A stretch of DNA of 64,000 nt from Gluconobacter sp. Gdi (GTDB lineage: Bacteria > Pseudomonadota > Alphaproteobacteria > Acetobacterales > Acetobacteraceae): NCBI RefSeq assembly GCF_014132155.1, contig NZ_BLJQ01000001.1, positions 310,001 through 374,000 on the forward strand, written 5' to 3'. Of the stretch, positions 1 through 64,000 are shown piece after piece. The position numbers and the translations under genes were made by a program. The stretch's first letter is position 1; every line of letters begins with the position of its first letter. The notes below the pieces were generated by a model. It saw nothing but the letters and a program-made list of their open reading frames with translations. It ran no database searches and was not told where the DNA came from.

Positions 1-2
1 TG

Positions 3-221
3 GGCGCTATTTTCGGCATTCTGCGCGGATATGTGATGCTGATCGCACTTTATCTGCTGGCAGGGTCTTTTTTCGGGTCCTGGACCTCCTACCTGATGCA
101 GGGAAGCTTCACCGGGCCATATATTGAGGCCGGAGCATCCCGACTTGCCGGTTATCTGCCACATTCATTGCAACCACATCTTGCATCGCCGCCCACAAGC
201 GGTCATGACGCGTCGTTGTGA
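3..221 (+). CDS. cvpA: CvpA family membrane protein, C-terminal fragment
   Basis: The window opens inside this gene, so only the last 72 residues are visible, read in frame from base 3. The fragment begins GAIFGILRGYVMLIALY and has one clear hydrophobic segment followed by a short hydrophilic tail, as in the C-terminal part of CvpA (colicin V production) inner-membrane proteins. The stop lies 25 bases before the purF start, which is the classical cvpA-purF order. Family assignment rests on the membrane segment and this neighbour. The function of CvpA is poorly defined (envelope homeostasis). Confidence 0.75.
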   Translation, partial: GAIFGILRGYVMLIALYLLAGSFFGSWTSYLMQGSFTGPYIEAGASRLAGYLPHSLQPHLASPPTSGHDASL

Positions 222-246
222 ACCCAGTCCGGAAAGGCCGAACTGC

Positions 247-1686
247 ATGACTGCCTCCGATACTCTCAACCGTCCTTACGAGGAATGTGGCGTTTTCGGC
301 GTCTGGGGCGTGCCTGATGCGTCTGCCCTGACCGCTCTTGGACTCCATGCGCTTCAGCATCGTGGTCAGGAAGCTGCTGGAATCGTCAGTTTCGATAACG
401 AACGGTTCCATCAGCACAAAGGTCTGGGGCTGGTCGGTGATGTCTTCGGAGACAGCCGTGTCATGGCGACGCTGCCGGGAAGCGTTGCAATCGGTCATAA
501 CCGATACGCCACCACAGGCGGAACGCATGTCCGGAATGTGCAGCCGCTGTATGCGGATTATGAGTTCGGTGGGTTGGCAGTCGCCCATAACGGGAACCTC
601 ACCAACTCCGCGACCCTGAAGCAGGCGTTGGTAAAGCGCGGATGTATCTTCCATTCCTCCACGGATACGGAAGTCTTCATTCACCTCATTGCCATCTCTC
701 TGTACACCACAGTGCTCGATCGGTTCATTGATGCTGTCAAGCAGGTGAAGGGGGCTTATTCCCTCATTACCCTGACGCCCGATGACGGCCTGATCGGCAT
801 GCGTGATCCATTGGGCGTTCGTCCGCTGGTTCTGGGTCGGATGCCGGGTTACGAAGATTCGAATGGTGGCTGGGTTCTTTCCAGTGAGACCTGTGCGCTC
901 GACATCATTGGAGCGGAATATGTTCGGGATATCGAGCCCGGCGAAATCGTGGTGATAAACTCTGAGGGGCTGCGATCCCTTCGTCCGTTTGGCGATCAGG
1001 GTGGGCGCTTCTGCGTTTTTGAATACATCTACTTTGCACGGCCTGATTCAGTGCTTGAAGGCCAGCCTGTCTATGAAGCCCGCAAGCGCATCGGGGCGGA
1101 GCTGGCACGCGAGACGGCAGTCGAAGCAGACGTTGTCGTGCCAGTGCCGGACTCCGGCGTTCCGTCTGCTATCGGATATGCGGCTGAGAGCGGTATCCCG
1201 TTTGAGCTGGGTATCATCCGCAATCATTACGTCGGCCGGACATTCATTGAGCCAACGGATCAGATCCGAAATCTTGGCGTGAAGATGAAGCACTCCGCCA
1301 ATCGTCCGGTTCTGGCCGGGCGTCGGGTCGTTCTGGTTGATGACTCGATTGTACGTGGAACGACGTCTCGCAAGATTGTGGATATGGTGCGCGCGGCCGG
1401 TGCGACGGAAGTGCATATGCGCATTACGTCTCCCCCAACACGCCACCCCTGCTTCTATGGCATTGATACGCCTGAAGAGAGCAAGCTGATGGCAGCGACG
1501 CACACAATGGAAGAAATGGCTTCCGTTATTGGGGTCGATAGTCTGGCGTTCATCAGCTTCGACGGCCTGTATCGGGCGCTCGGCCATGAAAGCCGTGCAG
1601 ATGGGGCCGGTCGCTATTGTGATGCCTGCTTCACGGGCGATTATCCGATTGCACTCGTGGATAAAGAAGGAAATCTGGTTTCCTGA
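247..1686 (+). CDS. purF: Amidophosphoribosyltransferase
   Basis: PurF makes phosphoribosylamine from PRPP and glutamine, the first committed step of purine synthesis. The 479-residue product opens with a 13-residue propeptide before Cys14 (EECGVFG), the expected N-terminal nucleophile of the class II glutaminase domain. The phosphoribosyltransferase half carries the PRPP loop VVLVDDSIVRGTTS near residues 361-373. Cys256, Cys402, Cys458 and Cys461 sit where Bacillus-type PurF binds a 4Fe-4S cluster, so this is probably the oxygen-sensitive iron-sulfur form. An upstream in-frame extension to 124 is rejected: it covers the end of cvpA, and GGAAAGG lies about 10 bases before 247. A strong terminator follows. 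Confidence 0.97.
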   Translation: MTASDTLNRPYEECGVFGVWGVPDASALTALGLHALQHRGQEAAGIVSFDNERFHQHKGLGLVGDVFGDSRVMATLPGSVAIGHNRYATTGGTHVRNVQPLYADYEFGGLAVAHNGNLTNSATLKQALVKRGCIFHSSTDTEVFIHLIAISLYTTVLDRFIDAVKQVKGAYSLITLTPDDGLIGMRDPLGVRPLVLGRMPGYEDSNGGWVLSSETCALDIIGAEYVRDIEPGEIVVINSEGLRSLRPFGDQGGRFCVFEYIYFARPDSVLEGQPVYEARKRIGAELARETAVEADVVVPVPDSGVPSAIGYAAESGIPFELGIIRNHYVGRTFIEPTDQIRNLGVKMKHSANRPVLAGRRVVLVDDSIVRGTTSRKIVDMVRAAGATEVHMRITSPPTRHPCFYGIDTPEESKLMAATHTMEEMASVIGVDSLAFISFDGLYRALGHESRADGAGRYCDACFTGDYPIALVDKEGNLVS

Positions 1687-1714
1687 GTGATATTCGCTCT
1701 ATTGCGACCATATA

Positions 1715-1754
1715 AAAAAGCGCCTGCTCTCATGAGGGAGCAGGCGCTTTTTTT
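1715..1754 (+). terminator. Intrinsic terminator after purF, probably bidirectional
   Basis: A perfect 15-base stem pairs 1715-1729 with 1738-1752 around an 8-base loop. It is flanked by A-rich and T-rich sides, so it can stop purF on the plus strand and the convergent phytochrome gene, which ends at 1773, on the minus strand. Confidence 0.92.
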
Positions 1755-1772
1755 GTGCTCAGACAGATGCTT

Positions 1773-4028
1773 TCAGGAATACAGACCGTCAGGAATGTCT
1801 TCATGCGCTGAGGCAGGTCCGTTGATGTCGAGCGGCACGGCCATAACAGCCTCAAGGCCCGGGGAAAGCGGCGTATAAGTGAGGGTGCCACCAAGGCTGC
1901 CGACGACGGCTTTCATCATGCGTGTCCCGAAACCGCTTCCGTTCAGATTGATGTCATGACGGCCCTGATCGGAAACAGTCAGCGTCAGACGGTCGCCAGT
2001 GACGGAAAGTGAGAGGTAAAGCGGACCGGCCTGGCCGCCGTAGGCATATTTGCTGGCATTGATGACCAGCTCCGTCAGCACCAGCCCGACATTGATGGCG
2101 CGGTCTGCCGAAATGGAGACGGGTGACAGAACCATGCGAAGTTGCGCCTGCCATTCCTCGCCGAGTGAAGAGCAGAGCTCTTCCATCAACTCTTCAAGGT
2201 AGCGGCTCAGATCAACCATGCCCATCTGATCGCCACGATACAGGCGCCGATGAACCAGCCCGATGGCCGCAATCCGGTGCTGGGCTTCAGAAAGGGCTTC
2301 GGTGGTTTCTTCGTTCGTGGACGTCCGGGCCTGAAGCTTCAGGAAAGATGCCACCATTTGCAGTGAATTCTGCACACGATGGTTTACCTCACGGATCAGG
2401 AAGTCTTTCTGTTGAATCAGGCTCTCACGCTCCTGAACTGTCGCCGTCAGGGTCGCATTCAGTTCGCGGAGTTGCTGGGTCTGATAATCGGCAATCAGGC
2501 TGCGGCGGAGACGACGGGCGGCCTGCTTCTGTTCTGTTGTCCATCGATGGGAATGACCCAGAACGGTCTGCTCCCAGGATTCAAAAGATTTGCGAGGATG
2601 CAGAATGCCGTCATGGTCTGGCGCTCCTTTGTGAGGATTGCCTGCCCATTCAATGACCTGAACGATCTCGACCCTGCTCCAGACAAGCGTCAGGGAGGTT
2701 CGGAAAGGCAGTGTGATGGCCAGAATTCCGGCAGAAGCCTCGGGCCACATCTCTGCGGGGGGGTAGTCCTTGCCCAGACTGGAGCTACAGAAAATCCCCC
2801 CGTTGCTGCCCAGACGGAGCCAGTCACGGATGGCGAGGAGATCCGAATGTTCGGGGACCTTGCCAGACGTTTTGATTTCTTTCTGATCAATGACTGCAAA
2901 GCCATCGCAGGGAAACAGGCTGCGTAACTCCGTAACGGATCGCTGCAGGTTGTCCTTTACGGACGCGGCAGGGTCGAAATGGGATGTCGCGAACTCAATG
3001 GCATTCCTCAGGCGCAAACGCTCCTGGTACGTGATGAGTTCTTCCTTGTTTCGAAGCTGACGGGACATGACGCCAGCGAGCGTCCGGCATGCGGCTCTGA
3101 TGTCCTCAGAGAGGATGCGCGGTGTCGCGTTGTGGCAGGTGATCATGCCCCACAAAATGCCGTCCACGACCAGGGAGATCGAGGCTGAGGCCGCCACCCC
3201 CATGTTCGACATATACTGCAAATGGACGGGTGAGATGCTGCGAAGCTGCACATCGCTCAGGTCGATACCTGTGGTGCCAGCCTCAACAGGGCGAATAGGG
3301 GCAGCTTCATAATGAATGTCTGGAATGACACGGATACGGTTGCGCAGATAAAGCGCACGCGCCTGCCGGGGAATATCGCTGGCTGGAAAGTGGTGATTCA
3401 TGAGGGATGGGAAAGCCTCATTGCGCTTTTCCCCCATCACGCAGCCAGAACCGTCCTCCTGAAAGCGATAGACAAGAACGCGGTCAAATTCGGTCAGCTT
3501 GGCGAAGATCTGCGCGCCGTGATGGCACACGGCAGCAATGTCCGGGCAACGCTCGAAACGATCAGCTGTGGCATCAATCTGGCTGAAGATTTCCCACGTC
3601 AGGAAATTACGACTGTCCAGAGGCTCCAGCTCTACCAGAAGGTGCTCGCCAGAGACGTGGAACTGGGCATTGAATGTCTCGTCCTGCAGGCCGGAGACCC
3701 GGGTATTGTTCAGGGCCTTGCCGCCTGACTGTTTCAGCCCATCTGCTGGAATGTTCAGAAGATCAGGTAGGCTCTGGCCGAGCCAGTTCGGATTGAGGCG
3801 CGCTTCCAGATCGCCTGCGCCGGCAATAATCTGAAGAGTATCGGCCTTGGCAATCAGGAGAAGCCCATAGGGCTGGATCGCATCCGGGCGATGGATCTGC
3901 TCACGATCGCAGGATGTGAGCAGGGCATCTGAAAGGGGCTGCCCCGACTGGAGAGAGATCTTCGACGATAAGGTCAAGGTCTGAAAATCCCTCTTGGCGG
4001 AAATGCAGAAAGTATCTGGTCTTGTCAT
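1773..4028 (-). CDS. bphP: Bacteriophytochrome-type sensor histidine kinase
   Basis: A 751-residue red/far-red photoreceptor kinase. The order is PAS (about 35-140), GAF (about 150-325), PHY (about 335-520), HisKA_2/HWE-type dimerisation domain and HATPase. Cys40, in CDREQIHRPDAIQP, is the expected biliverdin attachment site. PASDIP (Asp218), Tyr187 and His269 (SPVHLQYM) match chromophore-pocket residues, and the PHY tongue has PRKSF. The phosphorylated residue should be His550 (EVNHRVQNSLQ), and Asn657 marks the ATP-binding N box. ITCHN replaces the usual CHH but keeps the first His. No heme oxygenase or response regulator is adjacent. No clear ribosome-binding site precedes the chosen ATG, but there is no other Met before Cys40. 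Confidence 0.9.
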   Translation of the reverse strand: MTRPDTFCISAKRDFQTLTLSSKISLQSGQPLSDALLTSCDREQIHRPDAIQPYGLLLIAKADTLQIIAGAGDLEARLNPNWLGQSLPDLLNIPADGLKQSGGKALNNTRVSGLQDETFNAQFHVSGEHLLVELEPLDSRNFLTWEIFSQIDATADRFERCPDIAAVCHHGAQIFAKLTEFDRVLVYRFQEDGSGCVMGEKRNEAFPSLMNHHFPASDIPRQARALYLRNRIRVIPDIHYEAAPIRPVEAGTTGIDLSDVQLRSISPVHLQYMSNMGVAASASISLVVDGILWGMITCHNATPRILSEDIRAACRTLAGVMSRQLRNKEELITYQERLRLRNAIEFATSHFDPAASVKDNLQRSVTELRSLFPCDGFAVIDQKEIKTSGKVPEHSDLLAIRDWLRLGSNGGIFCSSSLGKDYPPAEMWPEASAGILAITLPFRTSLTLVWSRVEIVQVIEWAGNPHKGAPDHDGILHPRKSFESWEQTVLGHSHRWTTEQKQAARRLRRSLIADYQTQQLRELNATLTATVQERESLIQQKDFLIREVNHRVQNSLQMVASFLKLQARTSTNEETTEALSEAQHRIAAIGLVHRRLYRGDQMGMVDLSRYLEELMEELCSSLGEEWQAQLRMVLSPVSISADRAINVGLVLTELVINASKYAYGGQAGPLYLSLSVTGDRLTLTVSDQGRHDINLNGSGFGTRMMKAVVGSLGGTLTYTPLSPGLEAVMAVPLDINGPASAHEDIPDGLYS

Positions 4029-4132
4029 CTAGGCAGGGGCTGCCCGAAAAGCAAACCCCTGTGAAAATACGACAATTCAACAGGAATATATCGTGAACCT
4101 TAAGGTTTTCTGCCCCCTGTTGTCAATTTGGC

Positions 4133-5635
4133 TTACTGCTGGATTGCGTCCTGCTGCATCCAGGATGCGACGTCCAGAGACAGGGCATGACGGCTGGCCG
4201 GGCGCGTATAGAGCATGTGGCCACCCTGATAGAGATGCAGGGAAACGCGGTCCGCTCCGACGGTCAGATGGTCCTTCATCCAGCGGGCTGTGCCGAATGG
4301 ACAGGCAAGATCGTAGTACCCGTTTGCAACGAACACACGCAGACCGGGATCAAGCGCCAGCAGACGGTTCAACACTGGAATCTGATGGACAGGAGCAGGA
4401 CCGCCTTCGCTCCATTTCCAGCTTGAATTGACCTTGAAGGAGAGCAGGTCATAGGTCAGTGGAGTCTGGAAACCGAGGTCGTTGGCAGCATAACCGGAAA
4501 ACGCGTTGCCATAGGCCCGGCCAAAGCCGAACAGCGTTGGGTCAGGGCTCTCGTCCAGACCGTCTGCCGCAGGGTCGGCAATCGTCTGCGTAAAGTCATA
4601 CAGGCCGTGAAGGCGACCGTTCTGGGACATGACGTCATGCGACCCGATAGCCGGGACACCATGCTGGCGCGTTACGACATCTTCCGGAAGGCCCGTACGG
4701 TTCGCGACTTCGGCATAGAACGCCTTGGCGTCTTCTCCACTGGGGATTTTGCCGGCAACCTTGGGCAGATATGTGCCCATCGCCCATTCATAAGCTGCAT
4801 CAGCTGACTGCTGGGTGACGTTCGGGCTTTCATGAGCCGAAATTAGGCTGGGGATCATGAGGGCAGCAGACAGAGGGTTCTCGTCCGTGTCCAGAAGCGG
4901 CATCTCGATGGCAGGAGACAGCATCACGACGCCGTTCAACAGAATTCCCTGTTCCATCTGAAGCGCATTGGCGACCTGAATGGAGCGAATGCCACCATAG
5001 CTTTCACCCACCAGATAATGCGGTGAGGACTGGCGACTGTTCTTGGCTGTCCAGAGCTGGATGGCCTTGGCAAACGTGCTGGCATCCTGCTTGACGCCGT
5101 AGAACTGGTCTCCAGCCTTGGCGGTGTCGAGCGGACGGGAATAGCCCGTGCCCACGGCATCGAAGAACACCATGTCCGTGAACGGAAGCCAGCTATCCGG
5201 ATTGTCACCGAGCTTCGCGTGAGTGCCGTCGGTTGCATCCTTGGGAGGCATGGTCAGGGCGACCGGACCTGCGGCACCAAGGTTCAGATAGGCTGTTGCG
5301 GCACCCGGGCCACCGTTGAAGAAATACGAGACAGGACGCTTGGCGTCCGCTGCGCCGTCCTTGGTGTAGGACACGTAAAACATGCGCGCCGTCGGCTTCC
5401 CATCGGGGCCACGGAGGGTCAGGGTGCCGGCATGCGCGGTGTAGGCGATGCCATTCAGATGATGCTTCGTAACGGAGTCAGTGGGTAGCAGAGCGGCTTC
5501 ACCGGTAAAGCTGTCTGAGGCCTTGGCTGCGTCAGCTTTGGGCGTGTCCTTCGGGGCATCTGCCGCCAGGGCAGGAAAGGCAGAAACGGGGGAAAGAAGG
5601 GACAGGGCAAGCAGCAGCGCGCGGCGGGACATCAT
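4133..5635 (-). CDS. Secreted S10-family serine carboxypeptidase-like peptidase
   Basis: A 500-residue protein with a Sec signal peptide (residues 1-25, cleavage near ALAADA). The alpha/beta-hydrolase fold of family S10 shows as FFNGGPGA (near 106-113, oxyanion region), the nucleophile elbow VGESYGG with Ser212, a late Asp in NGYYDLACPF and the His in QGGHMLY. These form a plausible Ser-Asp-His triad. Bacterial S10 proteins of this size are periplasmic or exported carboxypeptidases of mostly unknown substrate. It stands alone, with the fumarase gene upstream on the same strand and a strong hairpin between them. Confidence 0.87.
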   Translation of the reverse strand: MMSRRALLLALSLLSPVSAFPALAADAPKDTPKADAAKASDSFTGEAALLPTDSVTKHHLNGIAYTAHAGTLTLRGPDGKPTARMFYVSYTKDGAADAKRPVSYFFNGGPGAATAYLNLGAAGPVALTMPPKDATDGTHAKLGDNPDSWLPFTDMVFFDAVGTGYSRPLDTAKAGDQFYGVKQDASTFAKAIQLWTAKNSRQSSPHYLVGESYGGIRSIQVANALQMEQGILLNGVVMLSPAIEMPLLDTDENPLSAALMIPSLISAHESPNVTQQSADAAYEWAMGTYLPKVAGKIPSGEDAKAFYAEVANRTGLPEDVVTRQHGVPAIGSHDVMSQNGRLHGLYDFTQTIADPAADGLDESPDPTLFGFGRAYGNAFSGYAANDLGFQTPLTYDLLSFKVNSSWKWSEGGPAPVHQIPVLNRLLALDPGLRVFVANGYYDLACPFGTARWMKDHLTVGADRVSLHLYQGGHMLYTRPASRHALSLDVASWMQQDAIQQ

Positions 5636-5702
5636 CTGTCTGTCATCTCCGATGAGAATTGCAGGGTTGTTTCTGCCCTACCAGCACGGATGCTCGTCTG
5701 CC

Positions 5703-5740
5703 ACCGGCCCCGCATGAAGTTTTCGTCATGCGGGGCCGGT
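5703..5740 (-). terminator. Strong hairpin downstream of fumC
   Basis: A perfect 15-bp inverted repeat (5703-5717 with 5726-5740) around an 8-base loop lies 10 bases past the fumC stop. It has no good U tract on the minus strand, so termination is inferred from position and stem strength. It may act mainly as a 3' end stabiliser. Confidence 0.6.
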
Positions 5741-5749
5741 ATTGTCTTG

Positions 5750-7156
5750 TTACTGGCCCTGAGGCGCCTGGATGTTGGGAGACAGCATCAGCCGCGGATC
5801 TGCAACGCGATCATAGTCATCGGCTGTCATGAAGCCCAGTTCCAGAGCGGCTTCCTTCGGGCTCAGGTTCTTTTCCATCGCATAATGGGCGACCTGTGCG
5901 GCCTTGTCGTATCCAATGGCGGGAGAAAGCGCTGTAACAAGCACAAGGGAGCGGTCCAGATCCTGCTTCAGTTTGTTTTCGTTAGCGCGAATGCCTTCGA
6001 CAAGATGCTGACGGAAGTTCTCTGACCCGTCATGGAGGAGCGTGATGCCCTGCATGATGTTGTGGATCATGAGTGGCTTGTACACGTTCATGTCGATCAT
6101 GCCGGACGCGCCACCCAAGCCAACCGCCACATCATTGCTCATGACCTGCAGGGCCAGCATGGACAGGGCTTCAGCCTGTGTCGGGTTGATCTTGCCGGGC
6201 ATGATGGAAGAGCCCGGCTCGTTTTCTGGCAGGAGCAGTTCGCCGAAACCAGCACGAGGGCCGCAGGCCAGCAGGCGGATGTCATTGGCGATTTTGAACA
6301 GGCTTCCCGCCGCAGTCCGCAGGCAACCCGACAGGTGGACCAGTGCATCGTGTGCGCCCTGAAGGGCGAATTTGTTTTCGCCAGCCGTGAAGCCCAGTTG
6401 CGTTAGATGCGCAATTTCTCCGCAGGCGCGGGTGTCAAATCCGGGATCTGTATTAACGCCAGTGCCGAGCGCCGTTCCGCCGAGAGCCAATGGAAGGAGA
6501 CCATCCCGGGCCGCTTCAAGGCGTGCAATATTGTCTGTCAGCATCCCGGCGTAGCCATGCCATTCCTGACCAAGCGTAATGGGGACAGCATCCTGAAGAT
6601 GCGTGCGGCCAACCTTGACCAAATCTTTCCATTCTTCAGCTTTGGCAGCGATGGCATCCCGCAGTCTGGTGAGGGCAGGAATAAGGCGGCGATGTACACC
6701 CAGAACAGCCGCAATGTGCATGGCGGTTGGGAAGTTGCAGTTGGTGGACTGCGCCATGTTGACGTGATCGTTCGGGTGCAACGGTGTTTTGCTACCCAGG
6801 GGCTGACCCGTGAGTTGGCTGGCCCGGTTTGCGATGACTTCATTGACGTTCATGTTGAACTGCGTGCCAGAGCCCGTCATCCAGACATGGAGCGGGAACA
6901 TCCGGTTATGCTGCCCGGTCATGATCTCATCGCAGACGGTATGGATCAGATCGGCGCGATCCTGGGACAGTCGACCACTGGCTGCATTGGCCGAGGCGCA
7001 GGCACGCTTCATGATCGCATAAGCCTCGATCATTTCCTGCGGCATCAGTTCCCGGCCAATGCTGAAATATTTCAGGGAGCGCTGTGTCTGAGCGCCCCAC
7101 AGAACATCATCAGCAACTTCGATCTGGCCCATGCCATCGGTTTCAATACGGCTCAT
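5750..7156 (-). CDS. fumC: Fumarate hydratase, class II
   Basis: The iron-free fumarase interconverts fumarate and malate in the cytosol. The 468-residue length is typical. The superfamily signature [13 protein letters not shown] is at 315-327 and the catalytic-site segment VGRTHLQDA has His186. The usual SSND motif near 137-140 reads STNC here: Asn is kept but the following Asp is Cys. Aspartase and argininosuccinate lyase are homologous alternatives, but the overall match, including [20 protein letters not shown], is to FumC. The gene has no same-strand partner within 190 bases upstream. Confidence 0.95.
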
Positions 7157-7353
7157 GCGGTCTGGAGCTTTCCTGCAGGACGGAGTTCATGCCTGCGCGG
7201 AAACTATCCCAGAAGGATCAGGGGGAAAACAGGGGAAGGGAGGCAGATGAGGCTGGGAGCGTGAAAAACGTTCCCCAGCATTGTCGGACGCAGACAATCA
7301 GCAGATGGCGCTTCCGCTTGAAGCACAGACAACTGCTGACTGAGATGTCGGCT

Positions 7354-7638
7354 TTAACGGCCGAGCCAGCGATCTCCACCGAAGCGATTGTGGGAGAACA
7401 GAAAACCCGCGCAAAGACCTGCGGCTGCAAAGACGATCGTCCACAGGGAGATCGGGAGGAGCATGGTCGAAACGGCTGAAAGCAGAACCATTCCTGCGAA
7501 GGCACAGATGGCGGATTCGATCATCCGGGGCCCGAAATGACGTTCAGCACCGCAGTTCGGACAGTGCTCTGCGGTCGACCGGATTTTTTGCCGGCAGACC
7601 GGACAGATTGTGACGGCTGTGGAAAGGGGTTCCATCAT
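7354..7638 (-). CDS. Small zinc-ribbon membrane protein
   Basis: A 94-residue protein with an N-terminal zinc ribbon, CPVCRQKI...CPNCGAE (residues 12-32, CxxC-x14-CxxC). Two hydrophobic segments follow (about 43-62 and 66-84), then a basic tail. Its ATG overlaps the ccmI stop (ATGA), so it is translated as the last gene of the ccm operon. The family is not one I recognise. Similar short zinc-ribbon plus membrane proteins are common and uncharacterised. The operon position suggests, without proving, a role linked to cytochrome maturation. Confidence 0.75.
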   Translation of the reverse strand: MMEPLSTAVTICPVCRQKIRSTAEHCPNCGAERHFGPRMIESAICAFAGMVLLSAVSTMLLPISLWTIVFAAAGLCAGFLFSHNRFGGDRWLGR

Positions 7639-8375
7639 TGGCCGTGATTCTCCTCATGTTCACCGACGGCGATCCGCGCTTCCACAGCCAGGCGCCATTG
7701 CGCGTCAGCCGGGGCGGCCGCCAGGGCACGACGATACAGATCAAGACTGCTCGCGGAAATGTGCCCGTCCTTCTGGGTCTGGAGTTCTGCGAGCTGGATT
7801 GCAAGCTCTGGAGTGAAATGAATGTCCAGAGCGGACTTCCAATCAGCGATGGCTTCAGAGGTCAGGCCAGCGCGCGCCTCGATCTGACCCAGCAGGACAT
7901 GACCTGTCTCGTAAGTTGGATTGTCCTTCGGAATCGTGGCGACCTGCGCCTGAAGCTTCTGGATCATGACCATGGCTTTGGCGTCGGGTTTGACTTGACG
8001 GGCGCTTAGAGGTTGTGGTGGCAGGGACGGGTGCCCGTTCACGATATACAGCGCAAATGCTGCAACCGGGATGCCAAGACCAACAGCAAGAACGGGAAGA
8101 AAACGCTTCGAACGGGCCGTTGCATCTTTCAGGTCTGGTGTGGCGGAAGATTCGTCGGCAGCCAGAAGCCTCCGCTGGACCTCGATGCGGGCTGCCCCGT
8201 ATTCATCTCCGTTGACGAGACCCAGATCCCGGTCCCGGTCGAGTTCGGCGAGCTGGCCGCGATAGAGCGTCAAAGCAGAGTCCCGCGCGTCCACGCGGCG
8301 GCGGAGGCGGCGGAGGCCATAAAGGGCCGGTAGCAGCGTGATAGCCGCAACACTCAGGATTCCCAACCAGAACAA
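7635..8375 (-). CDS. ccmI: Cytochrome c maturation protein CcmI
   Basis: CcmI (CycH) recruits apocytochrome c to the CcmF/CcmH heme ligation complex in the periplasm. The 246-residue product has an N-terminal membrane segment (FWLGILSVAAITLLPALYGL), a cytoplasmic Leu-rich arginine segment with YRGQLAELDRDRDLGL, a second membrane segment near the middle and a C-terminal TPR-like region (TYETGHVLLGQIEARAGL...). I chose a TTG start at 8375 because CCGGGAG lies 7 bases upstream and it follows the ccmH stop directly. The longer ATG-initiated frame (to 8480) would overlap ccmH by about 100 bases and adds a segment unlike CcmI. Confidence 0.85.
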   Translation of the reverse strand: MFWLGILSVAAITLLPALYGLRRLRRRVDARDSALTLYRGQLAELDRDRDLGLVNGDEYGAARIEVQRRLLAADESSATPDLKDATARSKRFLPVLAVGLGIPVAAFALYIVNGHPSLPPQPLSARQVKPDAKAMVMIQKLQAQVATIPKDNPTYETGHVLLGQIEARAGLTSEAIADWKSALDIHFTPELAIQLAELQTQKDGHISASSLDLYRRALAAAPADAQWRLAVEARIAVGEHEENHGQ

Positions 8376-8379
8376 GACT

Positions 8380-8841
8380 TTACTCCCGGCCCGACAGGGC
8401 ATCCAGGCGTGCACGCTCATCATCCGAGAGCGGCACAGGTGTAACGATGCGACGTCTCGTCGCACGCCACGCAATAACAAGACCGGCCACCAGAGCCAGA
8501 GCAGGCATCAGCCAGAGCAGGGCTGTGGACCATGAAAACTGGGGAGCCAGACGGATGAATTCGCCATAGCGATCTCCCATCCAGTCCATGATTTGCTGGT
8601 CAGACTTCCCCGCCGCGACCTGCTCGCGAACAACTTTGCGCAAATCGCGGGCCAGCGGTGCACTGCTGTCTTCGATGCTCTCATTCTGACAGACGAGGCA
8701 ACGGAGGTGAGCACCGATGGCTTCCGCACGCTTTTCCTGTGCTGGGTTGGGGAGCATCTCGGCAGGATCATCAACAGCGAGAGCGATGCCGCCTCCCGCC
8801 AGTGTCACAGTGAACAGCAGGCCAAACAGACGTTTCATCAT
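8380..8841 (-). CDS. ccmH: Cytochrome c maturation protein CcmH
   Basis: CcmH (CycL) is the membrane-anchored thiol protein that reduces apocytochrome CxxCH motifs before heme attachment. The 153-residue protein has a signal sequence (1-22), the diagnostic LRCLVCQNESIEDS motif with Cys48 and Cys51 in the periplasm, and a C-terminal membrane helix (about 107-125) with a short basic cytoplasmic tail. This is the short, alphaproteobacterial form, lacking the fused TPR half found in E. coli CcmH, which here is the separate ccmI. The start overlaps the ccmG stop in ATGATG. Confidence 0.95.
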   Translation of the reverse strand: MMKRLFGLLFTVTLAGGGIALAVDDPAEMLPNPAQEKRAEAIGAHLRCLVCQNESIEDSSAPLARDLRKVVREQVAAGKSDQQIMDWMGDRYGEFIRLAPQFSWSTALLWLMPALALVAGLVIAWRATRRRIVTPVPLSDDERARLDALSGRE

Positions 8842-9392
8842 AGTCCTGCAAGCCTCGGCCGGATTTCCGCGTCATAGATTTGCGGATCGAGAGCGGCACT
8901 GCCATGCCAGAGAATCCGGCCGCCGGGGGCGACAAGAAAGCTCTCCGGAACGCCTGTTACACCCCAGTCGATCGCGACGCGGCCATGTCTGTCAGAAGCC
9001 ACGCGAGCATAAGGTGTGCCATCACGCTGAACAAAGGCGCTCGCGTTTTCCGGCTTGTCTTCATACGCGATGCCCCAGATGGGCATATTGCGGGAAATGG
9101 ATCGTAGGCCAGGCATTTCCTGAACGCAGGGAATGCACCAGGACGCAAAGAAATTTACCAGAACCGGGCGTGTTTCAGCCTTCAGTTCCTTATCCGTAAA
9201 TCCGTCACCCAGCCCGGGCAGACCTGGCATGGCGAATTCAGGAATAGGGCGGCCGACATTCGGGTTTTTGATGGCCCGCGGGTCAAAGCCGCCGCTTTCC
9301 ATTCCTTGCAGCATTTTCCAGAACCCGACGCCCAGAACGCCAGCGCCAACAATCGGAAGGGCCGTCAGGAGGCCGCGTCGTGTTGCATTCAT
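8838..9392 (-). CDS. ccmG: Thiol:disulfide interchange protein CcmG (DsbE)
   Basis: A 184-residue membrane-anchored thioredoxin-fold protein that passes electrons to CcmH or apocytochrome c. The N-terminal anchor spans about residues 7-28. The active site is ASWCIPC with Cys86 and Cys89, and GVTGVPESFLV carries the cis-Pro loop. It lies 12 bases after ccmF and overlaps ccmH, so translation is coupled through ccmFGHI. Confidence 0.95.
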   Translation of the reverse strand: MNATRRGLLTALPIVGAGVLGVGFWKMLQGMESGGFDPRAIKNPNVGRPIPEFAMPGLPGLGDGFTDKELKAETRPVLVNFFASWCIPCVQEMPGLRSISRNMPIWGIAYEDKPENASAFVQRDGTPYARVASDRHGRVAIDWGVTGVPESFLVAPGGRILWHGSAALDPQIYDAEIRPRLAGL

Positions 9393-9404
9393 GCGTGTCT
9401 CTCC

Positions 9405-11384
9405 TCAGGCTTTGGCCATGGTCCGTGCGGCAGACCGCTTCGGTGCGCCAACGCGCAGACGACGATCCGAGAGCGAGAACGCTCCGCCGATGGCCATAAC
9501 AAGCCCGCCAAGCCACATCCATGGAGCAAGCGGGTTCTTGTGCAGACGTAGCACATAGGTCGCATCGGCGCCCGTTCCGTGCCGGTCTCCCACGACGCCA
9601 TAAAGATCCGTGATGAAGTTCGTATGGATCGCGACTTCCGTTGTGGTCTGGTTCTGGGTGGTGAAGTCCCGTTTTTCCGGATGCAGCATCGTGATCAGTT
9701 TGCCGTTGTGGCGTACGGCAATATCTGCCTGCATCGCGCGGTAATTCGGTCCGGCATAGTCATGAACGTTGACGAGCGTCCAGTCGTCACCGGCGAGGCT
9801 GCGGGTCTCGCCAACGTGGATCTCTACGATCGCATGCTGGGCACCAGACATTCCACACAGACCCAGCACGGTAATGCCCGCACCGATATGTGCCAGCGCT
9901 GCTCCCCAGCTTGAGCGTGGAAGGCTCTTGGCGCGCGCCAGCATTTCACTGCGGCTGGAGTGACCAAGACCAATGCGGCGCAGAACATCCGTAACGGAGG
10001 CCGCCATGACCCAGATCGCCAGTGCGCCACAGGCGATAGGCAATGCTCCGGAAAATTTCCAGAAACACAGGACCAGGCCGATGGCCGCGAAAATGGCTGC
10101 AACAAACAGGTGGGAGAATGTCCGTGCCAGTTGCGCCCGTTTCCATGGCAGCGCTGTTCCGACGCCCATGGCCAGAAGGAGGGGAATTGTGAGCGGGATG
10201 GTTGCGGCATCGAAAAATGGCTTGCCCACCGAAATGGTGCGCCCCGCCAGAAGCTGCATAAATGGAGGGTACATCGTGCCTGTCACGACAACCGCACAGA
10301 TCGAGCACAGCAGGATATTGTTCAGAACGAGCGAGCCTTCTCGCGAAACGGGCGAGAACAGGCCGCCAGATGTCAAAGACGGCGCGCGCCATGCAAAGAG
10401 AGCGAGCGAACCGCCAATGACCAAAGCCAGAAGTGCCAGAATGAACACGCCACGGGCCGGATCATTCGCGAAGGCATGGACTGAATTCAGAATACCTGAG
10501 CGGACAAGGAATGTGCCGGACAAGGAGAATGAGAATGTCGCAATAGCCAGCAGAACCGTCCAGATTTTCAGGCCCTCGCGCTTTTCTACGACAATAGCGG
10601 AGTGGACGAGTGCGGTTCCGGTCAGCCACGGAATGAGCGAAGCGTTCTCAACCGGGTCCCAGAACCAGTACCCCCCCCAACCCAGCACATAATAAGACCA
10701 CCAGGACCCGAGTGCGATGCCGCAGGTCAGGAAGCACCAGGCCGCTACAGCCCAAGGGCGAACCCAGCGGCCCCAGGCGGCATCCACCCGGCCTTCAAGC
10801 AAAGCGGCAACTGCAAACGCAAATGGGACGGCAAAGCCAACATAGCCCGTGTAGAGAATAGGCGGATGGAAGGCGAGGCCCGGGTCCTGAAGCAGGGGGT
10901 TCATGCCCTGACCATCCATGGGAGCCGGAAAAACACGGTCGAATGGGTCGGAGGTCAGGAGGCAGAACAGCTGGAACCCGGCTGAAACACCGCCAAGAAT
11001 GGCCAGAACGCGGCCACGGAGAATGTCCGGAAGATTGCGCCCAAATGTCGATACGGCTGCACCACATACGCCGAGGATCAGGGTCCAGAGCAGGACGGAC
11101 CCTTCATGGTTCCCCCAGACACCCGTGATTTTATAAAGCAGCGGTTTGGAGGCAGCGGAGTTTGCCGCGACGTTCTGGACGGAGAAATCATCCCGAACGG
11201 CGCACATGATCAGGCTGAAGAAAGAGATGGCCAGAGCGAAAAGCTGTGAAACCGCGAGAAATGGCGCCATGGCGACAAGGCGGGCATTGCGCTTGTGAGC
11301 GCCCCAGAGGGGAACGACAAACTGAATGAGTGCGAGAACGCAGGCGAGGGCCAGGGCAAAATGGCCCTGTTCTGGTCCAAACAT
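9405..11384 (-). CDS. ccmF: Heme lyase CcmF
   Basis: A 659-residue polytopic membrane protein that ligates heme to apocytochrome c with CcmH and CcmI. The tryptophan-rich WWD heme-handling motif is visible as WGGYWFWDPVENASLIPWL (near residues 233-251), and VWGNHEGSVLLW lies in the N-terminal third. Length and number of hydrophobic segments fit the family. An eight-G tract (plus-strand C run at about 10671-10678) encodes the Gly-Gly of WGGYWFWD, a possible slippage site. It sits between ccmE and ccmG with 8- and 12-base gaps. Confidence 0.97.
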   Translation of the reverse strand: MFGPEQGHFALALACVLALIQFVVPLWGAHKRNARLVAMAPFLAVSQLFALAISFFSLIMCAVRDDFSVQNVAANSAASKPLLYKITGVWGNHEGSVLLWTLILGVCGAAVSTFGRNLPDILRGRVLAILGGVSAGFQLFCLLTSDPFDRVFPAPMDGQGMNPLLQDPGLAFHPPILYTGYVGFAVPFAFAVAALLEGRVDAAWGRWVRPWAVAAWCFLTCGIALGSWWSYYVLGWGGYWFWDPVENASLIPWLTGTALVHSAIVVEKREGLKIWTVLLAIATFSFSLSGTFLVRSGILNSVHAFANDPARGVFILALLALVIGGSLALFAWRAPSLTSGGLFSPVSREGSLVLNNILLCSICAVVVTGTMYPPFMQLLAGRTISVGKPFFDAATIPLTIPLLLAMGVGTALPWKRAQLARTFSHLFVAAIFAAIGLVLCFWKFSGALPIACGALAIWVMAASVTDVLRRIGLGHSSRSEMLARAKSLPRSSWGAALAHIGAGITVLGLCGMSGAQHAIVEIHVGETRSLAGDDWTLVNVHDYAGPNYRAMQADIAVRHNGKLITMLHPEKRDFTTQNQTTTEVAIHTNFITDLYGVVGDRHGTGADATYVLRLHKNPLAPWMWLGGLVMAIGGAFSLSDRRLRVGAPKRSAARTMAKA

Positions 11385-11392
11385 TATGGCGT

Positions 11393-11896
11393 TCAGCCTC
11401 CGGTTTTCTTGGCTGTCATGGTGTCCCAGCTTGCCGCGTCAGGGGCTTTACCAAAACGAGGGTCCCACTTGCCGGTACGCTTCAGTTCTTCGGCCACTTC
11501 TTTGGGCATGTAAGTCTCGTCATGCTTGGCAAGCACTTCACTGGCCGTGAAACCACCATCCTTCTGCACCGTGCCGAGTGCCACTACGCTCTGGCCTTCG
11601 CGGAAAAGGTCAGGAAGGATGCCGGTGTAGTGAACTTCGACTGAAGCCTGACCATCCGTCACGTTGAAGGAGTTTACCGGGGCATCGTGTTCCGTGATGC
11701 GGTGCAGTGAGCCTGCAACAACCATTCCGCCCAAGCGGATCGTGCGATCAGGCGCCGGGGGGTGCGCCTTGACCTGAGACGGGGCCATGAAGAATACGAT
11801 GTTGGAAGAGAAGGCCCTCAGCGTCAGGGCTGCCGCGGAACTGATGCAGGCGAGGCAGGCGATGACAATCCACAGGCGACGTGTCTTGCGGGTCAT
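11393..11896 (-). CDS. ccmE: Heme chaperone CcmE
   Basis: CcmE carries heme in the periplasm from CcmC to CcmF, bound covalently to one His. The 167-residue protein has an N-terminal membrane anchor (about 8-27), an OB-fold (about 50-122) and the heme-binding segment VLAKHDETYMP with His125. A flexible C-terminal tail follows. The start overlaps the ccmD stop (ATGA). Confidence 0.97.
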   Translation of the reverse strand: MTRKTRRLWIVIACLACISSAAALTLRAFSSNIVFFMAPSQVKAHPPAPDRTIRLGGMVVAGSLHRITEHDAPVNSFNVTDGQASVEVHYTGILPDLFREGQSVVALGTVQKDGGFTASEVLAKHDETYMPKEVAEELKRTGKWDPRFGKAPDAASWDTMTAKKTGG

Positions 11897-12060
11897 GATG
11901 CAGAGCTTTCACGATGGCGGAGCTGGCTTTCGACAGCCGCCAGCCGGGCTTTGGCACGGCGCAGACGCAAAGCCGCGCCGATACCGAGAACCAGCGAGCA
12001 GCCGATGGTGAGACCATAAGCTGCGGCGATATAGGGCCAGTGATTGGGAAGGTGCATCAT
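11893..12060 (-). CDS. ccmD: Small heme exporter protein CcmD
   Basis: A 55-residue single-span membrane protein that helps release holo-CcmE from CcmABC. It reads MMHLPNHWPYIAAAYGLT..., one hydrophobic helix and then a basic coiled tail (RLRRAKARLAAVESQLRHRE), which is the standard CcmD layout. I shortened the longer in-frame ORF because the first ATG of ATGATG overlaps the ccmC stop, and the upstream extension is antisense-like sequence within ccmC. Confidence 0.9.
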   Translation of the reverse strand: MMHLPNHWPYIAAAYGLTIGCSLVLGIGAALRLRRAKARLAAVESQLRHRESSAS

Positions 12061-12818
12061 GCTGCGGACCTGTCCGGACGGTTGAGCCTGGAGCGTGCCA
12101 TCAGCTGACGCGCGCGGCTCTCGTGGATTGCGGCACTCAGCCGGGCGAAAATGACAGCGGCGACACCAAGTGTGAAGCCGATGGTTGTGATGAGGAGCGG
12201 CCAGAGCATCGTCATGGACATGGTCGGTGCACCGGTCAGCGTGATGCTGTCCGGCTGATGCAGCGTATTCCACCATTGGACGCTGAACTTTATGATCGGC
12301 AGATCAATGGCTCCGGCCAGTGCCAGAATGGCAGCGGCGCGCTGTCCACGGGCAGGTTCATCAAAGGCCCGGATCAGGGCGATGTGCCCCAGGTACAGGA
12401 AGAACAGCACGAGCACGGATGTCAGGCGCGCGTCCCAGACCCACCAGGTTCCCCACATCGGCTGGCCCCAAAGCGAACCTGTGATGAGGCAAAGAGCTGC
12501 GGCGCAGGCCCCGACCGGCCCGATTTCAATGGCGGCGAGATCCGCCAGCGGATGTCGCCACACGAGCGACAGAAGCCCGCAGACTGCAAGGCCAAGGTAG
12601 CAGGAGGACGCAAGCCAAGCCATCGGCACATGCACATACATGATCCGGACCGTCTCGCCCTGTTGCCAGTCAGCGGGGGCGAAAAAGAGACCCCAGACAA
12701 TGCCGACGGTCAGGAAGATGATCGCACCTGTGGATAGCCACGGCTGAAGCGCACGGGCCAGACGCAGGAATTGCCCCGGATTGGCATAACGATGGAGCAG
12801 ATTGGGCGTAGGGCGCAC
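12057..12818 (-). CDS. ccmC: Heme exporter protein CcmC
   Basis: CcmC presents heme to CcmE at the periplasmic face of the inner membrane. Six hydrophobic segments and the WWD signature WGTWWVWDARLTS (near residues 125-137) identify it. MYVHVPMAWLA contains one axial-ligand His region. It is the first gene of this ccm block; ccmA and ccmB are not in the window. Neither possible start is ATG. I prefer GTG at 12818, with GAGAG five bases upstream, over TTG at 12830, which lacks a ribosome-binding site. Confidence 0.92.
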   Translation of the reverse strand: MRPTPNLLHRYANPGQFLRLARALQPWLSTGAIIFLTVGIVWGLFFAPADWQQGETVRIMYVHVPMAWLASSCYLGLAVCGLLSLVWRHPLADLAAIEIGPVGACAAALCLITGSLWGQPMWGTWWVWDARLTSVLVLFFLYLGHIALIRAFDEPARGQRAAAILALAGAIDLPIIKFSVQWWNTLHQPDSITLTGAPTMSMTMLWPLLITTIGFTLGVAAVIFARLSAAIHESRARQLMARSRLNRPDRSAA

Positions 12819-12966
12819 GGGAACTCTCAACTCGGAGAAATATTTCTACTTGAAATAGTCCGAACCCCACGCATTCGGAAGGGGCGCATTGTCCCATTGT
12901 TCCTATGACTGTTATCACGTTTCACGGAAATGAGCGCGAAATGGGAACTTTCCGCAGGAGAAAGAC

Positions 12967-13383
12967 GTGGCGTACTGGCTGATAAAATCCGAACCCGAAG
13001 CCTTTTCGTGGAATGAACAGGTTCGTAATGACATCGAACCATGGACCGGCGTTCGCAACTATCAGGCGCGGAACAATCTTGCGGCCATGAAAACGGGGGA
13101 CCTGGCGTTTTTCTATCATTCGGTGAGCGAAAAGCAGATCGTTGGTGTCGTCAGGGTCGTGAAAGAAGCTTATCCGGACCCGACTGCGGACGATCCGCGT
13201 TGGGTTTGCGTGGATGTGAAGGCGAATGGTGCTTTCACGACTCCAGTGAGCCTGGCTCAGATCAAGGCCGATCCGGCTTTGGAAGAGATGGCTCTTCTCA
13301 GACAATCCCGCCTTTCTGTCGCCCCGGTGACGGAGCAGGAGTTCCAGCATCTGACGAAAATCGGCGGGTGGGTCCGCGCCTGA
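12967..13383 (+). CDS. EVE-domain protein
   Basis: A 138-residue single EVE domain (PUA-like fold), starting MAYWLIKSEPEAFSWNEQ and containing GVRNYQARNNL and MKTGDLAFFYHS, the diagnostic blocks of the family. EVE domains bind modified bases in DNA or RNA. Stand-alone versions in proteobacteria are uncharacterised or tied to tRNA and modified-DNA recognition. The start is GTG with CAGGAG nine bases upstream. It is divergent from ccmC across a 148-base gap, with no restriction genes nearby, so a housekeeping RNA role is the likelier guess. Confidence 0.9.
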   Translation: MAYWLIKSEPEAFSWNEQVRNDIEPWTGVRNYQARNNLAAMKTGDLAFFYHSVSEKQIVGVVRVVKEAYPDPTADDPRWVCVDVKANGAFTTPVSLAQIKADPALEEMALLRQSRLSVAPVTEQEFQHLTKIGGWVRA

Positions 13384-13398
13384 CGGACCCGTTACCGG

Positions 13399-13914
13399 TC
13401 AGTGAATGTCTGACGCATCTCCGTTGACGAGAACATTGGTCTGCCCGTTGGACGGGTGCCCAGCGTAGGTCAGGGGAAGATCTTCGCTGTGATAGGGCGC
13501 CGTAACGGGGGCGTTAAACTTCACTGGCATACCGAAAATGCTGAAGTGGGATGGCAGGTTGTTTGTGCCATTGGTTTTCTGCTCAGCATTGGTGCCCGGC
13601 ATTCCGACAGGAAGATGCGTTCGCACTTCGCCGCTGAAATTTGCGAGTCTTTCCTCGGAGTCTTCCACGGCAACATAGCCGTGCGGCGGCGGAGGAGCTC
13701 CACCGTCTGGCAGTGCAACCTGCTGGGCGGGCGTCAGGTTTTTCTCTGGCGGGTTGTTCAACTGATGCGCCGTTGAGGGCGGGATCTGTGGCAGATCGGC
13801 CGTACTATGGCTACGATGGGCATGATGTGGAGCGGACAGGGCCGGTGCGGCTGCTGTCACAAGGAGGCTGGCTACCAGCGGGGCAGACAGGATCCAGCGG
13901 GAAAATGTTTTCAT
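13399..13914 (-). CDS. Secreted protein of unknown function, His/Pro-rich N-terminus
   Basis: A 171-residue protein with a clear Sec signal (MKTFSRWILSAPLVASLLVTA..., cleavage near ALSA). A His-rich mature start (HHAHRSHS) and Pro-rich linkers follow (ALPDGGAPPPPHGYVAVEDS). No catalytic motif is visible and I do not recognise a family. The start at 13914 has AGAAGGA upstream and begins the signal peptide exactly; a 13-residue upstream extension is less likely. It converges with the EVE gene 15 bases away. Confidence 0.7.
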   Translation of the reverse strand: MKTFSRWILSAPLVASLLVTAAAPALSAPHHAHRSHSTADLPQIPPSTAHQLNNPPEKNLTPAQQVALPDGGAPPPPHGYVAVEDSEERLANFSGEVRTHLPVGMPGTNAEQKTNGTNNLPSHFSIFGMPVKFNAPVTAPYHSEDLPLTYAGHPSNGQTNVLVNGDASDIH

Positions 13915-14034
13915 AATATGTCCTTCTCCACACCCGGCCGGGGCACCCGTCAAGCAGGGGGCTTTCGTGATGCGATATGAAACCTGCTATCGGGTAAACG
14001 GTTTCAGGTCTTACGAACAGGAGTTTTGATCGTC

Positions 14035-14868
14035 ATGACCGTAGAGAATGGCTCGCAGCTTCCGAGTAGCGAATTTGCATCACTGGCGCTGGACGGGGAC
14101 TCGTTGGCCCAGCTTCAGTCCGTTCTGGAACGCGTCGAACAGGGGCGTGGTGTCCTTGTCCGTCTGGCGGACCTGATGGGAGGAGCCGTCGGGCAGGCTG
14201 CGCGACTCGGGATGAAAGGTCTCGGCCTTGCGCCCACAGTACAGCAGAAAATTCAGAAGACGGCTGAAATCGCGATTGAACGTGCTTTCAATATTGCGAT
14301 TGTCGGCATCAAGAATGACGTCCCGCTCGTTCGTGAACCGTGGCGTGAGAATGCCGGACAGGCTGCTGTTGCCGTGTCGGGCGCCGTCGGTGGTTTTGGT
14401 GGAATTTTTGGGCTGGCCCCTGACGTCGGGTTCACAACCCTGACCATCATGCGGGAAATCGCGCGGATTGCCCGTGAAGAGGGTGAAGACCTGCGTGATG
14501 AGGGAACACGCCGCGCGTGCCTTGAAGTGTTTGCACTCAAAACTTTTCCTGCCCGTCAGGAAGAGGACGATGGGGAGCTCGGGTTCTTCTCCGCGCGTGC
14601 TTTGCTGCGTGGACGTCCGGTTGTGATGCTGATTTCCGAAGTGGCCTCTCATTATGGAATTGGCCTGTCGCGGAAGTTCGCGTTGCAGATGGTTCCTGTT
14701 GCAGGTGCGCTCTGTGGTGCTTCGCTTAACGCTGCCTTCCTCGCCCATTATCGCGCACTTGCGCGGGCACATTTCACGATCCGTCGTCTGGAGCGCACTC
14801 ACGGTCGCGCTGTTCACGAAGCTGCCGTGGACATCCGCTCAGGTGCTGCGTCAGAAACCTTTTCCTGA
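14035..14868 (+). CDS. EcsC family protein
   Basis: A 277-residue EcsC-domain protein. Recognisable blocks are GLGLAPTVQQKIQKTAEIAIERAFN, a Gly-rich segment (GAVGGFGGIFGLAPDVGFTT), EIARIAREEGEDL and FALQMVPVAGALCGASLNAAF. EcsC was named from the Bacillus ABC transporter locus ecsABC, but its biochemical role is unknown; it is predicted to be membrane-associated. No transporter genes are adjacent. ATG at 14035 has AGGAG at 11 bases. The TTG at 14026 is too close to that site. Confidence 0.85.
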   Translation: MTVENGSQLPSSEFASLALDGDSLAQLQSVLERVEQGRGVLVRLADLMGGAVGQAARLGMKGLGLAPTVQQKIQKTAEIAIERAFNIAIVGIKNDVPLVREPWRENAGQAAVAVSGAVGGFGGIFGLAPDVGFTTLTIMREIARIAREEGEDLRDEGTRRACLEVFALKTFPARQEEDDGELGFFSARALLRGRPVVMLISEVASHYGIGLSRKFALQMVPVAGALCGASLNAAFLAHYRALARAHFTIRRLERTHGRAVHEAAVDIRSGAASETFS

Positions 14869-14899
14869 TTTTTCAGGACGCTGAACGAAAGCTGGAAAT

Positions 14900-15292
14900 A
14901 TGATGCCGAGCAGTCTTGTCTGGCTGAGTTTCACATTGGTTCTGGCTGTCGTGCAGCTGTTTCTGACGTCAGCAGCCTGCCGCAGGCAGGATGGTGTGCA
15001 GTGGGCCACGAGTAACCGGGATGGCGAAGCCCCGCGATACACAGGCGTTGCCGCCAGAATGCGGCGGGCACAGGCAAATTTTCAGGAGACGCTCCCGATC
15101 TTTATCGGGGCAGTCCTTGTGGCCCATGTGGCCGGTCGGGACGGAAGTCTGGTGACGTGGGGAGCAGGCCTCTACTTCCTGGGGCGACTGGCTTATATTC
15201 CAGCCTATGCCCTGGGTCTGGGAAGCATCCGCAGTTTGATCTGGGGGGTGTCGATGATCGGGCTGTTTCTGGTTCTGGGCGGACTGATCTGA
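14900..15292 (+). CDS. MAPEG family membrane protein
   Basis: A 130-residue integral membrane protein with about four hydrophobic segments. The MAPEG (microsomal glutathione transferase-like) pattern is visible as RMRRAQANFQETLPIFIGAVLVAH in the second helix and LGRLAYIPAYALGLGSIRSLIW near the C-terminus. Bacterial MAPEG proteins are small, mostly uncharacterised, and some bind glutathione. It follows the EcsC gene by 31 bases on the same strand and may be co-transcribed. Confidence 0.85.
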   Translation: MMPSSLVWLSFTLVLAVVQLFLTSAACRRQDGVQWATSNRDGEAPRYTGVAARMRRAQANFQETLPIFIGAVLVAHVAGRDGSLVTWGAGLYFLGRLAYIPAYALGLGSIRSLIWGVSMIGLFLVLGGLI

Positions 15293-15295
15293 CGA

Positions 15296-15493
15296 TCAGC
15301 TTCGCTTGGGGCGAAGGCGCCAGAAGTCCAGCAGGCCCCAGAACACAATTCCTGCAAAACAGATTTTGACGAGTGCCATCAGCAGGCCGTCAGCTTCAGG
15401 GAGCAGGAAGCGTGCGAGCCCGAGCGGAATCAGACAGATCAGATAAACAAACGCTATAGGCAATGCAGTACTCCATCGAGATTGGAGTACCAT
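15296..15493 (-). CDS. Possible small membrane protein
   Basis: A 65-residue open frame with two hydrophobic segments (PIAFVYLICLIPLGLARFLLP and GLLMALVKICFAGIVFWGLLDFW) and a basic end, RLRPKRS. The composition is convincing for a membrane protein, but no ribosome-binding site stands out. Met codons at 15493, 15502 and 15532 are all possible starts, and it begins inside the aat leader. I do not recognise a family. Confidence 0.45.
   Translation of the reverse strand: MVLQSRWSTALPIAFVYLICLIPLGLARFLLPEADGLLMALVKICFAGIVFWGLLDFWRLRPKRS
15468..15490. repeat. Perfect inverted repeat in the aat upstream region
   Basis: GTACTCCA (15468-15475) is repeated inverted as TGGAGTAC (15483-15490) with a 7-base spacer. 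It lies 66 bases before the aat start and right at the divergent small membrane gene, so an operator site or leader hairpin is possible. Confidence 0.5.
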
Positions 15494-15555
15494 GTACCAC
15501 ATCCGGGTACAGAAAGGTGAATAATCCCCCATGTACGATGCGAAGCAGAAACCGG

Positions 15556-16215
15556 ATGTCTGACATTACGCCTGAAATCCTGCTGGATGCTTACGCCTCG
15601 GGAATTTTTCCGATGGCCCCTGATCGGGACAGTGATGAGCTCAGTTGGTATTTTCCGGAAGAGCGTGGAGTACTTCCGCTCGACGCAATGATTGTTCCCC
15701 GAAAACTGATGCGCACGATCCGGTCTGGCAAGGTTCAGGTTACGTCAGATCGGGCTTTTGGGGACGTCATGCTTGCGTGTGCAGACCCTGCACCGGGCCG
15801 GGAGGAAACATGGATCAGCCCGAAAATTTGTGACCTCTATGGCGCTCTGCATCAGCGTGGTTTTGCACATTCGATCGAAGTCTGGGACGACGGTGCCTTG
15901 GTAGGGGGGCTGTATGGCGTTGCCCTCGGCGGAGCATTTTTCGGGGAGAGCATGTTTTCCCGCCAGCGCGATGTTTCCAAGATTGCACTCGTCCATCTCG
16001 TTGCAGGATTACGCAAGGGAGGGTATCGCCTTCTGGATACACAATATACCACTCCCCATCTGATAACACTTGGGGGCATCGGTATCCCGGCGGCAGATTA
16101 TCTGGCGCTGCTGAACCAGGCTTTGACTGTCCGTACCATCTGGCCGGATGATTTCAGTCTGCACGCTCTGCGCGATGACATCGCGTCTCTGCGCCCACAT
16201 CCAGGAGAATCCTGA
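15556..16215 (+). CDS. aat: Leucyl/phenylalanyl-tRNA--protein transferase
   Basis: Aat adds Leu or Phe to N-terminal Arg or Lys of proteins, marking them for ClpS-ClpAP degradation (N-end rule). The 219-residue product carries the family blocks LLDAYASGIFPMA, SWYFPEERGVLPLD and the signature GGAFFGESMFSRQRDVSKIAL (near residues 118-138). MSDITPEILL is a typical start. An ATG 18 bases upstream (15538) is a possible alternative. The stop overlaps the next start in TGATG. Confidence 0.95.
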   Translation: MSDITPEILLDAYASGIFPMAPDRDSDELSWYFPEERGVLPLDAMIVPRKLMRTIRSGKVQVTSDRAFGDVMLACADPAPGREETWISPKICDLYGALHQRGFAHSIEVWDDGALVGGLYGVALGGAFFGESMFSRQRDVSKIALVHLVAGLRKGGYRLLDTQYTTPHLITLGGIGIPAADYLALLNQALTVRTIWPDDFSLHALRDDIASLRPHPGES

Positions 16216-17093
16216 TGATTTCATTCCTCCGGCGGCATCAGTCTGCTCTTCTCATTGGCCTGCTTCTCGCAGGCAGTGGCGGATCGGCTCTCGCTGATGA
16301 CCATCCGAGACTGGCGCCCGCGCGTGATGCGACCGTGACCTATCATCTGTCTGCTCCGGCCTCTCAGGGCGGCGATGTGAAGGTCTATTTCTCAGGGTCG
16401 GGTGATCTGCTGCGGATCGACTCAGCAGATGGGCAAGGCATCACGATTCTGGACCGGCCGGGGCAGGTCGTGACGCTCGTGATGGTGCCGCGCAAACTGT
16501 ACGCACATATCCGTCCCCAGCACGGACTGCATAATCCGTTCATGCTGGATCTGGGCATGAAGTACACCAAGGGCGGTAAAGAGACGATTGCCGGGGCCGT
16601 CTGTGATCATTGGGATATCCAGACAGCCCATGGTAAAGCTTCGGCCTGCGTGACGGATGATGGTGTCATTCTCGCCGAGGATGGTGTGGATGCCGATGGT
16701 GCCTCGGGCTCTATCCGCGCTGTAAGCCTGTCCTATGGGGATCTCCCTACCGCGACGTTCCAGCCCCCGGCTGGTTTCCAGGAAATCACGCCCCGCACAG
16801 CGTCTCGCCGTCAGGGGGGGGGCAGCAATCAGGCGAACACACTAACGCCGTCTCCTGTGCCGGAAGGTGGCGCTGCGGGCGATTCCAGTGTGCAGACGCC
16901 GGGTCATATTGCAGCAGAAGGCACTCCTGCAGAAACGTCAGGTCCCGCGGCTCCAACGCTTTTGCCAGGGCAGGTTGCGCCGTCACAGGATACAACCCAG
17001 CCATCTGTTCCTAATGATTCGGCTGGCGACGGAACGGTCTCCTCACCTGATCAGCCGCCAAGCGGACCAGCAAACGGTGGCATGAAAGAATGA
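16215..17093 (+). CDS. Secreted protein, paralog of the next gene
   Basis: A 292-residue exported protein: signal peptide (1-27), then a beta-rich domain (about 30-195) with ATVTYHLSAP, LLRIDSADGQGITILDRP, and KETIAGAVCDHWDIQ...ACVTDDG, ending in FQPPAGFQEITP. The last 90 residues are a low-complexity Pro/Ser/Thr/Gly tail. The two Cys near 135 and 148 match a pair in the following gene. The layout resembles DUF4412-like periplasmic proteins, but I cannot assign a function. A nine-G tract at 16814-16822 opens the tail region. The start overlaps the aat stop. Confidence 0.75.
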   Translation: MISFLRRHQSALLIGLLLAGSGGSALADDHPRLAPARDATVTYHLSAPASQGGDVKVYFSGSGDLLRIDSADGQGITILDRPGQVVTLVMVPRKLYAHIRPQHGLHNPFMLDLGMKYTKGGKETIAGAVCDHWDIQTAHGKASACVTDDGVILAEDGVDADGASGSIRAVSLSYGDLPTATFQPPAGFQEITPRTASRRQGGGSNQANTLTPSPVPEGGAAGDSSVQTPGHIAAEGTPAETSGPAAPTLLPGQVAPSQDTTQPSVPNDSAGDGTVSSPDQPPSGPANGGMKE

Positions 17094-17662
17094 AGCGTAT
17101 TTCTCTGGTCGCCGCCTTTACCTTGGCTGTTCTCGTAGTCGGCGCAGCGAACGCTGCTGACACCATGACAGCCCCCTTTGTCACACCGATGCACGATGCG
17201 GATATCGATTACGTCATGGTGGGGCCGGGAGGGCAGCATCTGCACCAGCGGATGCGTTGGAACTCGCAGATGTGGCGTCAGCGCGTTGATCCGGAAGGGG
17301 CCTCAACGGTCATGCTGACGGATTACCGGCTTCATCGTCTGATGGTTCTGGATACGGCTCTGAAAACTGCCACGGTCACCGAGGCCCCGGGCGAATCGTT
17401 TTCTGCTCCGGGAACACCTGCGCCAGGGGCATGGAAACAGGTCGGTCCGGCCACAATTGCTGGGGAGCCGTGCGTCATCTGGGAAGCCGCGGACACCGAC
17501 AACAAGCCCACAGACTTCTGTTACACGGCAGATGGTCTGCTACTTGGCGCAACCCAGAGCGGACGGCTTGTGGTGCAGGCTGCCTCGGTAAATCGAGCGT
17601 CTCAGCCAGCAGAACTCTTTGATCCACCAGCCGGTTATCACCGGATTGACCCGAAGCACTGA
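17090..17662 (+). CDS. Secreted protein, paralog of the previous gene
   Basis: A 190-residue protein with a Sec signal (MKRISLVAAFTLAVLVVGAANA). Its core aligns with the preceding protein: ATIAGEPCVIWEAA...FCYTADGLLLGA against ETIAGAVCDHWDIQ...ACVTDDGVILAE, and FDPPAGYHRIDP against FQPPAGFQEITP. It lacks the low-complexity tail. The ATGA overlap shows translational coupling, so the pair probably acts together in the periplasm or outer membrane. No catalytic residues can be named. Confidence 0.75.
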   Translation: MKRISLVAAFTLAVLVVGAANAADTMTAPFVTPMHDADIDYVMVGPGGQHLHQRMRWNSQMWRQRVDPEGASTVMLTDYRLHRLMVLDTALKTATVTEAPGESFSAPGTPAPGAWKQVGPATIAGEPCVIWEAADTDNKPTDFCYTADGLLLGATQSGRLVVQAASVNRASQPAELFDPPAGYHRIDPKH

Positions 17663-17804
17663 GAGGGGTGGGCAATAGTCATAATTTGAGAAAATCTTGC
17701 CATGATTGTTGCCTTTTCCTGCCATTTTCGTGTGGCAGATTTCTTCTCACAGGACGGACAGGATCTCTTCTGATCCCCCGTCTGACGTAATGAGGAGATT
17801 TGCC

Positions 17805-18191
17805 ATGCGTCGCATCACCCGTGCAGTCCTTCTGGCTGCGCCCCTGCTGATCGGCACGGCAGTAGTTGCCCCTAATGCCGTAGTTCCCGCCGCTGAAGCT
17901 CATTGGCATGGCGGATATGGCGGCCCCGGATACGGTGGCCCAGGGCGTGGATATTATGGCCCGGGTCCGGGCTGGCATCGTGGCGGTCATCGTGGAAATA
18001 CCGGTGCCGTCGTTGGTGGCATTCTGGGCGGTCTAGCAATCGGCGCTGTTGGTGGCGCTATGCTGAGCAACTCTTATGGTCCGCCACCACCGCCGGTCGT
18101 GTACGCCCCGCCGCCACGTGTGGTTTATGCGCCACCGCCGCCGGTCGTTTATGCTCCGCCGCCGCCAGTTGTGGTTTATCCGCAATACTGA
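17805..18191 (+). CDS. Secreted Gly/Pro-rich protein with YAPPP repeats
   Basis: A 128-residue protein with a signal peptide (1-30, ending near AAEAHW). A Gly/His/Tyr-rich block (GGYGGPGYGGPGRGYYGPG) precedes a hydrophobic glycine-zipper-like segment (GAVVGGILGGLAIGAVGGAML). The C-terminus has four imperfect VVYAPPP repeats. Proteins of this kind are usually envelope-associated and of unknown role. GAGGAG lies seven bases before the chosen ATG, which excludes the 33-residue upstream extension. Confidence 0.75.
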   Translation: MRRITRAVLLAAPLLIGTAVVAPNAVVPAAEAHWHGGYGGPGYGGPGRGYYGPGPGWHRGGHRGNTGAVVGGILGGLAIGAVGGAMLSNSYGPPPPPVVYAPPPRVVYAPPPPVVYAPPPPVVVYPQY

Positions 18192-18200
18192 GCCCTTTTT

Positions 18201-18231
18201 ACCCTTCGTCCGCCTTGATCGGGCGAAGGGT
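18201..18231 (+). terminator. Terminator-like hairpin between the YAPPP gene and bcp
   Basis: A 12-bp stem with one G-T pair (18201-18212 with 18220-18231) and a 7-base loop starts 10 bases after the YAPPP-gene stop. It has no T tract on the plus strand, so termination efficiency is uncertain. Confidence 0.5.
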
Positions 18232-18242
18232 GTCAGGCAATC

Positions 18243-18737
18243 ATGGTGCCTATGACAGATCATGCTCTTCAGGTGGGCGACCAGGCCCCTGCGTTTTCGC
18301 TTCCCGTCTCGGGAGGCGGTACCGTCAGCAGCGATGCGCTGAAGGGTAAGCCATATCTGCTTTATTTCTATCCGAAAGCTGACACGCCCGGCTGTACGAC
18401 GCAGGCCTGCTCCATTCAGGAAAATCTGCCGTCTTTTGACAGTGAAGGCCTCACCATTATCGGTGTTAGCCCGGATGCCGTCTCAAAAATTGAGCGCTTC
18501 GCTGCAAAGTACTCACTGACGTTCCCGTTGGCGTCGGATGAAGACCATGTGGTGGCTGAGGCTTATGGTACCTGGGTTGAGAAATCCATGTATGGCCGCA
18601 CCTACATGGGTATGGAACGCAGTTCCTTTCTGGTGGATGGGAGCGGCGTCATCCGTCACATCTGGCGCAAAGTTAAGCCTGCTGAGCACTCTGCCCTCGT
18701 GGCAGAAGCGTTCCGGAGCCTGACCTCAGGGGCCTGA
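18243..18737 (+). CDS. bcp: Thioredoxin-dependent peroxiredoxin (BCP/PrxQ)
   Basis: A 164-residue cytosolic peroxidase reducing hydrogen peroxide and organic peroxides. The active-site segment is YPKADTPGCTTQACSIQE, with peroxidatic Cys51 and resolving Cys56, the PrxQ arrangement with five residues between or next to them. Downstream blocks IGVSPDAVSKIERFAAKYSLTFPLASD and RSSFLVDGSGVIRHIWRKVKP fit the family. A second Met, three codons in (18252), could be the true start. Confidence 0.93.
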   Translation: MVPMTDHALQVGDQAPAFSLPVSGGGTVSSDALKGKPYLLYFYPKADTPGCTTQACSIQENLPSFDSEGLTIIGVSPDAVSKIERFAAKYSLTFPLASDEDHVVAEAYGTWVEKSMYGRTYMGMERSSFLVDGSGVIRHIWRKVKPAEHSALVAEAFRSLTSGA

Positions 18738-18801
18738 GAGCCTCTCCAGCCATCTCTTTCACAGACAGGGAGAACGCCGGAGGCTTCCCGGCAAACCAGT
18801 C

Positions 18802-21800
18802 ATGGCCCTGCCTGATCCTTACACACCCGGCCCGTTTCATTTGCCCCGTCATCTGCATGTTGCACGGTGGGCCTGCATTGCCTTTGTCGCTCCTGTCGCC
18901 GTGGCAGGGGCGATGTCGGCTGTCCTGTTGTGGAAGCTGGCGCATGGGCCGGTCGATATCACCGCGGTTTCACGTCTCATTGAACCGGTCTCTGTTGTTG
19001 CAGGCAAAAAGCCGGGGCATCCCGCCGGGCGCCTGTCGTGGTCCCGGCTGCGTGTTCAGTGGCAACCAAGCTCCGGCGGTATTTCTGCGGGGCTGATGCT
19101 TGAAGCGCGTGGGCTGACGGTTGCCCGGCTGGATAGCACGCCTGCCGAACAGGCTGGTGAGGCCGATACGGTTCTGGCACTTGCCCCACTTCTGCACGGC
19201 ATCATCGCCCCACGCAGATTGCGCCTGCAGGATGTCACGCTGGTTCTGCGTCGTCAGCCGAATGGTGATGTCGATCTGGATCTGCCCTCCCAGAAACACG
19301 GCGGCCGCGGTGTTCCGACACAGATGGACCGATTGGCGGCCTTGGACCTCAAGAACGTCAGCATTACGCTGCTGGGGCTTCCCAATGGACAACGACTTTT
19401 ATTAGGGCCGATTGAAGCACACGGGCAGCGGCTGAAAGTCGCTGCTGCGTCTCATGATTACCTGTGGAATGGTTGGTGGCGCAGTTCCGTGCGTGTTGGA
19501 TCATTCCAGACGCTTCTGACGGCAAAAGGCGGACAGACCTCCCCGACCACTGGCCAGTGGCATTTGACGTCCACGACGTTCCGACCGTCCGGGTTAAGTA
19601 TGTTCGCCCCGGCTCTAGCGGCATGGGACGTCCCGCTGACCGTTGGCGCGGACATTCATGTCGTGCCTCATGGCATGGGAGAGCTTCCAGCCAGCATTGA
19701 GATGCAGGTTGCCCTTGGAGCCGGGCATGTTGCGCAGAAAGAAGCGCTGCCCGTTGATCTGCGTGACGGCAAGGCGTCCCTTCATCTGGTTATGGCAAAA
19801 CCTGGGACAGAGGGGGCCGCGAGACTTTCCGTTCCTGACTGTTCGCTGACGCTTGCTGATACCAATAATGCCCTGACGCACCTTCATGCGACCGCTGATC
19901 TGACCGTCAATAATCTCCAGCATATTCACGTGCTGGATGGAGATGCGACGGCCAGTCTTGATGGGTTTGATTTTGCGACGCTCGGGAGCGTTTGGCCTTC
20001 CGGTATCATCAAGGGGGGGCGGAAATGGATCGCTGCTAACATCACCAGCGGGCAGGGCCGGGACCTGATGGTTCGAACCCATCTTCATACGAGCGATGGG
20101 CTGTCGCACATCCTCCCCACCAGCATGGATGGCCAGTTGCTGGGCCATGACCTGACCGTGCACTGGCTGCGGCCTGTGCCGCCCGCGACGGGTATCGATG
20201 CACGTCTCGGGTTTGATGGATTTGATACGCTGGTTCTTGATCTGGAGCATGGTCAGCAGGCCACGCCAGATGGAATCATCAGCATCCCTGACGGTCAGGT
20301 GCGCATTGGTAATCTGTATGAGAAAGGCCCGACGACAGGGGATATCAAGACCCATCTTCAGGGATCGGTCGCGGCTTTTCGGGATATTCTCTCTCATCCC
20401 AGGCTGCATCTTCTGTCACGGCATCCGCTTCCGTTCACGGAGCCTTCCGGGACTATTGATGCTCAGGCTCGGCTAACGCTGCCGCTGACGGCGCGTCTCA
20501 AAAACAGTGACATTCATGTTCAGGCCAAAGCCTCGTTTGCCAACGTGCATCTTGGCAATGTCTTGATGGGGCGGCCTGTTGATGGAGCGTCCGGCACACT
20601 CGGAGCGACGGAAAACGGCCTGAACCTGACAGGGGATGGGCGGTTGTCGGGCATTCCTGTCCATGTCGCGCTGGATGAAAATTTCCAGCAGGGAGCGCCG
20701 GGACGTGTGTTGCAGGATATTCGTGCAACGGCGCTTCTGGATCCCCTGTCTGCAGTGAAGTCGCATCTTGTGCCAGCGGGTTTGTTTACCGGCCATGCCA
20801 CGCTTTCAGCGCATTACATAGAGCATGCCGATACGCTTGCGGATCTTGCTCTTTCCCTGAACATGGAGAAGGCCGGAATTACTGTTCCGGTCTGGACCAA
20901 GCCTGAAGGTGAGGCAGCTGTCGCGTCGGCCCATATTGGCTTCCGGGGCCATGACATGGTGGCGCTGGATGGGTTGCAGGCGCATGGCCAGACACTTTCT
21001 GTCGCTGGCCGTGGTGTGACGCAGGGAGGGCGGCTCAACGATATTATCATTGAAGGCTTTCGTCTGGGCCGGAGTGAGGGTGATGCGCAGATCACCTTGC
21101 CCAAGGAACCATCTTCTCCCATTCAGATCATTCTGAATGCTGATCCGCTGGATCTTGCGCCGCTTTTTGACCCGGAATCCCGCAAGGCATCTCGCGATGC
21201 GGCTGCGATTGCTACGCGTGAAGCTGGAAGCTCGTCTGACAAGACCGCTAGTGCCGGAGATGCCTGGTCAATCGATCTGCACGCCCCGCGGGTTTATTTT
21301 GGTCCTAAAGGGCTGGTTGGGGGCGTCGTGTCGCATATCGAACTACGAAACGGCAGCCTGACATCCGGGCGATTTGCACTGGATGCCCCGTCGCGTGTGA
21401 GAGCCGTTCTGGCGGATACAGGCCGGAGGCAGCCCTTCGTTCTGGATGTGGACAATCTGGGAGCACTGCTGAAGGGGCTGGGCTTATATGATCGGATCGG
21501 CGGCGGCGCAGCACATCTGGATGGGAATTTCCTGCGAGAGAAAGCTGGCACGTCAGGCCTTGGGCTGGGACTTCCGCCTTTCCGGGGGCAGCTGGAAATC
21601 GGGCCGTTCCAGTTCCTTCAGCCGCCCTTTACCCTCACGGCCGTTTCCGATCTTTCCCCGCTACACTGGTCGCAAAGCCGCACGGATCGTTTCAGTGTAA
21701 GCCACGTGTCCACGAAGATTGCTCTGGAAGGGCGAAAGCTCGTCCTGCGCGATGGAACAATCGGTAATCAGGCTCTTGGCGCTACTGTAGAAGGGCCGGT

Positions 21801-22029
21801 GGATCTGGATACGTCAGCGCTGGCTCTGCATGGCACTATTGTGCCGCTTTTTGGCCTGAACGCGCTGCCGGGGAAACTACCGGGGATCGGGCATATTCTG
21901 GCGCCAGAGAAGGGCGGCGGTGTATTGGCCGCGACATTTGATGTGACGGGTGTTGTTGGTCAGCCTGAGTTGACCGTCAATCCGCTTTCCATGCTTCTTC
22001 CTGGAGCTTTACGGAAAATTCTCCAGTAG
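18802..22029 (+). CDS. Large AsmA-like protein, YhdP/DUF3971 type
   Basis: A 1075-residue protein with one N-terminal membrane segment (about 26-46) and a long periplasmic beta-rich body. The organisation (membrane anchor, repeated VxLRDGxxxLxxA-like strands, AsmA-type C-terminal region with PFRGQLEIGPFQFLQPPFTLTAVSDLSPL) matches YhdP/DUF3971 proteins. In E. coli, YhdP, TamB and YdbH are bridge-like proteins that move phospholipids to the outer membrane. Together with the AsmA homolog at 24505, this region holds two members of the superfamily. Confidence 0.8.
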   Translation: MALPDPYTPGPFHLPRHLHVARWACIAFVAPVAVAGAMSAVLLWKLAHGPVDITAVSRLIEPVSVVAGKKPGHPAGRLSWSRLRVQWQPSSGGISAGLMLEARGLTVARLDSTPAEQAGEADTVLALAPLLHGIIAPRRLRLQDVTLVLRRQPNGDVDLDLPSQKHGGRGVPTQMDRLAALDLKNVSITLLGLPNGQRLLLGPIEAHGQRLKVAAASHDYLWNGWWRSSVRVGSFQTLLTAKGGQTSPTTGQWHLTSTTFRPSGLSMFAPALAAWDVPLTVGADIHVVPHGMGELPASIEMQVALGAGHVAQKEALPVDLRDGKASLHLVMAKPGTEGAARLSVPDCSLTLADTNNALTHLHATADLTVNNLQHIHVLDGDATASLDGFDFATLGSVWPSGIIKGGRKWIAANITSGQGRDLMVRTHLHTSDGLSHILPTSMDGQLLGHDLTVHWLRPVPPATGIDARLGFDGFDTLVLDLEHGQQATPDGIISIPDGQVRIGNLYEKGPTTGDIKTHLQGSVAAFRDILSHPRLHLLSRHPLPFTEPSGTIDAQARLTLPLTARLKNSDIHVQAKASFANVHLGNVLMGRPVDGASGTLGATENGLNLTGDGRLSGIPVHVALDENFQQGAPGRVLQDIRATALLDPLSAVKSHLVPAGLFTGHATLSAHYIEHADTLADLALSLNMEKAGITVPVWTKPEGEAAVASAHIGFRGHDMVALDGLQAHGQTLSVAGRGVTQGGRLNDIIIEGFRLGRSEGDAQITLPKEPSSPIQIILNADPLDLAPLFDPESRKASRDAAAIATREAGSSSDKTASAGDAWSIDLHAPRVYFGPKGLVGGVVSHIELRNGSLTSGRFALDAPSRVRAVLADTGRRQPFVLDVDNLGALLKGLGLYDRIGGGAAHLDGNFLREKAGTSGLGLGLPPFRGQLEIGPFQFLQPPFTLTAVSDLSPLHWSQSRTDRFSVSHVSTKIALEGRKLVLRDGTIGNQALGATVEGPVDLDTSALALHGTIVPLFGLNALPGKLPGIGHILAPEKGGGVLAATFDVTGVVGQPELTVNPLSMLLPGALRKILQ

Positions 22030-22066
22030 GCGCTCTTCCTTAAAGGCACAGCTGTTCCGAAATATG

Positions 22067-22093
22067 TACGGGAGTTCTATGATCGTTCCCGTA
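22067..22093 (+). repeat. Inverted repeat upstream of rarA
   Basis: TACGGGAG (22067-22074) can pair with TTCCCGTA (22086-22093) across 11 bases. It lies between the YhdP-like stop and the rarA ribosome-binding site, so it could be a weak terminator or a leader hairpin. Confidence 0.4.
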
Positions 22094-22106
22094 TCAGGAG
22101 GCAGCC

Positions 22107-23519
22107 ATGGCGGACATGACAGATCTGTTCGGGACAAACCCCGGACCTGCGGAACGCGAGCCGCCGTCCCGTGGGAACACGCAATCTGCTCGGCAGCCTT
22201 CACCGCCCCGCCCTATTGAGGCGCCCAAAATACCCGCTCGTCCGCCTTCACGGACGCAGCCCCTCGCAGATCGTCTACGCCCGAAAACTCTGGAAGAGGT
22301 GCGCGGCCAGGATCATCTGCTGGGGCCAGAAGGTACTCTGACGCGAATGCTTGCGCGGGGCACATTGTCCAGCCTCATCCTGTGGGGTGGGCCCGGCTGC
22401 GGCAAAACGACCATTGCGCGCCTGCTGGCAGGTAAAGCCAATCTTCATTATGCACAGATTTCGGCTGTTTTTTCTGGTGTGGCTGAACTGCGCAAAGCCT
22501 TTGAAGAGGCAGATCGGCGTCAGGACGTAACAGGCCGTGGCACGTTGCTTTTCGTGGATGAAATCCATCGGTTCAACCGGGCACAGCAGGATGGATTCCT
22601 GCCGTATGTCGAGCGCGGGACGGTCGTTCTGGTGGGGGCGACGACAGAGAATCCATCTTTTGCACTGAACGCCGCGCTTTTATCCCGATGTCAGGTTCTG
22701 GTGCTGAACCGGCTGGACGATGCCAGTCTGGAAGCGTTGCTGACGCATGCGGAAAAAGACGTGGGCCATCGCCTGCCGCTGGATCGGGAAGCGCGTGCCA
22801 GCCTTCGGGCAATGGCGGATGGCGATGGACGCTACCTGTTGAACATGGTGGAGCAGCTGGTTGTTCTGGACTCTGACAGGGAACTGACCCCGAAAGATCT
22901 TGCGGCTATCCTGTCCCGACGGGCCATTTTGTATGACCGTGACCGGGAAGAGCATTACAATCTCATTTCTGCACTGCACAAATCCCTGCGGGGAAGCGAT
23001 CCGGATGCAGGGCTGTACTGGTTCGCCCGGATGCTCGAAGGTGGCGAAGATCCGCGGTATATCGCCCGTCGCCTGACCCGGTTTGCAGCAGAAGACGTCG
23101 GTCAGGCGGACCCGAACGCTCTGCCGATGGCCGTAGCTGCCTGGCAGACTTACGAGCGGCTGGGGTCTCCGGAAGGTGAGCTGGCTCTGGCGCAGGTCGT
23201 GGTTCATCTGGCGACGGCGCCCAAGTCGAATGCCGTGTATATGGCTTACAAGGCCGCACGGAAGCTGGCCCGTGAGACCGGAACCCGCATGCCGCCGTCT
23301 CATATTCTCAATGCCCCGACGACGTTGATGAAAGACATTGGCTACGGGAAGGGCTACGAGTACGACCATGATTCCGAAGACGCATTTTCGGGACAGAATT
23401 ATTTCCCGGAGGGCATGGAGCGGGTCTCGCTCTATCAGCCGACAGACCGGGGTTACGAGGGCCGTATCAGAAAACTTCTGGACATACGGGCCGCCAAAAG
23501 GGCATCCCGCGATCCATGA
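22107..23519 (+). CDS. rarA: Replication-associated recombination protein RarA (MgsA)
   Basis: A 470-residue clamp-loader-like AAA+ ATPase acting at stalled replication forks. Walker A is GGPGCGKTT (94-102), Walker B FVDEIHRFN (about 149-157), and sensor 1 is GATTENPSF. The C-terminal half has the MgsA/RarA tetramerisation pattern, with DAGLYWFARMLEGGEDPRYIARRL and AYKAARKLA. The first 50 residues are a Pro-rich extension. CAGGAGG precedes the ATG. The stop overlaps the rluC start. Confidence 0.95.
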   Translation: MADMTDLFGTNPGPAEREPPSRGNTQSARQPSPPRPIEAPKIPARPPSRTQPLADRLRPKTLEEVRGQDHLLGPEGTLTRMLARGTLSSLILWGGPGCGKTTIARLLAGKANLHYAQISAVFSGVAELRKAFEEADRRQDVTGRGTLLFVDEIHRFNRAQQDGFLPYVERGTVVLVGATTENPSFALNAALLSRCQVLVLNRLDDASLEALLTHAEKDVGHRLPLDREARASLRAMADGDGRYLLNMVEQLVVLDSDRELTPKDLAAILSRRAILYDRDREEHYNLISALHKSLRGSDPDAGLYWFARMLEGGEDPRYIARRLTRFAAEDVGQADPNALPMAVAAWQTYERLGSPEGELALAQVVVHLATAPKSNAVYMAYKAARKLARETGTRMPPSHILNAPTTLMKDIGYGKGYEYDHDSEDAFSGQNYFPEGMERVSLYQPTDRGYEGRIRKLLDIRAAKRASRDP

Positions 23520-24508
23520 AAGTTTCCAACCGCATTGTAACCGAAGACGAAGCCGATCTGCGCCTCGACCGCTGGTTCAGACGTCACTACCCCAATCTCA
23601 CTCAGGGCGCGCTCCAGAAGCTGTGCCGTAAAGGCCAGATCCGCGTTGATGGTAGCCGGGTCCAGAGCAACGCACGTCTTGCTCCTGGGCAGAGCGTGCG
23701 TATTCCGCCGCTGCCGGACATGACCCGTCAGGCCCCGCTGCCGCCGCCAGATCCGATGCTGGTGCGCGAAATCGAGAAGATGGTGATCTATCAGGATGAT
23801 CATCTTCTGGTGCTGGACAAGCCATCTGGTCTGGCTACGCAAGGTGGCCCGGGTATCACCAAGCATGTGGACATGATGCTGGACGGCTTGCGCAAGGAAG
23901 ACGAAGACCGTCCGCGCCTTGTGCACCGGATTGACCGGGACACGTCTGGTATTCTCCTGATTGCGCGTACGCCTGGTGTCGCTGCCAAACTGGCAGCAGC
24001 GTTCCGTGGGCGTGATGTTGGCAAGACCTACTGGGCGATTGTCGTCGGCCGTCCGGCGCAGGCGTCTGGGATTATTGACCAGCCTCTGGCCAAGATCGGT
24101 GCAGGCGGTGCTGCGCTTGTCGTGGCGGCATCCCGCGGTGAAGAAGATGCGGTTTCTGCCAAGAGCGAATACGAGACGATCGACGCTGCGGGAAAGAAGT
24201 TCTCCTGGCTCGGCCTGTCTCCACTGACAGGACGGACGCATCAGCTTCGTGTGCACTGTGAGTCTCTGGGCACGCCGATTGTGGGTGATCCGCGCTACGG
24301 TGGGAAAACCGCTCATCCGGAAGGCTTTATCGACAAGCTGCATCTGCATGCCCGTCAGCTGGATATTCCGCATCCGGCCGGTGGTCGTCTGATCGTGACG
24401 GCACCACTGCCGCCGCATATGCGTGAAACGTTCCGTTCACTTGGGTTCGTGCCGGGCGATACACCTGCGCCGAAGCGCATCAAGGGAAGCAGAGGGCCTG
24501 CAAAATGA
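23516..24508 (+). CDS. rluC: 23S rRNA pseudouridine synthase, RluC/RluD family
   Basis: A 330-residue enzyme with an N-terminal S4 RNA-binding domain (about 12-65, LDRWFRRHYPNLTQGALQKL) and the RluA-type catalytic domain. The catalytic Asp140 is in HRIDRDTSG, and the C-terminal block LTGRTHQLRVHCESLGTPIVGDPRYGG is typical. RluC (positions 955/2504/2580) is more likely than RluD, but sequence reading alone does not settle it. It overlaps rarA before it and the asmA homolog after it by ATGA. Confidence 0.9.
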   Translation: MKVSNRIVTEDEADLRLDRWFRRHYPNLTQGALQKLCRKGQIRVDGSRVQSNARLAPGQSVRIPPLPDMTRQAPLPPPDPMLVREIEKMVIYQDDHLLVLDKPSGLATQGGPGITKHVDMMLDGLRKEDEDRPRLVHRIDRDTSGILLIARTPGVAAKLAAAFRGRDVGKTYWAIVVGRPAQASGIIDQPLAKIGAGGAALVVAASRGEEDAVSAKSEYETIDAAGKKFSWLGLSPLTGRTHQLRVHCESLGTPIVGDPRYGGKTAHPEGFIDKLHLHARQLDIPHPAGGRLIVTAPLPPHMRETFRSLGFVPGDTPAPKRIKGSRGPAK

Positions 24509-27075
24509 GGAAACTCACTGGCGCGCTCATCGGGGTCATCGTTGCCTTCGTGGGCGTCAGCATTGCTGCACATGAGCTGATTGATCAGGATGTGCTGCGC
24601 CAGCGTGTGGCCGAGGCTCTGAAAAAAGAGACGGGTCTTTCGATGGTGGTGAAAAGCTCCACCATCCAGATCCTGCCATGGCCGTCTTTCGAGGCGCGCA
24701 ATCTGGTGTTGCAGCGCCCGGGCCAGGCGCCGGTGTTTCAGGCCAGGACCGTGCATGCGGGTCTTTCCGTTCTGGCGCTTCTTCACCGCGAGGTCCGATT
24801 TCAGGATTTCGTAGTGGATGGCGCCACGCTCTCCCTGGAGCGCGATGCGGACGGGAATGCCAACTGGACGTTCAGTCAGCCATCGCGTTCAGACGCAGGG
24901 GGCGCAGAGGCCCCGTTGCCGGTTCGACAGCATGTTGGTGAGCGCGTGCAGGCTCACTGGGATCTTTCTCTGGATGCGCTACATCTAACGAACAGCGCAG
25001 TGAGCTGGCGCGATCAGGCTCAGAAAATGAGCGGTAGCTTCCAGATTGGCACGATGGATCTGGCTGGTCTGCGAAGCCAAAGCCCGTGGATCAATTTGCA
25101 GGGGAGCCACGGCGGAACCCCCTTCACGGTGCAGGGGCATGTGGGTGATCTGGCGCTTCTGCGCTCTGGCGCAAAGCCATGGACTTTCAGCCTGGGTTCG
25201 ACGCTTGGAACGGATGCCAACCGCGACTGGCTGAATGTGGACGGTCAGATTCATGATGCATCGAATCTGCGCGGCCTCGTTCTGACTGCGCAGGGAGAAT
25301 GGCCTAACCTGCAGGATGCTCATCGCCTGTTTCCTCATGCCAGCCTGCCTGACATGCGTGGACTTGGTGGAGACATCACGGTGCAGGGTGATGCCGGGCA
25401 GGTGGCGAATGCGACCTGGACCGAAAAGGCGCGGGCCTTACTGGCGAGTCTGGCACCCAGCCGCATCCATCTGCATGTTGCGGGTCTGACAGTTCATGAA
25501 ACAGCGGTCAGTAATCTGCACCTTGATGCCGATGCAGCGTCTGCGCCTCTTTCCGTGGCGGCAGATGTGCTGTGGCGCGATACGGGCTGGAGAATTCTTG
25601 GTAAAGCCGGGACCCTCGAGCAGGTGGATCTCGCAAGACGTGATCATTTCCATACGGAAGTGCCTGTCGAGGCTGAACTGCGGTCCATGCCGCTGTCTCT
25701 GTCCACCGCGTTGAATGTTGAAGGCGCGACGCCGCCCATTAATGCTCAGGATGATGCCAAAGTCACGGTCTCCGGCACTGTAGGAACTGAGAAGAGTCAT
25801 CTTGTAGTGCAGGGCGGCGCTAAGGCGCTTCATCTGCCGCGCGTTCTTTTGCATGACGTTTCGCTTCAGGGCACGGTCAGCAGCAAAGGGCTGAGTGAAG
25901 CCACGCTGGATGATATGGCTTTCAAGAGCCGCGAGGCAGACTTTGATGGCGCCCTTCATCTTCTGACTGATGAAAACTCTACGCCGCTACTCAATGGGCA
26001 TCTGCACGCAACCCAGCTTGATCTCGATGCGCTGAGAGATGTCTGGCTGAAGGATGCGAAAGCTGCTCAGCAGCCTGCGAAAGCTCCGCCTGCACCTATT
26101 CCGGGAGCGACGGGGACCGTAGAAAAAGCAGCGACACAGCCTGTTCAGATGCAGGACCAGTCTTCTGTTCCCGCCGTGTCTGACGCAGGTGTTGTGGAGA
26201 GTGCGGCTGTGCCTTCATGGGTCAAGCGTCTGCGAGCCCAGGACCTTGACCTTCATCTGACGCTCGACCGGGTTGTGTTCTATGGACATGACTACACCAA
26301 CCTTGCCACGCACCTGACCCTGTCAGACGGTCATCTGCGCCTTGAGCCAATTTCCGGACAAGGCCAAGGGCTGACCCTGTCGGGACAGGCGGATCTGGAT
26401 GCATCCCATCTGCCAGTCACAACTCATTTGACGTTCCAGCCTTTGGTACTCCCGATCGGTCTTCTGGAAGAGGGCCTGGGGCTGCCATTGCTGCTTCAGG
26501 GGCCAGTCCAGCTTGTGGGGGAAGTGTCCGGTCAGGGTCAGACGGCTGAGGATCTGCGGCAATCTTTGAGCGGGCATCTGGGCGTCTCCATGGTAGACGG
26601 GAAAGTGGACAGCCAGATCCTGGGCCGCATTGCTGGCCCCGGCGCGGATTCCCTTCTGGGAAGCGGAGTGCGGCCACTGCGTTGTATCGGTCTGCACATG
26701 GCGCTTGCCAACGATACGGCCACGCTGGACACGATTGGGCTCCAGTCTGGCCGGTTCTCTACGGCTGGGCATGGTGAGGTCCGTCTGGGATCACAGGAAA
26801 TCCAGTTGCATCTCGTGCCCAGTATCGACTTCGAAGGCGCCGGTGCTTCCACCCCTGTTATCGTAACGGGCACCTTGTCTGCGCCACAGGCGAAGCAGGA
26901 CAGGGATGCCGGTGGCCGATTCCAGCTTTCGATTGGTGGGGAAGCCCCGGCTGATCCCTGCACAGCCGCGCTTGCGGCTGCCCGTGAAGGACAGGCTGGA
27001 CCGCCGCCGTCCGAGCAGTCTCATCATCACAACAAAGCGGGTGACATTCTGCGCGCGCTGGGAGTTCTCCATTGA
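24505..27075 (+). CDS. AsmA family protein
   Basis: An 856-residue inner-membrane anchored protein with a large periplasmic region. The N-terminal AsmA domain shows a membrane segment (3-22) followed by LRQRVAEALKKETGLSMVV and ILPWPSFEARNLVLQRP. The C-terminal AsmA block includes GQTAEDLRQSLSGHLGVSMVDGKV. A Pro/Ala-rich linker lies near residues 520-570. AsmA-like proteins are implicated in lipid transport to and assembly of the outer membrane. The start overlaps rluC and the stop overlaps the ATP12 gene. Confidence 0.88.
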   Translation: MRKLTGALIGVIVAFVGVSIAAHELIDQDVLRQRVAEALKKETGLSMVVKSSTIQILPWPSFEARNLVLQRPGQAPVFQARTVHAGLSVLALLHREVRFQDFVVDGATLSLERDADGNANWTFSQPSRSDAGGAEAPLPVRQHVGERVQAHWDLSLDALHLTNSAVSWRDQAQKMSGSFQIGTMDLAGLRSQSPWINLQGSHGGTPFTVQGHVGDLALLRSGAKPWTFSLGSTLGTDANRDWLNVDGQIHDASNLRGLVLTAQGEWPNLQDAHRLFPHASLPDMRGLGGDITVQGDAGQVANATWTEKARALLASLAPSRIHLHVAGLTVHETAVSNLHLDADAASAPLSVAADVLWRDTGWRILGKAGTLEQVDLARRDHFHTEVPVEAELRSMPLSLSTALNVEGATPPINAQDDAKVTVSGTVGTEKSHLVVQGGAKALHLPRVLLHDVSLQGTVSSKGLSEATLDDMAFKSREADFDGALHLLTDENSTPLLNGHLHATQLDLDALRDVWLKDAKAAQQPAKAPPAPIPGATGTVEKAATQPVQMQDQSSVPAVSDAGVVESAAVPSWVKRLRAQDLDLHLTLDRVVFYGHDYTNLATHLTLSDGHLRLEPISGQGQGLTLSGQADLDASHLPVTTHLTFQPLVLPIGLLEEGLGLPLLLQGPVQLVGEVSGQGQTAEDLRQSLSGHLGVSMVDGKVDSQILGRIAGPGADSLLGSGVRPLRCIGLHMALANDTATLDTIGLQSGRFSTAGHGEVRLGSQEIQLHLVPSIDFEGAGASTPVIVTGTLSAPQAKQDRDAGGRFQLSIGGEAPADPCTAALAAAREGQAGPPPSEQSHHHNKAGDILRALGVLH

Positions 27076-27761
27076 GCAGCCGCAAACGATTCTGGCAGAG
27101 CGTTTCAGTCGGGGAGCGCGACGGGTTATTCTCTCCTGAGTTGGACGGGCGGCCTATCCGGCTTCCTCAGGGAACTGTACTGGCCGTTGCCTCGCAGTCC
27201 CTGGCGCAAGCGATTGCGGCAGAATGGGAGGCTATTCCAAAGGATGCCTCCTTTACGCCTGAACAACTCTCCATGACCCGTATTGCCGGAACCATGATCG
27301 AGCGGATTCGCCCGGATCTGATTGAGGCGCGGGAAGCCCTTCTACGATTGGGCCTGGATGACGGGCTCTGCTATCGCAAAGGACCAGCCGATTCGACAGT
27401 TGAGCGTGTCTTTGCCTGGCTGGCGACGCAGGGCATTCGTCCGGAAGTAACAGACGGACTTATGCCTGTAACGCAGTCTGGCGATTACGTGACGGGGCTG
27501 GAGCGTCTGCTGTCTCAGCAAGGGGAAGCGGAACTTGCGGCATTGGGTGTGCTGACACAGTGCTTTGGAAGTCTTCTGCTGTCTCTGGCGCTGGTTTACG
27601 ATGCGATCAGTCTGGAGGAGGCGGTTTTTGTCGCAAATGCTGATGAATGGCAGCAGCTTCTGGTCTGGGGACAGGACGATGAGCTGATTCGCATCATCGC
27701 AATTCGGGAAAAAGATGCTGCGGAAACCGTTCAGTTTCTAAAGTTGGCCCGAAACACCTGA
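27072..27761 (+). CDS. ATP12-family F1-ATPase assembly chaperone
   Basis: A 229-residue ATP12 homolog. The family pattern is SRKRFWQSVSVGERDGLFSPELDGRPIRLP at the N-terminus (an F/W-V motif then LDGRPIKTP-like), QAIAAEWEAI, MTRIAGTMIERI and LCYRK. In mitochondria ATP12 holds F1 alpha subunits during assembly; alphaproteobacterial homologs are presumed to do the same. The start is a TTG overlapping the asmA stop, with GGGAG about 8 bases upstream, so translation depends on the upstream gene. The ATP synthase genes are not in the window. Confidence 0.9.
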   Translation: MSSRKRFWQSVSVGERDGLFSPELDGRPIRLPQGTVLAVASQSLAQAIAAEWEAIPKDASFTPEQLSMTRIAGTMIERIRPDLIEAREALLRLGLDDGLCYRKGPADSTVERVFAWLATQGIRPEVTDGLMPVTQSGDYVTGLERLLSQQGEAELAALGVLTQCFGSLLLSLALVYDAISLEEAVFVANADEWQQLLVWGQDDELIRIIAIREKDAAETVQFLKLARNT

Positions 27762-27901
27762 TTTCCCGGTTTAGGGCATGATCTTGCCATAATCGGGGCG
27801 CATCTGGCGCTGTGACAGAACGAGATGATTAGTGACTGGCTTCCACGGGGAGTTATGGCGCAGTTTCCGCTCTGTCCTGCAATGTCAGAGTCGAGGAAGA
27901 T

Positions 27902-28030
27902 ATGTCGGTATCCGTCAGTCGTCCCATGCGTCACATGGGTACACGTCTTGTAGCAAAGTGCTCCATGGGGGCATGGCTTCTGCTAGCTGCAACGCCGATT
28001 ATTGTCGTGGTCTGCGCTATTCACGGTTGA
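27902..28030 (+). CDS. Possible 42-residue membrane microprotein
   Basis: A short frame in the 390-base gap between the ATP12 gene and ispDF. It has a basic N-terminus (MSVSVSRPMRHMGTR) and one hydrophobic helix (MGAWLLLAATPIIVVVCAI) ending HG. GAGGAAG lies five bases before the ATG. The layout is that of a single-pass small protein, but there is no homology evidence. The rest of this gap holds only the ispDF terminator. Confidence 0.4.
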   Translation: MSVSVSRPMRHMGTRLVAKCSMGAWLLLAATPIIVVVCAIHG

Positions 28031-28084
28031 GACGCGGCTGATTGGGCCTGAGAACCTGTCAGGCTTATCTTTTTTACTGTGACA

Positions 28085-28119
28085 TAAAAAAGCCCACTCT
28101 CCACGATGAAGAATGGGCT
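28085..28119 (-). terminator. Intrinsic terminator of ispDF
   Basis: On the minus strand, a 10-bp stem with one G-U pair (28110-28119 with 28091-28100) and a 9-base loop is followed directly by six U residues. It begins about 30 bases past the ispDF stop. Confidence 0.88.
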
Positions 28120-28151
28120 CTGGAATTTTTCCCGAAAGTAAACTCGGACGT

Positions 28152-29318
28152 TCAGGCGTCTCCGTTATCCGGCACCATAATGCTGACGGCAGCAGTCGCT
28201 GCAATCCCTTCTTCGCGGCCTGTGAAGCCGAGACGCTCGGACGTGGTGGCCTTCACGGAGATACGGCTGACATTCACTTGCAGCAGCTCTGCCAGACGGT
28301 CCTGCATCGCCTTGGCATGAGGGCCGATTTTCGGGCGTTCGCAGATCAGAGTGATGTCCGCGTTGACGAGGAAGCCGCCACGGGCACGGATACGTTCGCC
28401 CGCATGAACCAGGAAGCGGGCGGAATCCATGTCTTTCCACTCGTTGTCCGTTGGTGGGAAATGACGCCCAATGTCGCCCTCAGCCAGCGCACCATAAATG
28501 GCGTCACATAGCGTATGGATGCCGACATCGGCGTCTGAATGACCGGCCAGACCCTTCGTATGGGGAACTTCAATACCGCAGAGGATCAGCTTGCGGCCTT
28601 CCTCGAATGCGTGGACGTCATAGCCAAGCCCAACGCGGGGCAGCAGGTTGCCGTCGATTACACCTTCAAGACGCATCAGATCCTCCGCAACTGTCAGTTT
28701 GATATTGTTGTCCGAGCCCTGAACGATTGCGACCGGATGGCCTGCATGTTCCAGTAATGCGGCATCATCGGTGCGGGCATCACGTTGGGTTCGGTGAAGT
28801 TCGAGCAGGGTCGGGAAGTGAAAGCCCTGCGGGGTCTGTGCGCGCCACAGGCCTTCACGGGAGACGGTATCGACAATGATCCCGTTTTCTACTTTCTTGA
28901 TCGTATCGCTGACCGCAACGGCTGGGATAACACCGGCATGGGCCTTCAGTGCTTCAATGACGTTTTGAACCACCTCGGGAGGGACGCAGGGGCGTGCTCC
29001 GTCATGGACAAGCACGAGATCCGGGGGCTCTGCCAGATTAGCGAGCGTTTCCAGTCCGTTGCGTACACTGTCATGACGCTCTGCGCCGCCTGATACAGGC
29101 GGCAGAACATTCAGCCCGGCCAGACTGTCAGCCAGCAGTGGGTCATCTCCTACGGGAAGCAGGATGTCCACGTGTGGAAGCAGAGCTTCAGCGGCACGGC
29201 GGATGACGGGTTTTCCCCGCAGCATCCGGAATTGCTTGCTGGAGCCCTCACCTTCGGGCGAGCCAGCTGCAAAGCGCCGGCCACGACCGGCGGCGAGAAG
29301 AAGGGCAGCAATACGCAT
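28152..29318 (-). CDS. ispDF: Bifunctional IspD/IspF of the MEP isoprenoid pathway
   Basis: A 388-residue fusion. The N-terminal IspD half makes CDP-methylerythritol from MEP and CTP ([13 protein letters not shown] nucleotide-binding loop, [11 protein letters not shown], and [13 protein letters not shown]). The C-terminal IspF half forms the cyclic diphosphate ([13 protein letters not shown] metal-binding Dx[16 protein letters not shown], and [16 protein letters not shown]). Such fusions are typical of Alphaproteobacteria. The ATG at 29318 starts directly on the IspD core; the TTG 36 bases upstream adds only a basic leader. No strong ribosome-binding site is visible for either. Confidence 0.95.
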
Positions 29319-29369
29319 GCGCGCAGGAATGGGCTGCCGGGCGCGCAACGTCAAGGGTGGTGTCAGGAG

Positions 29370-29843
29370 TTAGTGCAGCAGCCCGGCTTCGTGGGGGCTG
29401 TCGAGGCTGAACGTGGGGATATGCACGTCAAAGCGCTGGCCTGAAACAGGCTCGAGCATGTGGTACGTGCCGCGCATGAAACCGCTTGGCGTGGTGAGCA
29501 TGGCGCCAGACGTATAATCATACTGGTCTTTCGAACCGATGATGGGCTGTTCGCCGACAACGCCATCTCCGTGAACATGCTCGGTCCGCCCGAGGCCATC
29601 CACGATTTCCCAACTGCGGGAAATCAGCTGGAAGGTGTCCTCCCGGCCATTTTCGATGCAGATATGATAAGCCCACGCAAACCGGTGGTCTTCCGGCTGG
29701 GACTGGTCGTCCAGCCAGAACGTGCGGACGGTTACGGTCACGTCGTCCGTGATCTGGCTGAAACGGGGGGCGTTTTCCATGGCTTCGGCCATTGCCGCTT
29801 CCGGATCAGCCAGGAGATGGGGTTGGGATGACTTGTCAGGCAT
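29370..29843 (-). CDS. apaG: ApaG domain protein
   Basis: A 157-residue protein with an Fn3-like ApaG domain (about 30-155). VTVTVRTFWLDDQS, RFAWAYHICIENGR, SRSWEIVDGLGR, GVVGEQPIIGSKDQYDYTSG and GFMRGTYHML are family blocks. The GxGxxG-like loop is VVGEQP. The role is debated: it is linked to cobalt resistance in Salmonella, with possible nucleotide binding. It lies upstream of ispDF and downstream of metZ on the same strand. Confidence 0.93.
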   Translation of the reverse strand: MPDKSSQPHLLADPEAAMAEAMENAPRFSQITDDVTVTVRTFWLDDQSQPEDHRFAWAYHICIENGREDTFQLISRSWEIVDGLGRTEHVHGDGVVGEQPIIGSKDQYDYTSGAMLTTPSGFMRGTYHMLEPVSGQRFDVHIPTFSLDSPHEAGLLH

Positions 29844-29884
29844 AACGCCATTCTAATGTCATCCCGCGCCTTTGTCAGGAAAAC

Positions 29885-31078
29885 TTATTTTGCAGCGTGA
29901 GCAGCAGCGGCACCGGCGGTGACGTCTGCAATCAGATCGGCTGCATCTTCCAGACCAACGGAAAGACGAATCACGCCGTCAGTGATGCCCAGACGTGCGC
30001 GTTCATCTTCGCCAACACGCATATGCGTCGTGGTTGCCGGATGCGTGGCCAGGCTGCGGGCGTCACCCAAATTGTTGGAAATTGCGATGAGGCCGAAGGC
30101 GTTGAGGCATGCGAAAGCGCCGGCCTTACCGTTTTCGACTTCGAAAGCGACGAGAGATCCACCGTTGCTCATTTGCTTCTGAGCAAGTTCATGCTGCGGA
30201 TGATCGCTACGGCCGGGATAGCGGACATTCACGACGCCCGGCAGGCCAGCAAGTGCATCTGCGACATCTGCAGCATTGCGCGCCATGGCTTCGGTCCGAA
30301 GCTTGAGAGTTTCCAGCCCCTTCAGCAGCACCCATGCATTGAACGGAGACAGCGCGTTGCCCGTGTTGCGGGTGAAGGGCTGCAGGGTCTCCTTGATCCA
30401 TTTGTCGCTGCCCAGAACAGCGCCACCCAGAACACGGCCCTGACCATCAATGTGCTTCGTGCAGGAATACAGCACGACGTCAGCACCAAGCTTGAGGGGA
30501 GACTGTCCGATGGGGGAAGCAAACACGTTGTCCACCATCAGCAGCGCGCCTGCCTTGTGAGCAAGGTCTGCAATGCGCTGGATATCGAGAACGTCCAGCA
30601 TTGGGTTGGACGGGCTTTCAATCAGAACAGCGGCTGTCGGGCGGGACAGCGCGCGCTCCCATGCCTCATAGTCATCACCATCGACTAGTTCCGTCTCAAT
30701 GCCGTAGCGCGGCAGCAGGCTGGTGACGATCCAGTAACAGGACCCAAAGATGGCGCGAGATGCGACAACGCGCTCCCCAGTTTTCACATGGGCCAGAAGA
30801 GCCGAAGAAACGGCACCCATGCCTGTAGAAGTCGCGATGCAGGCTTCCGCACCTTCGAGCAGAGCTAGGCGCTCCTGAAGCGTGTCAACAGTGGGGTTGC
30901 CGAAGCGGGAGTACTGGAAGTGCTCAACGTCACCCGTAAACGTCGCCGCAGCCTGTTCAGCGCTATCGTAGACAAAGCCGGATGTCAGGAAAATGGCTTC
31001 GGACGTTTCACCGAATTCAGTGCGGTTCGGTGCGTCGTGCAGGAGACGGGTGGCAGTACGCCAGTTTTCTGAAGACAT
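29885..31078 (-). CDS. metZ: O-succinylhomoserine sulfhydrylase
   Basis: A PLP enzyme of the Cys/Met metabolism family that converts an activated homoserine plus sulfide to homocysteine. The 397-residue protein shows SRFGNPTVDTLQERLALLEGAE, the PLP-stacking region ATSTGMGAV, LIESPSNPMLDV, and the Schiff-base Lys208 in YSCTKHIDGQGRVLGG, the MetZ variant of the signature. GNALSPFNAWVLLKGLETL also fits. O-acetylhomoserine as substrate cannot be excluded. GGAGGG lies ten bases before the ATG. A SAM-II-like riboswitch lies in the leader, so high S-adenosylmethionine should lower expression. Confidence 0.95.
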   Translation of the reverse strand: MSSENWRTATRLLHDAPNRTEFGETSEAIFLTSGFVYDSAEQAAATFTGDVEHFQYSRFGNPTVDTLQERLALLEGAEACIATSTGMGAVSSALLAHVKTGERVVASRAIFGSCYWIVTSLLPRYGIETELVDGDDYEAWERALSRPTAAVLIESPSNPMLDVLDIQRIADLAHKAGALLMVDNVFASPIGQSPLKLGADVVLYSCTKHIDGQGRVLGGAVLGSDKWIKETLQPFTRNTGNALSPFNAWVLLKGLETLKLRTEAMARNAADVADALAGLPGVVNVRYPGRSDHPQHELAQKQMSNGGSLVAFEVENGKAGAFACLNAFGLIAISNNLGDARSLATHPATTTHMRVGEDERARLGITDGVIRLSVGLEDAADLIADVTAGAAAAHAAK

Positions 31079-31169
31079 AAATCAGTCCCTCCATAAGGTT
31101 TCCACCCAGACAGGCGGAAAGCATGTGGCGGGCCGTGGAAGTCCTGGGAAATCTTGGATGGAAAACCGC

Positions 31170-31231
31170 AGGGCCTCTTTAGCGCAATTATTTATCCTCG
31201 CCGCAAGCCGGCCGCTCAAATCACGAGGATG
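31170..31231 (-). promoter_or_regulatory. SAM-II (SAM_alpha)-like riboswitch in the metZ leader
   Basis: On the minus strand the leader has a 7-bp P1 (ATCCTCG at 31230-31224 with CGAGGAT at 31200-31194). Its loop contains CGUGAUUUG and GGCUUGC. The 3' tail has AUAAA followed by GCUAAAGAGGCC. These conserved words in this order are the SAM-II signature. GGCC in the loop can pair with the 3' GGCC to form part of the P2 pseudoknot, although I could not fit every expected P2 pair. It lies about 90 bases upstream of the metZ start. Confidence 0.85.
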
Positions 31232-31261
31232 AAACGGTCTTTATGGCCATTTCACGAGCGG

Positions 31262-31291
31262 ACTATGGGCCGAGGAGTGGTTTTGCGTCAA
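31262..31291 (-). promoter_or_regulatory. Predicted sigma-70 promoter of metZ
   Basis: On the minus strand TTGACG (31291-31286) and CATAGT (31267-31262) are 18 bases apart, just upstream of the riboswitch. Transcription would start near 31255, leaving about 25 bases before P1. Confidence 0.55.
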
Positions 31292-31308
31292 CACCCCTTC
31301 GGCATGGA

Positions 31309-31337
31309 TTGCAGAGGCGCGAAGGGGGGGGTATAAG
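31309..31337 (+). promoter_or_regulatory. Predicted promoter of tRNA-Gly
   Basis: TTGCAG (31309-31314) and TATAAG (31332-31337) are separated by 17 bases, a good sigma-70 arrangement ending 10 bases before the tRNA. The spacer includes a run of eight G residues. Confidence 0.6.
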
Positions 31338-31347
31338 TAGCGACGTC

Positions 31348-31421
31348 GCGGGTGTAGTTCAATGGTAGAACGGCAGCTTCCCAAGCTGCATACGAGGGTT
31401 CGATTCCCTTCACCCGCTCCA
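31348..31421 (+). tRNA. tRNA-Gly (anticodon CCC)
   Basis: A 74-base tRNA with encoded CCA. Acceptor GCGGGTG pairs with CACCCGC. The D stem is GTTC/GAAC, the anticodon stem GCAGC/GCTGC encloses TTCCCAA, so the anticodon CCC reads GGG. The variable loop is four bases, and the T stem GAGGG/CCCTT carries the TTCGATT loop. All four stems close, including one G-T pair in the T stem. Confidence 0.97.
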
Positions 31422-31438
31422 GACTTTCCTGAAAATTG

Positions 31439-31999
31439 TCAGTTTGGCCCGTTCATTTTGGGCATGGGTGGCGCGCTGAGCGTGTCCTGATACTCATTGC
31501 CGTCCCAGATCCACTTGTCGTTCTTGCCAACGAGAAGGTCATGCATGCCTTTGTGGCGTGTGGGGAGAACGGAAATATCGCCGTTCACGGAATCCAGAAC
31601 CGTCTTCCAGCTGTCGTTATGGCGCAGATACACGGATGTGGTGCAGCCAGCAGACCCACAGAGGCGGGCCGACTGAAGCTGAACGAACAGGGCTTCATCA
31701 TTCTTGCCTGCGGATAGCGGGGCAGAGCCGACGAGCACGACCGGATGATCGTGATGCTTGGCGGCATCTTCCAGATCGTCCGTGTTCAGTTTGCGCGCAT
31801 CAATATCAAGCTGCGTGCCGGGATGGGCAGACAGGATAACCGGTGCGGCCCCTGTCCCCACGGCGTTAGCCCGACGCGTATGATGCGTCCGGTGATGTGT
31901 TGTCGCAGCGCTCACCGTTGCGGCGACCGAGAGGGCTGAGACTGTAAGCAGCGCCAGATGGCGAAGCCGGATACGGGAAAGAATCTGCTGGATCGTCAT
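31439..31999 (-). CDS. Secreted protein of unknown function
   Basis: A 186-residue exported protein with a signal peptide (about 1-31, ending VSAAT) and a His/Arg-rich mature start (THHRTHHTRR). The body includes DLEDAAKHHDHPVVLVGSAPLS and a pair of close Cys (LCGSAGCTTSVY). Near the C-terminus KNDKWIWDGNEYQD recalls short lipoprotein or adhesin-like motifs, but I do not recognise a family. It stands alone, 18 bases beyond the tRNA on the opposite strand. Confidence 0.65.
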   Translation of the reverse strand: MTIQQILSRIRLRHLALLTVSALSVAATVSAATTHHRTHHTRRANAVGTGAAPVILSAHPGTQLDIDARKLNTDDLEDAAKHHDHPVVLVGSAPLSAGKNDEALFVQLQSARLCGSAGCTTSVYLRHNDSWKTVLDSVNGDISVLPTRHKGMHDLLVGKNDKWIWDGNEYQDTLSAPPMPKMNGPN

Positions 32000-32052
32000 G
32001 ATGTTATTCTTAACACGGAATTAAGCCTGTCGATCCATTGGAGATTTCAGGT

Positions 32053-32802
32053 TTATTCGTGGCGAAGGGTAATAACCAGCACATCGCGATAGGCAGGCTT
32101 GTCTGCATCCTGTGGTGTGACGGCTGTCACGCCATGATAAACGCGATGATCGTCCACAATTGCAGCATCAAATGGCTGGGTCAGGGTGAATGATCCCAGA
32201 AGGTCTTTCTGATCATCGTGAATTGTCGTCACACCCTGCTCGACGTTGTGACGGCCGATCATCAGGACGAGCACCCAGTCTACGCCATCGCGATGCATGC
32301 CTTCCGGGGTAGGGCGCCCCTCACTGTTGGGGTTCGCTTCAATGCGGAACTGGTGAACCTCTGCGTGCCACGTTTCAGGGCGTGATTCGGATGGCGTCAG
32401 GGCGTCTGCGAATCGACCAATTGTCCGAATGGCTGCCAGCATGGCCGGATGAGTGGCGATCGTGTCTTCAATGGGCCCGAACCAGCGTTCGATGCCACCA
32501 TTAAGCAGGTTGTGATCGCGACTTTGATAATGGGGCTGATTCGGTTTGCGCGTGATGTTTGAGGAACTGACCGCAAACGTCGCATAGCGACGACGCCGAT
32601 AGCGGCCTCCATCGGCCATATAGAGATCAAGACCGAGGTTGTTCCAACTGGCGGCAAAAGTGTCCCAGTCTGTCAGGCCTTCATGCTCCAGAAGCGGACG
32701 CATGGTGTCCGCCTGGAGGAACTTGAAGCCCTTGTCAGACAGGATCGTTTCGACCCGTTGCATGGTCTGATCGAACGTGGAAGGCAGAAGTGCGTCGGTC
32801 AT
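32053..32802 (-). CDS. 2OG-Fe(II) oxygenase, PF10014 type (amino acid hydroxylase-like)
   Basis: A 249-residue protein with the pattern of the 2OG-Fe_Oxy_2 family, which includes bacterial L-isoleucine 4-hydroxylase and related free-amino-acid dioxygenases. Likely iron ligands are His170 and Asp172 (GMHRDGVDWV) and a distal His, probably His223 in VYHGVT. Arg239 in YRDVLVITLR could bind 2-oxoglutarate. Blocks RRRYATFAVSS and EVHQFRIEA also match. The substrate is unknown. It lies 52 bases downstream of ndh on the same strand. Confidence 0.85.
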   Translation of the reverse strand: MTDALLPSTFDQTMQRVETILSDKGFKFLQADTMRPLLEHEGLTDWDTFAASWNNLGLDLYMADGGRYRRRRYATFAVSSSNITRKPNQPHYQSRDHNLLNGGIERWFGPIEDTIATHPAMLAAIRTIGRFADALTPSESRPETWHAEVHQFRIEANPNSEGRPTPEGMHRDGVDWVLVLMIGRHNVEQGVTTIHDDQKDLLGSFTLTQPFDAAIVDDHRVYHGVTAVTPQDADKPAYRDVLVITLRHE

Positions 32803-32854
32803 GTCTGCTCACTTGGTGATGACAAGGCCCGACGGTCACATCTGTCGGGCAGTT

Positions 32855-34084
32855 TCAGGCGCCGAGGTCTGGCTTCACGGGAGAAAGATGCTCTTTCGCC
32901 GTCGTGCAAGCCGTCTTTACCAGACCCACGATACCAGCCTGATGCTGGCGGTACAGCCCTTCGTGAATGAGGCGTGCAAACAGGCCAGACAGCAGACCCC
33001 CACCAAAGCTGCGGTTGGCATCCAGCATACCCCAGCCGTTATAATCACCCAATGCCACGACAGCGCCGCGATCATTGTAAACGAATGCGGCAGGTGTCTG
33101 GCCGGCAATGATCTGCGGCAGGACACGCCCAACATACTGCCCTTGCTGGCGGGCAGCCTGAGCCGTTGGGGCCACTGGCGCAGCGTCAATGCGGGCGCAG
33201 TCGCCAATCGCGAAGATCTTGGCGTCTTCAGTTGTCTGAAGCGTCTGCGTCACGCCAAGCTGGCCTGCGCGGCCACGTTCCAGGCCATCGAACAGGCTGG
33301 TGGCATCAGAGGCACGGACACCAGCAGCCCAGATTCGGAGCGTCGCAGGAATCTGTTCGCCGGACTTGAGATTGAAGCCATGCTCGTCCGCGCCGACAAC
33401 CATAGCGCCGGTGCGAACAGAGATGCCGAGCTTTTCGAGCTGACTGGCTGCCGCTGTGGAAACGGCTTCCGGGAATGCGGGCAGAATGCGCGGCCCGGTT
33501 TCGATCAGAACAGCATCAAGGCCTGTCTTGCGGACTGATGGGCCAAGGCCGGGCGCTTCATCAATGGCTTTGCAAAGCTCGGCGGCGAGCTGAACACCTG
33601 TGGCACCACCACCAACAATGCCTAGGCTCAGCTTCTGACCAGCTGCGCGAGCTGCCTGAAGGGCCTTGCGAAATTCGGAGTACAGCGTGTCGGCATCATT
33701 AAGGTTATCAATGAAGCGACAGTGATCGACGATACCCGGAATGCCGAAGTCATTGGCGCGGGAACCCAGAGCGACAACCAGATAATCGTAGGGGAGGGTG
33801 CTGCCGTTTTCGAGCGTGACCGTCTGGGCGGTACGGTCAACAGCGGTAGGTAGGCTCTGGACAAAGCTGAAACCGAATTTTCCAGCCGTTTCCGCGAAAG
33901 GAATACAGTTGCCGTCGTGCTGCATCGTGCCTGCTGCAAATTCATGCAGGGAAGGCTTCCAGTAATGGACCGGACTGCGGTCAACGAGTGTCACGGCTAT
34001 GTTGTTTCGGCGACCAAGGGCCGTAGCAGCCTCAAGACCTCCGACACCGCCACCGAGAACAACGACACGAGTTGCAGCAGACAT
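32855..34084 (-). CDS. ndh: Type II NADH dehydrogenase (NDH-2)
   Basis: A 409-residue FAD-dependent NADH:quinone oxidoreductase that does not pump protons. The N-terminal FAD Rossmann motif is VVVLGGGVGGLEAA, the NAD Rossmann motif LGIVGGGATGVQLAAEL lies near residues 155-171, and IFAIGDCARI near 290 is the FAD-contact aspartate block. The C-terminal region has a moderately hydrophobic face for membrane attachment, and GRVLPQIIAGQ fits the family. I chose ATG at 34084 because AGGA lies eight bases upstream; the ATG 15 bases earlier itself contains that ribosome-binding site. Confidence 0.93.
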   Translation of the reverse strand: MSAATRVVVLGGGVGGLEAATALGRRNNIAVTLVDRSPVHYWKPSLHEFAAGTMQHDGNCIPFAETAGKFGFSFVQSLPTAVDRTAQTVTLENGSTLPYDYLVVALGSRANDFGIPGIVDHCRFIDNLNDADTLYSEFRKALQAARAAGQKLSLGIVGGGATGVQLAAELCKAIDEAPGLGPSVRKTGLDAVLIETGPRILPAFPEAVSTAAASQLEKLGISVRTGAMVVGADEHGFNLKSGEQIPATLRIWAAGVRASDATSLFDGLERGRAGQLGVTQTLQTTEDAKIFAIGDCARIDAAPVAPTAQAARQQGQYVGRVLPQIIAGQTPAAFVYNDRGAVVALGDYNGWGMLDANRSFGGGLLSGLFARLIHEGLYRQHQAGIVGLVKTACTTAKEHLSPVKPDLGA

Positions 34085-34187
34085 GGACAGTTTCCTCATA
34101 CCAAGCGCCCGCCAATTGGAGCGATACCTGTGCTAACGGGAGGCGGAGGGCTGCACAACCCCCGCTCCCGCTCTCGTGTTGATCGCT

Positions 34188-35423
34188 CTAGCTGCGGTAA
34201 GAACCATTGATGTCGATGTAGCCATGCGTCAGGTCACACGTCCACACGCGGGCCTGTCCATCATCAAGCCCCATATCGACTGTAATTTCGATGTCCTGGC
34301 CCTTCATGTGTGCGACGACAGGGGCTTCATCGTAGTTCTCGACAACGCCGCCATCGCGCGCGATCCAGGTTCCGCCGATGGCGACGGACAGAAGGTCACG
34401 GTCTGCGGGTTCACCACTCTTGCCTACAGCCATCACGACACGGCCCCAGTTTGCGTCCTCACCAGCGATGGCCGTTTTGACCAGTGGCGAGTTGGCAATC
34501 GAGAGCGCAATGCGGTGTGCGGAAAGATTGGAGTCCGCACCGGTGACTTCAACGCGGATCTGCTTCGTCGCACCTTCACCGTCCCGGACAACCAGCAGGG
34601 CAAGCTCCAGAAGCAGGTCATTCAGGGCGAGGGTAAATTCGGCGAGAGCGGGATCGTTGACGTCATCAACGGCCGGATTATCGGCCAGGCCGGTTGCGAA
34701 CAGCATCAGGGTGTCTGACGTGGAGGTGTCCGAATCGACTGTGATCGAATTGAAGCTCTGCGCGCAGCCGGAGGCCAGAAGGGACTGGAGAACATTCTGA
34801 GGAAGCTTCGCATCCGTCGCGACATAGGCCAGCATCGTGGCCATGTCGGGGGCGACCATTCCAGAACCCTTGGCAATACCCTGAAGGCGAACCGGCTTGC
34901 CACCAATCGTCACGTCACGACGTGCGGCCTTGGGGAAGGTATCCGTCGTCATGATGGCGCGGGCAGCCTGTGCCCAGTTATCTTCCGAGAGGCCAGCCTG
35001 TGCGGCGGGCAGGGCCGCAATAATTCTATCCTGTGGAAGTTTTTCCCCAATGACGCCTGTCGATGAGAGGAAAACGTCCTGCGGGGGGCAGTCGAGCAGC
35101 TTGCTCACCGCGTCTGCACAGTCTTCGCAGGCCTGAATTCCGGCCCGTCCTGTGAAGACGTTGGCGTTTCCAGCATTGACCAGAAGAGCGCGCGCATAGG
35201 GAGTTGTCTGAGCCTGGCGGCACCACAGGATGGGTGCGCCAGGGCAGGCGTTCTTGGTGTAAACGCCTGCAACAATCGTGCCGGGGACAAATTCCGCGAG
35301 CATCAGGTCTGTTCGTCCCTGATAGCGGACGCCCGCGGCGACGGCGGAAAGCCGAACACCAGCAACCGTTGAAAGGTCCGGGAGAGGACGGGCCAGCGGA
35401 GAGACGGGGATCGGCTTTGCCAT
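34188..35423 (-). CDS. argJ: Bifunctional ornithine acetyltransferase / N-acetylglutamate synthase
   Basis: ArgJ recycles the acetyl group in arginine synthesis and, in the bifunctional form, also acetylates glutamate from acetyl-CoA. The 411-residue precursor self-cleaves before Thr196 in KGSGMVAPDMATMLAY. Other blocks are NAGNANVFTG, SSTGVIGEKLP and GEDANWGRVVMAVG. The start at 35423 follows the parvulin stop by 10 bases; the longer frame to 35501 would overlap that gene and adds a basic leader. Bifunctionality is inferred, not visible. Confidence 0.96.
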   Translation of the reverse strand: MAKPIPVSPLARPLPDLSTVAGVRLSAVAAGVRYQGRTDLMLAEFVPGTIVAGVYTKNACPGAPILWCRQAQTTPYARALLVNAGNANVFTGRAGIQACEDCADAVSKLLDCPPQDVFLSSTGVIGEKLPQDRIIAALPAAQAGLSEDNWAQAARAIMTTDTFPKAARRDVTIGGKPVRLQGIAKGSGMVAPDMATMLAYVATDAKLPQNVLQSLLASGCAQSFNSITVDSDTSTSDTLMLFATGLADNPAVDDVNDPALAEFTLALNDLLLELALLVVRDGEGATKQIRVEVTGADSNLSAHRIALSIANSPLVKTAIAGEDANWGRVVMAVGKSGEPADRDLLSVAIGGTWIARDGGVVENYDEAPVVAHMKGQDIEITVDMGLDDGQARVWTCDLTHGYIDINGSYRS

Positions 35424-35433
35424 GGTCTTAGTC

Positions 35434-36354
35434 TTACTTCTTGACTGGAGCCGGTGCCGGAGCGGCCGTGACCGGCTTGCCCTGTGCGTCGAAGTGAACA
35501 ACCTTCACCTGGGATTCAGCCTGCTGAACGATCTGGCGAACCTTCTCGCGGATCAGTTCCTGACGGACCTGGTCGTGGATCTGGTCAAAGCTCGGGATCG
35601 GAGCCGTGCGGGAGCCCAGAACCTGGATCACGTGGTAACCGTACTGCGTGTGAACCGGCGTCTGGGAGATTGTGTTCGGCTTCATGGAAAAAGCGGCTTC
35701 AGAGAAGGCCGGCAGCATGTCGCCCTTCTTGAACCAGCCCAGATCGCCACCATTGGCACCAGCGGAGCCCTTGTCCTTGGACAGTTGGCCAGCAAGCTTG
35801 GCGAAATCAGCGCCCTTGTTGAGCTGGGCGATGATGTCCTTGGCCTGTGCTTCCGTCTCCACGAGGATGTGGCGAGCGTGGACTTCCTGCTCTGGCTTCT
35901 GGTTGGCGTAATGCGTCTGGTAGTAGTCGTGCAGGGCAGCATCCGTGATCTGCGGGCCAACCTTGGTTTCAAGATAAGCATTCTGCAGCGCGCTGTTGGC
36001 GGCGTTCTGCATGGCTTCCTTGACTTCAGGCTTGTTGGTCAGGCCTTCCTTGCCAGCGGCAATCTGGATTGCCTTCTGATCGACGAGCTGGTTGACCAGC
36101 AGCGGGATCAGCATGGACGGCTGAAGCTGACGAGCCTGCGGCGGCAGGTTGCCAGCAGCCTGCTGAACGTCACCCAAGGTAATTTTTTCGCCGTTAACGG
36201 TTGCAATCACCATGTCCGGGTTCGGAGCAGGTGCAGCAGCCGGGGCCGGAGCGGTTGCAGCAGGTGCGGCCGGAGCAGCAAATGCGAGGGGAGCCGAAAC
36301 CGACGTGCCAGCCAGAAGAGCTGCACAGGCGAGAGTGGAGCGGGAAAGCCGCAT
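35434..36354 (-). CDS. Periplasmic parvulin-type peptidyl-prolyl isomerase
   Basis: A 306-residue PrsA/SurA-like foldase. It has a signal peptide (1-26), an Ala/Pro-rich linker (27-45), an N-terminal chaperone helix region (ATVNGEKITLGDVQQA...LVNQLVDQKAI) and a rotamase domain at about 155-260: VHARHILVETEAQAKDII, SAGANGGDLGWFKKGDMLPAF and HTQYGYHVIQV. The C-terminal Ala/Pro/Lys tail is low complexity. GAGG lies seven bases before ATG 36354. It likely assists outer-membrane or exported protein folding and is transcribed ahead of argJ. Confidence 0.9.
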   Translation of the reverse strand: MRLSRSTLACAALLAGTSVSAPLAFAAPAAPAATAPAPAAAPAPNPDMVIATVNGEKITLGDVQQAAGNLPPQARQLQPSMLIPLLVNQLVDQKAIQIAAGKEGLTNKPEVKEAMQNAANSALQNAYLETKVGPQITDAALHDYYQTHYANQKPEQEVHARHILVETEAQAKDIIAQLNKGADFAKLAGQLSKDKGSAGANGGDLGWFKKGDMLPAFSEAAFSMKPNTISQTPVHTQYGYHVIQVLGSRTAPIPSFDQIHDQVRQELIREKVRQIVQQAESQVKVVHFDAQGKPVTAAPAPAPVKK

Positions 36355-36626
36355 GAAAATACCTCGGACCATAAAGAATAAGAAAAACCGAATGGACTGC
36401 ACCATGACAAAGGCCGCTCAACCCTGCAAGTGCGCGCACCCTTACCATTCCGTCACGTAGCGGAAATGGGTATTTTGAGGGCCTTCTCTGGTCCCTCTCC
36501 ATTGACCCATGGGCACACGGGTCCTATCTCCACCTGACGTGAAAATCGTCATTGCCCGGTTTGGGAGGTCTTTCCGATGGTGGAAAGAGCTTTTCCGGCC
36601 GGGTGCTCGGCATCTCAAGGTTCAGC

Positions 36627-39365
36627 ATGTTCGCACGCCTCGCACGCGCCCTTTTCGGCTCCGCCAATGATCGTTCGCTCAAGGCGTATCAGCGCCGTGT
36701 GCCGGAGATCAACGCTCTGGAGCCCACGGTTCAGGGGCTCAGTGACGAGCAGCTTCAGCACAAGACTGTAGAGTTCAAGGAGCGGGTCGCCCAAGGCGAA
36801 ACCCTTGATAAACTGCTGCCTGAAGCTTTTGCCGTTTGCCGTGAGGCTTCTCGCCGTGTTCTGGGCAAGCGTCATTTTGACGTGCAGCTGATCGGTGCGA
36901 TGGTTCTGCATGACGGTCGCATTGCGGAAATGCGGACCGGTGAGGGCAAGACCCTTGTTGCGACGCTGGCTGTTTACCTGAACGCGCTGTCCGGCAAGGG
37001 CGTGCATGTTGTGACGGTGAACGATTATCTGGCCCGTCGTGATGCCGAGGAAATGTCTGTTCTTTACAGCTTCCTTGGTCTGACAACCGGCGTGATCATC
37101 CCGAATCTGGGGGATGAGGAACGTCGTGAAGCTTACGCAGCAGATATTACTTACGGAACGAATAACGAGTTCGGGTTCGATTATCTGCGCGACAATATGA
37201 AATATTCGCTCGGCGATATGGTGCAGCGTCCGTTCAACCACGCAATCGTGGATGAGGTGGATAGCATCCTGATCGACGAAGCCAGGACGCCCCTGATCAT
37301 TTCTGGCCCGGCAGATGACAGCTCCGACCTTTATCGGACTGTTGATGCGGTTGTGGCCAAGCTGGTGCTGGAGCCGGAAGCTTACGATAAGGATGAAAAG
37401 CTGCGCAGTGTTACGCTGACGGAAGCTGGCTCACACCGTATCGAAGAGCTCCTGAACCAGGACGGTGTTCTGCAGGAAGGTGGCCTGTACGATATTCATA
37501 ACGTGGCTGTCGTTCACCACGTCCAGCAGTCGCTTCGCGCTTATACGCTCTTCACGCGGGACGTTGATTACATCGTCCGTGACGGCAAGGTGATCATCAT
37601 TGATGAATTCACCGGACGTATGATGGATGGCCGTCGTTATTCCGATGGCCTGCATCAGGCGCTGGAAGCGAAAGAGCACGTCGAGATCCAGCAGGAAAAC
37701 CAGACGCTCGCATCCATCACATTCCAGAACTACTTCCGCCTGTATCCGAAGCTCTCTGGTATGACGGGTACGGCCATGACGGAAGCGGATGAGTTTGCGG
37801 AAATCTATAACCTGACGGTTGTTGAAATTCCGACGAACCGTGCCGTCAAGCGGATTGATACGGACGATGAAGTCTATCTGACTGCGGGCGAAAAATATAA
37901 CGCCGTTGCGGATCTGATCCAGGAAGTGAGCGCCAAAGGGCAGCCAATCCTGGTGGGGACAACGTCCATCGAAAGAAGTGAGTACCTCTCCAGCATTCTG
38001 GATCAGCGCGGCATCAAGCATAGCGTGCTCAATGCGCGTCATCATGAAAAAGAAGCCAGTATCATTGCGCAGGCTGGTGCGCCGGGTGCGATTACGATTG
38101 CCACGAACATGGCGGGTCGTGGAACGGACATCAAACTGGGCGGCAACATCGAGATGCTGACCCATGCTTATACGGATGGGATCGAGGATGACGCAGAGCG
38201 TGCGCGCATCACCGAAGAAATCCGTGCAGCCGTCGAAGCCAATCATGGCGCGGTTCATGAATCCGGCGGCCTGTATGTCATCGGTACAGAGCGTCATGAG
38301 AGCCGTCGTGTTGATAACCAGTTGCGTGGCCGTTCGGGACGTCAGGGTGATCCGGGTAATTCCCGCTTCTTCCTGTCCCTTGAAGACGATCTGATCCGCA
38401 TTTTCTCTGGCGACCGTATGGGCGCGATGATGCAGAAGATGGGCCTGAAGGAAGGAGAGGCGATTGTTCACCCATGGCTGAACAAGGCCGTCGAGAAGGC
38501 TCAGAAGCGCGTTGAAGCCCGTAACTTTGACATGCGCAAGAACACGCTGAAATACGACGACGTCATGAATGACCAGCGCAAGGAAGTTTATTCCCAGCGC
38601 AAGGAATATATGTCGTCCGAAGATCTGTCGGGTGTGATTGCGGAACTGCGCCTGCACACCATCGAAGATCTGGTTCACGCCCACATTCCTGAGAAATCCT
38701 TTGCCGAGGCTTGGGATACGGCTGGGCTCACGGCTGAAATTTCCCGCGTCCTGAATCTTGAGCTTCCGATCGCTGACTGGGCGAAGGAAGACGGCATGGA
38801 CGCTGACAGCGTGATCGAGCGCGTGGAAGCTGAAGCCCAGAAGGCTCAGGCTGCCCGGACGGCCAACATGGGGCCGGACCTCATGCGCATGATCGAGAAG
38901 CAGGTTGTTCTCACCACGTTCGATGCCGTCTGGAAAGAGCATCTACATGGGCTGGATCAGCTTCGCCAGGGTATCGGCCTGCGTGCGTATGGTCAGCGGG
39001 ATCCGCTGAACGAATACAAGCAGGAAGCCTTCCAGATGTTCACGGCGATGCTGGATGATATGCGCCTGCGTGTGACGCAGACGATGTGCCGGATCCAGGC
39101 TGTGAGTGAGCCGCCGCCATATCCGGTGGTCGATAGCTCAGCACACCATGAAAGCTTCGAAGCGCCGCCAGCAGCGCCCGCATTAACGCAACCAGAGCCT
39201 ATTGTGAGCTTTGCCGCGCCGCAGGCACAGTTTGCGGCCGCGGGCTCAGTTAACGAGCCGGATGCAGCGACGCTTCAGCAGTGGTATGAAGAAACGCCGC
39301 GCAATGCGCTTTGCCCGTGTGGCTCGGGCCAGAAGTTCAAACACTGTCATGGCAGGCTCGTCTGA
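36627..39365 (+). CDS. secA: Preprotein translocase ATPase SecA
   Basis: The 912-residue motor drives proteins through SecYEG. The Walker A loop is GEGKT at 105-109 ([18 protein letters not shown]), Walker B and the DEAD-like block read [19 protein letters not shown], and NBD2 has [16 protein letters not shown]-terminal zinc site [14 protein letters not shown] should bind SecB and lipids. A Pro/Ala-rich linker precedes it. I chose ATG 36627, the normal SecA start ([11 protein letters not shown]), with AAGG upstream; a 25-residue upstream extension has no family support. Confidence 0.97.
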
Positions 39366-39397
39366 GCCTCTGACACCCGTAGAGGAAGGAGCGACCG

Positions 39398-40147
39398 ATG
39401 GCCGGTCATTCACAGTTTAAGAACATCATGCACCGTAAAGGTGCGCAGGATGCCAAGCGCGCCAAGCAGTTTGCCAAGATCCTGCGTGAAATTACGGTTG
39501 CAGCGCGGTCCGGTCTGCCTGACCCGGCATCCAACCCTCGTCTGCGTGCTGCTGTTACCGCAGCGCGTGAAGCGAACATGCCCAAAGACAACGTCGAGCG
39601 TGCCATCAAGAAGGCATCTGGTGCTGCTGGCGGCGAAGACTATGTGGAAGTGCGCTACGAAGGCTACGGTCCGGCTGGCGTGGCGATTATCGTCGAAGGC
39701 CTGACCGATAACCGGAACCGGACGGCCGGTGAAGTTCGTGCGGCGTTCTCCAAGCATGGCGGTTCGCTGGGTGAATCGAACTCCGTGTCCTTCATGTTCC
39801 AGCGGCTGGGTGTTGTGACGTATCCGGTCAATGCCGCCTCTGAAGACGAGATGCTGGAAGCCGCCATTGAGGCTGGTGCGGATAATGCCGTGCTGACCGA
39901 GGAAGGGCACGAGATCACCTGCGAGATGGAAAACTTCTTCGCAGTGCGTGACGCTCTTGAGGGTCGTTTCGGCGAGCCACAGTCCGCCAAGCTCGACTGG
40001 CGTCCGGAAAACAGCATTTCTCTGGATGAAGAGAAGGCCCGGACGGTTTTGAAGCTGATCGACGTTCTGGAAGATAACGACGATATTCAGGCTGTTTACG
40101 CCAACTTTGATCTTCCAGACGATGTGGCGCAGGCGCTCGCCGCTTGA
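39398..40147 (+). CDS. yebC: YebC/PmpR family protein (translation or transcription factor)
   Basis: A 249-residue YebC protein: [40 protein letters not shown], and [22 protein letters not shown] are diagnostic. Members were described as DNA-binding regulators. Recent work on homologs (TACO1, YebC) points to relief of ribosome stalling at proline stretches. It comes 32 bases after secA and directly precedes ruvC with overlapping stop/start, the common yebC-ruvCAB order. Confidence 0.95.
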
Positions 40148-40650
40148 TCCGTCTGATGGGCATAGACCCCGGCCTGCGTTTCATGGGCTGGGGAATTATT
40201 GATGTGGATGGCAACCGCCTGAAGCATGTGGCCTCTGGTGTGATTGCGACAGATGGTCATGAATCGGTTCCCCTGCGGCTCTGTGAGCTGCACGGGAAAC
40301 TCCAGAATCTGATTCGTGAGTATGCTCCCGCCGAAGCAGCGGTTGAGGAAACTTACGTAAACCGCAATGGCTCTTCCACGCTCAAGCTCGGTTATGCACG
40401 TGGCGTGGCGCTTCTGACGCCCGCTTACGAAGGCCTTCCGGTAGCGGAATATGGCGCTATGACAGTCAAGAAATCTGTTGTGGGAACCGGATCTGCCACG
40501 AAGGAACAGGTCACGATGATGGTGAAGCGGCTTTTGCCCGGCGTCGCCATCTACAAGGCTGATGCTTCGGACGCGCTGGCTGTAGCGATCTGCCATGCCC
40601 ATTATCGTGCAAGCGCGGCCTATGTAACGGCTGGAAGGCGGATGGCGTGA
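40144..40650 (+). CDS. ruvC: Crossover junction endonuclease RuvC
   Basis: RuvC cuts Holliday junctions symmetrically. The 168-residue protein shows the RNase H-like fold with Asp in [14 protein letters not shown], Glu in VEETYVNRN (EE motif), and the C-terminal [16 protein letters not shown] with the last acidic ligands. The start appears to be TTG at 40144, overlapping the yebC stop, since it restores the usual residues before GIDPG; an ATG four codons later (40156) is the alternative. The stop overlaps ruvA. Confidence 0.96.
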
Positions 40651-41249
40651 TTGGACAGCTTACAGGGCTCGTCGGGCAGATCGAAGGAGAGCGCTGCATT
40701 GTTGACGTCAATGGCGTTGGTTATGTGGTGTCAGCGTCAACACGCACACTCTCATCCGTTCCGCAGCCTCCGGAAGTCGTGCGTCTTCTGATCGAAACCG
40801 TTGTTCGGGAAGACGCGATCCTTCTGTATGGGTTCGTGACAACGCACGAACGCGAGTGGTTCCGCCTGTTGACGACCGTGCAAGGTGTGGGTGCCAAAGT
40901 CGCGCTGGCGATCCTTTCGACCAACTCTCCCGGTGAGCTTCTCCTGGCAATCAATGCGGGCGATCGTGGTTCGCTGACGCGGGCGGCTGGTGTCGGCCCT
41001 CGTCTTGCTGATCGAATTCTGAGCGAACTTCGCAACAAGGTTGCCAAAATGCCCGGTGGTGGCGCGTCCGCCCCGATGCCAGGCGTGGTGACAGGGCCAA
41101 GCGTCGAGAATGATGCGCTCCTGGCTTTGGCTGGTCTCGGCTTTCGGCGGGCAGAGGCCTGGCCTGTTCTCAGTCGTGTTCTGGCCGAAAACGAAAATGC
41201 CTCGCTTGATCTGGCAATCCGCCTTTGCCTTAAGGATCTCGCCCGATGA
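40647..41249 (+). CDS. ruvA: Holliday junction DNA helicase subunit RuvA
   Basis: RuvA binds four-way junctions and loads RuvB. The 200-residue protein begins [26 protein letters not shown] (OB-fold), has helix-hairpin-helix repeats at [14 protein letters not shown] and [16 protein letters not shown], and a C-terminal RuvB-binding domain ([19 protein letters not shown]). The start is GTG overlapping the ruvC stop, with GGAAGG upstream. ATGA joins it to ruvB. Confidence 0.97.
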
Positions 41250-42289
41250 GCGAATTTCGTGAAACGGACGCCGCACGCCTGCCGGATGATATTGCCGAAG
41301 GTGGCTTGCGGCCTGAAACGCTCGCGGATTTTACAGGGCAAAAAGCAAGCCGTGAAAATCTGGCCATCTTCATCGAGGCAACCAAGGCCCGTGGAGATGC
41401 CCTGGATCACGTGTTGCTGCATGGACCGCCAGGTCTGGGTAAGACGACACTGGCGCAGATTGTGGCGCGTGAACTGGGTGTTGGATTTCGGGCGACGTCC
41501 GGGCCGGTGATTCAGCGTGCTGGAGACCTTGCGGCAATCCTGACAAATCTCCAGCCTCGTGATGTGCTGTTTATCGATGAAATTCATCGTCTTCAGCCGG
41601 CGATTGAGGAAATTCTCTATCCGGCGATGGAAGATTTCCAGCTCGACCTGATTATCGGGGAAGGGCCGGCGGCGCGTTCGGTGCGGATTGATCTGGCGCC
41701 GTTCACGCTTGTAGCCGCAACAACCCGTGCAGGTCTGTTGGCAACACCTCTTCGGGATCGTTTTGGTATCCCTTTGCGGTTGGTGTTCTACACGCCGGAA
41801 GAGCTACGGGCGATCGTATCACGCGGCGCCACGAAGCTCGGAGTTCATCTGAATGATGACGGAGCCGAGGAAATTGCCCGTCGTTCCCGCGGCACTCCCC
41901 GTATTGCGGGCCGTCTTCTGCGTCGTGTTCGGGATTTTGCGCTTGTCGCGAAGAAGCCGATCATTGATCGCGCGACGGCTGATGCCGCACTTTCCCGTCT
42001 TGAAGTTGATGAGCGCGGTCTGGATGCGATGGACCGCCGCTATCTGCAGCGTATCGCAGAGCACCACCATGGTGGCCCTGTGGGTGTTGAGACGCTGGCT
42101 GCCGGTCTGGCAGAGGCGCGTGACACACTGGAAGACGTCATCGAGCCTTATCTGATTCAGGAAGGGCTCATCCTGCGGACAGCGCGGGGGCGCATGTTGG
42201 GTGAGGCTGGGTGGAGACATCTGGGCCTGAACCCGCCAGCGAGCCAGGTTGATCTTCTGTCCGGGCTCGACGACGACACGGCAGGCTGA
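41246..42289 (+). CDS. ruvB: Holliday junction DNA helicase motor RuvB
   Basis: A 347-residue AAA+ hexameric motor for branch migration. Walker A is GPPGLGKTT, Walker [12 protein letters not shown], sensor 1 AATTRAGLL, and the arginine finger block is LRDRFGI. The C-terminal winged helix includes [18 protein letters not shown]. It follows ruvA with a four-base overlap and precedes the tol genes by 29 bases. Confidence 0.98.
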
Positions 42290-42318
42290 AGAGCCACTGC
42301 CAATGAGCGGAGAAACTG

Positions 42319-42744
42319 ATGGCAACGCATAAGATCCGTTTCCGGGTTTATTACGAAGACACGGATGCAGGTGGCATCGTCTATCATGCCCGCTATCTCG
42401 GCTTTGCAGAACGTGCGCGCAGTGAAGCCATGCGCGATGCAGGGGCTTCGGTGACGGAGCTTCTGCGCGATTTTGGTCTGGCGTTTGTCGTGCGGCAGGT
42501 TGGGGTGCGTTATCGCGCGCCGTTGCGACTCGATGATGAAATGGAAATCGAGACAGCGCTGGTTGCAATGACGCCAACGCGGTTGAAACTTGAACAAACT
42601 GTTCGAAACAGCACGAATGGCAACGAAACCGCCGTCGTCATTGACGTAGAGCTGGCGTGTCTTTCTGCCGAAGCCATGAAACCTGCCAAAATTCCGCCTC
42701 GGTGGTGTGATGCTGTTCGAAAACTCGAGGCTGGAGAGGTCTGA
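42319..42744 (+). CDS. ybgC: YbgC-type acyl-CoA thioesterase
   Basis: A 141-residue hotdog-fold thioesterase: VYYEDTDAGGIVYHARYLGFAERARSEAM holds the catalytic Asp and the HxRYL block of the 4-hydroxybenzoyl-CoA thioesterase group. YbgC is the usual first gene of tol-pal operons and is linked to phospholipid metabolism at the division site. GGAG precedes the start, and tolQ begins 77 bases downstream. Confidence 0.95.
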   Translation: MATHKIRFRVYYEDTDAGGIVYHARYLGFAERARSEAMRDAGASVTELLRDFGLAFVVRQVGVRYRAPLRLDDEMEIETALVAMTPTRLKLEQTVRNSTNGNETAVVIDVELACLSAEAMKPAKIPPRWCDAVRKLEAGEV

Positions 42745-42781
42745 CCCACTTTCCTGTTTCCTCACGAAGTGCAATGGAGAG

Positions 42782-42803
42782 TCCTGACCCGTAAGGGACA
42801 GGA
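42782..42803 (+). repeat. Hairpin in the tolQ leader
   Basis: TCCTGACCC can pair with GGGACAGGA around a GTAA tetraloop, with one A-A mismatch. It lies between the ybgC stop and the tolQ ribosome-binding site and has no T tract. It may modulate expression or simply define the ybgC 3' end. Confidence 0.35.
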
Positions 42804-42821
42804 TCTGGACAGGAGAGAACA

Positions 42822-43565
42822 GTGGATCATGAGGTAAGTTCGAGTGCGCTTGGGGCGGTCGGTGCGGCCGGTCTGTCGCCTCTGGACCTGTTCCTGCACG
42901 CGTCCATCGTCGTTAAGCTGGTCATGGTCGGGCTCGTCCTGTGCAGTGCAGGCGTGTGGGCGATCATTGCGGAAAAAATCCTTCTGATGCGTCGCGTCAA
43001 TCGCGAAGCAACGGAATTTGAAGACCGTTTCTGGTCCGGCGGTTCGCTGGACGACCTTTACGAATCTGATGGCGCACGCCCGACTCATCCGATGGCCGCC
43101 GTGTTCGGCGCTGCCATGGGCGAATGGCGTCGCTCGGCACGAATTGTCGGAATTGATCTGGCGCGCGGTGGCGTGCGGGACCGTATCGACCGTGCCATCA
43201 ACATCACCGTTTCGCGCGAAAACGACCGTCTGGGTCGCCGCGTGATTTTCCTTGCCACGATTGGCCCGGTTGCGCCGTTCGTCGGACTGTTCGGAACGGT
43301 CTGGGGTATCATGCATGCGTTCGGCTCGATCGCTGCCATGCACAACACCAACCTCTCCGTTGTGGCTCCGGGTATTTCCGAAGCTCTGTTCGCAACGGCG
43401 ATCGGTCTTGTGACCGCTATCCCGGCCTATGTGGCCTATAACGTCATCAGCAACTCGCTGGACAAGTTCGCGGACCGCATGGATGCGTTCGGGACCGAAT
43501 TTGCCGCCATTCTTTCCCGTCAGTCGGAAGAACGTGCGGACGAGACGTCCAGCGGGAAGGCCTGA
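42822..43565 (+). CDS. tolQ: Tol-Pal system proton channel subunit TolQ
   Basis: A 247-residue inner-membrane protein of the MotA/TolQ/ExbB family with three membrane helices (about 24-47, 136-158, 173-195). The second and third carry LATIGPVAPFVGLFGTVWGIMHAF and GISEALFATAIGLVTAIPAYVAYN, the proton-path signature. With TolR it powers TolA to keep the outer membrane drawn in during division. The start is GTG with AGGAGAG upstream. tolR begins three bases after the stop. Confidence 0.96.
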   Translation: MDHEVSSSALGAVGAAGLSPLDLFLHASIVVKLVMVGLVLCSAGVWAIIAEKILLMRRVNREATEFEDRFWSGGSLDDLYESDGARPTHPMAAVFGAAMGEWRRSARIVGIDLARGGVRDRIDRAINITVSRENDRLGRRVIFLATIGPVAPFVGLFGTVWGIMHAFGSIAAMHNTNLSVVAPGISEALFATAIGLVTAIPAYVAYNVISNSLDKFADRMDAFGTEFAAILSRQSEERADETSSGKA

Positions 43566-43568
43566 TCC

Positions 43569-44006
43569 ATGGGGATGTCCGCTGGAGGAGGTGGGCGTAT
43601 GGGTGGCCGTCGTCGGCGCCCCGCGTCTGAGATCAACGTTACGCCGCTTGTGGACGTCATGCTGGTGCTGCTCATCATTTTCATGGTGACGGCGCCGATG
43701 ATGACCAGTGGCGTCAATGTCGATCTGCCCAAGACGGATGCCAGCCCGGTCAATGCTGACACCAAGCCGATCACGGTTTCCCTGCGCAACGATGGTTCGT
43801 TGTACCTGGGGGAAGACCCGATCACACCCGAGCAGCTTGTGGACCAGCTCAAGGTCCAGTCCCAGAACGATCCGAACCATCGGATCTTTGTCCGGGCTGA
43901 TGCACATATCGACTATGGTCGCGTGATGCAGGTCATGGGACAGATTACGTCTGGCGGCTTTACGCATGTGGCACTGCTGGCTCAGCAGCCTCAGAGCGGC
44001 CAGTAA
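43569..44006 (+). CDS. tolR: Tol-Pal system subunit TolR
   Basis: A 145-residue protein with one membrane helix: SEINVTPLVDVMLVLLIIFMVTAPM, with the conserved Asp of the proton path in the VDV segment. The periplasmic ExbD/TolR domain follows (VNVDLPKTDASPVN..., IFVRADAHIDYGRVMQVMGQI). The N-terminal cytoplasmic tail is Gly/Arg-rich. It is tightly spaced with tolQ and tolA. Confidence 0.96.
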   Translation: MGMSAGGGGRMGGRRRRPASEINVTPLVDVMLVLLIIFMVTAPMMTSGVNVDLPKTDASPVNADTKPITVSLRNDGSLYLGEDPITPEQLVDQLKVQSQNDPNHRIFVRADAHIDYGRVMQVMGQITSGGFTHVALLAQQPQSGQ

Positions 44007-44018
44007 GAGGACACCACA

Positions 44019-45014
44019 GTGGTGCGTCCACGTCGTTCGGACAGGCGTCGCTTTCGCAACGCGCTTCTGGGTTCAGTCGGTGTCCATGCGGCACTGATCC
44101 TGTACCTGGTTGTGCGGATCCCGTTCGAGAAACCACCTGAACCGCCGGAGCCTCCGGCGGTTCAGATGGAATTTGAGGAGGCAGGGCCTCCTACCCATCC
44201 CATCAAGGCTGACCATCCGGCTCCGAAGCCGGCTCCTGCGCCTGCGCCCGTGAAGAACGAGGCTCCTCCGTCTCCGACGCCTCCTCTGAAGGCGCCGACG
44301 GAAGAACCGCCACCGCCGCCACCGCCGCCGCAGCCGGTCCCGCCGACGCCTGAGACAAAGCCTCAGCCTCTGCCGCCGACGAAGCTTCCGCCAAAAATTA
44401 CGGAGCCGTCGCCTGAGCCTGTTCCTGCGTCTCCGCCGAAGCCGTCTCCGCCTTCAAAGTCTGCAATGGTGGCTCCCCCGAGCCCGCAGACACAGAAGGC
44501 TGACAAGCTGCCGGATACGCCGAAGTTCTCGCATCTGACCCAGCCGAATGCGTCCAAGAATACGCAGGCGGACAGTCATTCTCTTTTGGCGACGCTGGAT
44601 AGTTTCCGGTCTGACCAGAAGCAGACGCATGCACCCAAGGCGAAGGCCAATCCACCACAGGGTGGAGCCCCGGATGGCGGCGGTGTGCCGAATGGCGATA
44701 TCACCAAGTCTCTGTCCATGGCGGATCAGAAGGCGATCGGTGGTTCCGTGCGGCGTTGCTACACGGAAGACACGGAAGCGCGGAACTATGCGAGCTTTGT
44801 CGCGCATCTGATTGTGACGGTGGATGCAACGGGTGAGGCACGTCTTGTGAAGTATGCTCCGGATACGGCAGCGAAGATGGCGGCAGATCCGTCCTATCGT
44901 GTGCTGGCGGAGCGTGCGCGGGATGCGGTTCTGAGCCCGACCTGTGCCCATCTCCCCATTCCTTCCAACCTGCTAGGCCAGACGCATCAGCTGCGTTTTG
45001 TCTTCAGGCCGTAA
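44019..45014 (+). CDS. tolA: Tol-Pal system linker TolA
   Basis: A 331-residue protein spanning the periplasm. It has a short basic cytoplasmic end, one membrane helix (about 14-32), then a long Pro-rich segment (about 38-160, many PP and PxP units) where E. coli TolA has an Ala/Lys helix. The C-terminal domain (about 225-331) fits TolA domain III and the TonB-like fold, including a Cys pair, RRCYTE and SPTCAHL. The start is GTG with AGAGGA seven bases upstream. Confidence 0.9.
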   Translation: MVRPRRSDRRRFRNALLGSVGVHAALILYLVVRIPFEKPPEPPEPPAVQMEFEEAGPPTHPIKADHPAPKPAPAPAPVKNEAPPSPTPPLKAPTEEPPPPPPPPQPVPPTPETKPQPLPPTKLPPKITEPSPEPVPASPPKPSPPSKSAMVAPPSPQTQKADKLPDTPKFSHLTQPNASKNTQADSHSLLATLDSFRSDQKQTHAPKAKANPPQGGAPDGGGVPNGDITKSLSMADQKAIGGSVRRCYTEDTEARNYASFVAHLIVTVDATGEARLVKYAPDTAAKMAADPSYRVLAERARDAVLSPTCAHLPIPSNLLGQTHQLRFVFRP

Positions 45015-45031
45015 ACCCTAGAGGAATCATC

Positions 45032-46396
45032 ATGACCTTCATTTCCGATTCCGAAGCTGATGCTCTGAGCGCGCTGCTGTCGCGCCGTTCCATCCTCGGT
45101 GCCACAGCCGCGGCTGGTGGTCTTCTTGCAACCCCGCTTTCCGCGTTTGCACAAGGAACTGCGGCCGGTGGGGCGGGAGAAGCTGAAATTACCGTAGATC
45201 AGGCCCGTCAGGCGCCTATCCCCATTGTCATTCCGAGCTTCGGTGCCGGAATGGGTGAACAGATATCCAGTGTCATTTCTTCCGATCTGGCTGGAACCGG
45301 TCTGTTCAAGGTTATGACAGGCGATGTGTCACCTACGGGCACTCCGGACTTCAGCGGGCTCAAGGCTCAGGGCGCACGCGCTGCTGTTGCGGGGCGCGCA
45401 ATCGGCTCCGGCAGTGTTCGTGTGGAAATGCGTCTGTGGAACGTTGTAGCCGGCGAGCAGCTTCAGGGCACGGCCTACACGGCCTCGCAATCCAACTGGC
45501 GTCGGATTGCTCATATTATTGCTGATGTGATCTATGAGCGGATGTTGGGCGAGAAGGGGTACTTCGATACCCGTATCGCTTATATTGCCCGTACGGGGCC
45601 GCGCCGTCATCAGATCACCCGTTTGGCGCTGATGGATCAGGACGGGTTCAATTCCCGGATGCTGACAGGCGGCCAGTGGCTGACCCTGACGCCGCGCTTC
45701 AACCCGGCGCGCGATCAGGTTGCGTTCATGTCTTATGCGAACAACCGTCCGCGCGTGTATCTGTTTGATCTGGGCTCTGGCCGTCAGCAGATGCTGGGTG
45801 AGTTTGACGGCATCTCCTTCGCGCCGCGCTTTTCTCCAGATGGAAGCCGCGTTGTTCTGTCTGCAACGCGTGGTGGTGGATCTGACATTTTTGTTGTGGA
45901 TCTGGCTTCTCGCAGCAAGCATCAGATTACCAGCTCTGGTGGTGCGATTGATACCAGCCCGTGCTTCAGCCCGGATGGCAGCCAGATCGTATTCAACTCC
46001 GATCGTGGCGGTAGCCCGCAGCTTTACATCATGGGCGCATCGGGCGGTGGTGCACGCCGGATTTCCTATGGCTCTGGCCAGTATGGATCTCCGGTCTGGT
46101 CACCTCGTGGCGATCTGATTGCCTTTACCCGCATTGGGCATGGCGGCTTCTCTCTTGGCGTTATGAACCCGGATGGTACGGGTGAACGTATTCTGACGCA
46201 GGGATTCACAGTTGAATCTCCGACGTTCTGCCCGAATGGCCGGGTCCTTGCGTTCTGCCGTCAGAGCGCTTCGGGCGCCGGTGGTGCCGGGTTCGCGTCC
46301 GGAATCGGTACAATTGATATTACAGGCTTTAATGAGCGCCCGATCCGCACGGCAACGGGTGCGTCTGACCCCGCCTGGTCTCCGCTGAACGGCTGA
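45032..46396 (+). CDS. tolB: Tol-Pal periplasmic beta-propeller TolB, with Tat-like signal
   Basis: A 454-residue periplasmic protein linking Pal and TolA. An N-terminal domain (about 50-175) precedes a six-bladed WD40-like propeller with repeats such as APRFSPDGSRVVLSA, SPCFSPDGSQIVFNSDRGG and SPVWSPRGDLIAFTR. The signal peptide is unusual: a 16-residue polar N-region and then SRRSILG (Arg18-Arg19), a weakly hydrophobic core and AFAQG near residue 40, which looks like twin-arginine export. It follows tolA by 17 bases. Confidence 0.95.
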   Translation: MTFISDSEADALSALLSRRSILGATAAAGGLLATPLSAFAQGTAAGGAGEAEITVDQARQAPIPIVIPSFGAGMGEQISSVISSDLAGTGLFKVMTGDVSPTGTPDFSGLKAQGARAAVAGRAIGSGSVRVEMRLWNVVAGEQLQGTAYTASQSNWRRIAHIIADVIYERMLGEKGYFDTRIAYIARTGPRRHQITRLALMDQDGFNSRMLTGGQWLTLTPRFNPARDQVAFMSYANNRPRVYLFDLGSGRQQMLGEFDGISFAPRFSPDGSRVVLSATRGGGSDIFVVDLASRSKHQITSSGGAIDTSPCFSPDGSQIVFNSDRGGSPQLYIMGASGGGARRISYGSGQYGSPVWSPRGDLIAFTRIGHGGFSLGVMNPDGTGERILTQGFTVESPTFCPNGRVLAFCRQSASGAGGAGFASGIGTIDITGFNERPIRTATGASDPAWSPLNG

Positions 46397-46408
46397 ACAG
46401 GTTTCTAC

Positions 46409-46436
46409 CTCCCTGCTGGCGATGGTCAGCGGGGAG
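46409..46436 (+). terminator. Terminator-like hairpin after tolB
   Basis: A 10-bp stem with one G-T pair (46409-46418 with 46427-46436) and an 8-base loop starts 12 bases after the tolB stop. It is followed only by TATT, so termination may be partial. It supports the idea that pal is transcribed separately. Confidence 0.55.
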
Positions 46437-46767
46437 TATTCCCCCAAAGAAGGTCTGGAGCGACCGCTCGGCCGTAAGGGCATTAAAGACCAATTCTGCT
46501 TTTAGAATGGGCATGCAAGAGCTTCGTGTGGAGTCGATTTGAGGTGTTTTCCTCCGACGCCAGAGTCCAGCTTTCCATCGCATCTTCTATAAACTGACTT
46601 TAGCGCCCCAGTTGTCGGGCACAATGTGCCACGCAAGCTACGCTTGGCTGATGCGCAAGCCTTGCATGATGATAAAGGGATTAAAGAATATTCAGCAAAG
46701 TAATTGGCAGAATTCCGCCACATTCCTGTCTAAGTGCTGTGACATTTATGTTGCATCTTCTAGTTTC

Positions 46768-46793
46768 GAAACAGAATCGTTCTCTGGCTTGGG
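46768..46793 (+). repeat. Degenerate direct repeat, copy 1
   Basis: This 26-base segment matches the stretch just upstream of the pal start (46964-46989) at 20 of 26 positions, centred on the shared CGTTCTC. It suggests an old duplication of the pal leader. Confidence 0.45.
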
Positions 46794-46963
46794 GGGAGCA
46801 CCTCACAGGATGCTTGACCCCGGATTTAAGTCATGGGTATGGGCGCTAGTGGCCAGTGCTTTTCCAGTGGTTCGCAGAGAGTTCGTTAAGGATTCTTGAG
46901 CGTTCCTGAGTGGAAAGGTGTGTGGTCCGGAACAACGCGGCAATATGCCGCATTTCGGTTTCT

Positions 46964-46989
46964 GATACGGAACCGTTCTCAGGGTTGAG
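46964..46989 (+). repeat. Degenerate direct repeat, copy 2 (pal leader)
   Basis: The second copy ends five bases before the pal ATG, so it covers the position of the ribosome-binding site. See 46768-46793. Confidence 0.45.
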
Positions 46990-46993
46990 ACAC

Positions 46994-47473
46994 ATGAAGT
47001 TCAAGGTGTTTGGTGCGCTTGGTCTGGCGCTTGTTCTCGCAGCCTGCTCCAACGGTAAAACCGATACGGGCAACAGCACCGGCGCTGGCGCAGCCACGCA
47101 GGAAGCCGGCCCGACGCCGGGCAGCGAAGCTGACCTGGTTGCCAATGTTGGCGACCGTATCTTCTACGAGCTGAATGTATCCCAGCTTTCTGAAGAAGCT
47201 CGTGCAACGCTGGACAAGCAGGTTGCATGGCTCGCGAAGTATCCGCAGGTCAGCGTTCAGATCGCTGGTAACTGCGATGATCGCGGCACCGAAGAATACA
47301 ACATTGCTCTCGGCCAGCGTCGTGCGAATGCTGCTCGTGACTATCTTGTTGCCAAGGGCGTGAGCGCTTCCCGCATCACGACGATCTCCTACGGCAAGGA
47401 TCGTCCGACCGCTGACGGTGACGATGAAGCCTCATGGGCTCAGAACCGTAACGCGATCACCTCGGTTCGCTGA
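46994..47473 (+). CDS. pal: Peptidoglycan-associated lipoprotein Pal
   Basis: A 159-residue outer-membrane lipoprotein. The signal peptide ends in the lipobox LAAC (Cys18), followed by a short Gly/Thr/Ala linker and an OmpA-like peptidoglycan-binding domain (about 52-159) with IAGNCDDRGTEEYNIALGQRRANAARDYLVAKGV, the diaminopimelate-binding block. The residue after the lipid Cys is Ser, which fits outer-membrane sorting. The frame upstream of ATG 46994 lacks signal character. A strong terminator follows. Confidence 0.96.
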   Translation: MKFKVFGALGLALVLAACSNGKTDTGNSTGAGAATQEAGPTPGSEADLVANVGDRIFYELNVSQLSEEARATLDKQVAWLAKYPQVSVQIAGNCDDRGTEEYNIALGQRRANAARDYLVAKGVSASRITTISYGKDRPTADGDDEASWAQNRNAITSVR

Positions 47474-47507
47474 ACCCAGGTCATCCGTCTGACGGACTGA
47501 CAGTTTG

Positions 47508-47546
47508 AACGGCCGGGGGAGTTTATCCTCCGGCCGTTTCTGTTTT
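47508..47546 (+). terminator. Intrinsic terminator after pal
   Basis: A 13-bp GC-rich stem with one G-T pair (47508-47520 with 47526-47538) and a 5-base loop is followed by TCTGTTTT. It stands between pal and cpoB and may be read through, since cpoB normally belongs to the tol-pal group. Confidence 0.85.
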
Positions 47547-47628
47547 AAGACTGTTCATCAACCGAACTCGCCGGTCATTGCGAGAGGGCGCCCAGGCCGG
47601 GCGCTGAGAATGTTTCAGGAGATCTTGC

Positions 47629-48516
47629 ATGGCCCTGTCCCGTCCCCTCCGTGCCGTCATGCTCGGAACGGCGCTTTCTGTGCTTTGTCCTGTCCTGCCA
47701 GCCCTGGCTCAGGACGCGTCGGATGGAGGGGGTATTTCCTCCCGAGAGGCGATTGCTCTTCAGGACGAAATTGCGTCGCTCCGTCAGCAGCTTTCCCAGA
47801 TTCAGAACAGTGGGCCTCTGCCTGCTCCAAGCTCTTCGTCGTCGCGCGGTTCTTCCACCTCGGGAGCCGACGGCAACATGACGGCACAGCTTCTGGAGCG
47901 TGTTTCTGCCCTTGAAGAGCAGAACCGTCAGATGCGCGGGGAGCTGGATCAGCTAAGCAATGCGCAGAAGGAAACGCAGGCTAATCTGTCGAAGCAGATT
48001 TCAGACATGCAGTTTGCGTCGCAGAATGGTGGAAATGGCGCCGCCGCGTCTGCCCCGGCTGCTGCCAGCAGTTCGACAACACCTCCGAAAGCAGCAGAAA
48101 CGGCGTCTCCGTCTTCTGACGATGCTCCCAAGACAGCTATTGATGCATTAAAGCTGGGGAACGCGGCCTTAAAAGCGGGCAAGTATGAAGATGCTGAGAC
48201 GAATGCGCGCTTTGCAATAAAGACTGCCAAGAGCGCTTCCGGCAAGATGGATTCCCAATTCCTTCTGGCTCAGTCTCTGGCCGGTCAGAAGCAGTATCGC
48301 GAGTCTGCTGTTGCCTATTACGACGCCTACAACAAAGCGCCGAAAACGCCGAAGGCACAGGACTCCCTGTTAGGCGTTGCAGCTTCTCTCCTGGCTATGG
48401 GAGATAAGAATTCAGCCTGTCAGGCGCTTGATAAGCTGAAGACTGAGTTCCCAACGCCGACGCCTCGCGTGAAATCCGCAGCAGCAACGTTCCGTGGACG
48501 TGCAGCCTGTCATTGA
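47629..48516 (+). CDS. cpoB: Cell division coordinator CpoB (YbgF)
   Basis: A 295-residue periplasmic protein that couples Tol-Pal function to peptidoglycan synthesis. It has a signal peptide (1-27), an N-terminal coiled coil (about 40-60 and 85-125, with [22 protein letters not shown]), a Ser/Ala-rich linker and C-terminal TPR repeats (about 165-285), including [21 protein letters not shown] and [32 protein letters not shown]. Its end overlaps the tilS start by 23 bases. Confidence 0.9.
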
Positions 48517-49738
48517 TCTGAACAATCCCATTCAGGCGGCAGAGTTTTCTGCCTGGGTGGAGTCTTTGGGGCCTTGGTTGCCTGATGCGCCAACTGCGCC
48601 GGTTGGACTTGCCGTTTCCGGAGGCGCAGATTCTCTGGCGCTGGCATGGCTTGCACGGCGTTGGCGTCAGCATGTTCTCGCCTTCATTGTTGACCATGCC
48701 TTGCGTCCCGAGTCTGCGGCGGAAGCGAGACTAACGGCTCAAAGGCTGTCCGAGATGGGCGTGGAAGCCCGGGTATTAACTCTGGCGCCATTTCCAAAGG
48801 GGCGGCTTCAGGAGCGAGCCCGGGATGCGAGATTTGATGCTCTGGAACGGGCATGTGCTGACGCAGGGTGCCTGGACCTTCTGGTGGCGCACCATCTCCA
48901 TGACCAGGATGAAACCGTCTCGATGCGGTATGGTGCAGGAAGCGGACAAGCTGGTTTGGCCGGGATTGCTGCATCTACCATTCGGGGGCGGATCAGGATT
49001 GTTCGGCCACTATTGGCCTGTCATCCGGAACGCCTAAGAGGGACGCTGCGGGCTGCCGGCCTGAGTTGGGTCGAAGATCCTTCCAATCAGAACCGTCGAT
49101 TTGAACGGGTGCGATGGCGCCAGGACCTGACGCAGAGCGAGCGGACTCAAGCTCGCGAGTGGCAAGCGAGCGCTGTGCTGAACCGCGCGCTAAAAGATGC
49201 TGGTCTAGCTGACTTACTGGCGAATGAGGCCGTATGGCATCCTGCGGGCTGGGTTTTCTTAAGAAAAAACGGCGTTTGCGAGGGCAGCGTGTCTGCTCTG
49301 GTGCGGTTGGTTTCTGGCGGTCGTTATCGTCCATCGCGTGAGAAAGTCCTGTCACTCATAAAGCAGGGACAAGGCTCACTCGGGGGCGTGATTATGCGGG
49401 CAGCAGGGCGGTTTGGGAACGGCGTTATCTTTGTCAGAGAAATGCGGTCTGTAGAGGCCTCTGTCTGTGCTGCCGGGCAGCCTCTCTGGGATGGGCGCTG
49501 GCGATGCCTGCAAGAGGATGTGCCTGAAGGAACTCTTATTGGAGCTCTTGGAAGTGGGGCGCAGGGTCTTGATGCCAGACGATTGGGAATTCCTGTCGAA
49601 GCGTTACAGGCACTCCCCGCTCTCTGGCGCGACGGCTGTGTCATAGGGTTGCCAGATCTTCTGGAAAGGGCCGGAACGGTTCCATTCGCCTGGGCTGGAG
49701 GGGTTCCAGTTACCGGCGAAAACGGCGTAAACGGGTGA
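48494..49738 (+). CDS. tilS: tRNA(Ile)-lysidine synthase
   Basis: TilS converts C34 of tRNA-Ile(CAU) to lysidine so that it reads AUA, an essential step. The 414-residue protein has the PP-loop ATP motif [15 protein letters not shown] (residues 42-47 core), [25 protein letters not shown] and [21 protein letters not shown]. The C-terminal part is divergent. The proposed GTG start lies inside cpoB. A later start would cut into residues before the PP-loop, though some shortening is possible. Operon position before ftsH is common (tilS-ftsH). Confidence 0.94.
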
Positions 49739-49770
49739 AAAGCGTACCAAAATGCGTGGAAATGCGTTTT

Positions 49771-49802
49771 CCTGCCCTTGATGGGGTAGGATCATGGGCA
49801 GG
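49771..49802 (+). repeat. Long imperfect hairpin between tilS and ftsH
   Basis: CCTGCCC (49771-49777) pairs with GGGCAGG (49796-49802), and after a T-T mismatch TGAT pairs with ATCA around an 8-base loop. It starts 32 bases after the tilS stop. It may end tilS transcripts or fold in the ftsH leader. Confidence 0.45.
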
Positions 49803-49905
49803 ACCGCCTATGTTATGAAGTCAACGCAGACTATGACGTCGGCCTGTTGAGATGATGAAGCCCTGCTGCATCTGACGGACAGTCTGAAGGACGACAGAGA
49901 ACGAG

Positions 49906-51810
49906 ATGAACAATTTAGGCCGTAACGTTGCGATCTGGGTGGTCATCATCATGGTCGGAATGGCAGTGCTGACCGCCTTCCAGCCCGGTGGAAGCCAGCA
50001 TGCTGCCCAGCAGATCGCCTATTCCGATTTTGTCCATGATGTGGACGAGCACCAGGTGCGCTCGGTGGTTATCCAGGAACAGAATATTTCTGGAACACTG
50101 ACGAACGGTACCTCCTTCGAAACCTATGCACCGATGGATCCGGGCCTTCCGGCTCGTCTGACCGGCGCGGGTGTTGAAGTGACAGCCAAGCCAATGGATA
50201 GCGGTGAGAACTCCATCCTGCGGTATGTGGGAAATTATCTTCCCGTTCTTCTGCTTGTTGGCCTGTGCTTCATGGTGTTTCGCCAGATGCAGGCCGGTGG
50301 TGGCCGTGCGATGGGTTTTGGCAAGTCCAAGGCTCGTCTGCTGACGGAAAAGACGGGCCGCGTCACATTTGACGATGTGGCAGGTATCGATGAAGCCAAG
50401 GCTGAACTAGAGGAAATCGTCGAATTCCTGAAAGACCCGCAGAAGTTTACGCGTCTGGGTGGCAAGATCCCCAAGGGCGCCCTGCTGGTCGGCCCTCCGG
50501 GTACGGGTAAGACGCTTCTGGCCCGTGCAATTGCTGGTGAAGCCAATGTGCCGTTCTTTACGATTTCCGGTTCGGACTTCGTGGAGATGTTCGTTGGTGT
50601 CGGTGCATCCCGTGTGCGTGACATGTTCGAGCAGGGCAAGAAGGCTGCTCCGTGCATTATCTTCATCGATGAAATTGACGCCGTTGGCCGCCATCGTGGT
50701 GCCGGTCTTGGTGGCGGCAATGATGAGCGCGAGCAGACCCTTAACCAGATGCTCGTCGAGATGGATGGTTTTGAGAGCAATGAGGGCGTTATCCTGATTG
50801 CAGCAACCAACCGTCCGGATGTTCTGGATCCGGCTCTGCTGCGTCCGGGGCGTTTTGATCGTCAGGTCGTTGTGCCGAACCCTGATGTTGCTGGTCGCGA
50901 AAAGATCCTGCGCGTTCACATGAAGAAAGTACCACTGTCTTCAGATGTGGACCCAAAAGTGATTGCTCGTGGTACGCCAGGCTTCTCCGGTGCTGATCTT
51001 GCCAACCTTGTGAATGAAGCTGCTCTGATGGCTGCCCGTCAGGGACGCCGTACGGTCGGAATGGCTCAGTTTGAAGAGGCCAAGGACAAGGTCATGATGG
51101 GCGCAGAGCGTCGGTCCATGGTCATGACCGAAGACGAAAAGCGCTCGACGGCTTATCATGAAGCCGGACACGCCATCTGCGCGATCTTCACGCCGGGTAG
51201 TGACCCCATTCATAAGGCCACGATTGTGCCGCGTGGGCGCGCTCTGGGTCTGGTGATGACGCTGCCTGAGAAAGACAACATTTCCTACAGCCGGAAATGG
51301 TGCCTGGCGCGTCTGGTAATTGCCATGGGTGGCCGTGTTGCTGAAGAAATCATCTTTGGCCCGGAAGAAGTCAGTGCCGGTGCGTCGGGTGATATCAAGA
51401 GCGCTACCGATCTGGCTCGCCGAATGGTCACGGAATGGGGCATGAGCGACAAGCTCGGCATGATTTCCTATGGCGATAACGGACAGGAAGTCTTCCTGGG
51501 TCACTCTGTCACGCAGAACAAGAATCTGTCTGAGCAGACGGCGCGCGATATCGACGTAGAGATCAAGGCTCTGATTGATACGGCTTACCAGCAGGCGCAT
51601 CATCTGCTTCTGACGCGGATTGATGATCTGCACCGTCTGACAGCGGCTCTGCTCGAGTACGAGACGCTGACTGGGGATGATGTTGGTCGGATCATGCGGG
51701 GAGAGGCGATCGAGCGTCCATCCGATGACGAGCAATTGCCCGATAATCGCCGCGCCTCTGTGCCGACGACGCGTCCGGGTGCGTTTGATCCGGCTCCTCA
51801 GGCAGGCTAA
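49906..51810 (+). CDS. ftsH: ATP-dependent zinc metalloprotease FtsH
   Basis: A 634-residue membrane-bound AAA+ protease that degrades damaged membrane proteins and regulators such as LpxC and sigma-32 in other bacteria. It has membrane helices at about 7-25 and 105-125, Walker A GPPGTGKT (196-203), Walker [14 protein letters not shown], the second region of homology [21 protein letters not shown] and the zinc site HEAGH (His418, Glu419, His422). Asp in the [12 protein letters not shown] block should be the third ligand. No heat-shock promoter was recognised upstream. Confidence 0.98.
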
Positions 51811-51831
51811 TCAAACCGTTAACCGCACCGC

Positions 51832-51880
51832 AAGGCGCGTCATTGGAGGGGAATTTCCTCTCCGGTGCCGCGCCTTTTTC
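51832..51880 (+). terminator. Intrinsic terminator after ftsH
   Basis: An 8-bp base stem AAGGCGCG/CGCGCCTT (51832-51839 with 51869-51876) encloses a second GGAGGGG/CCTCTCC pairing and runs into five Ts. It lies only 33 bases before the glmM start, so glmM needs read-through or a promoter within ftsH or this gap. Confidence 0.8.
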
Positions 51881-51912
51881 TTATCTATCGAGACAGGCAG
51901 GATTTCATAACC

Positions 51913-53271
51913 ATGGCCAGCAAGAGGGCTCTGTTCGGGACGGACGGCATCAGGGGAACTGCAAACACCGCTCCGATGACGGTGGAAGTTTCCCAGAAGC
52001 TTGGACAGGCCGCGGGCCTGTATTTCATGCGCAGTCAGAGCCGTCGACATACTGTTGTGCTGGGCAAGGACACACGCCTGTCCGGGTATATGATTGAATG
52101 TGCGCTTGTGGCTGGCTTTCTGTCTGCTGGCATGGATGTGATTCTTGTTGGGCCGCTTCCGACGCCGGCAATTGCCATGTTGACGCGGTCTTTGCGGGCA
52201 GACCTCGGTGTCATGATCTCGGCCTCTCACAATCCCTTCACCGACAATGGCATCAAGCTGTTTGGCCCAGACGGTTTCAAGCTCTCCGATGAAGTTGAAG
52301 GGGAGATTGAAGCCATGATGGGACAGGACCTGTCTCAGCGTTTGGCTTCACCGGCAGAAATCGGGCGTGCCTCTCGTTTGAACGATGCTGCTGGCCGCTA
52401 CATTGAGAATGCCAAAGCTTCCTTCCCGCGGGGGCTGCGTCTGGATGGTTTGAAGATTGTTCTCGATTGCGCGAATGGATCTGCATATCGCGTTGCACCA
52501 ACTGCTCTCTGGGAGCTGGGTGCGGAAGTCATCAAGATTGGTTGTTCACCGGATGGCCTGAACATCAATGACGGTGTTGGCTCTACCCATCCAGAGACGC
52601 TTTGTGCTGCCGTGAAAGAACATGGCGCGGACTTCGGCATTGCGCTGGACGGAGACGCCGACCGTGTTCTGATCGCCGATGAGAACGGCAATCTGGTTGA
52701 TGGCGACCAGATTCTTGGGTTGATCGCCCGATTCTGGAAGCAGCATGGACGTCTGCGGACCAACACGGTTGTGGCCACGGTCATGTCCAATATGGGGCTG
52801 GAGAAGGCTCTTGCGGAAGATGGTCTGGAGCTTCAGCGGACGGCCGTCGGGGATCGCTACGTCGTCGAGCGCATGCGTGAGAATGGTGGGAACCTAGGCG
52901 GGGAGCAATCCGGGCACATGGTGCTGTCCGATTACGCTACGACCGGAGATGGGCTGATTGCCGCTCTACAGGTTCTGGCTGTTTCAGTGGAGACCAAGAA
53001 GCCCGCTAGTGAGATCTGTCAGGTCTTCCAGCCTTTCCCGCAACTTCTCAAAAACGTTCGCTACTCTGGGGCTAATCCGTTGAGCAGTCCCGAACTGGCG
53101 GCTGCCAAAGCTTGGGCGGAAGAACGTCTCGCCGGGCGCGGTCGTCTGGTTCTGAGAGCTAGTGGGACCGAGCCTCTGATTCGCGTAATGGCGGAAGCAG
53201 AAGACGATGCGCTGGTTCTTCAGGTCGTGGATCATGTCTGTGAGGCGATCAGAGCAATTACGGAGGCCTGA
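51913..53271 (+). CDS. glmM: Phosphoglucosamine mutase
   Basis: GlmM converts glucosamine-6-phosphate to glucosamine-1-phosphate on the way to UDP-GlcNAc for peptidoglycan and lipopolysaccharide. The 452-residue protein opens [14 protein letters not shown], has the phosphoserine loop [14 protein letters not shown] (Ser105), the metal loop [31 protein letters not shown] for sugar binding and [14 protein letters not shown] for phosphate binding. ATG 51913 matches the family start; the frame continues upstream into the ftsH terminator and is not credible there. Confidence 0.97.
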
Positions 53272-53274
53272 CGT

Positions 53275-54084
53275 ATGCGTGGCCGGGTTCTGACAGTTGC
53301 GGGAAGTGACTCGGGTGGCGGGGCCGGGATTCAAGCCGACCTGAAGACCATTACCGCTCTGGGGGGCTTTGGAATGAGCGCCGTTACAGCCCTGACGGCA
53401 CAAAATACACTCGGCGTCTTTGGGGTGGAGGCTGTTTCTCCAGCATTTGTTCGACAGCAGATGCAGGTCGTTATCGATGATCTGGGTGCAGATTGCTGCA
53501 AAACCGGAATGCTGGCGACGGCAGACATTGTTCATGCCGTTGCTGACGAACTGGAAAGTCATACGCATCTCCCACTGGTGCTTGACCCGGTCATGGTGTC
53601 CACCAGCGGGTCAGCTCTTCTGGCTGATGACGCTGTAGAAGCTGTGATGACCCGTCTTTTGCCGCGGGCCTTGGTCGTGACTCCCAATATTCCCGAAGCA
53701 GAAGTCATGACGGGTGAGGCCATTCATGATCTGGCAGGAATGCGTCGGGCAGCCCACACCCTGCAAGAGCGGGGAGCTACGGCCGTTCTGCTTAAGGGGG
53801 GGCATATGACGGGAGAGGATCTCGAGGATCTCCTTGTCTTCCCCAATGGTGATGAATACGTACACCGCGCAACGCGGATTCATACGCGTCATACTCATGG
53901 AACGGGTTGTACGCTTGCCAGTGCCATTGCGACGGGCATTGCACAGGGCATGGATCTTGAAGCGGCGGTACGTCGGGCTAATGCCTATCTACGGCGCGCG
54001 CTCTCAGATGCGCCGGGATATGGAGCTGGTCACGGGCCGGTCAATCATGGTGTGACGATCCGGCCAGACTGGTACCAATCCTGA
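53275..54084 (+). CDS. thiD: Hydroxymethylpyrimidine/phosphomethylpyrimidine kinase
   Basis: A 269-residue ribokinase-fold enzyme that phosphorylates HMP and HMP-P for thiamine synthesis. VAGSDSGGGAGIQADLKTITALGGFGMSAVTALTAQNT is the family start, and DPVMVSTSGSALL, TPNIPEAEVMTG, LLKGGHM and the catalytic THGTGCTLASAIAT block follow. It lies four bases after glmM and is probably co-transcribed. Other thiamine genes are absent nearby. Confidence 0.95.
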   Translation: MRGRVLTVAGSDSGGGAGIQADLKTITALGGFGMSAVTALTAQNTLGVFGVEAVSPAFVRQQMQVVIDDLGADCCKTGMLATADIVHAVADELESHTHLPLVLDPVMVSTSGSALLADDAVEAVMTRLLPRALVVTPNIPEAEVMTGEAIHDLAGMRRAAHTLQERGATAVLLKGGHMTGEDLEDLLVFPNGDEYVHRATRIHTRHTHGTGCTLASAIATGIAQGMDLEAAVRRANAYLRRALSDAPGYGAGHGPVNHGVTIRPDWYQS

Positions 54085-54094
54085 AGATCACGTT

Positions 54095-54835
54095 TTAGGC
54101 GACGGTCAGTTCAGATGTGGCTCTGGTCATTGGGCTGACAGAGGCGGGCAGGGGCTCGGCCGCTGTTTCTTCACGCAGAATGTAGCCACGTCCCCAGACT
54201 GTAGAGATGAGATTGCTGGCTCCTGCTTTCTGAAGCTTACGGCGCAGTTTGCAGATGAAGACATCAATGATCTTCATTTCAGGCTCATCAATGCCGCCAT
54301 AAAGATGATTCAGGAAAGCATCCTTGGTCAGGACAGAGCCTTTCCGAATGACCAGAAGCTCCAGAATGGCGTATTCCTTACCCGTCAGGTGCAGGGGATT
54401 CCCCTCAACAGTGACGTTTTTCCCGTTCAGATCCAGTTCCAGATTGCCAATGCGCAGGCAAGGTTCGGCAAATCCGCGAGAGCGACGCATGACGGCCTGA
54501 AGACGGGCAACAAGTTCGCCTGAGTCATAAGGCTTTGTCATGTAATCATCGGCCCCCATCGAGAAGGCACGGATTTTGGCCTGGGGGCGGAGCAGGGCAG
54601 AGAGAACGAGAACGGGCGTCGTAATCCGGGCTGCGCGGACACGGCGGATGACATCGTAACCTTCGATATCGTTCAGCATCAGTTCCAGTACCATCAGATC
54701 ATAATCGTAATGCCGGAGCATTTCGATTGCTTCCTCGCCAGAGGACGTATGATCGACGGTGAAGGCAGCCGTACGAAGGGTCTGAGACAGATGGGCTGCG
54801 GCCTGAAGATCGCTATCGACAAGAAGGATACGCAT
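54095..54835 (-). CDS. ctrA: CtrA-type response regulator with Glu at the phosphoacceptor position
   Basis: A 246-residue OmpR-type regulator. The C-terminal winged helix is CtrA-specific: LTGKEYAILELL, LTKDAFLNHLYGGIDEPEMKIIDVFICKLRRKL and VWGRGYILRE. CtrA binds TTAA-N7-TTAA sites and governs cell cycle and motility genes in Alphaproteobacteria. The receiver is atypical: residue 51, the phosphorylated Asp in Caulobacter CtrA, is Glu (GAA codon), and position 8 of the acidic pair is Ser (DSD). Lys of MTKP is kept. This should abolish normal phosphorylation and may mimic the active state. The start at 54835 has GGGAG nine bases upstream; a 30-residue extension is unsupported. Confidence 0.93.
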   Translation of the reverse strand: MRILLVDSDLQAAAHLSQTLRTAAFTVDHTSSGEEAIEMLRHYDYDLMVLELMLNDIEGYDVIRRVRAARITTPVLVLSALLRPQAKIRAFSMGADDYMTKPYDSGELVARLQAVMRRSRGFAEPCLRIGNLELDLNGKNVTVEGNPLHLTGKEYAILELLVIRKGSVLTKDAFLNHLYGGIDEPEMKIIDVFICKLRRKLQKAGASNLISTVWGRGYILREETAAEPLPASVSPMTRATSELTVA

Positions 54836-54924
54836 GTTTCTCAACTCCCGGATTGGTGAAGCAATGGTTACTACCCAAGGTTGTGTTTGTCGATAGATAC
54901 AAATCAAAAAGCGTAAAAATTTCA

Positions 54925-54939
54925 TTATTACGTCATTAA
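54925..54939. promoter_or_regulatory. Candidate CtrA-binding box between ctrA and fliI
   Basis: TTAT-N7-TTAA at 54925-54939 matches the CtrA consensus TTAA-N7-TTAA with one mismatch. It lies 90 bases from the ctrA start and 50 from fliI, fitting autoregulation or control of the flagellar genes. The gap is AT-rich, so chance matches are possible. Confidence 0.4.
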
Positions 54940-54988
54940 GGAGCGCTTGTTCAGGGTTTGTTAAGGTCGCGCTCCTTATGGTTGTTTG

Positions 54989-56365
54989 ATGACGTCACAT
55001 CGCGAAAACTCTCAGGAAATTGCCGAAAAAAGTCGATTAAAGAGTCTTCTCGAAAAGCTCTCATCCGTGCGCGTTGATAGTGCAATCGGAGTTGTTCGGG
55101 ATGTGACAGGGTTGTGCATGACCATTCACGGCCTGGAGGGACTCGTTTCCATTGGTGACAGAATTAACGTGAAGGCGCGTTCTGGGTCATCAATACAGTC
55201 TGAGGTTGTGGGATTTCATAATGCACACGCGAGGGTCATGGCGTTCGGTAGCCTTGAAGGGATTGGGCCTGGGTGTGAAGCGCGTATTTCTTTGAGTGGG
55301 CGTCAGTCAGCCAGTCTGGGTGTGAATGAAAGCTGGCTTGGAAGAGTCGTGGACCCCCTCGGGATACCGATTGACGGGAAGGGGCCGTTAGCGCCGGCAT
55401 TTCAGCAACAGTCTGTCAGTGCGGCACCTCCAAACGCTGCAACGCGGGCACGGCTTGGAGAGCGCATAGACTTGGGAGTGCGGGCGCTGGATGCGTTTAC
55501 AACCTGTCGGCGTGGTCAAAGGCTGGGATTGTTTGCCGGGTCTGGTGTCGGAAAATCCACTTTGCTGTCCATGCTGGCGCGCGGTGCGAACTGCGATGTG
55601 GCGGTCATTGCACTGGTCGGTGAGCGCGGCCGTGAAGTTCGTGAATTCATTGAAGACGATCTGGGGGCTGAGGGGCTGGCGCGGAGTGTGGTGGTCATTG
55701 CCACATCAGATGCCCCTCCGTTGATGCGTCGGGATGCTGCCGTTGCGGGTATGGCGATTGCAGAGCACTTCCGTGATCAGGGTAAATCCGTGCTTTTGCT
55801 GATGGATAGTGTGACCCGCTATTGCATGGCCTTGCGTGAGATCGGTCTGTCAGCTGGGGAACCTCCTGCTACGCGTGGCTATCCTCCATCTGTTTTTGCT
55901 GAACTGCCGCGATTGCTCGAACGCGCGGGGCCTGGTTATCCGGGAGAAGGCATGATTACCGCCCTGTTCACGGTTCTCGTGGAAGGTGACGATCATAACG
56001 AGCCGGTTGCAGACGCCGTTCGTGGAATTCTCGACGGACATATTGTGCTGGATCGGCGGATTGGTGAGCAGGGGCGTTACCCCGCGATTGACGTTCTTCG
56101 GTCTCTGTCACGTGCCGTACCGGGATGTAATTCAGCTGAGGAAAACAGGCTCACGAAGCAGGCGCGGGCAACCATGGCAACCTATGAGCGGATGGCCGAT
56201 ATGATTCGTCTGGGGGCATACAAGGCTGGAACAGAGCCGGACGTCGATGAGGCTGTACGGCTTATGCCCAGGCTTGAAGAGTTTCTTTCTCAAGGCAAGA
56301 GCGAACGGTCTAACTGTGCGGAAGCGTTTGAACAGCTCTCCAGCATTATGAATACCGAGGCCTGA
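54989..56365 (+). CDS. fliI: Flagellum-specific ATPase FliI
   Basis: A 458-residue F1-beta-like ATPase of the flagellar type III export apparatus. Walker A is GLFAGSGVGKSTLLSML, Walker B SVLLLMDSVTRYCMALREI, and GERGREVREFIEDDLG and the ATPase alpha/beta signature PSVFAELPRLLERAGP follow. The C-terminal helical region contacts FliJ. The TTG one codon upstream is an alternative start. It is divergent from ctrA, and fliJ begins 20 bases after the stop. Confidence 0.95.
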   Translation: MTSHRENSQEIAEKSRLKSLLEKLSSVRVDSAIGVVRDVTGLCMTIHGLEGLVSIGDRINVKARSGSSIQSEVVGFHNAHARVMAFGSLEGIGPGCEARISLSGRQSASLGVNESWLGRVVDPLGIPIDGKGPLAPAFQQQSVSAAPPNAATRARLGERIDLGVRALDAFTTCRRGQRLGLFAGSGVGKSTLLSMLARGANCDVAVIALVGERGREVREFIEDDLGAEGLARSVVVIATSDAPPLMRRDAAVAGMAIAEHFRDQGKSVLLLMDSVTRYCMALREIGLSAGEPPATRGYPPSVFAELPRLLERAGPGYPGEGMITALFTVLVEGDDHNEPVADAVRGILDGHIVLDRRIGEQGRYPAIDVLRSLSRAVPGCNSAEENRLTKQARATMATYERMADMIRLGAYKAGTEPDVDEAVRLMPRLEEFLSQGKSERSNCAEAFEQLSSIMNTEA

Positions 56366-56385
56366 ACACGATGGGAGCAGGTAAA

Positions 56386-56811
56386 ATGAAGCAGATGCCC
56401 TTGGATACGCTCAAGCGCCTGCGGCGCCATGAACTGGAGGCTGTTGAGAAGGCGTTTGGCGAAGCAGTAGCGCGCGAGACTGCTGCTGAAGCAGTGTTGA
56501 GCAAGGCTCATCTGCTACTGATTCAGGAGCAGGGGCTGGCGTCAGATCCGCAGGCTGATGACGATGCAGTAGAAGCATTCAGCCGCTGGTTGCCCGTTGG
56601 CCAGCGTGCGATCGCTGACGCACAGGAGCTTTGCCGGGAGGCAGCACTTGATCGGGATTGTCTTCGTTCGGCTCTACTGATGGCTCAGGCAGCTCTAAAA
56701 GCTGTTGAGAAACTGCAGGATAAGCAGCGGCTTGAGATGAATTATCTCGCTCTTCGTAAGGAGCAAGCCGCTCTGGACGAACTGGCTCTGCGTCAGAGGG
56801 CCCTATACTGA
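56386..56811 (+). CDS. fliJ: Flagellar export protein FliJ-like
   Basis: A 141-residue all-helical protein with long coiled-coil character (LDTLKRLRRHELEAVEKAFGEAVARETAAEAVLSKA and LRKEQAALDELALRQRALY). FliJ is the stalk that couples FliI to the export gate; its sequence is poorly conserved, so the call leans on size, coiled coil and position after fliI. GGAGCAGG lies close to ATG 56386; an ATG 15 bases earlier contains this site. The end overlaps the convergent next gene by nine bases. Confidence 0.75.
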   Translation: MKQMPLDTLKRLRRHELEAVEKAFGEAVARETAAEAVLSKAHLLLIQEQGLASDPQADDDAVEAFSRWLPVGQRAIADAQELCREAALDRDCLRSALLMAQAALKAVEKLQDKQRLEMNYLALRKEQAALDELALRQRALY

Positions 56812-57219
56812 CGTTGCTGAGCGTAGAACGCCTGCGAGTTGGTGTGCCGTTCCGATAAGTGTGCAGGCAACAGGGTGCGTTTCATCACGGACGAAGGCGA
56901 GAATCAAAGTCTCGTCGCTCGGGAAAAGATCGCTTTCAAGGCTGACGACGGGAGCAGTCCCGCCTTCTTCCGACGCTGCCTGAGCGGCATGGGCCAAGAG
57001 TCGCGTTACGGCTTTTTCGAGGGCCGGAAGGACGATGGTGTGCGGCTTATCATGTTCTGCGGCGTGTGCAGCAACAAGCTCGTCCCATCCTTCTTTTGTG
57101 ATGAACGCAGGAACACCGTCGGGCGGTGTGTCCCGTTCAGCACGGAGAATAGCTCCAGACTGGGCAAGCCCCAGAATGTTGACGGCAGGGAGTGTGGAAG
57201 GATCAAGCGCGACAGACAT
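56803..57219 (-). CDS. Conserved-looking hypothetical protein beside fliJ
   Basis: A 138-residue soluble acidic protein (MSVALDPSTLPAVNILGLAQSG...). It has a central segment EEGGTAPVVSLESDLFPSDETLILAFVRDETHPVACTLIGTAHQLAGVL that looks like a mixed alpha/beta fold. No motif is recognised. The overlap with the fliJ end and the intact length support a real gene. A flagellar link is possible but unproven. Confidence 0.6.
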   Translation of the reverse strand: MSVALDPSTLPAVNILGLAQSGAILRAERDTPPDGVPAFITKEGWDELVAAHAAEHDKPHTIVLPALEKAVTRLLAHAAQAASEEGGTAPVVSLESDLFPSDETLILAFVRDETHPVACTLIGTAHQLAGVLRSATSV

Positions 57220-57245
57220 GTCGGCTTTTTATCAGTGAGAGAGTG

Positions 57246-57284
57246 GGAAAAGAAGGCGCGCCCTGCATAAAGTCAGAGCACGCC
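57246..57284 (-). terminator. Probable terminator of the secreted-protein gene
   Basis: On the minus strand GGCGTGC (57284-57278) pairs with GCGCGCC (57261-57255), seven bases with one G-U, followed by UUCUUUUCCC. It starts eight bases past the stop at 57292. Confidence 0.5.
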
Positions 57285-57291
57285 CGTAAAA

Positions 57292-57804
57292 TTAGTGGGG
57301 AGGGTTGCCCATAGCCTGCATCAGGGCGTTGACCTGATCCGGATGGGCTTTGAACAGCGCAACGTTGTTCGGGTTGGGAGACGGCATGCCTGCTGGAACC
57401 TGTCCGTTGCTTACGGCAAGTGTCATGCCAAAGGTCGTCATGCCCGTGATGAAGCTTTCCGGCGTAAAGCCATGGGATGAGAGCACAGCGGCAAAACCGG
57501 GAACCTGACCTGCCTGGCTAATCATCGCCTGCAAGCCGAGCCCCTGAGAGTTGGGTGGCTGGATATTGCGGGCCTGAAGCTCCCCAATCGCGCTCGTGGC
57601 ACGTGGCATGAAGTCTGCGGGCAGGGCGTAGCGCATGGCGCGCTCTGTGTCGGCCTTGAACTGCGGGGGAACCTGCGCAGGCTGCTGGGCTTGCTGCCCA
57701 TCAACCTGGGTCTGGCTTGGGTAGCCCTGTGCGTGCGCAGAAAAAGGAAGAGCCGCGCTGGCGAAGAGAGCGAGCGCTGTGAGCGTTTTGATGTTCAAAG
57801 TCAT
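57292..57804 (-). CDS. Secreted protein of unknown function
   Basis: A 170-residue exported protein with a signal peptide (MTLNIKTLTALALFASAALPFSAHA). A Gln/Pro-rich linker (QVDGQQAQQPAQVPPQ) leads to a helical body with repeated LQAMISQAGQVPGFAAVLSSHGFTPESFITGMTTFG and FKAHPDQVNALMQAMG. The pattern recalls small periplasmic helical proteins of unknown role. The ATG overlaps the stop of the aminopeptidase gene (ATGA), so the two are co-translated. Confidence 0.7.
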   Translation of the reverse strand: MTLNIKTLTALALFASAALPFSAHAQGYPSQTQVDGQQAQQPAQVPPQFKADTERAMRYALPADFMPRATSAIGELQARNIQPPNSQGLGLQAMISQAGQVPGFAAVLSSHGFTPESFITGMTTFGMTLAVSNGQVPAGMPSPNPNNVALFKAHPDQVNALMQAMGNPPH

Positions 57805-59048
57805 GCGTTTACCCATTCGCCGGAACGCATCAGAGGCGTGCGGCTGCCGTTTTTGATCCCATCGAGATCGATTTTATCCGAGCCAATCATCCAGTCGATA
57901 TGGATCAGGGAGTCATTAACGCCACGCTCCAGAAGCTGTTCCGGCGTCAGACCTTCAATGTCGACCATGCACTTGGTGTAGGCTTGGCCCAGCGCAATGT
58001 GGCTGGATGCGTTTTCATCGAACAAGGTGTTCCGATAGAGGATTTCGCTTGCGGAAATTGGCGACGAGTGGGGCACAAGGGCCACCTCGCCAATCCGGCA
58101 TGCGCCTTCATCGGTGTCTAGAATACGATGGAGAACGTTTTCACCCTTGCTCGCGTGTGCTTCGACAATGCGGCCATCTTCAAAACGGACGGAAATGTCG
58201 TCGATCAGTGTACCCTGATGGAATAGCGGCTTGGTACTGCAGACGGTGCCGTTCACACGGGAGCGGTGCGGTGTTGTGAAGATTTCTTCGGTCGGGATGT
58301 TTGGATTGCAGACAATGCCGTTCAGTGCCTCTTCTGATCCGCCAGCCCAGGCATGGCCATCTGCAAGGCCAACCGTAAGATCAGTGCCCGGACCGGTGAA
58401 GTGCAGGGCGTCAAAGCGTGTGTCGTTCATGAATTTTGCACGGGCATGCAGGCGGGCGTTGTGGGCCTTCCAGTCTGCTACCGGGTCTGGGACATCCACG
58501 CGCGAAGCTTTGAAGATGCCGTTCCATAGCGCCGTCAGTGCGTCTTCCGGAGCCAGATCGGGGAAGACCTGTGCGGCCCATGCCGGGGTGGCGCAGGCGA
58601 TGATGTTCCAGTTCACTGCGAACTGGGTAATGATTTCCATCGCCGGGCGGTTGGCTGCTGAGTTTGCGCGGTTTGCGCGTGAAATCCGCTCTGGATCCTG
58701 GCCTGCAAGAAGAGTTGGGTTGGCACCAGTAATGGCCATGCGCGCTGCCCCTTCACGGAAGGCGCGGGCAATACCGTCAGCCAGCCAGGTCGGGGCTGTA
58801 TCGAAGGCGGCATCAGAGGCATGGACGTAACGGGCGAGTGTCGTCTCATCGTCGGCGTACAGCGTTGTGACGAGTGATGCTCCAGCCTTATAGGCGTGTT
58901 CGGTAACGCGCCGGACCAGCGGAACGGCATCCAGCGGTGCCGTAATGAGGAGCTGCTGCCCCGGCTTGATGTTCAGTCCGACGCGAACTGCGACTTCGCC
59001 GAGGCGGTCAAGAAGCTGCTCGTGCGAAAATTGGGAAGTAGCGGACAC
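57801..59048 (-). CDS. M29-family aminopeptidase (PepS/AmpS/AmpT type)
   Basis: A 415-residue cytosolic metallo-aminopeptidase. Family M29 ligands can be matched: Glu in NIPTEEIFTTP, Glu in GEVALVPHSSPI, His and Tyr in NTLFDENASSHIALGQAY, and His/Asp in SLIHIDWMIGS. The N-terminal domain has VGLNIKPGQQLLITAP. It releases N-terminal residues from peptides. The start is GTG at 59048; the nearby ATG is out of frame. It is followed by a coupled secreted-protein gene. Confidence 0.92.
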   Translation of the reverse strand: MSATSQFSHEQLLDRLGEVAVRVGLNIKPGQQLLITAPLDAVPLVRRVTEHAYKAGASLVTTLYADDETTLARYVHASDAAFDTAPTWLADGIARAFREGAARMAITGANPTLLAGQDPERISRANRANSAANRPAMEIITQFAVNWNIIACATPAWAAQVFPDLAPEDALTALWNGIFKASRVDVPDPVADWKAHNARLHARAKFMNDTRFDALHFTGPGTDLTVGLADGHAWAGGSEEALNGIVCNPNIPTEEIFTTPHRSRVNGTVCSTKPLFHQGTLIDDISVRFEDGRIVEAHASKGENVLHRILDTDEGACRIGEVALVPHSSPISASEILYRNTLFDENASSHIALGQAYTKCMVDIEGLTPEQLLERGVNDSLIHIDWMIGSDKIDLDGIKNGSRTPLMRSGEWVNA

Positions 59049-59244
59049 ATCTTGCTCTTTCGCAGTGGAATTCTGTTTTCATCGTGGGGGCTGCACGACC
59101 GAAGCGCAAGAGCATGCCTGGTGGCGCCTGAAGTGGGTGGACCTTCGCTCTAGTGCGGTTGGCATGGCTCTTTGTGCAGGGACGAGATTAAGTGCCGGGT
59201 TGACCAGCATGGACGGAGAGTGCTGCACGCCGTAGTCTTGCAGA

Positions 59245-60036
59245 ATGCGTCCTGGACTTCATATTTTTGCTGACGATGGTCAGCCGGACCAGCAGCCTTT
59301 TGATGTCGCTGTTGTCATGCCCAGCTTGCTGAGGCCCTCATTATTTCATGCTTTGCGGTCGATCTTCGCCCAGAGTGGTGACCTGCGCGTGCAGGTCATG
59401 ATTGGTGCGGATACCACGCCACCAGATGGTGCGCGGGAGATGCTGGAGAGTGCCTGTCTGGCGCGTCCGGAGGGCTGGTCAGTGGAGGTGCTGTGGCCGG
59501 GATATTCCACGTCTGTGCGCCATGGAGGGTTTGGCCGCGCACGTGACGGAGGCGTGCTGCGGAGTGTCCTGAGTCAGCTCTCCAATGCGCGTCGGGTGGC
59601 TTATCTGGATGATGACAACTGGTGGGCACCGGAGCATCTGTCATCGCTTCTTGAAGCGATTGAGGGAAAGGACTGGGCCTGGTCAGGTCGATGGTTTGTA
59701 CATTCCAAAACGTTAAAGCCGGTCTGCGAAGATCAGTGGGAATCTGTGGGCCCGGGCGGGGGGCTCTTCCGCGAGGCCTTCGGAGGGTTTGTGGACCCGA
59801 ATTGTCTGATGATTGATCGGACGAGAGTTCCGGAGGTTCTGGATCTCTGGAATCATCCTCTTCCGCAGGATCAGGGGGGAATGACGGCAGATCGAAGTGT
59901 TTTCAACTGGCTGAAAAATCGGCCCGGCAAACCTACCGGAAAGTACTCAGCATTTTATGTTCTGACGGAAACGGACGGCATGCATCCGGTCCGTCTGCAG
60001 TGCATGGGCGAGGCATGGAGCCGGGCAGGCCTGTAA
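59245..60036 (+). CDS. Glycosyltransferase family 2-like protein
   Basis: A 263-residue protein with the GT-A pattern: VAVVMPSLLRPSLFHALRSIFAQSG at the start of the fold and the acidic metal motif VAYLDDDNWWAPEHL (Asp122-124). DPNCLMIDRTRV and GMTADRSVFNWL fit the acceptor half of small GT2 enzymes. Donor and acceptor are unknown. It stands alone between opposite-strand genes, with no polysaccharide cluster nearby. The 196-base gap before it shows no clear promoter. Confidence 0.78.
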   Translation: MRPGLHIFADDGQPDQQPFDVAVVMPSLLRPSLFHALRSIFAQSGDLRVQVMIGADTTPPDGAREMLESACLARPEGWSVEVLWPGYSTSVRHGGFGRARDGGVLRSVLSQLSNARRVAYLDDDNWWAPEHLSSLLEAIEGKDWAWSGRWFVHSKTLKPVCEDQWESVGPGGGLFREAFGGFVDPNCLMIDRTRVPEVLDLWNHPLPQDQGGMTADRSVFNWLKNRPGKPTGKYSAFYVLTETDGMHPVRLQCMGEAWSRAGL

Positions 60037-60052
60037 GGCTGCCCGGTTCGCA
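60021..60052. terminator. Hairpin at the end of the glycosyltransferase gene
   Basis: CCGGGCA (60021-60027) pairs with TGCCCGG (60040-60046), and GCCT with AGGC inside it across the stop codon, with one bulged G. TTCGCAATTTT follows. It may serve both convergent genes. Confidence 0.5.
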
Positions 60053-60055
60053 ATT

Positions 60056-60319
60056 TTACATGGAGCGAATGGTGTTCCGGCGCGGCGCGCGGCGCTGACG
60101 CTGCTGGTCCTGCGGTTGGGCGCTCGGGTTGGCGGCGCGGGTAGCCTTTTCACGGGCTGCGGCACGGAGTTCAGTTTCCAGCTCCTTGATACGGCGCTGG
60201 ACGCTCTCTTTCAGAGCAGGGGATGTGTGAGACTTCATGGAAGCAAGTGTTTCCTTGAGGTCCCGAAGCTGCTTTTCCTTCTCTGCCTGGTTACGGCGGA
60301 TAGGCTGATTGTCGGACAT
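60056..60319 (-). CDS. Small basic coiled-coil protein of unknown function
   Basis: An 87-residue protein, MSDNQPIRRNQAEKEKQLRDL..., with a charged helical or coiled-coil region (about 10-62, heptad-like KEKQLRDLKETLASM and LKESVQRRIKELETELRAAAREKA) and a Gln/Arg-rich basic tail (QPQDQQRQRRAPRRNTIRSM). The composition suggests nucleic-acid or ribosome binding, but no family is recognised. An ATG seven codons upstream (60340) could also start it. A predicted three-way-junction RNA ends just before that ATG. Confidence 0.65.
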   Translation of the reverse strand: MSDNQPIRRNQAEKEKQLRDLKETLASMKSHTSPALKESVQRRIKELETELRAAAREKATRAANPSAQPQDQQRQRRAPRRNTIRSM

Positions 60320-60366
60320 CTGTCCGTGGAATGCGCGCATGGTCTTGGTCTTTCAGCACGAAACGC

Positions 60367-60429
60367 CAGAGGCCTCCGCATCATCACTGAATGCGGAACG
60401 GTGCGCGAATGCACACCGGGCAGCCTCTG
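60367..60429 (-). promoter_or_regulatory. Predicted three-way-junction RNA in the leader of the small basic gene
   Basis: Read on the minus strand, stem A pairs CAGAGGC (60429-60423) with GCCUCUG (60373-60367). Stem B is an 8-bp hairpin, CGGUGUGC/GCGCACCG, with an AUUC loop and one G-U pair. Stem C pairs UCCGCAU with AUGCGGA around nine bases. Junction strands are about 4, 1 and 1 bases. At least 22 pairs form in 63 bases, ending 26 bases before the ATG at 60340. I know no named class that it matches. Confidence 0.55.
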
Positions 60430-60446
60430 AAAGGTCATGATCGTGA

Positions 60447-60464
60447 GGGCGGATCAGTCCGCCC
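60447..60464 (-). terminator. Short perfect hairpin after hisC
   Basis: GGGCGGA and TCCGCCC pair perfectly around a TCAG loop, starting nine bases past the hisC stop. There is no U tract, so it is either a weak terminator or part of the structured intergenic leader. Confidence 0.45.
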
Positions 60465-60473
60465 AACTGTGGT

Positions 60474-61544
60474 TCAGGATCGGTTTGTGAGAATGATGGC
60501 CCGCAGGGCGTCAATCAGGCGTGTGCAGGCCTCGTCCGTTCCGATCGTGACGCGTAGCCAGTTCTGGATACGCGGGGTTGAAAGATGCCGCACCAGGATC
60601 GAACGCTCGCGCAGGGCGCTCGCAACCGATCCGGCCGGATGCGCCGGGTGGCGCATGAGAATGAAGTTGGCACAGGATGGAAGGACTTGGAAGCCGAGAT
60701 TTTCCAGTTCAGGGACAAGTGTTTTCCGGCTGGCAATCACTCGGGCCGTAATCTCTTCCAGCCAGTCCGTATCCTTGATGGCGGCAATGGCCCCTGCCTG
60801 TGCCGGGCGTGAAAGCGGATAGGAGTTGAAACTGTCCTTCACCCGGATCAGGCCCTCAATCAGTTCCGGTGAACCAATTGCGAAACCGACACGCAGGCCT
60901 GCCAACGCGTAGGATTTGGAAAGTGTCTGCACGACCAGAAGGTTGTCATAACGCTTCGTCAGTTCGATAGTCGAGTCGGCACCGAAATCCACGTATGCTT
61001 CGTCGATGATGACCGTCCGATCCGGGTGGCGAAGAGCGAGCGTTTCGATCTGCTCAAGCGAGAGGGCCAGACCCGTATTGGCGTTGGGGTTGGCAACGAC
61101 AACGCCACCGCAGGGGCCATCATAAGCGTTGATGTCGATCTCGTAGTCGTCGTTGAGCGGGAACTGCTTGAAGGGCTGTTCAAACAGGCTGCAATAGACC
61201 GGATAGAAGCCGTAAGTGACGTCCGAGAAGTAGAGCGGTGCGTCATCGTGAAAGAGGGCACGGAAGGCGTGAGCCAAGACTTCATCGGAGCCATTTCCAA
61301 CGAAAACCCGGTCTGTTGTGACACCGAAGCGCTTCGCGATGGTTTCACACAGGATTGTTGCAGTTGGGTCCGGGTAAAGGCGAAGGTCGTCCGTTGCAGT
61401 CTCTCGGATAGCCTCTAGTACCCGCGGGCTCGGACCATACGGAGACTCGTTCGTATTGAGCTTCAGCAGGTTGGTTAGTTTAGGTTGTTCGCCAGGGACG
61501 TAAGGGTCCAGAGCGTGGACGCGTTTGTTCCAGAAGCGGCTCAT
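60474..61544 (-). CDS. hisC: Histidinol-phosphate aminotransferase
   Basis: A 356-residue class I/II PLP aminotransferase for histidine synthesis. LKLNTNESPYGPSPRVLEAI, NGSDEVLAHAFRAL, ANPNANTGLALSLEQI, DEAYVDFG and the Schiff-base Lys210 in QTLSKSYALAGLRVGFAIG are family blocks. Aromatic amino acid or imidazole-acetol transaminase activity may overlap. It overlaps the ankyrin-protein gene upstream (ATGA). Confidence 0.95.
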   Translation of the reverse strand: MSRFWNKRVHALDPYVPGEQPKLTNLLKLNTNESPYGPSPRVLEAIRETATDDLRLYPDPTATILCETIAKRFGVTTDRVFVGNGSDEVLAHAFRALFHDDAPLYFSDVTYGFYPVYCSLFEQPFKQFPLNDDYEIDINAYDGPCGGVVVANPNANTGLALSLEQIETLALRHPDRTVIIDEAYVDFGADSTIELTKRYDNLLVVQTLSKSYALAGLRVGFAIGSPELIEGLIRVKDSFNSYPLSRPAQAGAIAAIKDTDWLEEITARVIASRKTLVPELENLGFQVLPSCANFILMRHPAHPAGSVASALRERSILVRHLSTPRIQNWLRVTIGTDEACTRLIDALRAIILTNRS

Positions 61545-62044
61545 GCGCCTGTTTCCTGATCGAAAAAGCCAGTCACACCCTGTCGCTCTGCGAGGTCACG
61601 GGCAGAAACGCCGTCGCCGTCCCGATGATCCGGATTGGCGCCCGCAGACAGAAGAAGCCGTGCCATGTCCGTACGGCCAAACATGATGGCGAACATCAGA
61701 GGCGTCCGGCCCGAGAAATTTGCGTGATCCACCTGAGCCCCATTGTCGATCAGGACCTGTGCAATGTCCGTCATGCCTTTGAAGGCGACGCCGGACAGGG
61801 CCGTGGCCCCCTTCAGATCAACGGATTCCGTATTGGCTCCGCGTGCGAGGAGTAGCCGCGCGGCATCCAGATGTCCGTTGTAGGTCGAGACAATGAGGGC
61901 CGTGTAGCCGCGACTGTCAGGTGTATCGATGACCATTCCTGCATCCAGGAACTGGGTCAGGAGGTCCGTGTCACCCTCACGGGCGGCGTCAATGAACAGG
62001 GCAGTGATCTGTTCAGGCGTGAAGTTGACGGTCTGTGCGTTCAT
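61541..62044 (-). CDS. Ankyrin-repeat protein
   Basis: A 167-residue protein with about four ankyrin repeats after a short N-terminal helix. The repeats include DSRGYTALIVSTYNGHLDAARLLLARGANTESVD, KGATALSGVAFKGMTDIAQVLIDNGAQVDHAN and GRTPLMFAIMFGRTDMARLLLSAGANPDHRD. No signal peptide or enzymatic domain is present, so it is likely a cytosolic protein-binding adaptor of unknown partner. ATG 62044 has GTGGAAA upstream. It is translationally coupled to hisC. Confidence 0.9.
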   Translation of the reverse strand: MNAQTVNFTPEQITALFIDAAREGDTDLLTQFLDAGMVIDTPDSRGYTALIVSTYNGHLDAARLLLARGANTESVDLKGATALSGVAFKGMTDIAQVLIDNGAQVDHANFSGRTPLMFAIMFGRTDMARLLLSAGANPDHRDGDGVSARDLAERQGVTGFFDQETGA

Positions 62045-62079
62045 GACGGTTTCCACAAGGGGGACATAGTGCCGGTAGG

Positions 62080-63099
62080 TTAGCGGCTTGCGGGAGGGGG
62101 CGAAAGAGCCAGGGTTTCCCCGTTTTCCAGAGCTTTAAAGGGACGGGCACGGTCCTGAAAGGCCAGATGGAGGCGTGCCGCAGGCTCCAGAATAGCTTCA
62201 TCAGTCAACTGGAATGTCCCGAAGTGAATGGCCATCGCCTGGGTGGGCTTGAGCGTATCAAAGGCCATAACCGCCTCTTCCGGGTTCATGTGAACGCGAC
62301 GCATGAAATTGCGTGGCTCGTAGGCACCGATTGGGAGGATTGCGAGGTCAATCGTGTTCCAGCGATTATGGATCGCGTCAAAGTGACGGCCCCACGCTGT
62401 GTCTCCGGCGAAGAACACGGTTTTGTCCTGGGCTTCGATCACGAAGCCACCCCAGAGTGCCTTGTTCTGGTCGAATGGAGTGCGTGCGCTGCCATGCAGG
62501 GCTGGAGTTGCAGAAATACGCGCACCTTCCGCCTTTGTGCTTTCCCACCAGTCAAGTTCGACAATGCGGGGTAGGCCAGCTTTTTCCAGATGTTTGCGGT
62601 TCCCAGGGAGCGTAATGCACAGCGGATCCCCCTTGCGCGCCAGAATGCGCAGGGTCGGGAGGTCCATATGGTCGTAATGGCAATGTGAAACCAGAATGAG
62701 ATCGATCGGCGGCAGGTCTTTAAAACAGATGCCGGGTGGCTGAACGCGTCTGGGGCCGAAACTCCGGAACGGGGAGCAGCGTTCTGAAAACACCGGGTCC
62801 GTGATGATGCGTAATGGTTCACCTCCCTGCCGGCCGAACTGAAGCAGAACGGTGGCATGGCCGATGAACGTTGCGAGACATTCACCGGGCGCGGGAGCAG
62901 TCAGGGTGTGGGGTTTCTGAGGGGGCAGGGCATCAGGCCAGCGGGGACGCAGGCTGAGCTGCCACTTCAGGATATTGCGGAAGCGCTGGGCAGGGGTTCG
63001 TCCTGAAACAGCGTTATCCGGGCGCCACGAAGGTGGGTTGAAATAACGTGTTCCATCGAAGTGAGGCGGGTTGTCGTCAAGCACAAGACCGTGTTTCAC
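62080..63099 (-). CDS. MBL-fold metallo-hydrolase, NAPE-PLD/UlaG-like
   Basis: A 339-residue metallo-beta-lactamase fold protein. The metal motif is VSHCHYDHMD (His139, His141, Asp143, His144); further ligands are in PALHGSARTPFD, FAGDTAWG (bridging Asp) and MAIHFGTF. The long N-terminal region (FDGTRYFNPPSWRPDN) and IGHATVLLQFG match the group that includes NAPE-hydrolysing phospholipase D and bacterial homologs, so a phospholipid or lactone substrate is possible but unproven. The start is probably GTG at 63099, with only a weak upstream site. Confidence 0.88.
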   Translation of the reverse strand: MKHGLVLDDNPPHFDGTRYFNPPSWRPDNAVSGRTPAQRFRNILKWQLSLRPRWPDALPPQKPHTLTAPAPGECLATFIGHATVLLQFGRQGGEPLRIITDPVFSERCSPFRSFGPRRVQPPGICFKDLPPIDLILVSHCHYDHMDLPTLRILARKGDPLCITLPGNRKHLEKAGLPRIVELDWWESTKAEGARISATPALHGSARTPFDQNKALWGGFVIEAQDKTVFFAGDTAWGRHFDAIHNRWNTIDLAILPIGAYEPRNFMRRVHMNPEEAVMAFDTLKPTQAMAIHFGTFQLTDEAILEPAARLHLAFQDRARPFKALENGETLALSPPPASR

Positions 63100-63130
63100 A
63101 ATATGGTTTACCCATCAAGCATTGCGTCAG

Positions 63131-63144
63131 ACGTGATATCGCGT
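63131..63144. promoter_or_regulatory. Near-palindromic candidate operator upstream of tkt
   Basis: ACGTGATATCGCGT is a 14-base palindrome with one mismatched pair. It is flanked by two direct copies of GCGTCA (63124-63129 and 63141-63146). It lies 77 bases before the tkt start. The regulator is unknown. Confidence 0.35.
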
Positions 63145-63165
63145 CATGCCGTGGCTGCAGAAGGT

Positions 63166-63193
63166 GCGGGGGCATCATTGACCTTTCCCCCGC
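63166..63193 (+). repeat. GC-rich inverted repeat in the tkt leader
   Basis: GCGGGGG (63166-63172) pairs perfectly with CCCCCGC (63187-63193) over 14 bases, ending 27 bases before the tkt ATG. It could be a leader hairpin or operator. Confidence 0.45.
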
Positions 63194-63220
63194 TCGTCAC
63201 AAGCCGGAGACCCCATACCG

Positions 63221-64000
63221 ATGAGTACGCTTCCTGAACTCGGTATCAATACCATCCGCACCCTTTCCATGGACGCCGTCGAGCGTGCGAATTCCGGGCA
63301 TCCCGGAACCGCAATGGCTCTCGCCCCGGCCATGTATGCGCTTTGGCAGCATGATCTGAACTACGATCCTGCCGATCCGCTATGGCCAGCCCGTGACCGG
63401 TTCGTCCTGTCCGTCGGACACGCCTCCATGCTCCTGTACTCGACGCTGTTCCTGACAGGCGTTCGGGACATCCAGGATGGAAAGGTCGTGGACCAGCCAG
63501 CTCTCACTGTCGAGGATCTGAAGCAGTTCCGCCAGCTGAGCTCCCGGACGCCGGGCCACCCGGAATATCGTTTCACCTCAGGCGTTGAAACAACGACAGG
63601 CCCGCTGGGTCAGGGCTGTGGCAACTCCGTGGGTATGGCCATTGCTGAAAAGTGGCTGGCTGAAACGTACAACCGCCCGGGCTTCAAGCTGTTCGACTAT
63701 CACGTCACGGTTTTCTGTGGTGATGGCGACATGATGGAAGGTGTGGCTTCGGAAGCGGCTTCAACGGCCGGTCATCTGGGCCTCGGCAACCTGACCTGGG
63801 TTTACGATTCCAATCAGATCTCTATTGAAGGCTCGACCGACCTTGCCCTGACCGAAGACGTTGGCAAGCGTTTCGAGGCCTATAAGTGGCATGTTCAGAC
63901 GCTGACGGACGGTAACGACGTTCAGGCAATCCTGAAGGCCCTTCAGGAAGCAAAGAAGGTCACGGACCGCCCGAGCATGATCGTTCTGAAGACGGTCATT
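63221..64000 (+). CDS. tkt: Transketolase, N-terminal part (runs off the window)
   Basis: The first 260 residues of a thiamine-diphosphate transketolase, which shuttles two-carbon units in the pentose phosphate pathway. MSTLPELGINTIRTLSMDAVERANSGHPGTAMALAPAMYALW is the usual opening. FVLSVGHASMLLYS, GPLGQGCGNSVGMAIAEK and the cofactor motif GDGDMMEGVASEAAST (167-182) follow. GGAGA lies 10 bases before the ATG. The pentose phosphate route is the main sugar pathway of Gluconobacter. The gene is open at the right edge. Confidence 0.95.
   Translation, partial: MSTLPELGINTIRTLSMDAVERANSGHPGTAMALAPAMYALWQHDLNYDPADPLWPARDRFVLSVGHASMLLYSTLFLTGVRDIQDGKVVDQPALTVEDLKQFRQLSSRTPGHPEYRFTSGVETTTGPLGQGCGNSVGMAIAEKWLAETYNRPGFKLFDYHVTVFCGDGDMMEGVASEAASTAGHLGLGNLTWVYDSNQISIEGSTDLALTEDVGKRFEAYKWHVQTLTDGNDVQAILKALQEAKKVTDRPSMIVLKTVI

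Follow-up and report, generated by a model that had tools for sequence, protein, structure and literature searches.

The gap between hisC and a small downstream gene of Gluconobacter folds into what is, on the evidence of compensatory changes among related leaders, a real and selected RNA structure; covariation, and not folding energy, proves it to be more than chance. Modelling of the leaders and analogy with known messages suggest that it may be a cis-acting intercistronic structured RNA that serves as an insulator and mRNA stabiliser, a reading to which we give a probability of about 0.5. The element persists in architecture and position under a changing sequence, and it offers a good test case for whether folds in intergenic RNA work as insulators and stabilisers rather than as sensors.

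Locus and architecture of the intercistronic fold

The locus was analysed within a window of 64,000 nucleotides (the whole stretch of DNA under study) from Gluconobacter sp. Gdi. The minus strand carries, in this order, a gene for an ankyrin-repeat protein, hisC, a 133-nt gap and a 94-codon open reading frame, which is convergent with a glycosyltransferase-like gene on the plus strand (Table 1).

Unconstrained folding of the minus-strand gap yields hairpin A and a three-way junction at 60366-60430. The junction places 26 bp in 65 nt (P1 with 9 bp, P2 with 8 bp and P3 with 9 bp and a bulge), and its 3' edge lies 26 nt ahead of the ATG of the small gene. The first-pass annotation had described a compact three-way junction of at least 22 bp in 63 bases on the transcribed strand, ending 26 bases before the ATG, and a further hairpin at 60447-60464. 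Its coordinates and its compact junction were right, the spacing to the ATG is as it stated, and the MFE fold returns the additional hairpin. Its inventory of the fold was incomplete: hairpin A and the junction stand, and the outer stem, P0, had been overlooked. P0 pairs 5'-CAUGA-3' (60439-60435) with 5'-UCGUG-3' (60361-60357) in the window, and CAUGA with UCRUG across relatives. It forms without constraint in many, though not all, individual leader folds; in one set of leader folds it was imposed as a constraint.

Table 1. Coordinates of the genes and RNA features at the hisC/small-gene locus.
Feature	Position in window	Strand	Basis or remark
hisC, histidinol-phosphate aminotransferase, upstream gene	60474-61544	-	356-aa ORF; Pfam PF00155, E=4.7e-67
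hisC/small-gene gap, 133 nt	60341-60473	-	
Hairpin A, 7 bp, just past the hisC stop, without U-tract	60447-60464	-	MFE fold
Short linker joining hairpin A to P0, unpaired in most leader folds	60440-60446	-	leader folds
P0 5' strand, CAUGA, nearly invariant	60435-60439	-	91% identity between lineages
P1 5' strand	60422-60430	-	fold and alignment
P2 hairpin, 8 bp, unconserved 4-nt loop	60399-60418	-	two-sided changes in 7/8 pairs
P3 hairpin, 9 bp and bulge	60375-60397	-	two-sided changes in 9/10 modelled pairs
P1 3' strand; GGAGG spans it and the end of P3	60366-60374	-	fold and alignment
P0 3' strand, UCGUG in window, UCAUG in most leaders	60357-60361	-	leader folds
GAAAG, weak Shine-Dalgarno-like, outside the fold	60350-60354	-	tail conserved in A1/A4; predicted mostly unpaired in window leader
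Small gene, 94 aa, basic helical protein	60056-60340	-	start backed by conservation from M1

The junction core is more stable than every one of its 200 shuffles (z = -4.9), and the whole gap has a z-score of -3.9. When all 1,828 stretches of the whole window were ranked by folding energy on both strands, the gap region came 31st; by folding energy alone, the region is unusual, not unique. Inspection of two higher-ranked stretches identified them as strong intrinsic terminators with U-tracts (1715-1755 and 51835-51885), the former of which reads as bidirectional.

Covariation and conservation among Gluconobacter leaders

Each distinct Gluconobacter leader was cut from the hisC stop to the ATG and folded individually. 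All of them return this layout, despite strongly diverged stems. The P3 loop and upper stem vary in length between leaders. A covariance model was built from 14 oxydans-clade leaders only, aligned with MAFFT without structure guidance. This model located the window leader in the same place with E=5.3e-10 and recovered other leaders at 2e-10 (L050), 1e-9 (L049), 5e-8 (L033 and L091) and 2.7e-4 (L127); at the hisC/small-gene locus of other genera it found nothing.

Compensatory changes in homologous gaps, for which the first-pass annotation had asked, are present. In an alignment of 21 leaders that was fitted to the structure, and is hence biased towards it, pairing is kept in 96.8% of pair cells, and two-sided changes occur in 28 of 39 pairs, values that none of 500 shuffles reached. 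Sliding the partner by 1-3 columns in this alignment left only 38-50% of the cells paired. The six modelled pairs of hairpin A are paired in 100% of the 21 leaders, four of them with two-sided changes. The unguided MAFFT alignment of the clade gave 97.8% paired cells and seven pairs with a two-sided change.

Because the leaders are related, both alignments were compared to a tree-based null, in which substitutions were re-placed at random on the tree with their number held fixed for each branch and each class (paired or unpaired). Pairing in the 21-leader alignment (96.8%) exceeds this null (mean 69%, maximum 81%), as do its compensatory branch events (about 34, against a null of 4.6 and a maximum of 11). 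For the unguided alignment the corresponding values are 97.8% against 85% (maximum 94.5%) for pairing, and 4.4 against 0.9 (maximum 4) for compensatory events. In an R-scape-like test of each pair, in which single pairs are underpowered with 21 close relatives, E<0.05 was reached by only 3 of 39 pairs, so covariation supports the pairs as a group. The five outer P0 pairs are almost invariant, and covariation lends them no support of their own.

Two observations bear on the strand. Leader pairs include 74 G-U cells against 8 A-C cells, and the reverse complement has a weaker z-score in 14 of 14 leaders; together these show the minus-strand transcript to be the selected molecule.

Identity between seven lineages is 91% in P0, 72% in the hairpin A stem, 46-58% in P1-P3 and 12-43% in loops and junctions. 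Spacing is held more strictly: 25 of 26 leaders have the end of P0 15-17 nt ahead of the AUG (21 nt in L049), and 33-36 nt separate the hisC stop from the start of P0 in nearly all Gluconobacter leaders. We infer that selection acts on architecture and placement, and not on the letters of stems or loops. The near-invariance of CAUGA, while the other stems turn over, suggests some sequence-specific recognition in addition to structure.

A GGAGG motif at the P3/P1 boundary (60373-60377, minus strand) is found in 19 of 21 leaders, where it is buried in a helix; in the window it lies 32 nt ahead of the ATG. The published Shine-Dalgarno consensus of G. oxydans (PMC5756330) places aGGAg 3-14 nt from the start. 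GGAGG is therefore unlikely to be the ribosome site of the small gene, since it is buried and too far away by that consensus. The 3' end of 16S rRNA gave no pattern match in the draft genome, and GAAAG is a putative Shine-Dalgarno only.

Distribution of the fold and of the small gene

As judged by homology searches, the fold is confined to Gluconobacter in the wide sense, whereas the gap and its flanking genes are more widely distributed. A family-wide covariance-model search gave matches at the hisC/small-gene locus only in Gluconobacter in the wide sense. Five matches at other loci, with E of 0.007-0.05 per genome over 200 genomes, are at chance level and were rejected. Neokomagataea-type relatives keep what is, by model score and layout, a variant of the fold: a second covariance model scored leaders L003, L051 and L053 at about 2e-5 and L052 at 1e-3, and L126, which reached only E=0.88, nevertheless has a fold of similar layout. 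In other acetic acid bacteria hisC and the small gene are retained with a gap between them, but this gap folds differently, with z-scores that are mildly negative on average in the other genera. In Komagataeibacter (L062-L083), the gap has a structure of a different kind, in which a long, imperfectly paired hairpin is accompanied by a short one that includes the AGGA close to the ATG; this arrangement seems conserved within that genus.

Neither blastn nor the covariance model revealed further copies in the genome of the window, where the element is single copy, and none of the plasmids searched was found to carry it. A single copy does not fit a REP-like repeat or mobile element, of which several copies per genome would be expected.

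The 94-aa protein is present in 26 of 26 genomes of the genus. A single-sequence search recovered it in 59 of 150 genomes of the family and a profile search in 129 of 200 genomes of the order, where all among the matches listed are Acetobacteraceae. In most acetic acid bacteria examined, hisC lies directly upstream of the small gene, across a gap of about 60-190 nt. The core of the protein is nearly invariant throughout the Acetobacteraceae, and M1, R2, G6, Q7, S9, D10, N11, P13 and R16 are invariant positions; conservation that begins at residue 1 supports the start codon. The invariant N-terminus, MRxxxGQxSDNxPxxR, is predicted to be disordered, and the basic tail is variable. In the AlphaFold2 model, residues 16-34 and 41-70 form a helical hairpin, and the basic ends are flexible.

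Against Pfam and NCBIfam the protein had no match above cut-off, and there was no significant match to any RNA-binding family. The fold matches of the model were all non-significant, with ribosomal proteins among them, and one homologue gave a non-significant match to the L29 family (E=0.064). Family searches and AlphaFold2 thus agree with the first-pass description of a small, basic, helical and uncharacterised protein. The analysis highlights this strongly conserved protein beside hisC throughout the acetic acid bacteria.

Possible functions and relation to known RNAs

Openness of the start region (-14 to +6) was computed for the native leaders and with the body of the fold replaced by its own shuffles. 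In each of the 17 leaders tested, the native region opens at a lower energy cost than the shuffled mean; for the window leader the cost is 3.2 kcal/mol, against 7.4 kcal/mol for the shuffles, none of which (0 of 100) is as low. The effect is weak in L041, L047, L049 and L050, and in L041 and L047 42-45 of 100 shuffles were as open. As computed, the native fold leaves the start region open, and this fits an insulator.

According to the insulator and stabiliser model, hisC and the small gene would be co-transcribed, and hairpin A would cap the 3' end of the hisC part of the message. P0 and the three-way junction would form a self-contained body that stops about 16 nt ahead of the AUG, and such a body would bar upstream sequence from pairing with the ribosome-binding region. 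Cleavage may occur between hairpin A and P0, with the linker at 60440-60446 as its putative site, and the fold would then give the processed downstream message a nuclease-resistant 5' end. A role of this second kind, in message stability, seems likely in view of hairpin A and of analogous cases in which message decay is controlled by intercistronic or 5' stem-loops (PMC7509114) or, for iscR, by its stability element (PMC3896431); a stable, conserved structure is found between two genes of the same direction. Against this reading count the near-invariance of CAUGA in P0, the small openness effect in several leaders, and the three-way junction, for which a stabiliser and nothing more would have no obvious use.

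Control by a bound protein was the proposal of the first-pass annotation, in which the small protein regulates its own leader. The 94-aa protein, or another, would bind the junction and the P0 neck near the ribosome site and repress its own translation. Such a role would suit a fold placed 15-17 nt from the AUG with a nearly invariant P0, and a protein with a predicted helical hairpin, a basic tail and non-significant resemblances to ribosomal folds and L29. Throughout Gluconobacter the fold accompanies the small gene; other genera have the gene and lack the fold. The proposal is weakened by the mismatch between a protein core that is family-wide and a fold found only in Gluconobacter in the wide sense, by loops and junctions that hold no conserved recognition sequence, and by the lack of a significant RNA-binding family match; we regard it as possible, though unlikely. 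A more specific form, in which an Acetobacteraceae-specific family with the invariant MRxxxGQxSDNxP N-terminus, possibly of RNA-binding proteins associated with translation or the ribosome, recognises the P0 neck and junction and shuts off its own translation in Gluconobacter, appears doubtful. The free variation of loop and junction letters disfavours a sequence-reading protein and a ligand pocket alike. Another reading is that the element is a new class of riboswitch that senses a metabolite or an ion. Three-way junctions next to a ribosome-binding site are common among riboswitches, the element has such a layout, and no Rfam class fits it. There is no conserved unpaired core, however (loops and junctions at 12-43% against 91% for P0), no alternative pairing that would mask the start region was seen to be conserved, with native folds leaving that region open, and the single copy always precedes the same gene. 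A riboswitch is judged very improbable. A switch made by the linker CUUUCAG (between P0 and P1) and CUGAAAG in the Shine-Dalgarno region was rejected, as this pair is found only in the window and L127 and is absent in other lineages.

The position directly behind hisC and the compact, stable shape would also suit a 3'-UTR-derived sRNA that acts in trans, with the P0 region and tail free, and examples of such RNAs in Rhodobacter are given in PMC8625941. This would leave the constant spacing to the downstream AUG unexplained; no U-tract terminator follows the fold, and no conserved single-stranded seed is seen besides the start region. In its main text, PMC5756330 treats its 18 novel intergenic transcripts from G. 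oxydans as ORFs, and no hisC transcript is named there. An origin as sRNA is judged quite improbable. Hairpin A is close behind the hisC stop and, as noted, the folding energy ranks only 31st, as would be expected of a hisC terminator or attenuator, or of a chance fold in a G+C-rich gap. No hairpin of the gap is followed by a U-tract, which the real terminators of the window (1720-1755 and 51835-51885) have, so the region is not an intrinsic terminator, the alternative named in the first-pass annotation, and compensatory evolution excludes a chance fold. Taken as one, these two explanations are very improbable. A coding gap was also rejected: among closely related species the AUG in P0 shifts freely in frame relative to the main AUG, and the open frame from the P0 AUG ranges from 17 to 177 aa with no Shine-Dalgarno ahead of it.

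Searches against the 4,227 families of Rfam 15, at gathering and permissive thresholds, gave no match to the gap, in keeping with the first-pass view that the fold belongs to no nameable riboswitch class. A literature search for a described conserved RNA did not retrieve it. On these searches and its phylogenetic range, the fold is an undescribed, genus-level RNA of the intercistronic or leader structural type. A structured RNA absent from Rfam is thus found in every examined genome of an industrially used genus, and its alignment and covariance model are ready for use.

Several ribosomal proteins repress their own translation via structured leaders. Like the gap, these leaders set a structure by the start codon of a gene for a small basic protein; unlike them, the 94-aa protein belongs to no known family, its RNA binding is putative, and the fold is limited to one genus while the protein is family-wide. 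The best Rfam score of the gap was to the iscR stability element, RF01517 (13 bits, against a gathering cut-off of 40). Both are structured intercistronic RNAs in a polycistronic message (putatively so for hisC), but the iscR element comes from another operon in another group of bacteria. Its effect on iscR is linked to the sRNA RyhB (PMC3896431), of which there is no sign at the Gluconobacter gap. In the Rhodobacter puf operon, intercistronic hairpins give message segments of differing stability, and 5' stem-loops slow decay (PMC7509114). The puf hairpins likewise lie in an alphaproteobacterial operon. Their effects and those of 5' stem-loops are experimental, whereas the gap is known from structure and evolution, and it differs from them in its three-way junction at a fixed distance from the AUG. 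The positive control of the Rfam search was a SAM_alpha (SAM-II) riboswitch at 31158-31237 on the minus strand (67 bits). Like the gap element it is a cis-regulatory RNA (a candidate one in the case of the gap) of the same genome, but it is described by a covariance model and its aptamer is defined, whereas the gap element is without a conserved unpaired core. A tRNA lies at 31348-31418 on the plus strand.
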